From positions 725,001-789,000 of the forward strand of contig OY725506.1 of NCBI GenBank assembly GCA_963281255.1: a DNA stretch of 64,000 nt. Direction: 5' to 3'. Below, one piece after another: positions 1 through 64,000 of this stretch. The notes under the pieces are model-generated. The model saw only the letters and a program-made list of their open reading frames with translations, was not told the origin of the DNA and did no database searches. This stretch comes from Aphrocallistes beatrix (taxonomy: Eukaryota > Porifera > Hexactinellida > Sceptrulophora > Aphrocallistidae). The translations under genes and the position numbers were made by a program. Numbering within the stretch: position 1 is the stretch's first letter; each line of letters begins with the position of its first letter.

Positions 1-1931
1 CATGTAAAAATCTGCAACTACAGAATGAGTTAAAATTGTCTCATGCAGCTTATGAGTAAAAAATGATAGATTTGCATTCCTGGATTCTGTCTGACCATTC
101 AAGGTGTCTCATTTAGTCCTCTCGTGTCGGATCGTAAAGTGCATATCCCATATTCCCAAAGAAATATTCCCAGAATTTAGTATGGTTTGGCCAGGAGGAA
201 AATCAGCGAGAAAAACTATAGCTATTCATTTCAGGAGTTGGCCACGATACATAGTATAGTCGGCAAACTAAAAGCAATCTGTATGTGTGTGGTAATTATA
301 CTCAGAGATTTATATTCACTTGTTAATCCACAGTTCAACTCAGAACATACTCGTACATATATTGTCGCATTCTCTAGCTGGATAAATACATAGCAGTAAT
401 ACATAGTACGGATTAGTTATTTCATTATGAATAGGGTGACCAGAGGAATCTTGGACAAAACATGGACTTTTTACATTTTTTTGGAAAAAAACTGGACTTT
501 CCTGGACATCGTATAAAAAACATCAAATATAAATTGACTTACATTACCAAGTAGTGTTACATACTTGCCAACTGTCCCGTTTTTGGCGGGACGTCCCTCT
601 TTTACATGAAATTTCACCATTATATCCCGCATTTGTATTCTATGTATATAACTTTTCTATTGCGTTCCGCCATGTCCCGCGAAATTCAAAGCTGTGTCCC
701 GCTTTTATCATGGCTCAGGTTGGCATATATATGAACATAAATGTACAAAAAGGTCTGGACTGGCTAGGACAAAAGTGTCATCTGGTCACAATAATTATAA
801 AGTCAAATTTATCAAAGCCTAGTGGTAACTGTTTGAGAGTGTCTGTTCTAGACTAATAACAAGTTGGATATGAACTGGAAGTTCCTCGTGGTGTTGTTGT
901 GTGGTGATCTGCAGCGTCTCAGATGGGTACGAAGGGCCATGTACACTTTATTAATAATATCCCCCTAAATTTCAATGTATAATTTTAAATGTCAAAGTGA
1001 TTGCAATTTCCTTAGCAACGCAGGAATGTGCAAACATTCCAATGAAAACCACATATTTCTAAACAACGTCCATAGTGAGATATCCTGCGAGAATTGGCAT
1101 TAATAATGTCATTATAAATGATGTAGAACAGAAAAGAAAATGTATTGGTCTGTAATATGGATGATTCTGCTTGTTTCTTAAATTTGAATAATGTAGTTCG
1201 GCGAATTATAACTGATGCGAACAAATCGTTTCCTATGACGACATATATGTCGCAATTGTAATACTGTGGTGAGGATGAGAATTCAAAATATTCAATGTAC
1301 GTAGTATGTGTATCAGAAATTAAATAATAGTTGATAGGTGAAGCAATCAGGAATTCTTCCTTAATTAAATGTGTTTACATGTGTTGGCTATAAGATTTCA
1401 AATTATAGACGTATCACCGAAATTAATATGTAAATGAGCAATCTGCACAATTTTAAGACAAAACAGAAGATAATACGCAATTATAATTCAAGATTAATTA
1501 AATTGCAGAGGAAATGTAACTACATATGTACATACCATATACACGACAATGTTGCTAGGCAATAGCTTTTATTCAAATGAATGAGAATCTTTCTCATTCC
1601 AAGTGCAGTTATAGAGTTGAACATTCAATAGTAACCACTCAAGTGTAGGAGTATGGGATAATATGCCTGTATCCAGCAGAGCCAGTATATATGGTAGAAA
1701 TGGATTCAGCAGTATGCACATTCATTTGTATGATAAACGTGAATTCAGACAAGAGAAACGTGATTTCAAAATGTAAGTTTAGAATTATCCACTGTCCACT
1801 AATGGATTAACCAAATAATTGCTTTCATTATTAAGAAATCTATAAATACGTTCGCAAAGTGAGGAATTTAAAACAAATCAAATCTTGTTCCTGAACTTCA
1901 TAATCCTCACGACTTAAAATTATAATAATCA
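1..1931. other. Intergenic region upstream of the TBC gene
   Basis: I see no supported gene here. Short open frames (for example 187-393 and 554-856) have no recognisable domain and overlap MITE sequence. The only structure I can support is the nested MITE pair at about 432-790. Confidence 0.6.
432..790. mobile_element. hAT-like MITE with a second MITE inside
   Basis: The outer ends are inverted: TAGGGTGACCAGA at 432 and TCTGGTCACA ending at 790. Repeats of 'ggacaaaa' and 'ctggac' lie just inside both ends. A second inverted-repeat unit sits within it at about 560-736, with 'cttgccaactgtcccg' on the left and 'gcgggac...ggttggcata' in inverse on the right. A related copy of the inner unit is at 42009-42116. 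Terminal sequences of both kinds are common in hAT-type MITEs. I could not fix clean target duplications, and no coding capacity is seen. Confidence 0.6.
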
Positions 1932-4900
1932 ATGGCGAAAAAAGTTCTTTCACCCTCAATCTCAATTTCACACAATCAAAATATAGAAATGGATGATCAA
2001 GGGATGCGGAGGGGAAACTACACACCTGCAGAGAGAAGAAGAGAAATTCTATTCAACTATGATCACGTAGGTTTAGAATACGAAAATATTTATTCCACTG
2101 CTTCACTATGTACTGTCAACAACTCAGATTACAGTAAAATTATAATTGTATGTATCTATTTAGGGCAGAGAAGGTGCAAATATAGAGCCTTGGGAGGATC
2201 CAAACTTCGACGTTTACACTCACACAGACAGATACGGATTCATGCAGTAAGTTGAATGGAGAGGACTGTACCAGATTAAGTGCTTCTAAGAAGACACAAT
2301 AGTCAGTACTAACATGATTGGTATAAGACATGGGTATTTGGGAGTATTTGTAATACTGGAAATACAATGACTTTAATGAAGTTACATTTGAAAGTTATAA
2401 CAGTATTGAAATACGTAACTGTGATTTTCGAAGGTGCAACCTTTCAACAATTTCACCCGTAAGGTTACTCCCTAGTTCCTTTGAATAGGAATCCTCCATA
2501 CATTATTGTTTACAAGAGAACAACAAGGATTCTTTCTTCCGTATATCTTAGTATGTTTTTATTGATTTCTATTTCTCTAGCAAGTCAGTGCCACCAGTAA
2601 CTGCCACCAAGGTAAAGATATAATTCTCTGTATTCTACACTAATTACGCGACGTAACTCATTCTGTCATTGTTCAGTTTTCAGTAAATGCGATTAGGAGC
2701 AGTAGATTACAAACTTTATACAGTAAATGCATTTGATTGCAAGGAATTAAAACTGCTCTGTGATAGAAAGCCCTTTTCTCTTATCTTTCTACGTAAACGT
2801 AAAACAAAGAAATATATTATCTCTCCGATTGCATACTTATTGAGACATCAAAACGTAATACTGTATTGAAACTAAATTCAGTTCTCTGTAACTGAGTTCC
2901 ATAAAAGTATATTGTATAAAAGATGACCTCATCTTACCGTATCTAACTTAAATCAACAGTCATTTTATGGGAGTTGTTACAAACCTGGAGGGATGTATGG
3001 AGAAAGGAATTGAAACAATATAATTAACTTACACCGCCTAAAATAGTGGTGGAACAGCCTACTTACATCGAAGATTAACCTGATACGAGGAACGTAATGA
3101 GTAGTTCGAAGGAAATAAAGGTGCATGAATCATCGTTAGGTTCAGGTTTATGAGGAAATAGAGTTCTACACACAACCAAATTCTACGACTATTATACTGC
3201 ATGTAGAAAAGCATTAGACAATCGTAGCTTCTCCTTTAATTGTCAAAATTAAGTCGAACTGTGAAAGTACATGAGAAGTATAATCAGCAGTGCTACTTCC
3301 ATTCTAGACTCAACTCGTGGAAAGAGAAAGAGCTCAGAAGTGGAATAAAATGATTGGAACTGAATGGGAAACAAAGTACAGAACTTCAGAAAAGGTAACG
3401 CCCAATTAATCACTAAAACTGAGAATATACACTTGTAGTATAATTAAAATATTGATTGAGTGATTATTACCAATAATTATGATTAGTCCAGACATGATTA
3501 GCATTAAATCCAGGAACTTCAGTGGCTAGGATGTACCTAACTAATTGAGTGTCGCAGATTTTATGCTCACGAGAACTGAATTCTGATTAGATTGGCTAAT
3601 GACTGAAACGTGTCCAGAGATGCATTTTATTGTAAAACAATTCAAAAATTCAATGAAAATGAAGACTTAAGAAAGTGTTAACATTACATAATGAATTATT
3701 TATAGCTGTATTCTTCTACTATTTAGTTACGCAAAAGAATTTATAAAGGCATTCCTAACTCACTTCGAGGTCCTGTCTGGTCTAAGATCCTCGCACTCGA
3801 CAGTATAAAGTCTAAAGACATTTATGAGGTAAGCAGATCGTTTAAACCAAAATAATGAATTATTACGGATAATTCTTCCCATACTTGTAGCACAATGCCA
3901 CAAACTTATAAATCAAAAGTAGCATTCCACTGTTAGTCTGGTGATAATCTAGTACATCCGTGAATCAGCTGAAATGCCCCCACGCCAAATAATTATTAAA
4001 ACAAATCAAATTTTGGTTGTGTTTTATTTCATCATCTCAAAAATTCAATAAAATAAAATGCTTATTCATACCATATTATAGAAGTATTCGAATATATGAA
4101 TGAATTAAATGTCAGCAACGACAGTCATGCATGATGGTCACAAATATCATTGAGATAAAGTGGATCTGTACTGGACTCTAGAGTTAGGAAGTGAGCACGT
4201 TCTACTACTAAACTATTTGGAGAATCTGAAGGAATGCTTAGATGCAAAAGCTCAGTCGATTCTCAAATTATTCCATTTTTAGAAAACATTTTGTACAGCT
4301 AAGTTCTGATTTCAATTTCACCCAAAGAGCAGATACACTGTAACTGATGTATCAAGAGTTTTTTTGCTAACGCACGAGCAAAAAAATACAAATGTTATCG
4401 GTCTAACGAACACTTTTTTGGATTTAGTTTCAATCGCTACTAACTCAGACTTATTAAGGTTGCTGTGTCTAATGACGCTGCTACTATTACAAACTCGTGA
4501 TTCGTTAGAACATGAACTGATCTAACAAAGTGAATTACGAAATACTATGCACGTTACTAAATGCTAATTAAATGAAGTTATTAGGAATTAAAATTAATAT
4601 TAATGAAACGCATCCCTTCTAAATAGTACAGTTTAAATTCAAATCAAGAACTGCAATTTGTAATCATTCTACGTATTAAAACATTGGAATATATCCAATA
4701 ACTCAGAAGTCCTATCGTGCCCTGGCACCAAATGTTAATAATGAATTTTGTCACAAATATACCTCGACTTTGCAATTAATATTTATGAGCAGAATAATTC
4801 TCAACACAAGTTCACTCAATCCTAACATCCTTGCGTCAGGGGATGTGTTTCCTATCAAAGGACAAAGATCCTTTGACAAAACTAACGGAGGACAAAACAT

Positions 4901-6936
4901 GTGCTTACACTGATATTCAATATATAGTGGTTTAGGGTGTCAATAAAATCTAGTGTGGGTTCAAATAAGAATTGTTCTCTTTATCAAATGGTGGCTCTAT
5001 CTGAGACAGGAGGAGAATTAGTTGGCACAGATCACAAAAAATTGTAATTGAGGCCATCTGCAATCAATAATGTAATTATGCTATCTGTTTTAGCGTGCGA
5101 AGTATCTCGCAAGGGAGTTCAGTCCAGATTTAATGCAGATTGATGTAGACGTAATGAGGACGTTGAGAGAACATGTCCACTTCAGAGAGAGATACAGTTT
5201 GAAGTGAGTATCAAATATCCTAGTAGTGTGACACGTAAGACATGACTAAACTAATACTAACCATATGTTCAGTATATCCTCGATAGATCACCTCAGCCTG
5301 TATTTTACACCTATTCCTTTCTAGGCAACAAGCTCTCTTCCACGTGCTATCAGCTTATTCAATGTTTAACAAGGTATGTTGATTTAAATTATTTACCAAT
5401 CAGGGGCAATAATGCATATTTTTGGCTTAAATGTCCAGATGCATCTTCCATCATCTCCTTTATTTCGGATCCTACTCATAAATTCGATTGGCGAATACTT
5501 GCCATTTCAATTAACTTTGAAAACATATGATTCGGATAATAATCGATTTGATCAATTACCTATCGCTATGCTAACGATTGGCAATTTACTCCGCAATTAA
5601 ACACTGTTCTATTTGCACTAACCATGATGGGTCTAGATCTGCAAAACTGCTGTACATAATCCGTAATTGTCAAGTCTAGCAATGGATTATTCAGCTAGAA
5701 TTGGCTTTGGTGAGATTATACAGCAATCTAGAAACGATTAGAGCTATTGGAATGGGTTAACTGAGTATTAGGATAAGCTTATATTAAATCTGTGTTGAAT
5801 ATTGTGAATTCTACAGAAAATCGGTTACTGTCAGGGAATGGCCTCAGTAACAGGACTACTGCTGATGTACCTGAGAGAGGAAGAAGAGGCTTTCTGGGCA
5901 CTGATAGCCCTCACCAACACCAAATACCAAATGCACGGTGAGTTTCTTATAGCCATGTTATTCCCGTATTTCTATAATATGAGATTACGCATCATGCTGA
6001 GATAATTGAGAAGATATGATTTATTGTTTTAATTCAAATACTACGAAGTGGAAATTTTAATACAAAATCAGGGAGTGGCTATGGCTACGTACTAGATTAC
6101 AGTTGGGTAATATCTGAAATTGACTAAATCATTACCAGCAACTTCTCCATGCTAAGTATCTTCAAAGCAATAGCGTGTGTCTGTGATACTGATATGTTAA
6201 TATTACACAGCACTTAACTCTCCTGCTCAGAAAAACAGAGAAATTATAGTAATTATTACAATTATCTAACGTGTTGCTTTTCTATAGAGATGTATACAGA
6301 GAATATGAGCAAGTTCCACATCTACACGGGACACCATTGTCTGCTGAGAGGATTGCTATTACCTAAGATAGACGCACACTTTGTAAGTATTCTATGATAC
6401 ATACATTATAAAGGAGTTTAGGGTAACTTATATGACCAAGTTTCAAATATTCCTTTATTTTATTTAGAAAAAATGCGAGGTTCCAGAGACGATGTACCTA
6501 GGGAGAATGTTCGTTCAGATGTTCTTCGGAGTGTTGCCTTTCGAATTAGTGCTCAGGGTGTGGGACGCAGTGTTCTTAGACGGACCTGGCGTGATCATGG
6601 CGGCTTCCATTCTTTTGTTAAAATTAAATCGAAGTAAGCTACTGACCAAACTGGAAATATATTCGTAAAATCACAACAAATTTATTTATTTTTGTAATAG
6701 AAGCCTTACTGTCGCTGGAAACAAACGAACTTCTGGAGTTCATTACTGGAATGGGCATGGAGATTCGAGTCGATCATGACAAATTCATGTTAGAACTGAT
6801 GCTTATGGTAGACGATTTACGAAAAGAGAACAGACTTCTCCCAACGGAACCGAAACCACCGAATACCTACGAATTATTTCAAGACTTCAAACTGAATCAT
6901 TCAGAGAACAACTTGCAGATAGGTTGCTGCCATTGA
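1932..6936 (+). CDS. USP6NL-like: TBC-domain RabGAP, RN-tre/USP6NL-like
   Basis: Eleven exons join in phase to 404 aa: 1932-2066, 2164-2246, 2581-2611, 3308-3394, 3727-3828, 5094-5203, 5325-5373, 5817-5937, 6288-6382, 6468-6633, 6701-6936. All introns are GT-AG. The N-terminal YDHGREGANIEPWED segment and the following HTDRYGF match the USP6NL/RN-tre leader. The TBC domain (about residues 110-350) keeps the R-x3-W motif (IPNSLRGPVW), the arginine finger in IDVDVMRT and the glutamine finger in GYCQGM, so GTP hydrolysis on a Rab should be supported. The protein ends soon after the TBC domain, unlike vertebrate USP6NL with its long proline-rich tail. Start choice is open: the in-frame ATG at 1989 would shorten it by 19 residues. 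The Rab substrate cannot be told from sequence. Confidence 0.93.
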
Positions 6937-7548
6937 TTACAGTTACATAAATCATAAACTTGAATGAATATTTACTTGAATTATAATAATCGGTTATTAG
7001 ACAATGAAATATATAATTGAAAGTTTCGCAAACTTCGAATTATGCAAACGGATTATAATGTCGTGTTATGGATGGTTCAATTCATTATTTAATAGATTCT
7101 CCTTTAGGAATCATTCAAGTTCCAGAACCAGCTAAACAGACCAAATATATTTTGAAAAAGGATAGTGTGAGTACTCAAGACTCTTCGCACGTCCCAGATC
7201 TGATACAGAATCTACCAAAGAGATGGACAAAATCATCCCAAGATGAGATCCCAGTGAGCTAGTCCCATCACTCTCTAACCCGTAACAACATAAGATCAGA
7301 CTGGAAGCTTGGAACAGTTTATTATTATTATTATGATCACATTTCAGTAAATCAGATTTGTATAATTGAAACCAACCCATTAAAAGCACACTTTGCCATT
7401 CAAATTGATTAAACACACTTGTCAGTCATGAGGTCACATTTCTGTAGGAAGGAGATACACTAAAATGTCGGTCTGACAGAGATCTATAGTGCATCTCCAT
7501 TAAGTAACTGGAGGAATGCGATATATATAATTATTATATATTTATATA
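6937..7548. other. 3' flank of the TBC gene
   Basis: No gene is seen. A 64-codon open frame at 7068-7262 has no recognised domain and is probably 3' untranslated or intergenic sequence. Confidence 0.5.
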
Positions 7549-8170
7549 CGTGCCGGTCAAAAAGAATTGCTCAAAAGCAATATATACGGTATAGTAAACG
7601 TCAAATTGTTTCGACTCACTAGATAGTTTCTTTCTTGCGAAATCTTATGCATCTTTGTTAATTTTACTAAGTGATACCGTAATACAGATATTTCATTCAT
7701 TATATTTGAATAATTTGTCTTTTTCACTTTTCTACTCTTTATTACAATTTATCAGTATTTATCGAATTTTCAATGTCTTCGAAACCCCGAATTTCCTTTG
7801 AAAATCTGGCAAACCTGATATTGTATCTGAAAACGGTCATAATCAGAGAGAGGTAGCTAAAATGGTTAGAAGTAGCCAAAAAAGCGTTGGTGAGATCCTA
7901 AGGAAACATATACTGACTTGTCGGTAAGAGACCTCACTATTCCGGGTAGGCCTCGTGTCACAATCAAAAGGTAAGACAGCTTATTAGTCAAAAAAGGCAA
8001 AAAGGATCGATTTAAGACTGCTACTCAGATAAGAACCGAAGTATTATCAGAATATTCGGTAAAAAAATTCACTTCAACAGTCCAGAGAAAGTTACGAGGG
8101 GCGAGCTATCATTGTTAAAATCAATCGAATTTGGGTAAACATTTTGAGCAATTCTTTTTGACCGGCAGTG
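7549..8170 (+). mobile_element. Tc1-type transposon remnant (deleted)
   Basis: Terminal inverted repeats of about 26 bp (TGCCGGTCAAAAAGAATTGC at the left, its inverse at 8140-8167) are flanked by TA on both sides (7547-7548 and 8171-8172), the usual Tc1/mariner target. Between them at about 7800-8115 a broken frame resembles the Tc1 transposase DNA-binding region: a first helix-turn-helix (NQREVAKMVRSSQKSVGEIL), a GRPR motif, then KDRFKTATQI and a second helix-turn-helix. Stop codons interrupt it and the DDE catalytic part is absent. Length is 622 bp against about 1.3-1.6 kb for complete elements, so it is a non-autonomous deletion product. Confidence 0.8.
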
Positions 8171-8303
8171 TATAATTATCTTAATGCATCGAAAAATATT
8201 AATAGTAGAGCTTTCTAATTTCGACACCTTCTGTAAAGGTGTTAAGATTTTGCAAAAGTTGCACCCAAGTTCAAATATCAGCCATATAAGGAATATATAT
8301 ATA

Positions 8304-8468
8304 CAGTAGACTAAGTTCGTACCTACTCGGGATACAACGTACTTCGGCTTAGTACTACTCATTTCTCAACCAGGATTCATTTATTATATAGATTCCTATG
8401 TAATATCATCGGTTAGTACGTATTTTTTTACGCTTCCCGGAGGGGTACGTACTAACCGAGTTCTACTG
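8304..8468. mobile_element. Short pogo-like MITE
   Basis: A 165-bp unit flanked by TA, starting CAGTAGACTAAGTTCGTACC and ending in an imperfect inverse of that sequence (GTACGTACTAACCGAGTTCTACTG). Non-coding. A similar design (CAG...CTG, TA-flanked, 165-170 bp) recurs at 29209-29378. Confidence 0.6.
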
Positions 8469-8470
8469 TA

Positions 8471-9205
8471 TGGTCCAAATTTGGTGCGATTTGGTCCAAT
8501 AGAATTCCCAGGAAAGAGCAACTGATGGTTATGCCATAAGGGCATCTCCTATACTAGGAGCTGCACTAAAATAAGTTAATTTGCACAACAACAATGTATT
8601 GAAACATTAGATTGCAAAATAGCTTGATTGTTGTTAGTCATAGCAATTGGTGGCTATTGATTCTAACTATTACTCTTATGGAAATTATGCATTTACTCCT
8701 CAAGTTAATTAACATGGATAATATAATTACTTTCTAGATATTTCAGTTGCAAGAAACTACTAGTTATTTGATTTAGAAATAAGTGTGAAGTTCTGTGCAC
8801 TGGAATTTTGTGCTCCTAGTACACCATATTGGAAATTCTCCATTTTGATAAGGTGGTAAAAGCTGTATCTATTCTAAATTTTGCTGTAATCAGATTCGAA
8901 CATTTAGCTATACTTGACTAATCAGTTAGACTTTACTGCTAAGAGTTTTGTATAGAAATATAGATAAGTGCTATTTAGTTATGACATAATTCCCATCTTA
9001 ATATGATTTCTATCTGCTTACTATTTGCTGATGAATGAATATATATTTCCCTTCAAAATATCTCCAGGGTATATTCCTTTTAGTAATCTAATGGAGGGAA
9101 TTCCTAAATACCTAAACTTTCATTTAAGAAGTAACGAATAGTTATAAATACTATATTGCCAGATAACCTCATAGAGAACTTTACGTTGATAGATTTAATA
9201 GTAAA
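8471..9205. other. Intergenic, AT-rich
   Basis: I see no gene or clear repeat. It would hold the promoter of the seven-pass protein starting at 9206, but no specific element can be named. Confidence 0.4.
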
Positions 9206-10237
9206 ATGAACCATTCGTCCAACAGCACAGAAATGATGATAAATTTATACAACAAAACTTATAGCGTTGCGACTATAATTTTTTTTTCAGTAAGTATACC
9301 ATTCTGTGTGCTAGCAATATTTGTATTCACTTTTTTCATTCGCAAAAGATATTTGCTTCATAAAGACATCAAACATCTAAGGTCTGAAGAAATGTATTTG
9401 CCAAACTGTCAGGCACGCCTTAAGAATCTAAAAATAAAGTCCACCATTGCAAAATTTGTTATTGCGATTCTTTTTATTGAATTTATTAGTAATAGTTCGA
9501 ATTCTTTGCAATGTTTCGGCAATTATTTTCATTTTAAAGGCATAGTGAAATATCCCGTCTTCTTACTTCAGATCACTTCAGCTGCGTATGTACCATTGCT
9601 GTGCATGCTATTAAGGTTTCTGAGGCTGGTGTATCTGCACGCCGAGTATAGGTATACAGTGCTCATATGGGCATTCTACATTTCCATCAGAATAACAGTC
9701 TACGTTCTCATGTACTTCTTGCCTAGCGGGAATAATGAAGCATCTTTTTCGAGTTTTACTCAGTTTATTGGTGCATTCTTTGTGACTTTTGATTTTATAC
9801 AGTACGTACGCTATTCAAAGGAATTCTACGCGCATTTGAAAAGTCGAGAGAAGGAAGCTCGACTTTTCTACAATCGAAGGACTTATTTAGAAAATAAAGA
9901 CATCCGTCTACACTTCAAATTCGCAACAGCCCTAGTAGTCATTGGATTATTCTTTTATTTGCTGGTGCACCTCATTAGTCTGGTGTATTTCGAACTTTTA
10001 AAACTCCTCCGTCATACACAAACAGACGCTTATGTTATATTTACAATACGAGTTGTTTACATGTGTATATGTTCTCTTTTCCAGATTATTTCCAGATTAA
10101 TGCTCAATCTCAACTACCTCTACTTCCTCCTCGTTCTAATACTCAGTGTCTGTCATAGAAAGTATAAACACAGAAACATAAATGAGAAGATAAAGCCAAT
10201 AGTCCGCAGATACCATAAATCCATATACGGGAAGTAA
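9206..10237 (+). CDS. Orphan seven-transmembrane protein, GPCR-like
   Basis: Intronless 343-aa frame. The N-terminus carries N-glycosylation sequons (NHS, NST, NKT). About seven hydrophobic segments follow: residues ~19-45, ~80-105, ~113-140, ~150-172, ~180-198, ~235-265 and ~275-322 (the last is long and may be two). The first and third connecting loops are very basic (RKRY near 46; KSREKEAR near 212), consistent with an outside N-terminus and cytoplasmic basic loops, and a basic tail follows the last segment. I find no rhodopsin DRY or NPxxY motif, so it is not an obvious class A receptor. It may be a lineage-specific GPCR family or an unrelated seven-pass protein. The ligand is unknown. 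An ATTAAA follows the stop at about 10264. Confidence 0.75.
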   Translation: MNHSSNSTEMMINLYNKTYSVATIIFFSVSIPFCVLAIFVFTFFIRKRYLLHKDIKHLRSEEMYLPNCQARLKNLKIKSTIAKFVIAILFIEFISNSSNSLQCFGNYFHFKGIVKYPVFLLQITSAAYVPLLCMLLRFLRLVYLHAEYRYTVLIWAFYISIRITVYVLMYFLPSGNNEASFSSFTQFIGAFFVTFDFIQYVRYSKEFYAHLKSREKEARLFYNRRTYLENKDIRLHFKFATALVVIGLFFYLLVHLISLVYFELLKLLRHTQTDAYVIFTIRVVYMCICSLFQIISRLMLNLNYLYFLLVLILSVCHRKYKHRNINEKIKPIVRRYHKSIYGK

Positions 10238-11811
10238 TCATGGATTCTTTATTATTGAGAATAATTAAACTTTTTTATCCATTAATTATTAGCTGACAAA
10301 GTATTAATTACGAATTAGAATTTACATGGATTATATGGGTTTCGCAAGCTTTTCAGATCCTAATTGAATGCATAAAACGAGAAAACACAACAAGAGGGTA
10401 GTCAATTGAATTTTAAGGATGGAGCAAGGATACTCTGGTACAAAATTATTTGGTTGAGGCCTTGGGCACATGTCTCTGCTATTACAACTCACAACGAGTG
10501 AACATGTGTCTAATTATCTCACGGAAATGTTGCAATTTGATTTGAACTAGTAGCAGATGGATAGGAATTGTATATTTCCATCTAATCATAGTGATTTGAA
10601 TAGTTTGACGATTTCATAATTAAATCCATTTTCTCCCCAGTACTTTCCCAATACACAATTTTATCCTAATTTATTCAACAAAATCTGTTAATCACTCAAT
10701 AGAAATCTTTTGAATAAATTATTAACTTCCTCGAGTGCACTGATAATAAATAATGATAGTACAACCTGACTGATCAATCACCACCGATTACGATAGGGTG
10801 AAAGTTTCATAAATTATTATTCAATTAATTCTGCATCTGTATGTTTGCATGCATTTAGACAAAGATATTTATTATTTCAACGATTTCTGTGCATCGCTAC
10901 AACATAGAACTTTCAATCTGGATTATTCAAATTTTCGATCTAAGATTGTCATATCTGTAGGTTGTTCCAGATGAACCAGACAATGCCAATTGTACAGATG
11001 CGTAGTTAGGGTAAATTGCTTATCAATGTAGGCTAATTTCTGGGAATATGAAGCTCGCAATTTTGATTCAAGGATGTAATTGCTTTTCTCAGGACTGAGT
11101 CTAGATAAACTTCCCCTGCTCATCCCATTTCAAACTGACTACACTGCATAGCGGTATTGGTGAAACCACTGCTTATGGGTGGATAGATGCCAGTATGTAT
11201 GCCTCTGAAGATTCCTCTAAACTTACGGAGTGAAAGTATCACTCCTCAACAGAGTCAGCTAGACTAGCCTTGCAACTGTGTTGCAACCTTTTGATTCAAA
11301 CTCAGCATAATATCGCTTACCAGGAATACGAATAAAACGAGAATACAGTGGAGTCTCGTAATTCATCCAGGATAGATAACGTCTCCTTGGGTTCTAATAA
11401 ATTCATCGAAAATAATTGCAACTATATCATTCTTGTTAATCGACGTCTTCTGTGGACCATTGCTCTATCCAAATACCAAATACGTACTGATATCCGTTAG
11501 GAACGAAACCGAATATTAACTATTCATCAAATAATATTTGGTTCAATCAAATATACTATCTTAGTACATGTATTCAGTTTCAACCTTGCTATTTTACACT
11601 ATATTGAGTGTATGCTTCTGCAATACTGTATATTTTTTAACGTAATTTTAAAGTATAATAGAGTTTAATAGCTTAAAGTATAAGAGACTCCACGTGCGCC
11701 TAGTAACAGTACCCTTCTTTGATACATCATCACCTTGGATACATTATAAAATATTTAATAGAAATGGAAATGTCTGAATTCTGTATAAAGTCATTATTTT
11801 AAGAAATAATA
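10238..11811. other. Intergenic, no gene seen
   Basis: About 1.6 kb of AT-rich sequence between the seven-pass gene and the large transposon block. A 66-codon frame on the minus strand at 10923-11123 has no domain. No repeat structure was recognised. Confidence 0.5.
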
Positions 11812-12031
11812 TTAACAAGCGCGGTTCGATTGCTTGCGGACACTGTGTATCCGCAGAGTTGTCCATTGGGCGCTTGGGGATATTAGAGAAACATTACATC
11901 GCTTTCTTGTTAGCATGCTGAATTGCCATTTGTCTGCAGTAACATTAATGAAATCAGAACTGTAGCAGAAATTTAGGTTCGTGATTAATAGAATTTATGC
12001 TCAAAATATGCTCAAATTATGCTCAAAAATA

Positions 12032-12802
12032 CAGGGTGACACATAAGTTCTGTTACAAGCTTCATTAGGTATAAAATTTCTTATACTCAAACGATCTTAG
12101 TTATTATGGTCCTTAGAGATTGTAATTCGAATATTTTCAATGATTTTAAAAGATTTTTCTATTCTATAACTTAGAAATGTGTTTCGTATGGTGAGTTTTG
12201 AGAAAAAAAATGTGTCCTTGCACGCAGCGAAAATCGTGAATCAAGGCCCACTGCTTTTCAAGTTATCTTCCCAGAGTCTTCAAATTCTAGGAAAAATTAG
12301 CTCACACATTTTCCTCGAACACTCTAAATTTGTAGAAATATAAGATTTTCAGAGCAGTGCATTTTGAAGACCAATTGGATTAGATTCTTTTGTGATGTGA
12401 AAAGAAAGTGCTATTTTGGGGAATTTTGCAAAGTGTACCTGATTTGAACTGTGACTGAATAACTTTTCCCGTTTCTGATAACGAATTCAGTGGATTTATG
12501 AAAGATTTCTATGGCGAATGAAAGGTACCTGATGCTAAATCGTCATGGGACATCGATTATGAAGACATTTTTTACAGAAGCAGTGGGCCCTGATTCGCGA
12601 TTTTCGCTGCGTGCCAGGACAAATTTTTTTTCTCAAAACTCACCATACAAAACACATTTCTAAATCATAGAATCGAAAAATCTTTTAAAATCATTGAAAA
12701 TATTCGAATTACAATCACTAAGGATCATAATAACTAAGATCGTTTGAGTATAAGAAATTTTATACCTAAAGAAGCTTGTAACAGAACTTATGTGTCACCC
12801 TG
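12032..12802. mobile_element. Foldback-type MITE with ~225-bp inverted repeats
   Basis: TA-flanked 771-bp unit. The left arm (12032-12256) begins CAGGGTGACACATAAGTTCT, and the right arm (about 12578-12802) is its near-perfect inverse, so the element could fold into a long hairpin. The middle ~320 bp is unique and has no coding frame. It is inserted in the 'atgctcaaaat' repeats at the left of the large block. Tc1/mariner-type target preference is inferred from the TA flanks. Confidence 0.82.
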
Positions 12803-12842
12803 TATGCTCAAAATATGCACAAATTATGCTCAAATAATATGA

Positions 12843-13600
12843 CTAAAAACCCCATGTCAACCGTTGGAAGCTAGACTCTAGCCCATTTTGGAATTTATTT
12901 ACTTTATGTATCTATTGTAAACAAAAGTAAACAAATTGATGATCGAATTTACTCGAAAATATGATATTCGAAATCTACACCCCTAAAACCCCATGTTAAC
13001 CGTTGTAAGCAAGTTTCTGGCATATTTTTGAGATTTGTTTACTTTATGCATCTACGTAATGTAAACAAAAGTAAACAAATAATTTATCATATACATCTGA
13101 AAATATGATATTCGAAATCTACACCCCTGAAAATCCCATGTCATCCGTTGGAAGCTAGTCTCTAGCATATTTTGAGATTTGTTTACTTTATGTATCTAAT
13201 GTTAACAAAGTAAACAATAATTTATCATATAGATTTGAAAATATTATATTCGAAATCTACATCCCTAAAAACCCCATGTCAACCGTTTAAAGCAAGTTTC
13301 TGGCATATTTTTGAGATTTGTTTACTTTATGTATTTAATGTAAACAAAAGTAAACAAATAATTTATCATATACATCTGAAAATATGATATTCGAAATCTA
13401 CACCCCTAAAAACCCCATGTCAACCGTTGAAAGCAAGTTTCTAGCATATTTTTGAGATTTGTTTACTTTATGTATCTATTGCAAACAAAAGTAAACAAAT
13501 AATTTATCAAATAGATCTGAAAATATGATATTCGAAATCTACACCTCTGAAAACCCCAAGTCGCCCGTTGGAAGCTAGTCTCTAGCATTATTTTCAAAAT
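12843..13600 (+). repeat. ~140-bp tandem repeats, forward array
   Basis: About six units with a period near 140 bp; the landmark CCCATG followed by YMRCCGTT recurs at about 12850, 12989, 13135, 13272, 13413 and 13554. Each unit contains 'gatattcgaaatctacacccct' and an internal inverted pair TTTACTTT...AAAGTAAAC able to fold. Units in the opposite orientation occur at 14010-14379 and 22560-22930, and one degraded copy is at 38040-38160 in a PARP intron. Confidence 0.88.
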
Positions 13601-13743
13601 TCATCAAATGGTGTGAAAATATGTATATAAAGGTGTGAAAATATGCACATAATTTTTTTTTTCTATACACTATAATACATTTAAGATATTAAACATAAGT
13701 TGTAGCTTTGGAGTATTATTAATATTGACGATCTATTGGAATA

Positions 13744-14001
13744 TCGTGTCGCAACACGTGTTGCGACATGTGTTGCGACATGTGTTGCAACACGTGTTGC
13801 GACATGTGTTGCGACATGTGTTGCGACATGTGTTGCAACACGTGTTGCGACATGTGTTGCGACATGTGTTGCGACATGTGTTGCGACATGTGTTGCAACA
13901 CGTGTTGCGACATGTGTTGCGACATGTGTTGCGACATGTGTTGCGACATGTGTTGCAACATGTGTTGCGACATGTGTTGCGACATGTGTTGCAACACATG
14001 T
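13744..14001. repeat. 12-bp minisatellite (GCGACATGTGTT)n with higher-order variant
   Basis: About 21 copies of the 12-mer GCGACATGTGTT. Every fourth or fifth unit is the variant GCAACACGTGTT, giving a regular super-period. Both variants are centred on palindromes (ACATGT, ACACGTGT with an E-box CACGTG). Several frames are open because 12 is divisible by three and the unit has no stop; these are not genes. It lies exactly between the forward and reverse 140-bp arrays. Confidence 0.93.
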
Positions 14002-14009
14002 GTTTACAT

Positions 14010-14379
14010 TAGATTCATAAAGTAAACAAATCTCAAAATATGCTAGAGACTAGCTTCCAACGGATGACATGGGATTTTCAGGGGTGTAGATTTCGAATAT
14101 CATATTTTTAGATGTATATGATAAATTATTTGTTTACTTTTGCTAACAATAGATACATAAAGTAAACAAATTCAAAAATCTGCTAGAAACTTGCTTTCAA
14201 CGGTTGACATGGGGTTTTCAGGGGTGTAGATTTCGAATATAATATTTTCAGATCTATATGATAAATTTTTTGTTTACTTTTGTTTACAATGGATACATAA
14301 TGTATACAAATCTCAAAAATAGTCTATAGACTAGCTTCCAACGGGTGGCATGGGGCTTTCAGGGGTGTAGATTTCGAAT
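14010..14379 (-). repeat. ~140-bp tandem repeats, reverse array (left part)
   Basis: Inverse orientation of the 12843-13600 units. The marker 'ggggtgtagatttcgaat' recurs at about 14082, 14221 and 14362. The array is cut in the motif TTTCGAAT by the KDZ-like transposon and continues at 22560. Confidence 0.85.
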
Positions 14380-14856
14380 TAGGGTTGTAAAGGGTGAGAA
14401 ACTTTCCGGGAATATTCCCGGGAATTTATAAGACCTGGAAATTTTCGGGAATTTTCGTTTTTCTTAAATATTGAGAAATATTCAAAGATTTTACTGTGCC
14501 GACTATAATATTGTATAGTGGCCCAGTTCTAAAATGCATTATTTTGTTTGTTTGTTTGTATTTGTGAATAGACCTGTCCTGGCTACATCATTATACATTA
14601 AATTTGGCAAGTAGATATGAAAAGTCCATCTAATTTGCATCTCGGTATATGATTTTCCAACCAGCCACAATTTTTGTATTCAATATTTTGAATTGTAATG
14701 TCATTCACGAGAATCACAAGATTTAGAACAATTATAGCCAATATACTTTTCATTTCAATGAGGTTAAATAAAACTCGGTTAAAATTTGTCATATATTTAT
14801 TGACTAGAGCTGTAGCCAATATATTATTATAAGCTATGAGGTAACAAAAAGTACGG

Positions 14857-14943
14857 AGAGCATGCTCTTTAGGTACGGAGAGCATGCTCCTTAGAAGTAC
14901 AGAGAGCATGCTCCTTAGAAGTACGGAGAGCATGCTCCTTAGA
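14857..14943 (+). repeat. Left subterminal array of the KDZ element
   Basis: Four ~21-bp units of the form GTACGGAGAGCATGCTCCTTA, entered through 'taacaaaaagtacgg'. The right-hand array at 21367-21545 is the inverse and ends with 'ccgtactttttgtta'. Subterminal inverted arrays are commonly transposase-binding sites; that role is inferred here. Confidence 0.82.
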
Positions 14944-15082
14944 ATTATATATTGTAGTACTAGTCAATATAATATTTTAAAATCGTTATCACTTTATCTA
15001 ACGATAACTGCATTTCTGGTATAATGAAATTTTTAAGATGTGGTAAATAATTTGCATGCCCTATAATCAATACCTTACCGCT

Positions 15083-15212
15083 ATAGTGGTTGTGAAGCTG
15101 TTATAAACTACTATGACCAAGATATATATTATGTGGTTTCCAAACAGCACTTGTTTAGAAACCACATAAAATATGTCTTGGTTTTAGAAGTTCACAAGTA
15201 TCACAACCACCA
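15083..15212. repeat. Imperfect hairpin/MITE-like inverted repeat
   Basis: TAGTGGTTGTGAAGC at the left pairs with the region ending TCACAACCACCA at the right. An inner stem pairs CCAAGATATATATTATGTGG with CCACATAAAATATGTCTTGG around a short loop. It lies about 70 bp upstream of the transposase start and could be a small MITE or a structured promoter region. Confidence 0.55.
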
Positions 15213-15282
15213 ACCACATAAATAGATGAAGTGAATAACTGTCGCAAACTGTTTTATTTTATAAGTATAATACTTATTTGTA

Positions 15283-18200
15283 ATGTCGAATAATCGAGGA
15301 GCTGATAAAGTACATCTGACTGAACTTGCACCTGTCTCAAGTAAAAGGAGGCGTACAGAAGAACTATCTCTCTCTCAACTCCAAATAGAAGACTTTTCAA
15401 TAAGTAAATCAGACTATCCATCAACTATCCGTAAGTTGTATTAGTAATATGCATATTAAAAACATTTTCAGCATCTGTATAGCAGAAACTAAGTTAGAAA
15501 CAGGGCAGATAGTACTAAGTTAAATTATTTAATAGACGAGCTTCCATACGACTGTGATGGACCTCAGGCCAATGCAGATCATGGAATGGCTCTGCATATT
15601 CTAAATCTCTCACCTGTTGATCGATATATACATTCTCTTCTCCATAATGGAAAATTATGGAAATTGACAAATACACGGATAATAGCTATGTGTGATTATG
15701 TAGACGATGAAGGTATTTATTTTCTTTGAAAATATTTTTATTTATTTACGATCAAGTAGAATCAATTTTGTTTTCATTCATTTAGAGAAACGAACCCTCT
15801 GTCCGTCTACAATTGTAATAATCGATTCATTACTATGTACAGCATGCAGAGATAAGCAGTGTCTACATGCTAAAGCCGCCCAGCTAGCAATTGATGATCA
15901 TTTATTTCAAGAGGTTGATGCGAAAAACCATGCAGGATTTGATATTCACTTTTTGACTGAAAATTCTGCAATATTAGCCGACGCTTCTACTTTTCACCTT
16001 TTCAATTGCAAGGTAACTAGAAGTTATTAATAATTATAACATAAATTTACGGTTGGTTTAATTTTTTACAAAGCACGCTTCGCGCACTTGCATAGCAGGG
16101 AAATTAAGATATCCACATACGTCATTTCTTTGAAGTATTAATAACAATAGTCTATTGAGGTGTCGCACAATGATATCTATAGTGAAAGTGAAGCCATATA
16201 TATTGTATAGAAAAGGTATGAAAAATTGTCTTCCATTATTTTTGCAGAGATGTGAAAATTTCGCTTAGATCTTCAAACTTAATCATAGACTCATTATTAT
16301 TTATCTGTGTGCCAAATTTCACATTTCTAGCACCTCCCAGTTCCTCAATCAATTCTGCACAAACAAAAAAACATAAAAAAAACAAAAAACCATTGCGTTT
16401 TAATATATAAGATATATTATTATACATAATCTTAATTATTTCCGATAGGAAGGCAATTGGTTTTGCAGAACATGCATAAAGCCCTGTAACCTTAAATCGT
16501 CATTTCTAGAAATGTTACCGCTTTCTATACCTAATTGTGGAGACTATAGTGAACAGAAATATGAATCAATTTCTCGTACCCCAATTCCAATACACCTTGA
16601 TGATAATCTTTCCAGTGTCTATGATAATCAGCTGAAGTATGGGCTTCAATTACCTTATGATATTAAGCCTGAAAAAATGAACTGTGTCAATGGTTATCCA
16701 TTTCGTGATCTAAAGCCAGCACGTTCAGCGAAAGGAATCATTATATACACTGATAGTGATGTAATTTCATTAGCAGGCCATCAAGGTACTGTTACTAATT
16801 GATTTATAATAAACTTGCAGTATATTATGTTTTAATTCTTCATATATTTAGTATTCAATGGGACTTGCACTGGTAAATGTAGATGTTTCGCCGTCTATGA
16901 TGGATCATCTGATTTGCTTCTTAACATAGACAACCACTATTTCGTCCATTATTCATTACTATATGAATACAGCGAACTAATGACTATGTCTCGGAATACT
17001 CTTCAAGGATTTGTTAGGTAAGTTGTTAAATTTTTATTTTCCTACGGATACATGTGCTTACATTTAATAAAAGTGTTAAATATGCGGAAAATAATCCTGA
17101 AGTTAAAATTTAAGCCAGTAATTCTGATCAAGGGGTAGGAGTAATACCCTCATTAAGTACCTGATTCACCACGAGTTTCTTGGGATAGTTTCCTTTTAAG
17201 GTATTTATTTCTATTTACTAAGATGGATGTGTGCACTTTACTCTATGGCAAAGGGGTACGCCGACCGAGAAAGGTTCAGAGCCATTGACAAAAAAATATG
17301 AAAAATATCATTTTAACCTTAATTTATCAATCTTAATTTAATTAGAGCAAAGAATCGGAAACTGGTCAGGCTGGGGAGGCCGGAGAAAATACGCTATCAC
17401 ATATTTCACCACGCATGGAATACATACCTCCGCTTAGTGAATATAAATTACACAGAAAGTTTTACATGCTCAATATGCAAAAGTCGTCCGGATGTAGTCA
17501 TATTTGATGGAATTACTCTAGGAACGGTTAAGAAACTCCCGCCCCCAACATTAAAATTCGACGAAAATCAACATATACCTTCTGTTCCTCAGTCAACTCG
17601 CATAGTCATTCTTTCTAAAGCAGTACGAAGGGAAATATCACAATATTTGCAAAATGGACTCCCTACTTGTGCCTTTAAACGGTTACTTCAGTCAATTGAC
17701 CCAAAAGCTCTTGCTGACTACATACAATCTTGTAGTATTCAGGAAAACGATGTTGTTACTAGTTGTAATGATCGTGCCGGAGAAATAATTCAATATTTCT
17801 CTAGGAATGAACCAATATCTGGAGTTTTCCAATTTTCAATCTTAGAGCAGAGCGAACTTGTAGTAATTGTCAAGTTATCCAAGGGCAAATTTGTCCAAGA
17901 AAATATGCTTGTTCCTATTTTTCGTAAAATGTATACTTTGGAGAGATTGTTGCTGTCTTTAGACCCGAAAAAGAAAACTGACGCCGAAGGAAATGTATCA
18001 TTAGCATTAAACTCAATCATATGTCCACTTCTAGTTTGGATAATGGAAAGACTAGAGATTTTATATTCTATGGAATCAAGAAGATTAATACCTTTTGAAT
18101 CAGTAGTTTCGGATTATTTTTCGTTTTATTTTCCAGCATTTAAAACGAATTACAAGTAAGTGTCCTATAATTAGTATCTAACCCAAACAGTTGTACGAAT

Positions 18201-18841
18201 GCCTGTATTAATTCAGTTATAATATTTAGGTTACCAATCTATGAACAAGATGATAATGAAGTAAATAAAGAATATTTTTGTAGAAAGAATTTTCCAAGCC
18301 ATCAAACTTTATCACCAGGAATGATCATGATGACTTGCCAACATCAAATCTGTTATGGATTCCAAATTTTAAGGCAAAAAGAATCTACTGTGGGTATTCT
18401 AAACCTTCTGCTCACTCAATTCGATGTTCCACCCCGCATTATCATCTACGATAATGCGTGTAATCTACAAAAGACATGTATGATCAGGTACGTAATAGTA
18501 TAACCATATAATATAAATATTAAAATCACTGCTTTCCAACCATCGTTGTCATAGTAAGAAATAGCATTTAGCAATATAATCTTTCTTTCAGAGATCCCAA
18601 AGCGTTTCAACAGACGGCTTTTCTGGTTGATCGATTTCATTCAAGAAACCACAAATGTACACCTTTCTATTCTATGAAACACATCTCAGAAAACAAGTTA
18701 AATCGAATTAATTCCCAAATTTGCGAGCAGCTCTTCTCGATTATTCGAAGAATTTCTACACAGATAGCCTATATGAGACTAGAGAACGTTTTCTACACTA
18801 CCCGTTACTTTTTAGCGATAATTAACCAGATGCAGCAATGA
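15283..18841 (+). CDS. KDZ-like transposase (HMGXB3/Zisupton-related), apparently intact
   Basis: Eight exons join in phase to 790 aa without a stop: 15283-15430, 15536-15712, 15786-16012, 16449-16785, 16852-17017, 17346-18155, 18230-18487, 18592-18841; all introns GT-AG. Visible landmarks: an early Cys pair (LCTACRDKQC) and a Cys-rich stretch (WFCRTCIKPC); CTGKCRC; then FTCSICKSRPDVVIFDG with TLG; TCQHQICYGF; IIYDNACNLQKTCMIR; FLVDRFHSRNHKCTPF; and NSQICEQLFSIIRRIS. The order C-x2-C...DG, YDNACNL, DRFH-x3-H-x-C and NSQxCEQ is the signature I associate with KDZ transposases. Likely catalytic acids are Asp of IFDG, Asp of YDNAC and Glu of CEQ (inferred). It would catalyse excision and insertion of its own element in the nucleus. 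Confidence 0.87.
16246..16420. repeat. Dispersed repeat, copy 1 (in a transposase intron)
   Basis: About 170 bp closely matching 23277-23438 in the same orientation (shared 'catagactcattattattta', 'gccaaatttcacatttctag', 'tgcgttttaatatataagat'). It lies in the third intron of the transposase gene. No coding capacity; its class is unknown. Confidence 0.8.
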
Positions 18842-18911
18842 TATACTAGTAGTATGTTAATTATAATTCTGTCATACTATCTTGTGAGATACCAGTTGAG
18901 TATTATTACAA

Positions 18912-20840
18912 TTACTTAATTGTCCTACATTTAAAACATATAAAGTTTGGTACTTCTCCTTGAACATCTGGAAATCCCATGCAGGATTTATGGTACAACT
19001 TCTGACAATTAGTACACTTTGCGAGGTAGTTGAAGGCGTACTCTGGTAACCGACAGACACAAATTAAGGGAATCGTGATTTGCGTCCTCCTTTTATCAGA
19101 TCTCTTCACTGCAACACTTGGAAAGGCAGTCAGATGTTTCGCTTCTAGACACTTTTTGAGATGCTGCCTCATTCGGTTTTGACGCCATTTCACACTCGTT
19201 GGATTGCCACCTAGTGCCACCGTAAGGCATACAGCAGCGGCGAATAAGCCGCAATCAGCACCGCCCTGCTGCTGCTGGATCGGCTCGATTATTACATCAA
19301 GTTCATCTCTTAGTTCTCTTCGGTAGAGCGATGCAAGTTGGGCCTTAATTTATATATTCAAATAGCCACGGTATAATGAATCGTATAGGAACACCTGATC
19401 TGACTCGCTCCTCGATACAATCCAGTGTAATGAGCCATCGTGATGGATTTGGATGCTCTGTGTTTCGGCGGGGATAAATTGACGTTTCTGAAAAGCACAA
19501 TGTTAAGTTTACAATTATAGTACGCTTCTAAATATTCCGTCATTGAAATGTCAATAACTTACTTGACTTAGAATCGTATCTTGCAAACCACGAACGTGCA
19601 GAAATTGATTGAGTAAAACAGCACCTATAATATCAATATTTGTCTTAATTAAGTTCATGTCTAATTTATTATTTATGTTATGTTATAGTATGCATATGCC
19701 CAAACTATTGAATAAATTATTTGGAGTACGATTTATAATTTAAATTCTTACACTGAAAACGTTCATTGTCACATCTGTCAAAAGTGTATTCTCGTGGCTT
19801 AGCTCGTGTAAAGCAACCTTCATGTCCACATCAGATATACTTCTGTTTGAAAGAACATCTTGTGCCGTACCAATTTCTCGCTCTGAAGAGTGAAAAGTGC
19901 AATCGGGTTGCTGAACTCTTTCCGTGGCTATTGACATAGCTATTTCAATAAACAATATAATTATAATCAAATGAATTCGATTAGTTTTAGTAAAAGAATT
20001 ATCACATACTTTGAGTATTCTTCACAGGGGTATCAGCTATTAAGGGAAAGAAATGAGTGGGTTGTCGAGGTGGTTGTATAGATAGGCAACTATCTTCACT
20101 TAACGAGCAAGATTCTGCAAAAAACTCCAGGCTAACAGGGTCAGGTAAGACAATTTTATCACCATCAGAATCAGATGAGACTACATCATCAACAACTAGT
20201 TGACTTTCTCTTTTGGGACTTGAGTGCGGAGATCTGTCTCGAATTTCACTTGAAACTGGCTCAATACCCTTATACGCGTTAAGTATTGCCACTAAAACAT
20301 TAGCCTTGGAATTTCTGACATTACTAAAAGGGTATTTATTTGGCCACCAGTTCGGTTTGAGAGTCGAATTCCCCCAGAAAAATCGTTTCCGACCTGAAAC
20401 AAAAAATAATATCTGTTAAGGCTCTGAAATAATTACGTAATGGCTATTACGAGCCCTTCGTTAGGCTAAAAATACATTTCAGAAAATATTTAAAACTTGC
20501 CGATAGATCGCTGCGTGACTAGAACCACCAGTTTGCGAAGAATAGGAACACTTAGAGTAGAAAAATTCCCTTCTGAAAGTAACCTTAGATCATTTCTATC
20601 CTGATCAGGTTTGGTCAAGGGTTCGTTTACTCGCCCCGATCGGTGAACTGAAGATATCAAGGCCTGCCACACCTCCTCTTTGTGCTTCGATGCAAACTCC
20701 TTAAAAGGTTCTGCTCCGAAGACATTCACTTGCCCGTTCCAAGTGAAAGTTGCCCCTATAGCCTCTCCTGTGACTTTGGAGAACAATTCCAGAGCATTCT
20801 GCAAGTGTTGACGCGCGTTAGATTTCGTCACTCGCGGCAT
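18912..20840 (-). pseudogene. Transposon-borne Ulp1-like (C48) protease with PHD finger, one internal stop
   Basis: Five exons on the minus strand: 20840-20501, 20393-20010, 19939-19754, 19624-19563, 19487-18912, 515 sense codons in phase. The first intron uses a GC-AG pair (G|GCAAGT). The N-terminus (from MPRVTKS) contains a W-rich RKRFFWGN...PNWWP segment. The protease part has HVRGLQDTIL, then catalytic His (DGSLHWIV), Asp (FLYDSLY), and QQQGGADCGLFA with the catalytic Cys. The C-terminus is a C4HC3 PHD-like finger (CVCRL...CTNCQKLYHKSC...FICFKC). A TAA at 19352-19350 falls between the His/Asp and Cys parts, so as read the product is split. It could be a young nonsense mutation, an allele, a sequencing error, or spliced around. 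Ulp1-like proteases remove SUMO-type modifiers; such genes travel with several DNA transposons. Confidence 0.8.
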
Positions 20841-21366
20841 AGCTGTATTTACATACAAGTATGTTGGGCATGTCAAGTATTGAAAAGTTTATTTGAGAAT
20901 TAAGAAAGTTTGTAAACACACTCGTATACATAGATAATTTATGTAAGTTAACTGACAAGAATAGCTATTTTAATTATTAATTAAGAGATGCATTATAAAC
21001 TAATAGTACTAAAGGCCTATTTAAATTGAATAACATACTAATCTACTTGGGTGGGTTTGTTCACACTTGCGGAAACACAACTAGGCTAGCTACGAAACTC
21101 CTAACAAAAATGTACCTTATTGCGCGGATATGTAAGCATAATTAATCCAGACATCCCTAGAAGCGCCGATATTTTTTTTATTAATCTTAATTTCCTGATA
21201 AAATATAAGAATGATATCTAAACAAACTTCATTGAAATAGTACTCCTTGAAATTAAATACGTAGTTATTTGATTGCATAGCTCGCATTTCCTACTTTCTA
21301 AGTGCGCTCACAGCACTTCTATGAAGTTAATTAATAATAATTTATTATGCGCTCCGTACTTTTAAG

Positions 21367-21545
21367 AAGTTGTTCTTTGTACTTCTAAGGAGCATGCTCT
21401 CCGTACTTAAGGAGCATGCTCTCCGTACTTAAGGAGCATGCTCTCCGTACCTAAAGAGCATGCTCTCCGTACCTAAGGAGCATGCTCTCCGTACCTAAGG
21501 AGCATGCTCTCCGTACCTAAGGAGCATGCTCTCCGTACTTTTTGT
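21367..21545 (-). repeat. Right subterminal array of the KDZ element
   Basis: About eight 21-22-bp units, AAGGAGCATGCTCTCCGTACT/C, in inverse orientation to 14857-14943. The core GAGCATGCTC is a perfect palindrome and is also the core of the KDM4 intron array at 29515-30715. Confidence 0.88.
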
Positions 21546-21595
21546 TATATGAAGCTATAAGCTTCTGTTTATCTCATATCAGTTTTAACTTAATA

Positions 21596-22164
21596 CAGTC
21601 AGGGTCGCTTATTATGAACCCGCTTAATATGAACATTCGTTTATTATGAACTAACCTCCTGCTCCCAATTTCATTTTCTAGATAGGATTTGTATTGAATC
21701 AAGTTCGCTTAATATGAAACAAGGCTGGATTCAGTTAACCGGTTAACAGGCTAACCGCCGTCAATCACGGTTAACGGTTAAGAAATTTTTGGACCGGTTA
21801 GCCGATCTGCTTTATTTTGTAAATATTTAGACTAATTTCATTGTTTTTCGATGAAGATTTATGAATATTACTTCTAAAATTTTGATATTACAATATTATT
21901 ACAATTTTTCTAACCAAATAGTATATTTCGAGACCACTGAATATTGTAAATTTTTCAATATCAGGTTAATTAATTAAATATTAGTCGACAAATCCATATT
22001 TATACTAATTAATATTGACATCGGTTAACCGGTTAACCGCCCTGGAGGAAACCAAAATAACCGACCCCGAATATCGGTTAACCAACCCTAGCCCTGTATG
22101 AAATATCTCTATTATGAACATATTTTTTGGTCCCCTGGTGGTTCATAATAAGCGATCCTGACTG
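21596..22164. mobile_element. pogo/Tc-like MITE inside the KDZ element
   Basis: TA-flanked 569-bp unit. The left end CAGTCAGGGTCGCTTATTATG and the right end, its inverse (AATAAGCGATCCTGACTG), are about 26-bp inverted repeats. Further 'cgcttaatatgaac' copies lie inside the left end. No coding frame. It contains the hAT-like MITE at 21720-22096. Confidence 0.8.
21720..22096. mobile_element. hAT-like MITE, innermost of the nest
   Basis: A 377-bp insert with imperfect inverted ends rich in GGTTAACCGGTTAAC (left CAAGGCTGGATTCAGTTAAC, right inverse ...TTAACCAACCCTAGCCCTG). TATGAAA occurs immediately outside both ends (21713-21719 and 22097-22103), a 7-8-bp target duplication as in hAT elements. 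Non-coding. Confidence 0.68.
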
Positions 22165-22559
22165 TAATGACTAGTCAGAAACGTACTGTTAGACTATTTG
22201 ATAGGTTTCCCGATTGTTATAACTACGTATATAGAAAAATCGGCTAACTTATACTTACAAGTAGTATGCGATTTTGTATTACATTTATTATTGATCCATC
22301 TTGAATCAGTTCGGCACTGGTTGTATAATTTACATTTTTTTTTCATTTTTCCTTTATTTTTTTGAGTATTTAGAGGCAAATAAAGAAAGGTTTTAATTGA
22401 ATTCAATTTTTTTACCTCAGAGAAATGCCTCAGAAACAATCAGATTTATTTAAACACTATAGCAGAAATTTCCAGTTCTTATAAATTCCCGGGAATATTC
22501 CCGGAAAGTTTCCTGGAAAGTTTCCACATTTGAAAATTCCCGGGAATTTTGCAACCCTA

Positions 22560-22935
22560 TTTCGAATATAATATTTTCAGATCTATATGATAAATTTTTT
22601 GTTTACTTTTGTTTACAATAGATACATAATGTATACAAATCTCAAAAATAGTCTATAGACTAGCTTCCAACGGGTGGCATGGGGTTTTCAGGGGTGTAGA
22701 TTTCGAATATCATATTTTCGAGTAAATTTGATGATCAAATTTTTTACTTTTGTTTACAATAGATACATAAAGTAAAAAAATTACAAAAAATGGGCTGGAG
22801 ACTAGCTCTTCCAACGGTTAACATTGGGTTTTTAGTGCTGTAGATTTCGAATATTATATTTTCGGATCCATATGAGAAATTATTCGTCGACTTTGTTTAC
22901 AATATTTATAAACGAAAAAATTCCAAAATATGTTA
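22560..22935 (-). repeat. ~140-bp tandem repeats, reverse array (right part)
   Basis: Continuation of the 14010-14379 array after the KDZ insertion, starting with the second copy of TTTCGAAT. About two and a half units, increasingly diverged, run to the right inverted terminus of the outer element. Confidence 0.8.
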
Positions 22936-23027
22936 GATTGAGTGACTACAGGCGCCCGCAGGGCGACTCTGCGGACACACAGTGTCCGCAAGCCGCACAG
23001 CACAAGCAAACGAAGCGTGCTTGTTAA

Positions 23028-23614
23028 CATTATGCTCAAATTATTTTATGACGGGAAATTATATCATTACAAACGCAATGAAATAGAATCGTGTAAATCG
23101 CTTTTATAAAAACCTGATAATTGATTGGTTCTCGCTTGCGCCAATGAGTTTCAATCACAAATAGTCCCTTCGATTGTATGCATTGTAAATGTATTCACTG
23201 CTGTTTGATCCCAATGTCTTGGTATTATAAAATAACGAATTTAATTGGTCAGCACAATTTGAAACCTCTCAGTGAGGTGTGAAGATTTCACTTAGATCTT
23301 CGAACATAATCGTAGACTCATTATTATTTACCTGTGCGCCAAATTTCACATTTCTAGCACCTACCAAGTTGCTCAATCAACTCTACACAAACAAATAAAA
23401 AAACCTTTGCGTTTTAATATATAAGATATACGATGGAGCTGCACTATCAGTCTGTTGACTGACATTTTTAGATTTTCATGATCAGAATAATACCCCACTA
23501 TAGGAATACTCTTTTATAATATGATACCACCAATTTAATCTTTATTACAAATAAAACGAAGTCAGAGATCAATATACGTATATTATACAAGTATAAGAAA
23601 TAATTTCAATTGAT
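23028..23614. repeat. Intergenic with dispersed repeat, copy 2
   Basis: 23277-23438 is the second copy of the 16246-16420 repeat. Directly after it, 'gatggagctgcactatcagtctgttgactgacattt' (about 23434-23470) recurs inverted at 49890-49925. TTTATT at 23541-23546 reads AATAAA on the minus strand, about 70 bp past the AREL1 stop, and is its likely polyadenylation signal. Confidence 0.65.
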
Positions 23615-26323
23615 TTAAATCATTCCGAATCCTTCCGATCCCTCTTGTATAGCTAATAGAAACTTGGATTTGAATTCTTCGTAGGTTGAGTGGTTGGGAA
23701 GCAACAGCTGATTGAAACAGGTGTGAGCGCTAGGGAGTTTATGTCTCGCCGGGCTGAGTCCGATTTGAAAACTGGGAGATAGGGAAGCAAACCCTCCTGG
23801 GGGTAACTGACTACTCCCAGTCGTAAATTGAACGATTCTGGCCCTTTCTGCCTCGGGTAGACTCTCGGCAAGAGTCCAGAACCAAGAGAGGAGTGTTGGG
23901 AACACTTGCTTGTCAGTGGTGCAAATTTTAATGCTCAGCTTCCATTCTTTAATATCATAAGTCGTGACTCCGCATATCAACAGCTCCAGCTCGCTCTCAT
24001 CGAACACGCTGAGGAGAGTGTCCGGCACGAGTTCGTAGAGCCCACGGCACACAAGCTCCATGTGCTCCTTCACGCGCTTACAGAGTCTATAGTCTGCCAA
24101 CAGATCTAAATAATGGAGTTTGTTTGCTTGCGTCACGCGTATTTTCTCACCTTCAGGTTTCAGTGGGACCGTTTTGAGTACAGTTCCATCACTCGCGAAT
24201 TCCTCCTCTACGAAATACTGCTCCAAATCTTCCACATCCTTCACATCTTCTGTGTCCTGTATGTATTGAATCTTTCCACGGAAAAGAGCTTTGTCGTCTG
24301 ACTCGAAGTAGCTAGCGTACACTCGTAGGCCTAACAGCTGCGCGAGAAAAGAGCGAGTCAGCCTAGCTTCTAGGAAGATTGGATTCGTGTATGCACTCTC
24401 GATTAAACACTTCCCGATGACCTGACCAATCAGGATGTACACTCGTTCATGCTGCTTTACGTCCATCGCTGGGTTGGGATGTGAAAGGGGATTCGAGTTT
24501 CCTTCGAAGTTGACGAAGAATTTATGCTCTCCTTCCGGAGAGAAGAGTTGTCTACTCAAAACGCCGAACAACTCCCGTGACACGCCCCCATAATCCAGCC
24601 CCTCCTCTCCCTTGAAACTGACATGCCATCTGTGGTACCACTGGTTCTTACTCAATTCTTTGGACTGAGCTAGCATGTCTTTAAGTAAGCTGTCACGGGA
24701 CACGTTTATATAGTGTGTAGAATCCCGCTTGCTTTTGATGACTTCTTGTAATTTGCGATAAAAATGCAGTTTTTTCTCTTCAAAATCTGAAGATCCTCCT
24801 AGATTTTTTAGAAGAAATTTGTTGAAATACGCGATGAATAAATGTCTCGTCACTTCGTCTTTGAACGTTAAATTCATTTTAGCCTGTTTTCCATCGTTAA
24901 TACAAATCTGACACTCATTCTCTTCGATATTTAATTGTGTCGCTGGCCTCAGTCGGAAAGTAGCGATTCTTGATGGAAAGAAAATAAGATAGTATTCAGT
25001 GAAAGTTACTTGCTTGGGAGTAACTTGACAAGAAATCTTCCTTTTGATCTGGTTCGTCTCCAGATTGGTGATGGACAGAGATAAGGAGAGAGGGTTATCG
25101 TTTTCAATATCAACTTCAAGTCTTTTGATGTGTTTAATAGCCAAGACAATCACAGTAAAATCTCCGATGCCCACCTTAGCTCCGTCATATCTCAAACAAC
25201 ACGTGAACAGTCCGCACTCGAACACAGTGATATAGACAACGAGGTCCCTTTCCACTGAGCAGCAGTACACGGGGACATCTTGGCTAGAATCAACCAGCTG
25301 TAGCTCCAACTTTTCGGGCTCCATATCTGCTTCGTTTTCGAATTGGTCTCTGGGGTAGACGCTGATCCTCGCTTGCGTACTATCGGTCAGGACAAGAAAC
25401 TCAGATTTCAGATCAAGAAACGATTTTCCTGGGTGTGGGGGACCCGCCATGGCACAGTGGTGCAGTGGCATGATGTGGAACTTCCTAGAACTAACCGCAG
25501 CTTCTATCACATACTCTCCAGCCGAGTAGCAAGTGAAACTCACTCGGATCGAACTGACATCCTTCAGCTCAGCTGGCTCTACCACGATGGGAATAACGCT
25601 GTCATTACTCGTCCTCGTGACTTTAGCGGAGAACGAGTCATGACCTTTGAGCTTGTAAGGTTCGCTTTTCCCGTTTGCGAGTTTGATGGACAGACAGCTA
25701 CTCTCTCCGACAACACAGCAACCTACATTCGTGAGGTCTATCTCACAGTTCCGCATGTCCAAATTCTGGCCTCTCAGTTTCTCTACAAATCTCTGAGTCT
25801 GTCGAGGAATCGCTACTTGGCCTCTGCGAAATTCCCTCGGTGCATTCCTGAGAAACGCGATGAATGTGTACACAGAACAACAGAAGGACATGAACAACAG
25901 GATTATGATAAAACAGTTCAGGATTATCATAATGATCAAATCTGAAAATATCAATATTGATACTTCAATGATGAAAGTCTTCAGTGCGTCAGCTGAGAAG
26001 AAAAACTGTTTACCAAAGATAGCACACAAACAGAGTACAAACACGTAGTATTGGATCCTACGCCATGACACGACATTCAAGGTCAGGTAGCTGAATATGT
26101 TAAAAATAGAAAGGGAAGAGTGCTGCGGGCAGGATTCGGAATCCGGTAGACATGAGGGGGTAGGAGGCTGTGGTAGATCGGGGGATAAAAAGAAAACGTC
26201 GAACAGAAACAGCAAAAGGAAAGTTATGAAAATCGAGTTTGTGTTTCCTCGCCTAACTCGGTCGATGTGGCTTCGAAGCATTGCGATGGTTGATAAAAGT
26301 TGTTTGAAGAATAAATGTCTCAA
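23615..26323 (-). CDS. AREL1: HECT E3 ubiquitin ligase, AREL1-like
   Basis: Intronless 902-aa frame. Hydrophobic segments at about 30-50, 92-110 and 117-160 suggest membrane anchoring; vertebrate AREL1 also starts with a membrane segment but a shorter one. A filamin/Ig-like region follows (about 180-400), then the AREL1-type linker (TPKQVTFTEYYL; compare SPKQFSVKEFYL in human) and a HECT domain from about 560. Conserved HECT features include LDYGGVSRELF, GKCLIESAY, FTTGSSQLPPGGFASL and the catalytic cysteine at about 869 in AHTCFNQL, with the C-terminal EGSEGFGMI. It would transfer ubiquitin to substrates through a thioester; in vertebrates AREL1 targets IAP antagonists, and whether that holds here is unknown. 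Several in-frame ATGs near the start leave the exact N-terminus uncertain. KDM4 ends 420 bp upstream on the same strand. Confidence 0.92.
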   Translation of the reverse strand: MRHLFFKQLLSTIAMLRSHIDRVRRGNTNSIFITFLLLFLFDVFFLSPDLPQPPTPSCLPDSESCPQHSSLSIFNIFSYLTLNVVSWRRIQYYVFVLCLCAIFGKQFFFSADALKTFIIEVSILIFSDLIIMIILNCFIIILLFMSFCCSVYTFIAFLRNAPREFRRGQVAIPRQTQRFVEKLRGQNLDMRNCEIDLTNVGCCVVGESSCLSIKLANGKSEPYKLKGHDSFSAKVTRTSNDSVIPIVVEPAELKDVSSIRVSFTCYSAGEYVIEAAVSSRKFHIMPLHHCAMAGPPHPGKSFLDLKSEFLVLTDSTQARISVYPRDQFENEADMEPEKLELQLVDSSQDVPVYCCSVERDLVVYITVFECGLFTCCLRYDGAKVGIGDFTVIVLAIKHIKRLEVDIENDNPLSLSLSITNLETNQIKRKISCQVTPKQVTFTEYYLIFFPSRIATFRLRPATQLNIEENECQICINDGKQAKMNLTFKDEVTRHLFIAYFNKFLLKNLGGSSDFEEKKLHFYRKLQEVIKSKRDSTHYINVSRDSLLKDMLAQSKELSKNQWYHRWHVSFKGEEGLDYGGVSRELFGVLSRQLFSPEGEHKFFVNFEGNSNPLSHPNPAMDVKQHERVYILIGQVIGKCLIESAYTNPIFLEARLTRSFLAQLLGLRVYASYFESDDKALFRGKIQYIQDTEDVKDVEDLEQYFVEEEFASDGTVLKTVPLKPEGEKIRVTQANKLHYLDLLADYRLCKRVKEHMELVCRGLYELVPDTLLSVFDESELELLICGVTTYDIKEWKLSIKICTTDKQVFPTLLSWFWTLAESLPEAERARIVQFTTGSSQLPPGGFASLSPSFQIGLSPARHKLPSAHTCFNQLLLPNHSTYEEFKSKFLLAIQEGSEGFGMI

Positions 26324-26743
26324 TCTTAAAGTTGAATGGAGGTGAATAGGTATTTATTGTAACCGAGGCAGAAAGAGTTTCATTGTAAGAGCTGTTTGCT
26401 TTATAATACAAAACATTCCATGGATGCTACTATAAGGTAAAGTTGTGTAATAAAGGTAAAATGTCTCGTAGAGCCAATTGGATTTGGAGTTTTGAGTGTG
26501 CCTAATACAAAACTTGGATTTTTATGCATTAAAACAAAACGTATAATATAATTATAAGAATAACCAATACAGATTAGCATCTCGAATCCAAATCTAAGTA
26601 CAATGACACAACGTATGATTATAAGTACCCTGCAATTAGAACTGTCTCAGCTCGCACCCCGGATAGCATTGCTATGTAAAATCGAATATCCCACCACCAT
26701 TTCACACCTCTGCCAAATAGAATGAAATTCTTTATCGGATCTG

Positions 26744-29700
26744 TTACTGACTTGAACTGTTTTCTACTGAATTATTCGTTTGTGAATTTTCGTGCTGCAT
26801 TTCATTACCGATCGGGAGTTTGGATAACTTTGTCTGGACTTTTTTCGGGAGTTTATCTTGAAGTGTGTATACTTCATCGCGAGGGTAAGTCTTCACTGTT
26901 CCATCTTCAAACTCTATCGAATAAATCCATTCTTTATGTTCAGCCTTAATAATTCCGTCGTAGAGCAACCCATCCGTCCATCTGACCTGAACTCGGGTGT
27001 TAACAGCTGTGGAATCGGAGAGGATGTCCGACAGGGGGACGTTGGAACACACCGACTCGTCCTCTATGAATTCTATCTCGAAGCAAGGCTGCTCATTCCG
27101 ATCTGTCACCTTGGCGTGGTAGTATTTAGAGTTGTTACATTTCGCGATCACCGTATCTCCAACTTGGATCAACTTCAATTCCCGCCTAACTTCCTCCTGT
27201 TTATCCTTGTCGTGTCGTGGACAATTGGCGCGTATTCCCTTGCTCCCGTCGTTATCTGGCGCCCAGTGGATGATGCCGTTGTACTGGGCGCACGTGATGT
27301 GGAACGAGGAGGAGCATTTCCGGTACCCGCACTGTAAACAGGCGCCACCGCGCGCTCCATGCACGTTACAATACAGACATTTTAGGCGCCATCTAGCCTT
27401 GGTGATAGAACTCAGATCAACCGGTTCCCGCTTGTCCGGGTCTCCGAACACGACTTCCGGTATGACGACGGCACAGGTGACGTGTGCCCATTTCCCGTTG
27501 GAAGTGGGCTTGAGGGGTCCGCCCCGCAGCTGGCAGAGTTCGCACTGGGCCAGGAAGCTCTTAGCCAGACAGCGACCGCACAGCCAATTGGGCCTGACTT
27601 CGTCCCCGCTGAGTCCGTAGCAGGAAGGGTGCACGGCTATGCGGCACTGGATGCACTGGATGATCTCCTCGTCCTCCTCTTCGTCCGAGCTGTCCGACTG
27701 AGTCTCTGCCCGCTTCTCTCTGCTCCCGCTCCCGCCGCACGAGATGGAGTTGTGCATGTTGAAGGCCGACCTCGGCAGTTCGAACCTGGTCGGGAGGATG
27801 GGAGGGGGCGCATCCCCCTCGCCTGATAAGCGCGCCTTTTTCTCGCCGTTAGCATAGCCCGCGTCGCTGGAGTGTCGCTTCTCGCCGCCATTACTGGACT
27901 CATTCAGCGCGAAAACGGTCTCCTCTGCCACGGAGAAAGTCTCGCTTCCCTCCAGCAGCACGCAGCTGTCTATCCCCGAGTCCGTCCTCCGGTCCAGCAA
28001 CAGAGCAGAGATGTCGAAGCTCTTGCAGTCGGAGGAGAAAGTGGAGGCGGAGGTGTTGAAGACACTGTCGTCCTGGCAGCCACTCGTGTCCATCTCTCCG
28101 GCGGAGGAGAGGCTGGGCTTAGGCAGGTAGTTGTACTTGGCCCGGCCGCGACGGTTCTTCGCTATAACTCGAGTCTTCCCCTCTTTGGAGGCGAGGTAGG
28201 AGAGCTGTAGAGGAGGGGAGAGGGGGTGAGGGGGGTCTAGGAGGGTGTCGGGGTTCATGAGTCCGCCTTTCTTGTTCAATTTGAGCGCCCAATAAGTGGT
28301 GAGGAGTTCCTCCCGTGAGAAACCCTGGAAAGGTGACGGGTCTTCGAAGAGCGCACAGATGGAGCAGCGGCTCCCCTTCTGACTCATGACGAGATTGAAA
28401 GCTGACTCGAAGATGAAGTTGTCCGGGGACTGCCCCCGCCAGAGGCCCGAGAAAGGAGAGCACCACTCGTTCATCTTCCCCTCCAGCTTCAGGTCTTTCT
28501 CTGTCAGGGAGTCGAGCTCCATTTCTGAGAGATCGGGTCTCTTCGCTGGCGTGTTGGATTTCGCAGATTTACTTTTCGCGCCACGCTTTTTCTCCTGGTC
28601 CTGCTTCTTCTTCTGAGCGAGGTAGGATGGGTACTGGTCCGGTTGGTACTTCTTCACGAACATGTCCATGTCTATGTGGACTCCGTCTGGGTCGCACTGG
28701 CACATGACGGCCTTCTTGCCGAGGTCTATCCACTGGGAGGTAGCGAAGTTCGTACTCTCTGCCAAGTTGAGGCCCAGGTTGAATCCGGAGTGATAGGCCC
28801 GGGGGAAAGAGATCACGATCTGTCCCTCTCTCTGCACAACTCTGGAGAAAGGGACAGAGTACTTCTTCAACACGGTAGGGGAGATGACAGTCATTTTGTG
28901 ACGCAGGAATGCAGGGCAATCCCTGAAATGGTCAGGGAAGAAAGAGCGAGCGAGTCTCTCCAGCTTGTGAGCATCGTCCGGGGGGATCCCGTACCAGAGT
29001 TTGGGGGCTCCGTAGTGGAGGTAGTTGATGCTGTACAGGTCCATGTCCTCTGTGTGCCACCCGAACGTGGACCGCCACATTCCGGCGTACAGGTAGGCCG
29101 TGTGCACCCCGGGGATCTTTATGCCGGTCTCCTGTGGGACTGTCTGTAGGATGCTGTCCAGGTTACTATATAAGGAAGCAAGGAACTCAGTTAAGTGGGA
29201 GTATAGTACAGGTGACTCCGCTAAATCGGGACACTTTGGTCCCGGATACTCTGTTCCGATTAAGCGGAGTTCCCAATTAACCGATGAAATTTAGGATTAA
29301 CTTCCATACAAGGGAACCATTCCGTTCCTGGAGACTTGTCCCAATTAAGCGGTTGCCCCTATTAAGCAGAGTTGACTGTAAATAGATTTCAGAAGTTCTT
29401 AACTACATTACTATAAATTCTGCTTATAGTAAAAAGTCGAGAGAGCATGCTCGTTAAATCGAGAGAGCGTTCCTTAGGTTGAAATAGGATGTTCTACCTA
29501 AGAGCATGCGAGTCTCGACCGAAGAGCATGCTCTCGACCTAAGATCATGCTCTCGACCTAAGATCATGCTCTCGACCTAAGATCATGCTCTTGACCGAAG
29601 AGCATACTCTCGACTGAAGAGCATGCTCTTGATCGAAGAGCATGCTCTTGATCGAAGAGCATGCTCTTGACCGAAGAGCATGCTCTCGACCTAAGATCAT

Positions 29701-31252
29701 GCTCTTGACCGAAGAGCATGCTCTTGATCGAAGAGCATGCTCTCGACTGAAGAGCATGCTCTTGATCGAAGAGCATGCTCTTGACCGAAGAGCATGCTCT
29801 TGATCGAAGAGCATGCTCTTGACCGAAGAGCATGCTCTTGACCGAAGAGCATGCTCTTGATCGAAGAGCATGCTCTCGACCTAAGATCATGCTCTTGACC
29901 GAAGAGCATGCTCTTGACCGAAGAGCATGCTCTTGACCGAAGAGCATGCTCTCGACTGAAGAGCATGCTCTTGATCGAAGAGCATGCTCTTGACCGAAGA
30001 GCATGCTCTCGACCGAAGAGCATGCTCTTGACCGAAGAGCATGCTCTTGATCGAAGAGCATGCTCTCGACTGAAGAGCATGCTCTCGACCTAAGATCATG
30101 CTCTTGACCGAAGAGCATGCTCTTGACCGAAGAGCATGCTCTCGACCTAAGATCATGCTCTTGACTGAATAGCATGCTCTTGACCGAAGAGCATGCTCTC
30201 GACTGAAGAGCATGCTCTTGACCGAAGAGCATGCTCTTGATCGAAGAGCATGCTCTTGACCGAAGAGCATGCTCTCGACCGAAGAGCATGCTCTTGATCG
30301 AAGAGCATGCTCTTGACCGAAGAGCATGCTCTTGACCGAAGAGCATGCTCTTGATCGAAGAGCATGCTCTCGACTGAAGAGCATGCTCTCGACCTAAGAT
30401 CATGCTCTTGACTGAATAGCATGCTCTTGACCGAAGAGCATGCTCTCGACCGAAGAGCATGCTCTCGACCTAAGATCATGCTCTTGACCGAAGAGCATGC
30501 TCTTGATCGAAGAGCATGCTCTTGACCGAAGAGCATGCTCTTGATCGAAGAGCATGCTCTTGATCGAAGAGCATGCTCTTGACCGAAGAGCATGCTCTCG
30601 ACCTAAGATCATGCTCTTGACCGAAGAGCATGCTCTTGATCGAAGAGCATGCTCTCGACCTAAGATCATGCTCTTGATCGAAGAGCATGCTCTCGACCTA
30701 AGAAGCATGCTCTCTCACTTTTCAATACCTCAAATTCTGATATTATCCTTGGTTCAATAATATAGAATGCTAAATTTGATTTCTAATTGGGATTCGATCT
30801 AACCTGATATTCCACACAGTGACGTCACTGTCAAATAAACTGCCAGACACGTCAGCTCCGTAGATGACTTGATTGAAAGTGACATTTCTCCAATACTTCC
30901 TCTCCAACTCGTCGATATCCTGTGTCTTGGGACTCTTGTACTCGTTTGTAGCTGTCAGTTTGCGAAATGTTTTGAAGTTTGTCGGTTTCTTCTGTATATT
31001 ATACATCTGATAGACACCTTGAGACCCGCTGATCAGCTGGAGGATGGGACATGGCATCTGGAAGTCTGCGTCTTCGTAGCTTCCTTTGTAAGGCACCCAT
31101 TCTTTCGGTGGAATCACTTTTGTGAGTCCCTTTTTCTGAGCGCCTTGTGACTCCATGTATGAAATAAAGCGCGGGAAATCTTTGAACTGTTCCATGGTTG
31201 GTCTGAACACCATCACCCCATCCTCCCATTGAAACTCACAGTTCTCAATCAT
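26744..31252 (-). CDS. KDM4: JmjC histone demethylase KDM4
   Basis: Two coding exons, 31252-30804 and 29165-26744, join in phase 2 (AG|T) to 956 aa. The first holds JmjN (VMVFRPTMEQF, ESQGAQKKGL) and the ELERKYWRNVTFN segment. The second holds JmjC with the Fe(II) ligands H187 and E189 (WHTEDMDLYSINY) and H275 (AYHSGFN), then a linker, a PHD finger plus extended PHD (CELCQLRGG, HVTCAVV, CLQCGYRKC), and a double Tudor domain (GDTVIAKCNNSKYYHAKV and VQVRWTDGLLYDG). It should demethylate H3K9me3/me2 and possibly H3K36me in the nucleus, with Tudor reading of methylated H3/H4. This is the full vertebrate KDM4A-C layout, shorter in the linker. Its single coding intron holds a MITE and a 1.2-kb palindromic minisatellite. 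Confidence 0.96.
29209..29378. mobile_element. pogo-like MITE in the KDM4 intron
   Basis: TA-flanked 170-bp unit with imperfect inverted ends: CAGGTGACTCCGCTAAATCG at the left, and AATTAAGCGG...AGAGTTGACTG at the right as a partial inverse. Non-coding; same general design as 8304-8468. Confidence 0.65.
29430..30717. repeat. 19-bp palindromic minisatellite in the KDM4 intron
   Basis: About 63 units of GAAGAGCATGCTCTTGAYC over 29515-30715. Variants are mixed: GACC, GATC or GACT spacers, and AGATCATGCTCT replacing AGAGCATGCTCT. The core AAGAGCATGCTCTT is a perfect palindrome, so each unit can fold on itself. The outer edges are inverted to each other: AAAAAGTCGAGAGAGCATGCT at about 29430 and AGCATGCTCTCTCACTTTT ending about 30721. 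The long open frames here (up to ~298 codons, several frames on both strands) exist because a 19-bp unit without stops rotates through all frames; they are not genes. Confidence 0.95.
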
Positions 31253-32394
31253 CTGGAGCTAATCTAGCTGTAACAACAACGTGCTCACCATTAGACGATA
31301 CAAAGATTTACGCACAAGCCTATTCTGAATTCGTTTGAGACAGAAGTCATTGAAAATTGATACGTTACTCCTTCTAAGGTTTAATATTATAAAGTAAAAT
31401 ACTTGAAAGTCAAAAGTAAAAAATTCAGTTTTCAAATTTTTCTTTTACAGAATCGTATCTAGGGAGAGGGGAGGGGGCGATGTCTCCCTTGTTCCATTCA
31501 AAACCCGCTCTTGCGTAAGAGTATTGTCTGAATTAAATTTAGAACACACCCCAAATAGGGAGATAGATACTGAGCTAGAATAACATTGAAGGTTCTGCTG
31601 GTATGATCTACTTATGGGAACGGCGTTATGCATATCCATCCATGTACGTTTGAGTGGACGCAAACCCAACTAATTCTGTGTAAACTTATCTAGTAGGGTT
31701 TCAATAATGACATCACCTCATACTCATACTTAATTATGCCCATTTTGCTGCTAACTCAGTAAATTATTCAACTCGTAGTTTGTTAGCACAAACTCGGCAC
31801 GGAATGAAATTCTATCTTGTAGTTCATGCTGGAAGTAATGAACGAATACTTAGAAAATCTGAGATACAGAATCGGGAAGCAAGTGAATTTGTCAAACAGA
31901 CAAAATGACGTGTAAGGTTCGATTAGAATACATACATATTTAACTAAAAATATTTAGTAGAAATGCGAGGATCACTTACAAGCTTTATCTACCAAGGAAT
32001 ATAGCAAATTACCGCTAATCTCTGAGCATATTGCTCCGACGTAAATATTAATAACAGTCGTACTATCCGTACTGAATTCTCCGTCCGAATGTGCTATTCG
32101 AATAGGATATAACATCTTATCATAAAACTCAATAAGGTTTGCCTAGGATCTTATTTAGAGTGGTTCAGGCATGAAAGTAAGGATTTCGTAATATCGTGTT
32201 AGGGAATTAAGACATTGAAAGCAGAGGTATTGTATTGCTCACAACTAAGTACAATTGATTTGGTCTATGATGAAATTCTAGAAGCATTGAGGTAGAAATT
32301 ATGCAGTAGGATCAACATAAATAGAGAATTGAGTAATTCTTTTCAAGTAAAAACGAATTAGTGAATTGGAAAATCTTCAATTGTTCTAACAAAA
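31253..32394. other. Intergenic between divergent KDM4 and TNFAIP8-like genes
   Basis: No gene seen. The flanking genes start outward from this 1.1-kb stretch, so it probably contains both promoters. I cannot name elements. Confidence 0.5.
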
Positions 32395-32964
32395 ATGGCC
32401 GTTGCGAATGAAAATAACTCCAAGAAGATAATAATGATGTGTGAGAAGAAGATCGTCAGCAAGCTAGCCAACTCGAAAGCTCTCACGAAATTAATTCTCG
32501 ACGATGATTTCAACAAAATCCTCGACCAAGCTTTGATAGTGATGGAGCAGGAAATCGGACAAAAAGAAGCTGAAAAACGAATTAGAGCCATCGTCAAATC
32601 TTCCTTCAAAATCGGGATAATGATACATAACAACGATTTTAGCGAGAGACAAATGGAACAGATAAGTGAGTTCAAAAGCAAATTCAAACTCATTGCACTG
32701 ACCATTCTGAGTTTCAATGAGATGGACTTCTCCTATAACGCCGAACATCTGATCAAAGAGACGAAAGAGGCAGAAGCAATTCTGTTGGACTGTATCAAAA
32801 CTAAACTCAAGGAGAAATCGAGGAAGAAACTTTCCGAGTCCTTCTCATTTTTCTACAACGAAGCGATTCTGGACAAACTATTTGAAAAGGGAAAGGAATA
32901 CAATCCTAACCTCGCCGTGATCTGCACTGAAATCAACGAGCTTATCAACAAGGGGAAAATCTAA
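32395..32964 (+). CDS. TNFAIP8-like: TNFAIP8/TIPE family protein
   Basis: Intronless 189-aa frame, the family's usual length (about 185-200). It is all-alpha in appearance, with family positions visible: KKIVSKLANSKALTKLILDD near the N-terminus, EKRIRAIVKSSFKIGIMIHN, the LIALTILSFNEMDFSYN segment matching LAMTVVSFHQVDYTF of human TNFAIP8, and the C-terminal NPNLAVICTEINELINKGKI. TIPE proteins have a hydrophobic cavity that binds phosphoinositides and act in lipid signalling, cell death and immune control; the exact role here is inferred only from the family. ATTAAA near 33033 and AATAAA at 33305 are candidate polyadenylation signals. Confidence 0.93.
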   Translation: MAVANENNSKKIIMMCEKKIVSKLANSKALTKLILDDDFNKILDQALIVMEQEIGQKEAEKRIRAIVKSSFKIGIMIHNNDFSERQMEQISEFKSKFKLIALTILSFNEMDFSYNAEHLIKETKEAEAILLDCIKTKLKEKSRKKLSESFSFFYNEAILDKLFEKGKEYNPNLAVICTEINELINKGKI

Positions 32965-35310
32965 CTATGGCTAATGCACGGCCAAATTTACACTGAAGGC
33001 TTGCTATTTTAAAGTTCTTTTCTGTTTTTAGAATTAAAAATGTAAATTTGCTTCATTCTATCTGAATAAGAAACATCATGTAATTGAAATTGTTAACTAC
33101 CATGTGCATTTTTAAACACAAATATACATTTCCTAGCTAAAAACCGAGATTTTTAATCATATAACTTCGATATTCTCAGAGTCTTAGTTAGCAAAAATGG
33201 ATTGGGGGTAGAAATAGAAATGTTCTAATTCACTTTCCCTGAGTCTTCTAGCAACCATCATAAGGACGTACCTCCTATGTCACCACAATGCAAGTTCTAT
33301 TTTAATAAACCATATTGGACAGATCCACGTCACTACAATGTAATACGCATGCACAGGTGGTTGTGTATCATACAGAGTTAAGAGAACAATGAAATATTGC
33401 ACAATAGTTAGAAACGGGATACTATGACAAAAAAGGTATTATTGACTCCAAAATGAATTAACAATAATGTCATGTCTACTAGAAATGCTATCTACTTTAA
33501 AAACATGATTTTCTATAGACATATTATTAAGAAACCATTTTGATTCTTATCAATAACAACTGCTATAATTTCGAACATTTATATATTTTTGTGTAAATAT
33601 ATAAATAGACAGAAGACAGCAGACCACTCAAATACGATTAACAATGTATAATCACGTTAGTGCCAATTGCCACGCTTTTCTGCAATGTGGTTAGACGGAT
33701 AATTTCAATGTTTTTACGCAAGAGAGAAAATAGTTTTGTCTAAACTCGGTTTGTACTGACGCGAGAGTTCAGTGAGTGTTGTTTCAGCAAAATTCCCCTC
33801 ATGATAAATAAATCATAATTCTCGTGAGTGAGAGAAGTTATTTCCACGCACCTTAATCAAACGATGCCATGTGGTACCCCACATGTCAGGAATGAGCTCA
33901 ACAAAAATCTCGAGATACTTTAGATTAGTCGGAAACTGTGGAGTAATAAATTGCTAGAAGATCTTAATATATCAATTCTAAAAGGCCTTTCTCCTCTTAA
34001 TTAAGATTATACTAATTTCGAATTCAAGTAGACAATCACGACTTGATAAATCAATAAACTATAGTTTAATTACATTTAGATTGTTCAATTCTTGATTCGC
34101 AAAGGAATGGTGGGAGTTGTCTGGAAATGCTGAATAGCATACGTACGTAGTTAATGGTAATTATAGAAGAGTCGAAGTATTGTAAATATGTTACACCGTG
34201 ATAGAAACCACTTTGTCTCCAATCTAAATTTAGTACTCTTAATTAATGAATAAAATATTGTTTTGGAAGTTCAAGCTGTTACGTAGATATATTCTAGAAA
34301 CGTTATGGAATTAATTAAAAAGGAGAGAAGGTTATAGAAACTAATGAGTAAGAATCACCATTAGCTCATCACTTGTCGATACAGATAAGTAAGTGAAGAT
34401 CTAAAAAAATAGAAAAACGCTACAGCAATCGTGGAGTGGCAAAACCAACGAGAACTAAATATAGTAGACATCACGAAACATATATGCGTACATACAAACA
34501 CTAAACGATTGTACATTCAATTAATTATCGTCACGTCTTGAATTCAGAGTTAACACATATACATTTAAAAGCAAAGTAGACACATGTCATGAAATATAAT
34601 TATAAGACGATATTTCAGGATTTTGCAATATACAGGTTTTAAAAATACCTAGTATTGCTCTATTCAGCATTTCCCAGGGCACAAAAGTTCTTTTTTCTGA
34701 TTGATACTGCCACTAGTAATCAATTAATAATATCCCCACCCTATCTCAGTTGTCATTTCTTGTTTCCTAACACAGTTCCAATACAATAGATAATATGTGT
34801 AGAATATGCATATTGTATAGAAAGTAAACAAGTAGATATGAGGTAATATCTTCGCCATGCCTCCATCATGGTTCTATAATAAGATATTAGAACATTACTT
34901 CACACAAATTATCAGTAGCCACATTAGCAGAGCAAAGTTTAAACCCAATACTTGTAATACTTCTTTTCAGCATAATTAGTGATTACATGTTAGATAATAC
35001 AAATAAACTGATATTTGTAGAAATTGATCCTTGATTAAATTGTTATTTAAAATACACGTTTACAAAAATACCAGCTACATTTCCGTTTAAAATTGGTGTC
35101 AGATTTGTCTCAGGAAATGGAAATTATTTTGATTATTGCATATGAAACAATTAGCATAAAAACTCATAAACACATCACTAACAACAAATATTGAAACGCT
35201 TAATATGGGGACTAATTCAGTTCAATACCAAGTACCACACGATACATGTACTGTAGCTATTAAAATATACACAACCATATAATTATATTTCCTGCACTCG
35301 ATTTTCCCAT
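32965..35310. other. Intergenic, no gene seen
   Basis: About 2.3 kb of AT-rich sequence between the converging 3' ends of the TNFAIP8-like and PARP genes. No open frame of note and no repeat family was recognised. Confidence 0.5.
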
Positions 35311-38300
35311 TTAAAGCAAGCTCTTCACTGAATTCTCAATTTCTTTGATGTACTTGTCTTGGCGTGTGTCGAAGTTGGTGTCCCCAGTGGTGTTGTCCTC
35401 GTAGACGAAGAAGAATCGTGTCACGACATGGTCAGATTCCGGGAGCACCCAAATATTCCCGGACTTCTTAATCTTGATGTCGATTACCTCGCACAGCGCG
35501 ATGCAATTCAGGTTTTGGGATGAGAGCATGGTGGGACGTCCCTTCTTTGTTCCGGCGGCCGGAGCTACGCCACCCCCGTGAATCCCGGAGTACCCGAACG
35601 AGACGGACGCGTGCGGACTTAGATAAATCCCAGAACCGTAAGCGGCGCCATTCAGTTGAAACTTGGTCCCCGACGCGTTCAGGAGACCGTTTCTCATAAT
35701 GGAATGCCAGTTCTCTAGCCGGGATCCGTGGAATGCGTACGTACTCTTATTCTTCTGCTTCAGCTTCCTGAAAGCGGCCTCTTTAGCTGGGGGAGCAGAC
35801 AGCAGGAGGAACTGGTGTGTGGTACCCATCGACTTGATCTGTCGCTCAGGTGGCAGTTTGACAATGTGACACCTGTTGCTAGCCAGCACCCACTGGAGAA
35901 GAGGGAAGGAGTGAGGGTTCAGAGAGTCGAGCCGCTCCTTAAGAACGGCGGGAAGCGATTTTAGCTCCTGGACGACGAACCCCATCGCTTTCTCAACTTT
36001 CTTGAAGTCCTTGTCTTTAGGGTGGAGAGCGAACTGCTTGGGATTGGTCGGGTCTACGACCGTCGGGTACGGATCCAGGATGTCTTCCCTCCGGCCCGAG
36101 AGAGAAGCGGCGTTGCACATGGCCACCAGCAGTTCCACCACCTCGGGGCCGGTGGCGATCGAGTCGGCCACGTCCGCCATAACGCCCAGCGTCTGAAACG
36201 CGAACGAGCAGAGTTCCCGCGCGCAAACTGTCGGCTTCAACATGGCGCCATTTGAGAAGAGATGAGTCTCATCGCAAATGACACAGAAGTCGTTGAGAGT
36301 TGGGATTCTGTTCAGGATGTACTGGATGACGTGGCACAAGAATCCGTGGGAGAGCAGAGGGGGAATCTTAGATTTGATAGCCGCTTCATTGGTGTCGGAC
36401 AGATCTGACATCCAGTCTAGCCCCGACACCTCAGCGCCTCGGGACTGCTGCTTGGAGAAGGTTTGGGGGTTCAGGTCCTAGGGTGCAGTGCTTTAATAAA
36501 CTCACTTTTCTAGAGACGATATCGATCCCGATCAAGAATGGGAATTCACTTTAGCCTGGGACAGGGGAGACGCTGTTTCATCGTGAATTTATTATTCAAT
36601 TGTGTCGCGCGACACAATTTAGTGGCAGTGGTAATCAAGTTACGATGAAACAGCGCTAGAGAAGCACCACTGATGGACATAGGTGGGGTACAGCCTATTT
36701 ATTAAAGTGAGGACATATCTCAAAAAATTTTTTTACAGTAGTCTTTTCACGGTGGATTTTGGAGTATTCTCCAGTAAAAAAGGCAATGGCTGCCCACCTG
36801 ACCAATCTTCGCACCGCCACGGTCCCAGGATAAATTCAGAATGTACTCACATCGTCCAGCTGCTCATTCCTGTCGGCGGAGAGGTAGTCAAGCGCCTTCT
36901 CCAGGTCCATGTTGCACTCCTGCAGTGCGTGGGCCGCTATCTCCGTCTCCCAGCCCATGTCCACCAGCTGAGCCACCAGCATGTCGCAGTCCACCTGCTT
37001 GTCCCGAGAGAACTTCCCGACGAACTGAGCTATCACTCCTTTCTTCTCCCCTCCGCCCAGCTTAGAGGAGCGCAGCCGTCTGTTCTGCACCAACCGCTGT
37101 TCCATGTTCCGATGCGTCTCCACTGCTTCCTCGACCTTACAGTTGCAGAGAGGATTCTCGGGGGCTTTGGTGCTGGACGAGATGAAGTTAGAGATTATCT
37201 TCTCCATCTGCTTGCAGATACCTGCAAGTTGCATCACAGCACATGATTAATAGTAAAATTCTACATCGAATTGGATAACTAAGAAATAGAAATTCTTATA
37301 TAGATTGAACCATGGATTAATACAGTGGTTATCTCCTCTGTGCAACGTGCATTTTGCTTGAAGTTAATGCCAAGGAAAATTCGCTATTTAAACTGTAGAA
37401 TGGCCAGCATTTATATGGCTTCTGTGGCATAAAAAATGGCTGGGAGACATCCGCGATATCAGGGACACTGTGTCCCCAGTCGGGATTCTATGGTTAAACG
37501 ATAATAATGAGCGAAATACTCGAATGATCCAATTAAAAATGTTACCCACCCATTTCTAAGTTCAGAAATGGGAACAGGTCTCACCTTTGGTGTTGGCCCT
37601 CTCCTCCTGGAAGACCTCCGTCTTGATGTCTCCTCCGTCGATGTAATGGTCCGCACTCAGACTCAGTCGGACTGTGAGGGGAATCGTGTGCTTCACGCCC
37701 CAAGCCCGGGCAATTTCCGGTTCCAGGAAGTTCATGTCGATTATCAGGTCTATGTCGATGTCTCCGATTCCTCCGTAATTGCGCGTCACGATTGCGTTAG
37801 GGTTGAACTTCTGCTTCACTCGCTCCACGTCTTCCAGCAGCAGTGCGTGCATCGTGATTTCCTCTGTCTCCTCGAAGTCGTAAGGATCGTCCTCATCTCC
37901 GGAGTCTACGAGTGAGAGGTAAGTCCAGGAACAGAAATAACCGAAAAAAGTTTCTAAAAAGTACTAAAAAGTGCGAAAAAAGTTCAAAAAGTGCGAAAAA
38001 AGTTCTAAAAAGCGGAAAACAAATTTCGAAAGTATGCCAGGGAATAACTTTCAACAGTTGACCTGGGGTTTGGCGGGTGTAGACTCCAAATATCCTATTT
38101 CGAATTATGTTTACAATAGATACATAAAGTAAACAAATCTCAAAGTGTGCTAGAGACAATAGTCTATTCTGGAATGTGTAACTCACCGTCGCTATAGTCC
38201 TGATCTTCGTCGGTGCAGTTGGTAGCTTGGGACGCGTTGGACTGGGAACTGACCTGGGACTGAAGGGCTGGCAGTAGGAGTTCTCTCAGCTCTGGGGTGA

Positions 38301-41064
38301 GAGTGTCCTGGGTTGGAGGAGCTACGCGTTGCTTGGCACAACTCTGTACGAGGAGGTCCCAGGCTATGCAAGGGAGACGCTTAGACAAGATGTCTGACTC
38401 CTAAACGATAGCAGAGTATAGACTGCAGACATAGGCGTAACTCCAGGGGTGGCAGGGGTAGCATGCCACATTAGTTTGATATATGTTTACAAATCTCGCC
38501 ACCCCAGCTAACCATGAAAAAATCAAAATAGTTACGCCTATGACTGCCTGAACATAGAACATACAAATCCACTGTCGTTCATTCCCATCGAATTATTTTA
38601 TTTCACTAATCGGAAGGATTTTTCATTAGTACGGAGCTGTTCGGATTAGCGAGTGTGTACATAAAGGAACTTAACGTCTTTTAACGAATAAACGCCGGGG
38701 GTTTAACGTCCATGAAAAATAATCCCTGGGGTGCTAATTCAGGTTAAGACGGTATGGCGAGTTACCTCATCTCCTATATAAGTGAACATAACTCACATTT
38801 CCGTGCTTGGAGGTTATCATGAGTGTGATTTGTGGGTAGTCCTCTTCTATGCAGATGAATGTGTAGCTGTTGCACACTCCCTCGTGCTGGTACGAGAAGC
38901 AAACGTTTTGGTCCTGTACCGTCAGACCACCCAACTTGTCACAGCTGTTGATCAGCACCTCCAACAGCTCCAAGTCAGCTGATAGCTTGGACTTGGACCC
39001 TGTGGGTTTAGGCGGGCTGTGCGGGGAAACGATATCGGAGAGAGACACCTTGGACCGCTTAGAGGGCGGGGTGGTGGAGGATTGGGGAGAGAGCGGGTCA
39101 CGCTCGGGGGAAGACTCGGAGTTGAGAACGATCACGTCCATCTGCTCAGCTGACTGGGTGCTGTAGGAGAGGGTGGAGCCGGGGCTGTCTGAGATCACGA
39201 TGGTGTCGATCAGCTCGCTAGGGAGGGGGACGCTCGTTGGGTCGATCTGTCCGACATCCATCGATTCGGTGTCTGGGGGCGGAAGGGTGTCAACTTGCAT
39301 CTGCTCAGGACTCAGCAGCTTTTCCTTGCTGTCGGCTGTCGGAGCTAACTCAGTCAGCTGGTTAGGAATTTGAAGCTGCGGTGGAGGCACAGCACATTCT
39401 TGAGCTGGTAACTCGTTGCTAACCACCTGGCCTCCCGCTGGCATCAACTGAGTCTTGTCCTCCTCATCCTCTACTATGATGACGTCATCAAGACTAGACG
39501 GCACAGCTTCTGACGTTTCTGTCACGGCTGTTTGGGATTCAACGCTCGTAACAGGCGCTGTGGTTTGTGGCGTAGTCGTGACTGGTTCTGTGGACTGTGC
39601 GGTCGAATCTTCCGCTGGCGACGGAGCTTCTACTGACATTGGAATGGAGTCCTTTGGTGGATTCAGATTTTGTGCTGGGACCAGGGATGGTGGCAGTTCA
39701 GCCCTCTTTTCTGGTTGCATTGTTTCAATTGGTTTCGTCTTCTCCTGTGCTTCATCAATTTCAGCGGGTTTTTCTAACTTCATTTCTTCAGTTTTTTGAA
39801 ATATTTCTTCCGTCATTTCAACCGGTTTCTGAACGGAGTCTGGCGTCACTTCAACCGGTTCTTGCGCCATTTCAACCGGTTCTTGTACCGATTCTACCTG
39901 TTTCTGGACCGGTTCTTGGACCGATTCTTGTACCGTTTCAACCGGTTTCTGAATGGAGTCTGGTGTCATTTCAACCGGTTTCTGAACGGGCTCTTGTGCC
40001 ACTTTAACCGGTTCTTGTATCGATTCTACCGGTTCAGGGTCCAATTCTACCGGTTTCTGAATCTGTTCTTGTATCATTTCAACCGGTTTCTCAACAGGTT
40101 CCTGTATCATTTCAACCGGTTTCTCAACAGGTTCCTGTATCATTTCAACCGGTTTCTCAACAGGTTCTTGCATCAATTCTGCCGGTTGTTGAATCGTCTC
40201 TTGGCTTATTTCCGCGGGTTCTTTAGCGTCCATCTGTACCGGATTCGCAGTCGGTTCTGTCTCCATGGGAGTAGGATTTGATTCCAGTTCTTGGATTGGT
40301 AGGGTGGCAGGTGTATCCACCGGTTTCTGTGATATTGCTTGGGTCGGCTGAGGAATGGTTTCCTGCATTTCCATGTATGTAGGCTTTGAAAGGTCCTGTG
40401 TTTCTCTTTCAGGTTTCGAACTATCTTCGTGTGTGTCCAGTTCAGCAGACTTAGCTGCAATTTCTTGCGTTTTCGTGTCAGCCGATTTTGTAGTTGGTTT
40501 TTGAATCTCCGTTTCTACAAACTTCGTAGCAGTCCCTAGTGCAGGCTTTGTTGAATCCTGTTCGGGGGCTGTAGACACAGCAACTGTTGCTTCCATTTCT
40601 TCAGGTTTTGATTCTGTTCCTTGCGGTTTCTCTCCTATTCCTCTCTGGACATTCTCCGTCTCTACCTGAGCTGTTTCTTTTCTAGATTCCTGAGGTGTTG
40701 CTTCGCCCTTATTCGCTACGTCCTCCACGATATCAGATAGAATGGATTCGACAGGGTGAGGTACGCCGGAAAGAGGCTTACTGTCCTGTTTCGGTATATC
40801 CTTCACCTCGACCGGGGCTGGTGAAACAGTATCATTCGAGCTGACCTTAGGTCCGCTGTCTGCATGTTCTAGACTTTCCTTAGTGTCCTGTCCTGTGTCC
40901 ACTTTCGGCTTACCCACACCCTCTGCATCAATCAGTGGCGGAGGAATGTTGTCGGGAGGTGGTTGGGGGGTTTCGGGGACGGGAGGGGGCCCGGGTTCAT
41001 TCTTAGTTTCCGGATTGGTTGCTTTTGGTTTCGTCTCTGCAACTTTAGATTGGTTGGATGACAT
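35311..41064 (-). CDS. PARP6/8-like: PARP6/8-type mono-ADP-ribosyltransferase with long repetitive N-terminus and UBA-like domain
   Basis: Five exons join in phase to 1,446 aa: 41064-38797, 38400-38187, 37905-37585, 37221-36851, 36477-35311; all GT-AG. Exon 1 (residues 1-756) is Pro/Glu/Thr-rich with tandem EPVEKPVEMIQ-type repeats, ending in a possible RWD-like segment (YTFICIEEDYPQITLMI). Exon 3 carries NYGGIGDIDIDL...FLEPEIARAW, matching the PARP6/8 N-terminal region. Exon 4 ends with a UBA-like helix triplet (LVAQLVDMGW...ALQECNMDLEKALDYL). Exon 5 is the PARP6/8 catalytic part: IPTLNDFCVICDE, VDPTNPK, SNRCHIVKLPPERQ, His about 1308 (YAFHGSRLENWHS), Tyr about 1343 (GAAYGSGIYLSP), SFGYSG and VTRFFFVYED. 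Vertebrate PARP6 is about 630 aa. Mono-ADP-ribosylation is expected; substrates are unknown. Confidence 0.92.
36555..36665. repeat. Inverted repeat with central palindrome (PARP intron)
   Basis: CGCTGTTTCATCGT at about 36563 is inverted as ACGATGAAACAGCG at about 36641. Between them sits the palindrome ATTGTGTCGCGCGACACAAT near 36598. It could be a short MITE; target duplications are not clear. Confidence 0.65.
37935..38160. repeat. A-rich short repeats plus one degraded 140-bp satellite unit (PARP intron)
   Basis: 37945-38030 holds repeats of the type GTGCGAAAAAAGTTCTAAAAA. It is followed at 38040-38160 by one diverged unit of the 140-bp repeat ('gtttacaatagatacataaagtaaacaaatctcaaa'), the same family as in the large block at 12.8-22.9 kb. 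Confidence 0.75.
38432..38545. mobile_element. Short MITE (PARP intron)
   Basis: A 114-bp unit bounded by CATAGGCGTAACT and its exact inverse AGTTACGCCTATG; gGGTGGC and GCCACCC form further inner pairing. Non-coding. ACTGC occurs close to both outer ends, so a short target duplication is possible. Confidence 0.7.
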
Positions 41065-42295
41065 CCTCTAACTCGAATCGTGAATTGAATAAGAGTAATT
41101 GCAATAAATATAGCAACAAAAATGACCCAAATCAAATCTATTTATAGACTGTTACGATTACTGCAGAGAGAGCATTAATTAATTCATAAAAGACTATTTC
41201 TCTTGAATGAAGTGAGTAATGCGACACGAAATGCGAACCAGGGATTAGAACAAGATTTTCGAAATCCTCCAAGTTGTAGGTTCTAAGTTTTTTAAGCCAT
41301 ACAACGCTTATTCTCGTAATAATGCATGGATTCTATAAAATATCGCTCCACACTCAGTCTAGCAGATAATTTTAGAATATTATCTGATAGCAATGGCAGA
41401 GATTTCTGAATTTGACAGAGATGAGTGAGTCGGTAGGGAGAGAACCTACGGTGGGTACAAATAAGAGCATTGAAAATCTGCTCAAAATGTGCTGGAATTA
41501 TGCGGGATGCTTGCAGTACCAACTCTGAGTGTCCTCTTAGCAATAGAGGTGTGAATGGGAGTGGTGGGTGGTCTAGCAGATCACCTTGAAGAGTGCACCG
41601 ATTCATTCTCAAATGTCCGTTTGTGAAATACGGTTATAAGACAGAGATGCAAAGAATGAGCTTGGAAACAAATCGGATCGAAGCAAAGGAGTGCAATACT
41701 GAGGTAGTGATCTATGGTAGATGAATTGGAACAATTTGAAGAGGAAAAGAAGCAACAATATGAAGTGATTATGTAACTTAAAAGAAGGGGGATTATCTGC
41801 AACTGAAAGTGAGAGATGTGAAAACAAATGGAACAATTTGGATTATAAGAGATAGGTTTGGTAACTACGTTATCACCAACAGGGTCTCAAGACTCAAGAG
41901 GATAGCTATAACTAAATACTACAGTAAACCTGTATAATAACGGCCACCCAAGATACTGGTCAAAATGACCGTTATGTATTACAGGTGCCCGTTACAGCAG
42001 GTCCAATGCATATATGCCAACTTGAGCAATGATAAAAGCGGGACGTAATGGAGAAATGTTGTGTAAAAATGGGTTAGCTCAATAGAAAAGCGAAAAAAGG
42101 ACGGTTGGCATGTATGCCAATGATATTTTCAACAGCCAGTATCCCCCCATCATATCATCATAGGTATTATGAGTGTGTATTCTATGACATGCAAATAAGA
42201 GTTCTAGAAAGAGATAGTGTAAGGATTACTGTAAGGGTTTGAATGAATAGAAAGTAAGAAGCTACGTTATGTGTTATCTCTCCTGCAGCAGACGT
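41065..42295. other. Intergenic between PARP6/8 and ALYREF
   Basis: No gene supported. 41929-42000 looks like part of a pogo-like element (CAGTAAACCTGTATAATAACGGCCACC), and 42009-42116 is a MITE related to the inner unit at 560-736, with ends CATATATGCCAAC and GTTGGCATGTATG. Confidence 0.5.
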
Positions 42296-43090
42296 CTAGC
42301 TCTGATCCATGGTGTCAGTCCGAGAATCGCTCTTTGTTTTGTGGTATTTGTCAAGATCGTCGTTCAACTCGTTCGCAGAGGGGATTTTCCTTCCCATCCC
42401 GCTGCCCCTACCCCTGGCACCCCTCCCCCCGCGTCTCGACCTCCCTCCGCGTCTCGGAGTCCCCCTGCCCCCTCCTCCCCCTCCTCCGACGCTGCCACCC
42501 CCTCTCGGGGGGGCAGGACTCTCCCCTGGCAACTGAGTTATGCGGAAGGAACTCATGGCCACGTGCAGCCGCATGGGGCGTCCGTCGAGAGGAACGTCCT
42601 GGTACGCTTGGATCGCTTTCATCGCGTCGCTCGATCGCGTGAAGACCACCTCTGCGGTCCCGATGGAGCTCCCCTGTGCGTTGTAGTGGACGCCGTAGCG
42701 CCTCAGCCGTCCGAACTCGCTGAACAGTTCGTTAATGTCGGCGTCATTGACTCCGAAGTCAAGGTTAGAGACGATTATCGATGTGCCCATTGGTCCGCCC
42801 AGCTGGATGCTGTTCGATCTCTGGAGTAGGCCCCTCCCTCTCCCCCCGCCGGCGGTCTGTGTCCCGCCGCGTCTGGACGCCTTGAATCCGGTCCCGGCGC
42901 CTTTGCGACTCAGCGCGGAGGAGTAGCGGCCCGAGAAGGTGCTGCCCCCGTAGCTGCGAGGTCTTCCGCCGCCCTTCCCTGCCCTCCCGACTCCCCGCGC
43001 CCCCCTTCTAGCCCCCCTGCCCCCTCTGCTCGCACCGCGGGAGACAGACCGCTTCTGCTTAATGATTTCATCCAGGCTCGAGTCTGCCAT
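42296..43090 (-). CDS. ALYREF: mRNA export adaptor ALYREF (THOC4)
   Basis: Intronless 264-aa frame, close to human ALYREF (257). The start at 43090 (MADSSLDEIIKQKR) is chosen over an upstream in-frame ATG at 43183 because it begins directly with the N-terminal UAP56-binding motif. An RG/GR-rich region follows, then one RRM (about 95-175: TSIIVSNLDFGVNDADINELF with RNP2, and an RNP1-like GTAEVVF), a second Gly/Arg-rich region, and the C-terminal UAP56-binding motif (SANELNDDLDKYH). It bridges spliced mRNA in the TREX complex to the NXF1 export receptor in the nucleus. GC content is visibly higher than the surroundings, as expected from the RG repeats. Confidence 0.95.
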   Translation of the reverse strand: MADSSLDEIIKQKRSVSRGASRGGRGARRGARGVGRAGKGGGRPRSYGGSTFSGRYSSALSRKGAGTGFKASRRGGTQTAGGGRGRGLLQRSNSIQLGGPMGTSIIVSNLDFGVNDADINELFSEFGRLRRYGVHYNAQGSSIGTAEVVFTRSSDAMKAIQAYQDVPLDGRPMRLHVAMSSFRITQLPGESPAPPRGGGSVGGGGGGGRGTPRRGGRSRRGGRGARGRGSGMGRKIPSANELNDDLDKYHKTKSDSRTDTMDQS

Positions 43091-43756
43091 TGTTTGTTTG
43101 TTTGTTATTGTTTGTGAATATCGAGTATCTGTGCAAATAAATAAATACGAATAAATTATAAGACACATCCATGTTAATAACACTGATAAGAATGTGAACT
43201 TACAATTCCCAAATCGAAGATTCGTCCCTGGAGCAACAGGCAGATCAGAATTGAATTCTGTAGAATTAATCTCAGGAAACTGAGGCTAAATCAGTTAAAT
43301 ATGAGCCATTTATAATCAATAATCGTCTCAATCCACACCTAAAAGCGTGAATGCCAACGGCACAGTCTCGTAACCAATGAGACTGATACTGATAATTCAG
43401 AATGGGCATTGAAAGGTGTCAAATTATTCATGCGAGTGAGGAATGGAAGAAGAGAGGCTGTGGTGAGGGAACTGATCAGAACGCTTCTCCCTGTGAAAAG
43501 AAGGAGCTAGAATTACACTTTGGTGATAGAGCTTACTATCTGTTCGCTTATCGAGAAATGTGCTCAAAATACATTTTCTATCTTCAAAAAGAATAGAGAA
43601 TGGAGAACTGAGAAATAAAAACGCTAGTGGTGATTATATGACAAATTATAGTCCCTTGAATAAGCGAGGGGTGAACTCGGAACGAAAATCGGCAAAAATT
43701 AATTATTCAAAAACTTGAAGTACTAAGTGTAGAAAATATACTAAGGATGTTTACTA
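43091..43756. other. Intergenic
   Basis: Upstream region of ALYREF. A 64-codon frame at 43402-43596 has no recognised domain and I do not call it. Confidence 0.45.
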
Positions 43757-45084
43757 GGTCGTTCAATAAGTCTTGCGGGTCATGGTATATTTCGCAAACT
43801 ATAATAGTAAACAAATCAGTTTTTATCTATAAGACAACCTTATATCTTAGCTTGATTTACTGAAAATCTTGGCTTGATTGAATGAAAATTACAAATTTCT
43901 GATCAATTTATTCACACATCATTTCAACATACTGGTAAAATTATGGCTTCCAAGGATGACAATTTTAATCTGAAATGGAGAGCTTACATTGAGTTTCGCA
44001 CAAAACTCCGCATCCAGCCGGTACTCATCTACAACGAGTTGCAGGAGGTATTGTGCATGGACTGCCCTTCCAGATCAACGGTCGAGCGATGGGCTGCACG
44101 ATTTCAGTCTGGAAATACAAACGTGTCAGATCTACCTCGATCTGGGAGACCGGTGTCCGTCAGCACCCCAGAGAATGTTGCTCTAATCGAGAGCAAAGTC
44201 AGGGAAGATAAGTGTATAACAATCGAGCAGTTAGAGCAGAGTATGGAGATTTCATCGGGGGCCATTCATTCCATTCTGACTACTCAGCTTGGTTTCCGAT
44301 CCATTTGCGGTAAGTGGGTCCCAAATAACCTCGGCGATCAACAAAAGCTCGCACGTGTAAAGACTGCCAAGAAACTCCTGGAAACCTATGACGGTTGTGA
44401 TTCTAGACGCCTAGCTGAAGTTATAACCGGGGATGAGACTTGGGTATATTATTCAACCCCTTACAGCAAGTATAAAATGCGATCATGGGTGAGAGGCGAC
44501 GAAAGACCGGCCCAAATTCCTAGGCCCGACTTCAGAAAACCGAAGGTCATGTACACGATCTTCTTCAATAGTAGTGGAATAGTCTTGCAAATACCTTCTG
44601 AAAGTGGTAAAACAGTAAACGCAACGTTTTTTATAGAGAAAGTACTTCCAAACCTAATAAAAAACGTGGAAGAGCTCCGTCCCAGGCTAAAATGAGGGGA
44701 ATAAAATTATTGATAGATAATGCTAGCTCCCATACAACCAAGCTCACTAAAAATTTCTTGGAATCAGAGGGGTTAGATTTACTTCCCCACCCACCCTACT
44801 CACCAGACCTAGCTCCCTGTGATTTTTGGCTATTCCCCAAGCTCAAAATCTACCTTCAAAGCAGGGAATTTTAGTCGAAACAAACCCTCGGGTCGGCCCT
44901 GTACCAGTTCTTCAAATCCACCCCCGAAGAAGAGTACAGAAATGCATTCATAAAGTGAGTGGAAAGATCGAAACGCTGTGTAGAAGTAGGAGGGGGGTAT
45001 TTCGAATAAATAATACATTGAGACATATTCTATGACATTTATTTATGATTTTATGGTATGACCCGCAGGACTTTTTGAATGCCC
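43757..45084 (+). mobile_element. mariner transposon, decayed
   Basis: 1,328 bp, a normal mariner length, flanked by TA (43755-43756 and 45085-45086). Inverted termini of about 30 bp are GGTCGTTCAATAAGTCTTGC at the left and, reversed, GGGCATTCAAAAAGTCCTGC at the right, both followed by GGGTCAT. Confidence 0.92.
43943..45021 (+). pseudogene. mariner transposase (DD34D), broken
   Basis: Starts MASKDDNFNLKWR. It contains paired helix-turn-helix regions (STVERWAARFQSG; GRPVSV), WVPNNL in place of the usual WVPHEL, first Asp in ITGDETWVYY, second Asp in LIDNASSH, and YSPDLAPCDFWLFP whose final Asp lies 34 residues after the second, the DD34D spacing. At about 44692 the frame shifts by one nucleotide. 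Later there is a TAG at about 44872 and, near the C-terminus, a TGA at about 44956 where Trp is usual. At least three lesions make it inactive, though divergence looks modest. Confidence 0.9.
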
Positions 45085-45347
45085 TAGTAATCTCAAAAAG
45101 ACGGACAGAGAATGGATGTCATTGAGGGCTAGTGGACACTGTTGACTTAATATTACAAAAAACTATCGAAAAAAGTTGAATTGTTCTATTCACAAAATGT
45201 CTTCAAGCCCTAGAGAGGTGCAAAACCACATGAAATGGTCATGATAAAGTGTCATCCTATTTTTCTATAGAACAACCAAGTATATTCTCATCTGCCGTAT
45301 CAAAGCAGACAGGAATGGAATCATGACGGTAAAATAGTGTGAATAAT

Positions 45348-45728
45348 CTATATATTAAACCCTCTCCCTTCATTCGCATCGTCATCTGAGTTCTCCTTCA
45401 CTTTCGGATTCCAGTGGAAGTCTGTGTCGAGGTACTTTTTCGTGATGGCGCCTGCTCCAATTCTCTCGTAATCCTTCACATATTTGGAAGTATAGAAGTC
45501 CAACTTCTCGTGGTAGCAAGCCCAGAACGCCTCCACTTCGGACAGACACCAGGTGAAACCGCCGCTGCCGTAGCAGGCAGCCACCACTTTAGCTTCGGGG
45601 GCGCAAGCCCTCAGAATTTTAGACTTCACAGTTCTCTTCATTCTCGTCAGGTTTCTGTCTTCTAATCGATTCAACTCCTTTAGCATTGCAAGGGATTCTA
45701 TTTTGGATTTGGGTTCTTTCTCTGCCAT
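45348..45728 (-). CDS. Twin CX9C (CHCH) protein, probably mitochondrial
   Basis: 126 aa from the ATG at 45728 (MAEKEPKSK). The frame stays open upstream to 45845, but that stretch runs into a G-rich repeat, so the downstream start is preferred. Cysteines at 42, 52, 61 and 71 form two CX9C motifs separated by eight residues (CAPEAKVVAAC...CLSEVEAFWAC), the CHCH coiled-coil-helix fold. The N-terminus is helical and charged, and a C-terminal tail follows. Such proteins are oxidised by MIA40 in the intermembrane space and serve in respiratory complex assembly or structure. I cannot say which member this is; a CMC-type or complex assembly factor is possible. Confidence 0.75.
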   Translation of the reverse strand: MAEKEPKSKIESLAMLKELNRLEDRNLTRMKRTVKSKILRACAPEAKVVAACYGSGGFTWCLSEVEAFWACYHEKLDFYTSKYVKDYERIGAGAITKKYLDTDFHWNPKVKENSDDDANEGRGFNI

Positions 45729-45799
45729 ATCTCTATAGGAAATATCGCTAATATTGAAACAAGCTTCAAGGTAGTTCGACAATCGACGGTTCAGTTTTG

Positions 45800-45965
45800 C
45801 AGAGTCACAGGCAGGGGCGGTGAACTTTTCGAAATCTAAGGACAATTTCGGGGTTCCAGGGGGGGCTCAGCCCTAAATTTTGTATTGCGTCTATGGGCCA
45901 TCTTCGAATCCAAGGGGGGCTCGAGCCCCCACCGCCCCCCCCCCCCGGATTCGGCGCCTATGGTC
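45800..45965. repeat. G/C-rich mobile-element-like repeat
   Basis: Contains two related blocks, 'ggggggctcagccct' and 'ggggggctcgagccccc', a run of 14 C (about 45939), and ends CGGCGCCTATGG. It resembles the short CATAGGCG-ended MITE at 38432 in its terminal motif. The boundary on the gene side is unclear. Confidence 0.45.
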
Positions 45966-47598
45966 ACAGGGTCAGAGAATTGTCTATTCCCATTCTTATA
46001 TTTTGAACAGGAAATTATCTACTTGTTTCCAGGTTAACAGGTTAATGTTAAATACGATCACGCCTTGGAATGGAATTTATATTTACATTTCAATTAAAAT
46101 ACCTGAGTTACCTAGCAACACTAGTAAACTTGGCCAAACTGGGAGTGGGCAGCGTCCCCACATTTCAGCAGTGTGGATAGTATTTACTCCTATGGCATCC
46201 TTGTTCATCTCTAATTTCGGTAAACATGTGCTTTATGTATCATGAAAATATTACCAGTAAGATAAATTGATCTAAAATGTTTCTTCATGGGTGACAAACA
46301 TAGCTGTAGAACTTTTATTTGAGCTTCTATAACAAAAAGAAATGAGAAAACTTATGGCTAGAAACCCTCTCAACCTGTAATCTAGCTAAGTCGTGAGATG
46401 TGGTAAAAGTATTACAGTGGTCCTGAATTGTGAGATAAAAGTGAGTAATGGTCTCATATAACAGCGAAAATCGTGCGAGTTGATAATGCTATTGGGTAGA
46501 ATCGAGGTTGCTCATAACAATGAGGTGAAAACAGCAAAATGATACGGAGGAATAAAATAACTGCTAAATTCGTACAATTATTAACCAAGAGAGCATCAAT
46601 GCATGGCTTCTCTATCGATGTGCTGTATGACATCCACACTTCAATCAGAAGCCATACATGCTAGCTACTCCGTAGTTACAGAAAATCACGAACAAATGTT
46701 CAGATAAAAGAAACTAGAAGAGAAACCATATGAGTCTTCAGCTCAATTCCAAAAGAAACAAAATTCTAGAATCTCACTTTCTAAAACTCAGAAACTTCTC
46801 CAAACCTGACATATCAAGCTATTGCATTCTAAACGACACTGGTTACAGTAAAGCATTGATAATCCCTAGTGAATGCTATGCTTGGTATGCTAGGAATGTA
46901 TATGATAGTAAACCATAGCCATGGCGAAGAATAGTATCAGTAACCTAGGTGTATTAATTTAATTGATTCAATAATTCAATTGATTAAAACCTTTTTGTTC
47001 ACGCGAGATAAGTTCTCTACAGATTTTTGATACCCAATATTGTTCACACAATTGAGGTAAGCATCAGTATTTATACTTTTTCCACGCACTTTTTAACTAT
47101 TTCTCTTTTTTAAAATCTTTTTAGTGTGTAAAATTTTTTTTGTATATTTAAAAAATATAATTTTTTCATTGAATGATTTTCGTTGAATATTTGGTATTAA
47201 TTAATAGTTATATATTATGCATAGTAATTTGTTTTTTTACGTTTTATTTTCACATTCTGAAACTATATCATTTTTACATGAATTTTGGGGTTTAGATAGC
47301 ATCGCGTGCACACTGTAAAGCTACCTCACTAATTAACTAATTAGATTATAATCAATTGCAACGGGCATCATAGCATATGATGACAATCATATACCGTAAT
47401 AGTAAGAAGCTATATCACGTCTGTACGGGATATCATGTGTTTGTTATTCACTAGAATATAACTTAGAAGTATTTGGAGCATGTAATTGTAATGTTAGCAG
47501 CATTTCGGTGTAATATAGCGAAGATCTGAAATAAAAGCATTTAGCAAGGGTACAATAACAAAAGTATAGAATATAGTCTTATAAGTGATGAGACGTGA
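45966..47598. other. Intergenic, AT-rich
   Basis: No gene supported. 47050-47290 is strongly T-rich. Small frames at 46454-46639 and 46730-46918 have no domain. Confidence 0.45.
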
Positions 47599-48567
47599 TT
47601 AGTGGTCGTTTTGAATAGAACCAGAATCCACACTCTGACTATCTCCAACAAGGTATGGGTTGATAAAGCAAGTCAATTCTCCCTGTTCCACATTCTCCCC
47701 TGTTAAGCCTTCCAACTCGATACCTCCCTGCATCGCGCTGAACCCGTCGTTCAGGTCTAGTCTCACTCTCTGCAAGCGCGGGTTCGCAGACTCAAGATTG
47801 AGCGTGAAGGGTTCTCTTCTCCTGCATACGCGGTATGGAAATAACACGGTGCACAGAAATATAGCCACCACAGCGACGATGAATATAATTAAAAGCACCA
47901 CTCCTGATGTTATGATAGCTGATTCCGCTCCTGGTGACAGAGTGTTGGGTGGAAGAGTGGCAGTAGTTGGTCCCAACTCTTCGAACTTAACTGCTTGGCT
48001 TAATGGCAGCCCTAAATACAAATTGTTGTTGATCATTGCTTCTATCTCTGTTGTGAAGACGTAAGTCACATTGAATCGTGGGGCTGAGTAGGAGAGGGTA
48101 TAATCGAGCTTGTCCACTTCTGATGGGATTGTCACGTTAAAGATGAGATTGTTCGCGAACTTAATACTGATTCTATAGCCAGTAATGCTATGGAGCTCAG
48201 TACCATTTCCTATCCTGAAGTTTTCAACCGTTCTCCATGACAAAATAGCGTTTTTCCCGGACAATTCGATTGTTAGATTGAATGTTACGCTGAAAGGGTA
48301 ACAAGGTGAAACTGTTTCGACCGCAAAACAAGGACAAGTCCCACTACTCTTATTAGTCGGGTTTCCTACAGTTCTTGTTATGGGATCACAGGTTCTGCAC
48401 AAACTGTTGTTTGTGATATTATTTGTGTTGATACATTGGAAACAGGAATTCATCCCTTCACTAACTGGGCCGGAATAACTTCTTGTAGTGTACGGACATA
48501 ACTGGCCGATACCTGTCACGATAAGTACCGCGAATATAGTGAGGTGTAACGAGTCCATTGCAGTCAT
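47599..48567 (-). CDS. Orphan type I single-pass membrane protein
   Basis: Intronless 322-aa frame. A hydrophobic signal peptide (about 1-22, DSLHLTIFAVLIVTGIGQ) precedes a short Cys-rich part with nine cysteines between 24 and 89 (CFQCINTNN, CRTCDP, CPCF). About 90-200 is beta-rich and could be a fibronectin-III-like fold (LSWRTVENF, YRISIKF, YTLSY, YVFTTEIEA). A Thr/Pro stalk follows, then a transmembrane segment (about 216-244), a CRRRE stop-transfer cluster, and a ~75-residue acidic tail. Several NxT/S sequons lie in the outer part. The layout suggests a cell-surface receptor or adhesion protein. I recognise no family. Confidence 0.72.
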   Translation of the reverse strand: MTAMDSLHLTIFAVLIVTGIGQLCPYTTRSYSGPVSEGMNSCFQCINTNNITNNSLCRTCDPITRTVGNPTNKSSGTCPCFAVETVSPCYPFSVTFNLTIELSGKNAILSWRTVENFRIGNGTELHSITGYRISIKFANNLIFNVTIPSEVDKLDYTLSYSAPRFNVTYVFTTEIEAMINNNLYLGLPLSQAVKFEELGPTTATLPPNTLSPGAESAIITSGVVLLIIFIVAVVAIFLCTVLFPYRVCRRREPFTLNLESANPRLQRVRLDLNDGFSAMQGGIELEGLTGENVEQGELTCFINPYLVGDSQSVDSGSIQNDH

Positions 48568-51500
48568 ACCTAGCAGCTACTCTAGAAATAGATTCTATTA
48601 AAAATTGCCCATAAATACTGTGTGGAAATTCCAAATATTCTAAAGCAAAGGGACAAGTGAATGAGCTACGATGATGACTGGAATAATCCCAGCTCGCTTG
48701 GAGCCAAGGCTGTGAAGAGTAAAAGTTCCGATTTCCACTGAGTAGCCATTAACATAAGAAGTGATTATAGTTAATACACTTTTATGTACGTATAAGTATA
48801 AATGGCATTGGGTGCAAGATCACGATAATACTTAGGTGCATTCTCTGCCCGAATTTGAATTATTATCGTGACATAACAGGAAATTTTGTTGTATGTATAT
48901 CTGTAGACGCGTTAACAGTCCTACTTAATTTGGCATTACGTAACTCGTAACTAATAAACATAAATATTTTAGTTTACTGTTACAGAAATATTTCGCTTGA
49001 ACCTAATTTTATGACAGAGGAATTGCGCAATAAGTGTCTTACGTGCAGCTGTTAGTTGGCGAGTATGATCAAGTAATGAACATACCCAGACTAATATGAA
49101 CAAGAATGGACTGGCCTCATCTTGCTTAGAATAGTTGGTACGTCATATAGCACCTGTTGTAACATGAAACTATCAAACAAATCAGGTTGCATGCTTAAAG
49201 TGGGTGCATTGGTTTTCACAGTTAGTGGAATTATTATATACAATTAGTTGTTCGGGTATTCAATTGGGTCTTTTATAATGTAAAATGCTTCTTTTGTTCC
49301 AAATTTAGCTCATCAATGAAATAAGATTTTTAATTCTAACTTTGACAGGAGTGCAGAATTTAGAGTTTTAGAACTCGAATCTTCCAGTTAATGCAAGCCA
49401 ACGAGATAGCCCAGTGTTCATCCAGATTTAATCTTAGTATCGGTATAGATTGGTAAATAACGGAACATTCGTCGCCGGATTTTTCTCCGGTTCGAGATGC
49501 CAGGAGAATCCAGGTATTTTAGACAAGGATGCTGTTAAATACTGAAATTTAGTTAAATACTGAAATTTCAGGCATTTCAGGACAGGATTTATAAGGAATC
49601 CAGCCTGCCAAGGAGGCATTTGAGGTAATGAACTGACAATGCATTAACCATATCTATGAATATAGTCAATGAGTGAACTATAAAATAACTTAAATTATTT
49701 CTAACTCATTCATGCGACGAATGCTCCGCCATTCGTAAATAAGAATGGATGGAATCGGTCGACTGACTAATGCCTGTCCAATTGAACACAAACGAGAAGT
49801 GCGAAAGCATACATATTATCTTCAACATTTAACATAAACATTTTTTTAAGTGTAAAAATAAGATCCCACATAGTGATATACAGTTTAGTATTTTAAATGT
49901 CAGTCGACAGACTGAGAGTGCAGCTCCATCAGGGTATTATACAGCCTTCCAGAGATACGCTCCTAATCTAAAATTTCTAAATTTTCATACGCCTAAATCG
50001 CTAAATAACATTGTAATATTGGGTAAATTGGGTATTTTTCTGAATTTTCACGCTCCTAAACACTTTGCAGCTTAAAATCATACGCCTAAAGGAGCGTCTT
50101 GCGCTCCTAGATAATTCCTTGAGCTCCATTAAGTGACTCGCAGGGCACGAAATGTGAATATTCTGATACAACTGGAAATTTGTCGACTGGAAAATAGAGT
50201 TTTCTAGATGTGAACTTGGAAATCTACACGATGAAATAAAAGAGCTCGCTTAAAATACACTACAAAACCATATACTGTATAACAGCTACACAATATACAT
50301 ACACCGGAGAATATCCTAGACATTGTCATCTCACGTATCCGTATCGAGTTCTGCCATAGACACAGCATACTTGGCTAATGGCATTGCACCTCGTTTCAAC
50401 ATTAAATGAATGTGGTCTCCGCACTATCCACTATCCACAGTTTTAGTGCAGTAGTCTAACTGACTGTATACGAGTCGAGAACTATTTATCTAAGCATTTA
50501 TTACATTTCTCGCATTTTTAACATTTTACACTCAAGTTACATTTTGTCATCGACATAACGATCTAACCAGCCCAGCTACTCACTACTACCTCAGTAACCA
50601 GATGCTCGCTAGAAGCGCTAATCTAATAAATTAATCTTATTATTCAGCTGTGGTGAAAGGTAATGTTTTCTATTCTTGCAGGATATGAGGAGTAGTAATA
50701 TAATTAGCACTTTTTATTATTAAATTGATAGAGTTTGTGAGGGACAAAATATTTGATATATTAGAAGTATGCACGATTAGTTGATAAGTGATTTTGGACG
50801 GTGAAATATATGTGTATCGATTGTATCGATAAAGTAAAAACCTCACAATCAACACATTTATAGTGCAAATATGTTTTTTAATCACAATAATATTTTGATT
50901 GTGTGAAGCAATATAATCATTTATTTTTAAATATTTAGAACTCCTACTTTTCTATCCAATATGCAGTAATGAATGAATTCAATGGAGCCATTTTTAAATT
51001 AATGAATGCAACAGTCAACAATACAAAATACACACAATACTTTAGCCTAAATCTCTACATTAGGAGTTAGTATTGTTGTTCCAGAGAATTTCAATAATTA
51101 TTTCACAAATTAATCACAGACATAAACAAACCTCTAAAGATAACACAATAACACTGTTTGTGACATTCATAGTTCAGAAAGGTTAATGTGCCGTGAGCTA
51201 ATAATAATAAGGTGCAATGAATTTATATTGCTAATTATGCTGATGATACAACCACAAATATTTTATTTTGTAAAAGTAAGTCGGGTGTATTTGAGAGTTG
51301 TTGTTGTTTATTATTGTGTTTATTCTCAGTTGGAATATAATAAATACGACGAACATTCTTGTTGTGATAAACAAGGTGTCGGTTCAAGTTTTGTTATTGA
51401 AATATATTTGATATATCCAACTTGATGATAATAATAATCCACCAAATTATAGATAGTTGTTATCAGATGTAGAGAAATAAGGGACTCTCACGTTCTGATT

Positions 51501-52113
51501 AATGCCTACAGTAATCAGATTATAACAGAATTGCCTCTCCAATCCGATCCATTCCCCTAAGAATCCTTTGAATTTTGAAACGTAATTGATTGCATTGATT
51601 TTCTTTCGATAAAATTCACACAAGTTTGATTATCATGAGCAAGCTCCCAAACACAAAAAGCTAATTAATAATTATTTTTCGAGCAGGCGATGCAGCGATT
51701 GGCACGAAATATAGTCACATCATGCAGCATGAGCTAGTTTAGCACTCTATTTATGGTATGCGTGGAATGCATAGCTTATGTGAAAATTGGTTGCGAAGCA
51801 TTGATAGACGATCTTATTGACAGGACGCCCTCGATAATCAAAGGCGCAATATTTGAATGCAAAAACCTAAACGGAATTTACCCTGAATAACGCAGTGATA
51901 TATTAGTAACTAAGATGTGTAATTATGATTCAATAATAGTGTTGATGAATGAAAATACGTTACAATACCGAAAAAGAAAATGAATTTAGTTATGTGATTT
52001 AATGTACTTCAATCCCACAAATTGATTATGCAACTGAGGTAAAAGCTGCAAAATCAACATACTATATTCTGTTTCATCCAAATTAGTGTTTCAATAAATC
52101 TATTGTAAAGACA
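48568..52113. other. Intergenic with dispersed repeats
   Basis: About 3.5 kb without a supported gene. 49890-49925 is an inverted copy of the sequence at 23434-23470. 49937-50105 is an inverted copy of 56925-57103. The rest is AT-rich and unremarkable. Confidence 0.5.
49937..50105. repeat. Dispersed repeat family (GGAGCG/CGCTCC), copy 1
   Basis: About 170 bp, inverted relative to 56925-57103. Shared blocks include 'ttttcatacgcctaaatcg', 'ttttcacgctcctaaacactt' and 'aaatcatacgcctaaaggagcg'. Ends are CAGCCTTCCAGAGATACGCTCC and near-inverse GGAGCG, suggesting a short MITE. Confidence 0.78.
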
Positions 52114-55100
52114 ATGGCAGACCCCGAAGCGATTCTCCCAACAACCTATGTGTACGGACCCCATATCCTCGGTCAAGTGGCGCCAGGCCAATTTCCAATC
52201 GGATTCCCCCCTAACCAGGCTCCCGTCTCTCTATCCGGTCTCCCAATCCAAATCAATGCTTTTGCCAACCAAGCGGCCTCCTCCACCATATTCCTAGCAG
52301 GAAGCAAGCTGCACCAGAACCAGGGACAGGAAGAAGCAGGCGCCGGGATACCCAGTCCGGTCAATAATTCCGGCGACTGGAGACCCACCACTGCGCAGAA
52401 GCGACAGAGAACAGAGAGTGCATCGGACCCCACTCACCAGGTTCGATACACTTATTATTGCGTAGAATATCCGTTCACAGGAATGCGTACCATTAACTGT
52501 ATTAAAATAGCCAACAACTCCTACTACGCTTACGCCGACCACGAAGCAAGTCTATGATTGGAACAACGCTGCACCCCACACGCCGACCCAGACTACAGCC
52601 CCACCCCTGACCCCTAAATCCGCACAGCCGATGGTGATCCCCACCACCACCCTCCTCTCTCCAATCCAACAGCAAAGCATGCCGCCCGCCTCGCAGGGTT
52701 CCACCCCTAGGACCGCCTCTACCCCTGCTACACCCACGGGCAACCCACCCCTGTCCATTCCCGGAGAGGTGATCTGGCCGGGAATGGGGAGGCCTATCAT
52801 GATGGCTGAGAATCAGGGATCGCAACAAAGTCTGGATTTCTCTGATGGGGTAATTTACAATAATTATAAATCACGAGAAATATTTATTTTTCAAACTTTG
52901 TATGTTTCAAGCGATTTGCTTAAATTGTAAAAATCTGAGCAGTTATTTTAGTTAAATGCTTGAAAGTACCGAAGTTAGAGAACTTTTTACGTATTTGCCG
53001 ATTATCAACCATTTTACCAATCTGAGAATTTATCAGATAAACTGAGCATAAATTTAAATTTATTTTCTATTCCTTGATAAAGTCAATTTACATTGCTGCG
53101 GATCTAGCAGATAATGTTCTGATTATTCACATGTACAATCTCGTCAGATGTAACACTCAAATCAATTGGTCTCCTCTTCAAAATTATCTCTGCAATTAAT
53201 TGTGTTACTAAAGAGACGTCGAGGAATGCTAGGAATGTGGTTTGTAGACAATTTAGTGTCAAGCAATTCTCGGCTTCGGAAACATTTAAATGTCATCAGA
53301 TACTTGAATCACTGAAGCTAAATCGGTGCCATGGGTTTTCTGGATTCAAATGATGGAAGTGTAAATTAAAAGTGATGTATGAAGGAAAGTGATATGACAG
53401 GTCAAAACGTAGGAACTCAGGAATAGAAATGTAGCGTATTCGTCGTCTAAAACGATTTTTCTAATTAATTAAATGGGTTAAAAAGAAATTGAAAAGAAAA
53501 TCATTCGCCGCTATTATTTTAAGGGAATAATTATTCCGCGATCATCGGTATTACAGATAATCGGCGGATTTTACCGATGACTTAAAAGTGGAAGCATGGG
53601 AAGCGCCTCAAAATAAAATATGGTTTCCTAAAAACACCCAAAATCCTAACGATGATCGCTGGATAAGTAATCTCTTGTTTTAATACATGAAACATGTGCA
53701 TCGACTAAAAGAGTATTTTCAGGGTTCGGACGATTCATCTGACACACCTCAGAGCAAGCTCGGAACAGTAGACTGGCCGCAGAATCCGAATGGAACGCTC
53801 AACACCTCCCTTCCACAGACACCGACAAGCACAACTGAAGGGTCAGACCCAAACACGCCTGGGGCGAATGATGCCGAGGGAGTGTGGTCACCAGATATCG
53901 AGCATGCATTCCAAGAGGCACTCGCGATATATCCGCCTTGCGGAAGACGTAAAATAATCTTATCTGACGAAGGAAAAATGTATGGTAAGTATTATTCAAT
54001 CATTCTAGCAATATTGTGTAATTAATTAGCCAATGTCTTTCGTTACATTCGCTACAGAGTTGTAGGAAATGCAATTCAACTGACTTTGCGGAAAGAATTA
54101 ATTTTCAATGAATTATACAGGAAATAAGAATGATATTATCAGTATGGCTTAACTGTACAAGTGAATAAGGGTAATTTTAACGAAATAAACAGAAAGAGAA
54201 ATAAATTTTCAGAATTATTTGCAATCCAGATCAGCGGAAATAAACCGGTATTGATATAAGCAGTAAATCAGGAAAAAAATTTTTTGTGTGTGGAAGAGAC
54301 TTTTTTTGAAGAATGCATGATTCAATGTCCTAACGATGAGTTAATATGTACGAATTAGCCAGAGTTCATGTCAGCTCAAGGAACCTTATTCTAATTCTTA
54401 TCACCTTCCTTATAAAGCCAAAAAGGAATAATTGAACGGGTATCAGCCAGTATAATTTAATATTTATTGCTTTGATGGGTTTCTGAAATCACCTAAGAAA
54501 AATTCCATTGGAGCAGCGATAAGAATGAGATGTGAAGTGTACATACTGACACGATTGGAGAAAGTTAAACCAACTGTGGAGTGTCAGCATTTTGATTGCT
54601 ATTTGAAAACGTAGCTCTCTATTCAGTTATACATGTGGTTTATCTTCTACTTTGATATCACAAAATATAACATTCTTCCAAAGAAGATTGCAATATAATA
54701 TAGAAAGTATTTAAGTCAAGTTATCATCAGGTTCTGGCTAACTTCAAAAGATTGTGTGAACTTTGAAATAGCAGGATAATCATGAGATTTATATACATAT
54801 CAGATTTATGCAATATCAATACTATATGCATTGGTGAACCACCAAATATAACAAATCCAAATTTCCCTTTTATTTAAAATCAGTCTGGTGAGATTATCTG
54901 ATACCATCTGTAGATAATAGTCAAGTATGAAAAGACGTTTTGTTGATTCCTATTGAACAATGTATTAGCAATTCAAATGCCATTTGCTGAGTATAGTTCA
55001 GTTGCAATAATCCAGTTAGCTTCCACCATGTGTTAGCACAAGATAATAAGGTTCGAAGAAGACGTATGCGATTCTAGATACGTTGAAACTTGAAATTAAA

Positions 55101-58100
55101 ATAAATAAGCAGGATAAGATCTAGATAAGATATTGGTTAATTGGCAGAGGACCTCCTCTTTAGCCTCAATTCTTCAGAATCTTACTCGACGTAATTAAGT
55201 ACGGGAACATTTAATACCTGTGATCAGTTTGAGAAACATTATCTCAAGATTAGCACAGATATTTGAGAAATTCAGAAGAAACACAATCTATTTGACAACA
55301 AGATTGCATACGTTGCCTGAATGTATATTATCCTTGTTCGAAACCAATACAAGGCATTAGCAGCTATGCCATAGTCCTAGACACACCCTCATATAATGTT
55401 AAAGGAATAACTAACGGTAATTGATCACAGGTTATATTTCTTAAAAATGATTCTTTTATTTTGGGTTCGAGACAGAGTTCGTCTCATCGGCTATGATTCA
55501 ACATCCCAATCTCCTCCCCACACCAATGAACTAATGAATGTAAAGAATTAAATTTCATCTACCAAAGCTATAAAATTCCTGTGTGTAATATCCAAGTTGT
55601 TGCTACTCAAATATCAATCTTTTGAGTTTTTTTGTTTACATAAAAGTGTAAGATTGTGCAAGATGTGTTTAGTCGAGATTTGGAAAAGAAGCTTTCATAT
55701 GCTAACATCATTAAATGTCTGAACAATCTCTTTGCAGGTAGGAATGAACTTATTGCCAGATACATCAAGCTCAGAACGGGCAAATCTAGATCAAGGAAGC
55801 AAGTGAGTATTCGAGTCGAGGTGACAATTAGATAAGGAGTTTAATTCGATTATTATGGTTCAGTGCTATTAATGCGTAGGCTTTTTGAAACTTTATAGTA
55901 CTTGGTTTATAATTAAGTCTGGTTTTAATTAGCTTTTGAGAGCCGTTTATAATTTACAACCAAGCTATACAACTGATTTGTGAACACATTCATTCACCCG
56001 CGACCCCTAATCATTTGTGAATTAATGAAATTTCTCAGAACGTCGTACAATATTAAATTGAAGCCGAGAGATAGTAGTGAAGATGATCAATTATGAATAA
56101 GTTAACTAGGTGTCAAGCCATATACAAGTTCTGGCAAAGAAGAAAGCAAGAGAGATTCAGGGGAAAATAAAGGTGAGAATAAAACTTTTGCATTCTAAAA
56201 TAAATTTGACATTTTATTGCTGTCTCTATTTTATTTTAGGATCCAGTTGCTAAAGACAAAGCGATGGCTAATCTCTCTTCCATGTCTTCTGCACAAATCG
56301 TGTCAGCAAGTTCTATCCACAGTCGACCTAATGTTAACATTTTCCCAACTCCTGGTATTGCCCCTAATCCCATGCCGATGGGACAAATGTTTACATCGTC
56401 ACCAGGTTCGCTAGTTTGTTTTAGTGTATAGTGATTCATAAATATTGTCCTTTCAACATATAAATATTTACAAATATTTGTATCTTGTAGTGAACCCAAT
56501 TACCATCAAACAAGAGCCAACTGCAAGCCTGGTAAGGGATTTCTAACTAACTAACTTGTAAAATTGAGTTAACTAGAATTGCATAGTGTTATTTAACCGT
56601 AGTTTTAGATCTTGGTTCTGTGAAATTTAGAATTTCACTTTTGACTCATAAGAACTATATTAACCTAAGGAACCTCCATTTTAACATGGTTATGGAACAC
56701 AAACTGAAAACTCCTGAACCAGTTCATACTAAAATACTTTATCTCTAGATGTGGCATCCGGGAGGACACACTACTCTGGTACAACAACACGGCCTGCCAA
56801 CCCACTTTCAGAATCTTCCCGGAGGAATGATCCCTATCACCTTCCACCATCCATCGACGATTGGACAGGTGAGTAATTCCATTAAATTTAATAGCAAACA
56901 AAGCCGAATAAAATGTTCATAGGAGCGATTATGAAAGAGCGCGAGACGCTCCTTTAGGCGTATGATTTTAAGCCCGAAAGTGTTTAGGAGCGTGAAAATT
57001 TAGAATATTCCCCAATTTACCCTTTATTAAAATGTTATTTATCGATTTAGGCGTATGAAAGTTTATGGGTTTTAGACTAGGAGCGAATCTCTGGAGGGCT
57101 GTGTATTAACCATTTAGTCAACAAGTGGAAATTAACAAAATAAACAAATTTTGTCTGAATAGTATTTAGATTTGGGAGTATGCAGTCAGAATTTACTTAA
57201 ATATCGAGTTTAAAAAATATATCTAGGCTACTATCCCTACCGTCTCAACTGGACTAGAATCGACCAAAACAACCATCACGTCTCCAGTGCTAACGAACCA
57301 GGTAACTTAGAACAAGACAGAGTCAATATACTAGTTCAAACTGTTCAATAATAAACCGAAATTTAATCTTTGAAGCGGAATCGAGATAATCTAGCTATAT
57401 AACCCACAGCTAGATTATCTCGATTGAAATATTAAACTGGAATTGTTGCGACATTATATTATCCAATATCTCGTTTCAATCAATTACTATTGAACGTAGG
57501 TTCGTATCAGCATTTCAGAGTATTATTGCAGAATTGTATTGTCTGTATTAACACAAATATTTCACCCACGAATCCAAGAGGTCATGTCAGCAGTTATTTA
57601 AGGTTAAATATATAAAATCTAAACACGAATTGACTATTAATTGCAAATTAAAATGTAACAGATACAGTGTATTCTAAGTGCAGATATTGACCTATTGGTT
57701 AATAACAACAAAAGTTGAAATTAGACTATACACAACAACAAACAATTTTAATAAAGTCCTAAGGGGGTGAAGATGATTTAATGATTCCATTTGCTTATTC
57801 TATAACTTTGATATCTACAAAGATATGACAACATTTTTTGAGTGGAAATTGTGCATAAAAGTCTGAAAAGAAGCTCCTCAGTAATAGAATAATTAAATAG
57901 AGATAATAACAAGTTTAAAGTTTTGTAAAATGTACGGAGACAAAATAGCTCTAATGATTATGCAAGAAATGAATCATTATAATGTTTAATCCTTACTATT
58001 AAAACTCTATTAATGTGTATCTTGTTAAATTCCATTCACTATAGAGGTATATTACGTGTCCAATGCTATTGTAATTCATGACTAACATTCATAGAGTCAG

Positions 58101-60140
58101 TCTCCAGTTACTGTCCCGAACCACACCCAGGAAATTAACTCCACAGCCGCTACACAGCAAGCACCTCCAGAATTAGTAAGCTATCCAAAAAACTGCATGA
58201 TTAAAATTCACACCTTATTATTCACATTTATCTCTAGCCACTAAAACTTGTCGACTTTTGTGCTTTCGTTGAATCACAGACAAACCAACAAGACACTGTA
58301 AGTAATCAAATATTCTTAATTTAGAATTAAATAGTTTTAAAAACCAATTAGGCTGAACACATTTCTAAACTATTTTAAATGTCCTTTCTAGCCACAGAAG
58401 CATGTGTTCGCTCGCATAAGTGACGCAAACTTCAATGATCCAGACCTCGAGGTATTTATTCATGCAGGAACTGCTCAATTGATTAAGATAGAACAATCCT
58501 TTATTCATGTGCGTTAACCCTTTTAGACTATTGATATCTCTCACATCTGGGACAAGTTCCCCCAGAAGAGTGGGGGCCTCAAGGACATGTACGAGAAGGG
58601 ACCACAGCACGCGTTCTTCTTAGTTAAGTTCTGGGGGAGCGTCACTACGCCTCTCATCGAGGAACCGGACTGCTTCTATGGCGTATCGAGCAGGTATTTA
58701 TCACAGTTGTGTCTGTCAAGTGAATAATAGCATACATGAAAAACTCTGCAAGGAAAATATCGCGACATATTTATCTATTAAGTGGGTATAGTATATTTGT
58801 ATTAGTCTTATACACTGAAAAGCGGGACCTTTTAACATTTTCGCGGGACATTACTTCAGTGTGTAATAGTTTGACTTCAGTGAGTTATTTTGATCAATTT
58901 AGGTTTGAAGGTTCGGAGAATAAAACGATTACTTGTTCAACTAAAGTTTGCTCGTTTGGCACGCAAGTGGTAGAGAAAGTGGAGGTAATTGCTTGAGAAT
59001 ACTTTACTATACAATTTTGTTATTACAGCCTTCTATGCTCAAATCTAATACTTTTCTATCATAGAAATAATGATTTACTTTCCTCCCCTAGACGGAATAT
59101 GCCAAATTCGAGAACGCAAGATTCGTGTACCGAATCAACAGATCTCCGATGTGTGAGTACATGCTTAACTTCATACAGCGGCTGTACCACCTCCCTGAAA
59201 GTTACATGATGAACAACGTCTTGGAGCAGTTCACTATCCTACAGGTAACCGTGTTCCCACATCTACGCAGTAATGCCACGTACAATCCGCATAAGTAACG
59301 AACTGCTAGGAACTAAACTGATAGAAGACAGTAGTTGCCACTGAAACAGACAACTAATGAAATGCTAATTCAATAGAATTTTTGTCGCTATCAGTTGACT
59401 AATCGTATTCGCTGACTTTGAAATTAATCCATCTAAAGGCATGTCTGGTTTGGTCATGTACTTCAATTCAGTTATCAGGAATGTACGGAGAAGTTTCAAT
59501 CTCACAGCTACATGCTTGTTAACAGGGAAAGGTCAGAAACTCGTACTTCCATTTGTGCCATTGAAAGTCATTATCTACAGTTCGAGTGATTCAATGAATC
59601 CTGATAAATTTCAAAACTCCGCTAATACTGTCTTATAGCGTCAGGAACTTGGCAAGTACTCGATTCGAACAATATCAGTTATTCGAGTTGTAAGAATTAC
59701 GAAACGAATTTTGCCTCCAATTCCACTTCCCAGATATCTGAATATTCTCTTCTACACTGACACTCAGATGCTAATCGCATTCCAATTGGTCCTTACCTTA
59801 TGCGGAGTCAATTATGCCTTATCTCCTTAAATTAGCATTTCAAGACGCCACGTATCACCCGATAGCAGTTTAAATGCTAACACACACTTCTCATTTTAAA
59901 CGGCTGGTCAGCTTAGAAAATTATGATGAGATGACTAGCTATCTCTATCCACGCATATCATGTAGTAATCTGGATATTGTAGATATTATCCATTTCAGTT
60001 AAACGTTATCTTTATCATTCTAGGTGGTGAGCGATCGAGACACACAAGAGACGCTGCTATGCCTCGCTTACTTATTCGAAGTAAATTCGGATGAGAACGG
60101 CAACAAATTCAGTTTATACCGACTTGTTAAAAGCAACTAG
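52114..60140 (+). CDS. TEAD: TEAD transcription factor (Scalloped/TEF-1 family)
   Basis: Sixteen exons join in phase to about 725 aa: 52114-52440, 52511-52849, 53723-53984, 55738-55802, 56110-56172, 56240-56405, 56491-56531, 56749-56868, 57227-57301, 58095-58175, 58238-58297, 58392-58451, 58527-58693, 58903-58984, 59092-59244, 60024-60140. The TEA DNA-binding domain is at about 275-345 ([53 protein letters not shown]), followed by the AKDKA...MSSAQIVSA segment. The YAP/Yorkie-binding domain runs from about 505 to the end ([82 protein letters not shown]). It is longer than vertebrate TEADs (about 430) because of a Pro/Thr-rich N-terminus and linker. The first intron (70 bp) is the least certain join. 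It should bind MCAT-type sites and act at the end of the Hippo pathway. Confidence 0.95.
56925..57103. repeat. Dispersed repeat family, copy 2 (TEAD intron)
   Basis: Inverse of 49937-50105, about 180 bp, lying in the eighth TEAD intron. It begins AGGAGCGATTATG and ends GAGCGAATCTCTGGAGGGCTG. Confidence 0.78.
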
Positions 60141-61560
60141 CAGGTCAGCTGACAGCTCGCAATGCACTGCACACGCATATTCGAACCCTGATATAATTAC
60201 TAACTCAGATTCACCACATTTGCCAGAGATCTTTTAGCCTTGATCACCTTACTGTGCTTATACTAACTGCTACTCGCTCTAGTTACCATTTGTTCGTAAT
60301 TCTGTAAAGATAATTACTTATGTTTTTATTGAATATTAATTTGTGTAAGCCTTGGCAATGAAATGCCTTCAAAAGTGTGCAAGAATAATTGCTATGTGAT
60401 ATCTTATTGTCGATTAAATGACGCTATCAGGTGGGTTTCTAAATCAGAGGGAGCCGATTTTTGACCGACCGAAAGTTAGGAATTCAAGGGTTTTAAATGT
60501 TTTTGTGATTTTTGCGATTGTAGAAAATGGCAGCTGTTGACTGGACTTATGGAAATTCACTGATAACTCAAGAATTAGTGTTAATAAAGTGTCTCACAAT
60601 GGGATATGGCAGATTTTAACTACAGTTCCAAGTAGCTAGCAGAAAAGCTATTAATTCATTGAGAATATATAGCTTTCACTTTATTACGTTGTGACCCCGT
60701 CAACCATTGGTCAAGTTGTGCTAAGGTCAGCCAGATGGGATACCATTGCAAACATGTCGCTACATCTACCAATCCAGACTCTAACACCTGGACAGTCTCA
60801 ATCTCAACCATTTTAAAGTGACAACATAATTATTCATAAAAATAGCTTTATCCAATAAAGATTTGCTCTACACGTAATTAGTTAATAAGAATTTCTCAAA
60901 ATGACACATCATTTAGGACTAAGTTGTTAAAATTCGTCAACATACGAATCAAATTCAGACAAAATAAATTAACGACAAGATGCCAGTAGACCAATTAGGC
61001 TGTATTACATACTACTGATGGGAATCAACAAAATAAAAAACAAAAACAACAATAACAACAACAACAACAGCTACCAGTGCAACATTTATTTGAATTTATT
61101 TGAGTCTTGGTCATTTAAATATTCTATATTCAGAAAAGTAAATAACTTCCACAGATCAACTCTGCAGATACATTTCCACATTTCCATAGATTATTATTAA
61201 AACCCGAGCTTTGCGAGGTGTTTTGTTGCGTCATTTCCGGTTTAAGCCATTTTGGGCGGGGAAGCCATACAAGTTTGAGGTCTTACTATAAATAGAAAAA
61301 CCACTAAGCTAACCGCAGGATTTATTAATTTAATGAGAATTTGCCCTTTCCAAGGTTTGACTTCTATGGTTAGCGAACCATGGATCTTATCTGATATGAT
61401 AGAGAGAAATATTCTAAAAATATAGTGAAATCTCACACAGATTCAAGTATAAATATATATATATAACTATAATTCTACTGCTCGCATGCACTCTCTTCCA
61501 TAACAAAGGAAATAATTTCAAAATCTAGTGAGTCAAGTTTCGCAAGTATAGGCGCGTATC
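60141..61560. other. Intergenic between converging TEAD and Ubl-DUF4139 genes
   Basis: No gene. AATAAA at 60583-60588 and at about 60855 are candidate TEAD polyadenylation signals. A short (AAC)n run lies near 61035-61070. Confidence 0.5.
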
Positions 61561-63155
61561 TCAAGCAGTTTCCTCGGCTTTCTCGTCCCCAGGACCGAGG
61601 TCTCGCGAAAACTCGATTAGTTCGATCTTTCTATCTTTCTCCAGGGTAAGTTCGCCCTTTTGCAGACGCATCCCCTTGACAACTCCCTGAATGGAGTTGA
61701 TCTTGTCCTCAGTAGCTCCCAGCTGCTTCACATACTTCTTGGAGTCGCTTTCGTGCCCTTGCAATGTTCTTATATTATCACGCAGCCTGGTCTCAGTGGT
61801 GTTGAGTTCCCGGATCTCTCCTTCCTTATCGACTATCTCCTTGGCAATCTTCCGGATTTCAGACTTCATGTCCAGCACATCTGTCATAGCTCTGAACGTT
61901 CCTTGGTCGATGTACGCTTTCTTGTTCCAAGATTCCAGCATTTCTCTATCGACATCTCCGTCAATATCGTTAGACACGACATCGTTAGTGGACTCTCTAA
62001 CGTTAAACACTTTCTTCTCAACATTCGCCGCCACTGGAAACCGGAACTGGTAGATCCTGTCGGTGATATCCACCGGTTCTTCAAACTCATTCTCCGGATT
62101 ATTCGGGTCTTTCTGGAGCAGCTCCCACCCATCCAAGAACTGGTGGTTCATCATGAAGTCCAGAGGCCTCGACTTCTTGTTGCGAATCCGGTAGATTGTC
62201 CGCTGACGGCGTTTACGAGTCAGTTCGACCGCTCCGTCCTTGATCTGGATTCTGTGGAACTTGAGGGTGCTCATGTCGTAGTCCACTGTCACTTCACACC
62301 CTGTCTCCACGCAGTAGGGAATGGGGGCGCTCTCATCCCCAGGGTGCAGCGTCAGGAAGCTCCCCTCCCCCAAGAAAGTGTCTTCTGTCATTATCTGTTA
62401 GAAAGCAGGGAAGGGAATTCAAGTAATATTCTAGCCGGGACAGTTTGAGTATATGGGCATGCCTAATTTCCGGGACGGGACAGGATGGGATTCCGTCCCG
62501 GAAATTAGGCATCTTAACCCGTCCCGTCCCGGAAATTTGATATCTTAACCCGTCCCGTCCCGGAAATTAGATATCTTAACCCGTCCCGTCCCGGAAATTA
62601 GGCATCTTAACCCGTCCCGTCCCGGAAATTAGGCATCTTAACCCGTCCCGTCCCGGAAATTAGATATCTTAACCCGTCCCGTCCCGGAAATTAGATATCT
62701 TAACCCGTCCCGTCCCGGAAATTAGGCATGCCCGAGTATATACGAAATATTATGGTATCACATCTCACCTGAATGCTGCCCCCATCGAGGGTGCGGCCTG
62801 TCGTGTTCTCGAACAGAATCGCGGTCATCGGGTTTCCCTTACGGTAGTTCTCGTCGTAGAGGATGACCTGGTGGCCTTCCAGCTCTGTGCTGAGGAGAGG
62901 AACGAACGCTTTCTGCTTCCGCTTAGCCGTGACCAACATGTCGATAGGATAGTAGGAGAGGTTGTCCTGGGCCGCCATTACGAACTGAGGACCGGAAGAA
63001 GATCCTCCAGCCTTACTTCCGCCAGTTTTCAGTACGAGGTGAAGTGCAGAGTTGTTCTGTATGTTGTAGTCTTGCAGCGTGCGCCCAGCTTCTATCTGCT
63101 TCCCTGCGAAAATCAGCTTGCAGCTACTCTCTGTGATTCCTTTCTTGTTAGCAAT
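61561..63155 (-). CDS. Ubiquitin-like domain fused to a DUF4139-type protein (5' end missing)
   Basis: Two exons are visible, 63155-62769 and 62394-61561, phase 0, GT-AG, giving 406 aa of a longer protein. The first begins inside a ubiquitin-like fold: [20 protein letters not shown] then [11 protein letters not shown], aligning with ubiquitin [20 protein letters not shown]...LHLVLRLRGG, so roughly the first 20-25 residues lie in an exon I could not find. A Gly/Ser linker leads to a beta-rich part ([36 protein letters not shown]) that I assign to DUF4139 with moderate confidence, and a charged coiled-coil end (about 310-390; [22 protein letters not shown]). The LKTGGSK junction lacks the RGG-terminus, so release as free ubiquitin is unlikely. 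The minus strand is head-to-head with the SERHL-like gene. Confidence 0.72.
62455..62733. mobile_element. MITE expanded into a 31-bp minisatellite (intron of Ubl-DUF4139)
   Basis: The outer ends are exact inverses: GGGCATGCCTAATTTCCGGG and CCCGGAAATTAGGCATGCCC. Directly outside, GAGTATAT is duplicated at 62447-62454 and 62734-62741, an 8-bp target duplication as made by hAT-type elements. Inside are about seven 31-bp units, TTAACCCGTCCCGTCCCGGA followed by AATTAGRYATC. Confidence 0.87.
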
Positions 63156-63409
63156 CTAAGAGGGTGGAATGCAAGAAATCAATCAACAATTTAGATATGA
63201 ACAGCTAATCTAGGTAAACGCGTTCAATTTGTTTTACAAAAGATATCTCAAGAATTCGAGATTCCATTATAGCTTATGGTCCTGACGTATTTGTCCTAGT
63301 TTACAAGGCATATCAACATCAGACTTATCTGTTATTGCCTCTGACATGCGTAGGCTAATAGGGTTTTATATCGTACTTCAGCTATGTACAAAATGTGAGG
63401 TCGAAATAA

Positions 63410-63490
63410 TCGAATTCACTTAAGGCTTAAGTGAATTCGACAAGGCTACATGGTTATATGCTTAAGTCTTAAGCATAAAAACATGTAGCC
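63410..63490. repeat. Two adjacent near-perfect palindromes
   Basis: 63410-63440 is a palindrome with perfect 15-bp arms (TCGAATTCACTTAAG) around a single G. 63444-63490 has 9-bp outer arms (GGCTACATG/CATGTAGCC) and 10-bp inner arms (TATGCTTAAG/CTTAAGCATA) around a single T. Both centres are CTTAAG-N-CTTAAG. They lie about 105 bp before the first visible SERHL exon. Confidence 0.92.
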
Positions 63491-63594
63491 ATGTCTGACG
63501 GTACACGATGGTGCGTATAGAAATTTAATATAAAATGTTTGAATCCAGAGTATGGAGAAACTTGATTCTAATCGAGAATGCATCATTTATGCAG

Positions 63595-64000
63595 AGAGAT
63601 TAGAATTCCAATTTCGTGGGGTACCCTAGCCGGAAAGTACTGGGCTCCTTCAACTTCGATACATAAACTCGGAAAGAAGTCAGGAGCATTAGCTCTTCAC
63701 GGAATACATGACAATGCAGGGAGTTTCGATCCTCTCATTCAGTTCCTTCCACGTGACATGACTCTGCTAGCGCTGGATCTACCTGGACACGGATTCTCGG
63801 ATCACTACAATCAGAAGATTCCATACCGTTTCACTGGGTTCATATCAGATATACTGGAAGTGCTCACTTACTTAGCTTGGAAACGTCCCATTCTGATCGG
63901 TCATAGTTTCGGTGGGATTTTAGCGAACATACTAGCTGCCATTCTGCAAAGTGAAATTAGCAAACTGGTTATAATCGAGGGAATGTATGTGGTAAATATG
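63595..64000 (+). CDS. SERHL-like: Serine hydrolase-like alpha/beta hydrolase (SERHL/kraken family), 3' end off window
   Basis: One exon begins after an AG at 63593-63594, in phase, with EIRIPISWGTLAGKYW, matching the start of SERHL proteins (VPWGHIAAKAW in human). Then come LHGIHDNAGSFDPLIQFLP, LDLPGHGFSDHY and the nucleophile elbow GHSFGG (Ser at about residue 107 of the visible part). The exon or the window ends after KLVIIEGM; a GT follows at about 63986, so the exon may stop there. The first coding exon upstream was not identified with confidence; the ATG at 63534 reads into a stop unless spliced before 63595. The Asp and His of the triad lie beyond the window. The substrate is unknown. 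Confidence 0.85.

Follow-up and report, generated by a model that had tools for sequence, protein, structure and literature searches.

A KDZ-superfamily transposon of Aphrocallistes beatrix with palindromic end arrays and a companion gene combining an NRF1-type domain, a Ulp1-like protease and a PHD finger

The window, a stretch of 64,000 nucleotides of the Aphrocallistes beatrix genome, carries a transposase gene and, convergent to it, a second gene with a Ulp1-like region and a PHD finger. The locus raises the question of where the transposon ends, whether the second gene (the companion) belongs to it, and what such a protein could do for a transposon.

Limits of the element and its transposase

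The original prediction placed the boundaries at 14380 and 22559, on the basis of an 8-bp duplication and long inverted termini. Both features are present, but they belong to another element. Near-identical copies of the interior have 14838–21551 in common (6,714 bp, + strand) and stop there, while the outer parts are not shared. The sequence 14380–14840 was found repeatedly in the genome inside a separate element (at least 65 matches, with 40 of 219 candidates scored), and all five outer-element copies read across the insertion point were uninterrupted, one of them with a single-base difference. The extent of the copies and these empty sites rule out 14380/22559 and the 8-bp target-site duplication (TSD) as the transposon's own; the transposon jumped into an unrelated multicopy outer element (Table 1).

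Table 1. Features of the window around the KDZ-superfamily element and its intronic relative
Feature	Position	Strand	Remarks
Outer element, left part	14380..14837		begins TAGGGTTG; unrelated to the transposon; left terminus of the original prediction
Outer element, right part	21559..22559		ends CAACCCTA; unrelated to the transposon
8-bp TSD of outer element	14372-14379 / 22560-22567		TTTCGAAT
KDZ-superfamily element	14838..21551	+	ends GAGGTAAC.../...TATATG
Left TSD of element	14831..14837		AAGCTAT (7 bp)
Right TSD of element	21552..21558		AAGCTAT (7 bp)
Left subterminal array	14849..14944		four GAGCATGCTC palindromes, 22-24-bp period
Right subterminal array	21385..21538		seven GAGCATGCTC palindromes at a period of 22 bp; opposite orientation to left array
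Transposase gene	15283..18841	+	8 exons, 790 aa, uninterrupted; GT-AG boundaries; splices predicted
Transposase exons	15283-15430, 15536-15712, 15786-16012, 16449-16785, 16852-17017, 17346-18155, 18230-18487, 18592-18841	+	
Companion gene	18912..20840	-	5 exons, convergent to transposase; premature stop in exon 5 of the window copy
Companion exons	20840-20501, 20393-20010, 19939-about 19753, 19624-19563, 19487-18912	-	
NRF1/EWG-type dimerisation and DNA-binding domain	20010..20840	-	companion exons 1-2; Pfam PF10491 and PDB matches
Ulp1/C48-like protease core and C-terminal PHD finger	18912..19487	-	companion exon 5
Non-autonomous relative	29423..30731		in intron of KDM4-like gene; 49 GAGCATGCTC plus 15 variant CATG sites; end type as in the element
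TSD of intronic relative	29415-29422 / 30732-30739		AAATTCTG, exact, 8 bp

Among the six element copies with both ends read, an exact 7-bp TSD was present in four (C20, C6, C18 and C13), C3 had a TSD with a one-base offset, and C7 had none. Not counted here are C1:3512463 and C1:3544298, two ends so oriented that they bracket no simple insertion though their flanks share CGAATTC, and the copy at C1:10.75 Mb, which lacks its right end. A length of 7 bp lies within the KDZ range of about 7–8 bp. In PMC12730594, TSDs of 8 bp are given for Zisupton and 7 bp for Kyakuja. For Cryptococcus, 8 bp are reported for KDZ1 and 4–8 bp for KDZ2/3. The window's family thus lacks the 8-bp TSD of Zisupton proper, a length found in the intronic relative.

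The eight predicted transposase exons join at GT-AG boundaries into an open frame, as originally proposed. The proposed KDZ identity was borne out by a profile search of the 790-aa product, which scored 30.8 bits against Pfam KDZ (PF18758; E 3.1e-7, cut-off 26.6); the score against the cysteine cluster CxC4 was 26.0 bits (cut-off 26.9). An exon-wise scan of the genome with PF18758 returned no match anywhere, the window's own transposase included, and was hence uninformative. The best explanation of the locus is a recently active cut-and-paste transposon of the KDZ superfamily with two genes and addressed ends.

The companion gene and its pairing with transposases

The companion encodes an NRF1-type DNA-binding domain, followed by a Ulp1-like protease and then a PHD finger; its first intron, as predicted, is of the GC-AG type. 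Its strand, exon number, Ulp1-like region and PHD finger agreed with the original prediction; its intactness in the window copy did not. Exon 5 of this copy contains an in-frame stop that is absent from five other copies read, and its exon 4 differs in length by 2 bp from that of five other copies covering this exon. Because the companion is broken, the window copy is not the complete autonomous element that it had seemed to be. The companion of the C6 copy is broken as well, and two other copies carry uninterrupted companions.

For the protease, the match to Pfam C48 (14.3–14.8 bits) was below the cut-off of 20.7, and the Ulp1-like SUMO protease 6dg4 was matched in the PDB with E 0.0029. The alignment retained His, Gln and Cys in all three rows and Asp in two, the third row being a degraded copy; we take these His-Asp-Gln-Cys residues to be the Ulp1/C48 active site. 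A single-sequence fold of exon 5 (mean pLDDT 37) was uninformative. The PHD finger scored 25.2 bits on the exon piece (cut-off 24) and 22.3 bits on the whole protein, and was closest to PHF2, PHF8 and BPTF. Its earlier label of chromatin reader is uncertain: where the aligned motif of PHF2 has a tryptophan, presumably a methyl-lysine cage residue, the companion has a leucine and thus lacks the cage tryptophan of H3K4me3 readers.

A convergent Ulp1-like exon was located downstream in 35 of 50 transposase loci of the genome, compared to none of 50 for the control arrangement, which supports assigning the companion to the element lineage rather than to a later insertion. Both a Ulp1-like and an NRF1-like exon were found in 26 of the 50 loci, and this trio of transposase, Ulp1-like and NRF1-like coding parts recurs in many divergent families of the same genome. 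It is very improbable that the companion is a decaying passenger from which the element gains nothing at present. Such a passenger would fit the broken companions of the window and C6 copies and the 15 of 50 transposase loci with no Ulp1-like exon nearby, but the gene has been kept beside transposases with only about 32–58% identity to that of the window, and uninterrupted companions exist. Amino-acid change has also been limited, with pN of 0.25–0.27 in companion exons 1 and 5, where synonymous sites are saturated.

End palindromes and the NRF1-type domain

The most informative parts of the locus are the NRF1-type domain and the palindromic end arrays, both of which had been missed. The companion matched PF10491 with 33.2 bits (cut-off 23.5, E 5e-8) over profile positions 67–176 of 213, and the companion of the C18 copy did so with 29.9 bits. 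A PDB search at E ≤ 10 returned only two matches, both of them NRF1 (8k4l, E 5.8e-6; 8k3d, E 1e-4). Exon 1, folded from its single sequence, was uninformative (mean pLDDT 63, best Foldseek E 1.2). According to PMC10810270, NRF1 reads bases through three residues, R206, N242 and R244; with positions counted by hand along the alignment, both the window family and the C19 family have R, N and R at these places.

The repeat GAGCATGCTC, a 10-bp palindrome close to the NRF1 site GCGCATGCGC, occurs 60 times in the window against 0.04 expected. Across the genome, array pairs numbered 1546 for GAGCATGCTC, 129 for GATCATGATC and 144 for GCGCATGCGC, with none for each of the reversed patterns. Divergent families of the same genome use GATCATGATC or exactly GCGCATGCGC; it is the exact GCGCATGCGC that stands at the ends of elements with all three modules. 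In the listed part of the genome, 4 of 26 transposase loci had an exact GCGCATGCGC array no more than 6.5 kb away, 3 of them on both sides; for random places the figures were 0.64% and 0.03%. No exact GCGCATGCGC array was found at 22 of the 26 listed loci and no GATCATGATC array at 30 of 36 listed; 3 of the 26 ends read had no array. The half-site GAGCA agrees with NRF1 in four of five positions (chance 1.6%) and GATCA in three of five (10%), an agreement that is weak when taken alone. As regards conservation of the end repeats, the GAGC class says little: nearly every column is conserved, owing to the near-identity of its copies. The informative class is GATC alone, and there the anchoring of the units fixes the CATG columns.

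The palindromic arrays at both ends probably tell the companion where to bind, and we regard it as likely that the companion acts through such binding. In other superfamilies it is often the transposase that binds subterminal repeats, and the transposase here, for example by its cysteine cluster, could instead be the protein that binds the palindromes, the NRF1-type domain binding elsewhere, such as at NRF1 sites of host promoters. A departure of the palindrome from the human NRF1 site at position 4 is consistent with this assignment, which nevertheless appears unlikely given the length and CATG core that the palindrome shares with the NRF1 site and the exact NRF1-site arrays beside elements of distant families. 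Position 4 of the NRF1 site is C, whose paired G is read by the R244 side chain (PMC10810270), and the change of C4 to A is described as lowering the affinity of human NRF1; the palindrome of the window family has A here, yet the aligned arginine is kept. With NRF1/erect wing (PMC10810270) the companion has in common a dimerisation and DNA-binding domain of homologous sequence, all three base readers and a CATG core in its presumed site. It differs in being a transposon product in which this domain is joined to a protease and a PHD finger, and in that the palindrome of the window family departs from the NRF1 site at positions 4 and 11.

Predicted action of the companion and related systems

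Our best reading is that the companion is a self-addressed, end-binding SUMO protease that would counter silencing, help transposition, or both. A companion homodimer would bind the end palindromes via its NRF1-type domain, reading them as NRF1 does: the outer G would be recognised by one asparagine, and TG within the CATG core by one arginine. The bound protein would bring its SUMO-removing protease to both ends and to nearby promoters, and the PHD finger delivered with it may touch histone tails. The chances are about even that local loss of SUMO relieves a SUMO-dependent silencing of the element; that it helps the transposase to assemble at the ends is a more tentative proposal. As its own companion is broken, the window copy, with its intact transposase, would rely on companions made by other copies.

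The companion could also be mainly an obligatory co-factor of transposition that binds and pairs the ends and whose protease has the transposase or repair factors, rather than silencing, as its target; we consider this possible but less probable. The arrays stand at both ends in mutually inverted orientation, the pairing of companion and transposase is constant, and the intronic relative holds almost nothing but palindromes between ends like those of the KDZ element, all of which would suit a co-factor. So would Ginger1, in which Ulp1 is part of the transposase and for which a role in transposition is suggested in PMC2836005. Against it, the window and C6 copies have no intact companion, although supply in trans is possible, and PMC12730594 ascribes to the accessory genes of KDZ elements in fungi a probable role in countering silencing.

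With the end-binding protease kept as the preferred reading, the address system of a DNA transposon would be readable in an animal, comprising a DNA-binding protein, its likely sites and an enzyme predicted to be delivered there. The domains of VANC are not known to be related to those of the companion, and VANDAL is a plant Mutator-type element. If the model is right, the companion resembles VANC, an anti-silencing protein of Arabidopsis VANDAL (PMC5735166), in being encoded by a transposon that itself contains the target motifs, repeated in tandem and differing between relatives; tandem, family-specific motifs of this kind were indeed found inside the element. VANC, unlike the companion, which is predicted to act on SUMO, acts on DNA methylation. 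KDZ (Kyakuja-Dileera-Zisupton) transposons, including the TET/JBP-carrying elements of fungi (PMC12730594) and nematode Zisupton (PMC9297572), share with the present element the KDZ domain, a multi-exon transposase, 7–8-bp duplications and an accessory gene with a possible anti-silencing role, whereas here the accessory gene is of NRF1-type, Ulp1 and PHD composition rather than TET/JBP and the ends carry palindromic arrays. Ginger1 of Hydra (PMC2836005) is likewise an animal DNA transposon with a Ulp1-type protease, accompanied in one family by a PHD finger, but in Ginger1 these domains form the C-terminal portion of the transposase and not a separate gene with a DNA-binding domain of its own. 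A literature search found neither a transposon-borne NRF1-type domain nor a KDZ-Ulp1 pair described, either of which the founding Zisupton/KDZ papers might mention, and Ulp1 is not mentioned in the portions examined of PMC12730594, PMC9297572, PMC12810828 and PMC12477816. If the binding holds, SUMO removal at transposon ends would be a directly testable animal counter-defence, comparable to plant VANC and fungal TET/JBP.

The origin of NRF1 becomes a sharp question as well. NRF1 and the companions might descend from one transposon-borne protein that, as a homodimer, read palindromes of the GCGCATGCGC type and so delivered a SUMO-removing enzyme to the ends of its element, host NRF1 being its domesticated descendant; we find this rather unlikely, and if true, host NRF1 would still read the original end motif of transposons, which some elements here have in use. 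This one genome holds many natural NRF1-type domains and at least three site classes, a material for studying specificity change.

Boundaries and insertion history of the KDZ element

The original prediction described one transposon at 14380..22559 with inverted termini and an 8-bp duplication. These termini and the duplication (TTTCGAAT) do exist, but they are not those of the KDZ-superfamily element; they belong to an outer element. When the genome was searched with the interior, near-identical copies had only 14838-21551 in common and did not share the outer parts. Using the left 601 bases as query and scoring 40 of 219 candidates, we obtained 65 matches; most of the long matches stopped at base 461, and an inverted 47-base partner lay near many of them. 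In all five outer-element copies read across the site, ...AAGCTATAAGC... was uninterrupted (one had a single-base difference), while in the window the order was AAGCTAT, element, AAGCTAT. Because copies share only the interior, the outer copies are uninterrupted at the site and AAGCTAT flanks both sides, the 6,714-bp KDZ element is an insertion into an unrelated multicopy element, which is itself embedded in a 141-bp minisatellite.

Six copies in this genome, named here by contig (C plus a number), were read at both ends. Four of them (C20, C6, C18 and C13) were flanked by an exact 7-bp duplication; the C3 copy matched with a one-base offset, and the C7 copy lacked a duplication. The C6 copy differed from the window at 18 of 6,710 aligned bases and the C18 copy at 12 of 6,667, and this near-identity indicates that the KDZ element moved recently. 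One 98-99% copy (C3:5842300-5851400) has its interior inverted relative to both termini, an arrangement that recombination between the inverted end arrays could have produced. An old copy (C1:3541247-3542563) carries an insertion of about 1.3 kb with inverted ends in exon 5 of the element's second gene, adjoining the position of the stop in the window copy.

Features located in the window
Feature	Position	Length	Details
KDZ element	14838-21551	6,714 bp	Ends GAGGTAAC... and ...TATATG
Outer element	14380-22559		Multicopy, unrelated to the KDZ element
Minisatellite around outer element	12843-13594, 14006-14379, 22559-22904	141-bp unit
Satellite beside the minisatellite	13746-13996	12-bp unit
Nested repeat, right part of outer element	21595-22166		CAGTCAGGGTCGC-type inverted ends
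Multicopy sequence inside nested repeat	21720-22096	~377 bp	GGTTAACC-rich
KDM4-like gene, JmjN	30773-31258
KDM4-like gene, JmjC, PHD and Tudor_2	within 26747-29290
Non-autonomous relative in intron of KDM4-like gene	29423-30731	1.3 kb	Ends of the same type as the KDZ element
Open frame, probably a mariner-type transposase	43886-44692	269 aa	Transposase_1 match, 29.5 bits (cut-off 24)

The transposase and its companion gene

As predicted, the plus strand encodes a transposase in eight exons with GT-AG boundaries and an uninterrupted frame of 790 residues. Its product matched the Pfam KDZ domain (30.8 bits, cut-off 26.6) and, at the borderline, the CxC4 cluster (26.0 bits, cut-off 26.9); we assign the element at the level of the KDZ superfamily. 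The convergent gene of five exons, hereafter the companion, was also found, with its Ulp1-like region and PHD finger. The window copy is not complete: exon 5 of its companion contains a premature stop that the five other copies read do not share, and exon 4 shows a 2-bp length difference to the five other copies covering that exon. A single base is deleted from exon 2 of the C6 companion; the companions of the C18 and C1:10.75 Mb copies are uninterrupted (514 and 515 residues). Among the four copies tested, the transposase frame was intact in the window, C6 and C18 and frameshifted at C1:10.75 Mb. The family thus holds working-looking versions of both genes.

The 116 transposase matches in the genome cluster into 50 loci, with transposase identities as low as 32%. 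A convergent Ulp1-like exon lay at most 4 kb downstream at 35 of the 50 loci, compared to none of the 50 in the control arrangement (chance about 0.2-0.3% per locus). With 83 of the 117 NRF1-like matches used, an NRF1-like exon lay within 6.5 kb at 28 loci; both exons were present at 26 and neither at 13. Between the element family and a divergent relative, the C19 family, synonymous sites were saturated or nearly so, and pN was 0.27 for companion exon 1, 0.25 for companion exon 5 and 0.28 for transposase exon 6. dN/dS could be computed for companion exon 2 (0.26) and transposase exon 6 (0.14); comparison with an old 91% copy gave 0.36-0.50, from few changes. Judged from these sequences, the companion has long been part of this KDZ lineage and has been under selection in it.

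Precedents exist for accessory genes in KDZ elements, namely TET/JBP in fungi (PMC12730594). Nematodes have KDZ elements, and lancelets, sea stars and mussels have relatives of them (PMC9297572). Ginger1 carries Ulp1, in one family with a PHD finger (PMC2836005). Our literature search, whose coverage excluded the founding Zisupton/KDZ papers, found no precedent for an NRF1-type domain in a transposon or for a KDZ-Ulp1 pair.

An NRF1-type domain and palindromic end arrays

The companion N-terminus (exons 1 and 2 joined) matched Pfam PF10491 (Nrf1_DNA-bind) at 33.2 bits (cut-off 23.5, E 5.4e-8), and the C18 companion at 29.9 bits. At E<=10, the only two PDB matches were both NRF1 (8k4l, E 5.8e-6; 8k3d, E 1e-4); a three-family profile gave 8k4l at 1e-7 and 8k3d at 1.8e-5, after which three unrelated sequences scored no better than E 0.29. 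In the published structure of NRF1 (PMC10810270), three residues read bases: R206 at the TG of the CATG centre, N242 at the outer G and R244 at the positions in between. Both the companion and the C19 family have R, N and R at the aligned positions. An exon-wise PF10491 scan of the genome gave nine matches: a full-length host NRF1 gene (C1:8494049, 167.7 bits), the C19 family and seven element-family copies, of which six exceeded the cut-off. The host domain (C1:8494049-8494699) lies without an intron within one 485-aa open frame.

The element ends carry inverted arrays of 4 and 7 copies of GAGCATGCTC (GAGC class), which occurs 60 times in the window against 0.04 expected. Among 26 further ends located by the terminal motif, 23 had arrays of this type or of the GATCATGATC type (GATC class) and three had neither. 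In GATC-class units, information content was 1.7-2.0 bits in palindrome columns, the CATG columns being fixed by how the units were anchored, and 0.35-1.0 in most spacer columns. Conservation also extended to an upstream GTAC and one A. Genome-wide there were 1546 GAGCATGCTC and 129 GATCATGATC array pairs, and none for the backward-read patterns. Taken alone, the half-sites resemble that of NRF1 modestly, with agreement at 4/5 bases for GAGC (chance 1.6%) and 3/5 for GATC (10%).

On the view that the palindromes are NRF1-type addresses, the site described in the literature, GCGCATGCGC, might itself be used by some families. The genome has 144 arrays of exactly this site and none of the control. 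Of the 26 transposase loci in the part of the genome covered by the 50 listed arrays (C1 to part of C8), 4 had an array no more than 6.5 kb away on at least one side and 3 had one on both sides, compared to random-place rates of 0.64% and 0.03%, which use assumed sizes for two contigs. All four loci carry transposase, Ulp1-like and NRF1-like exons, and their transposases are 39-42% identical to that of the window. GATC arrays lay on at least one side at 6 of 36 loci and on both sides at 1; among the matches listed, the remaining loci had neither of these two array classes.

Candidate roles and a non-autonomous relative

Domain content, end arrays, co-occurrence and recent activity are demonstrated by the sequence. 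In the mechanism we propose, a companion dimer would bind the end palindromes and would bring the Ulp1-type protease to the element ends, with anti-silencing and help in transposition as two candidate roles. SUMOylation is required for Piwi-mediated heterochromatin in Drosophila (PMC8733420), and Arabidopsis VANC shows that transposons can encode anti-silencing proteins, a feature of VANC being that tandem targets differ between relatives (PMC5735166). The main tension for the address model is palindrome position 4, which is A in the element family, yet the arginine reading it in NRF1 is retained; human NRF1 binds a site with A there less well (PMC10810270). Three observations underlie the call of a putative protease: a Pfam match below threshold (14.3 bits, cut-off 20.7), a single PDB match (6dg4, E 0.0029) and conserved active-site-like residues. 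The PHD finger most resembles those of PHF2/PHF8/BPTF but lacks their tryptophan, so that methyl-lysine reading is doubtful.

The relative in the KDM4-like intron is flanked by an exact 8-bp duplication (AAATTCTG); apart from 49 GAGCATGCTC with a 19-bp period and 15 variant CATG sites it contains little, which suggests that ends and palindromes are the cis requirement. Elsewhere, pairs of inverted GAGCATGCTC arrays separated by some hundreds of bases (C1:165350-165999, C1:728356-728924 and others) have a different spacer (GTTAAGTCGAGA and similar) and probably represent a large non-autonomous family that shares this palindrome.
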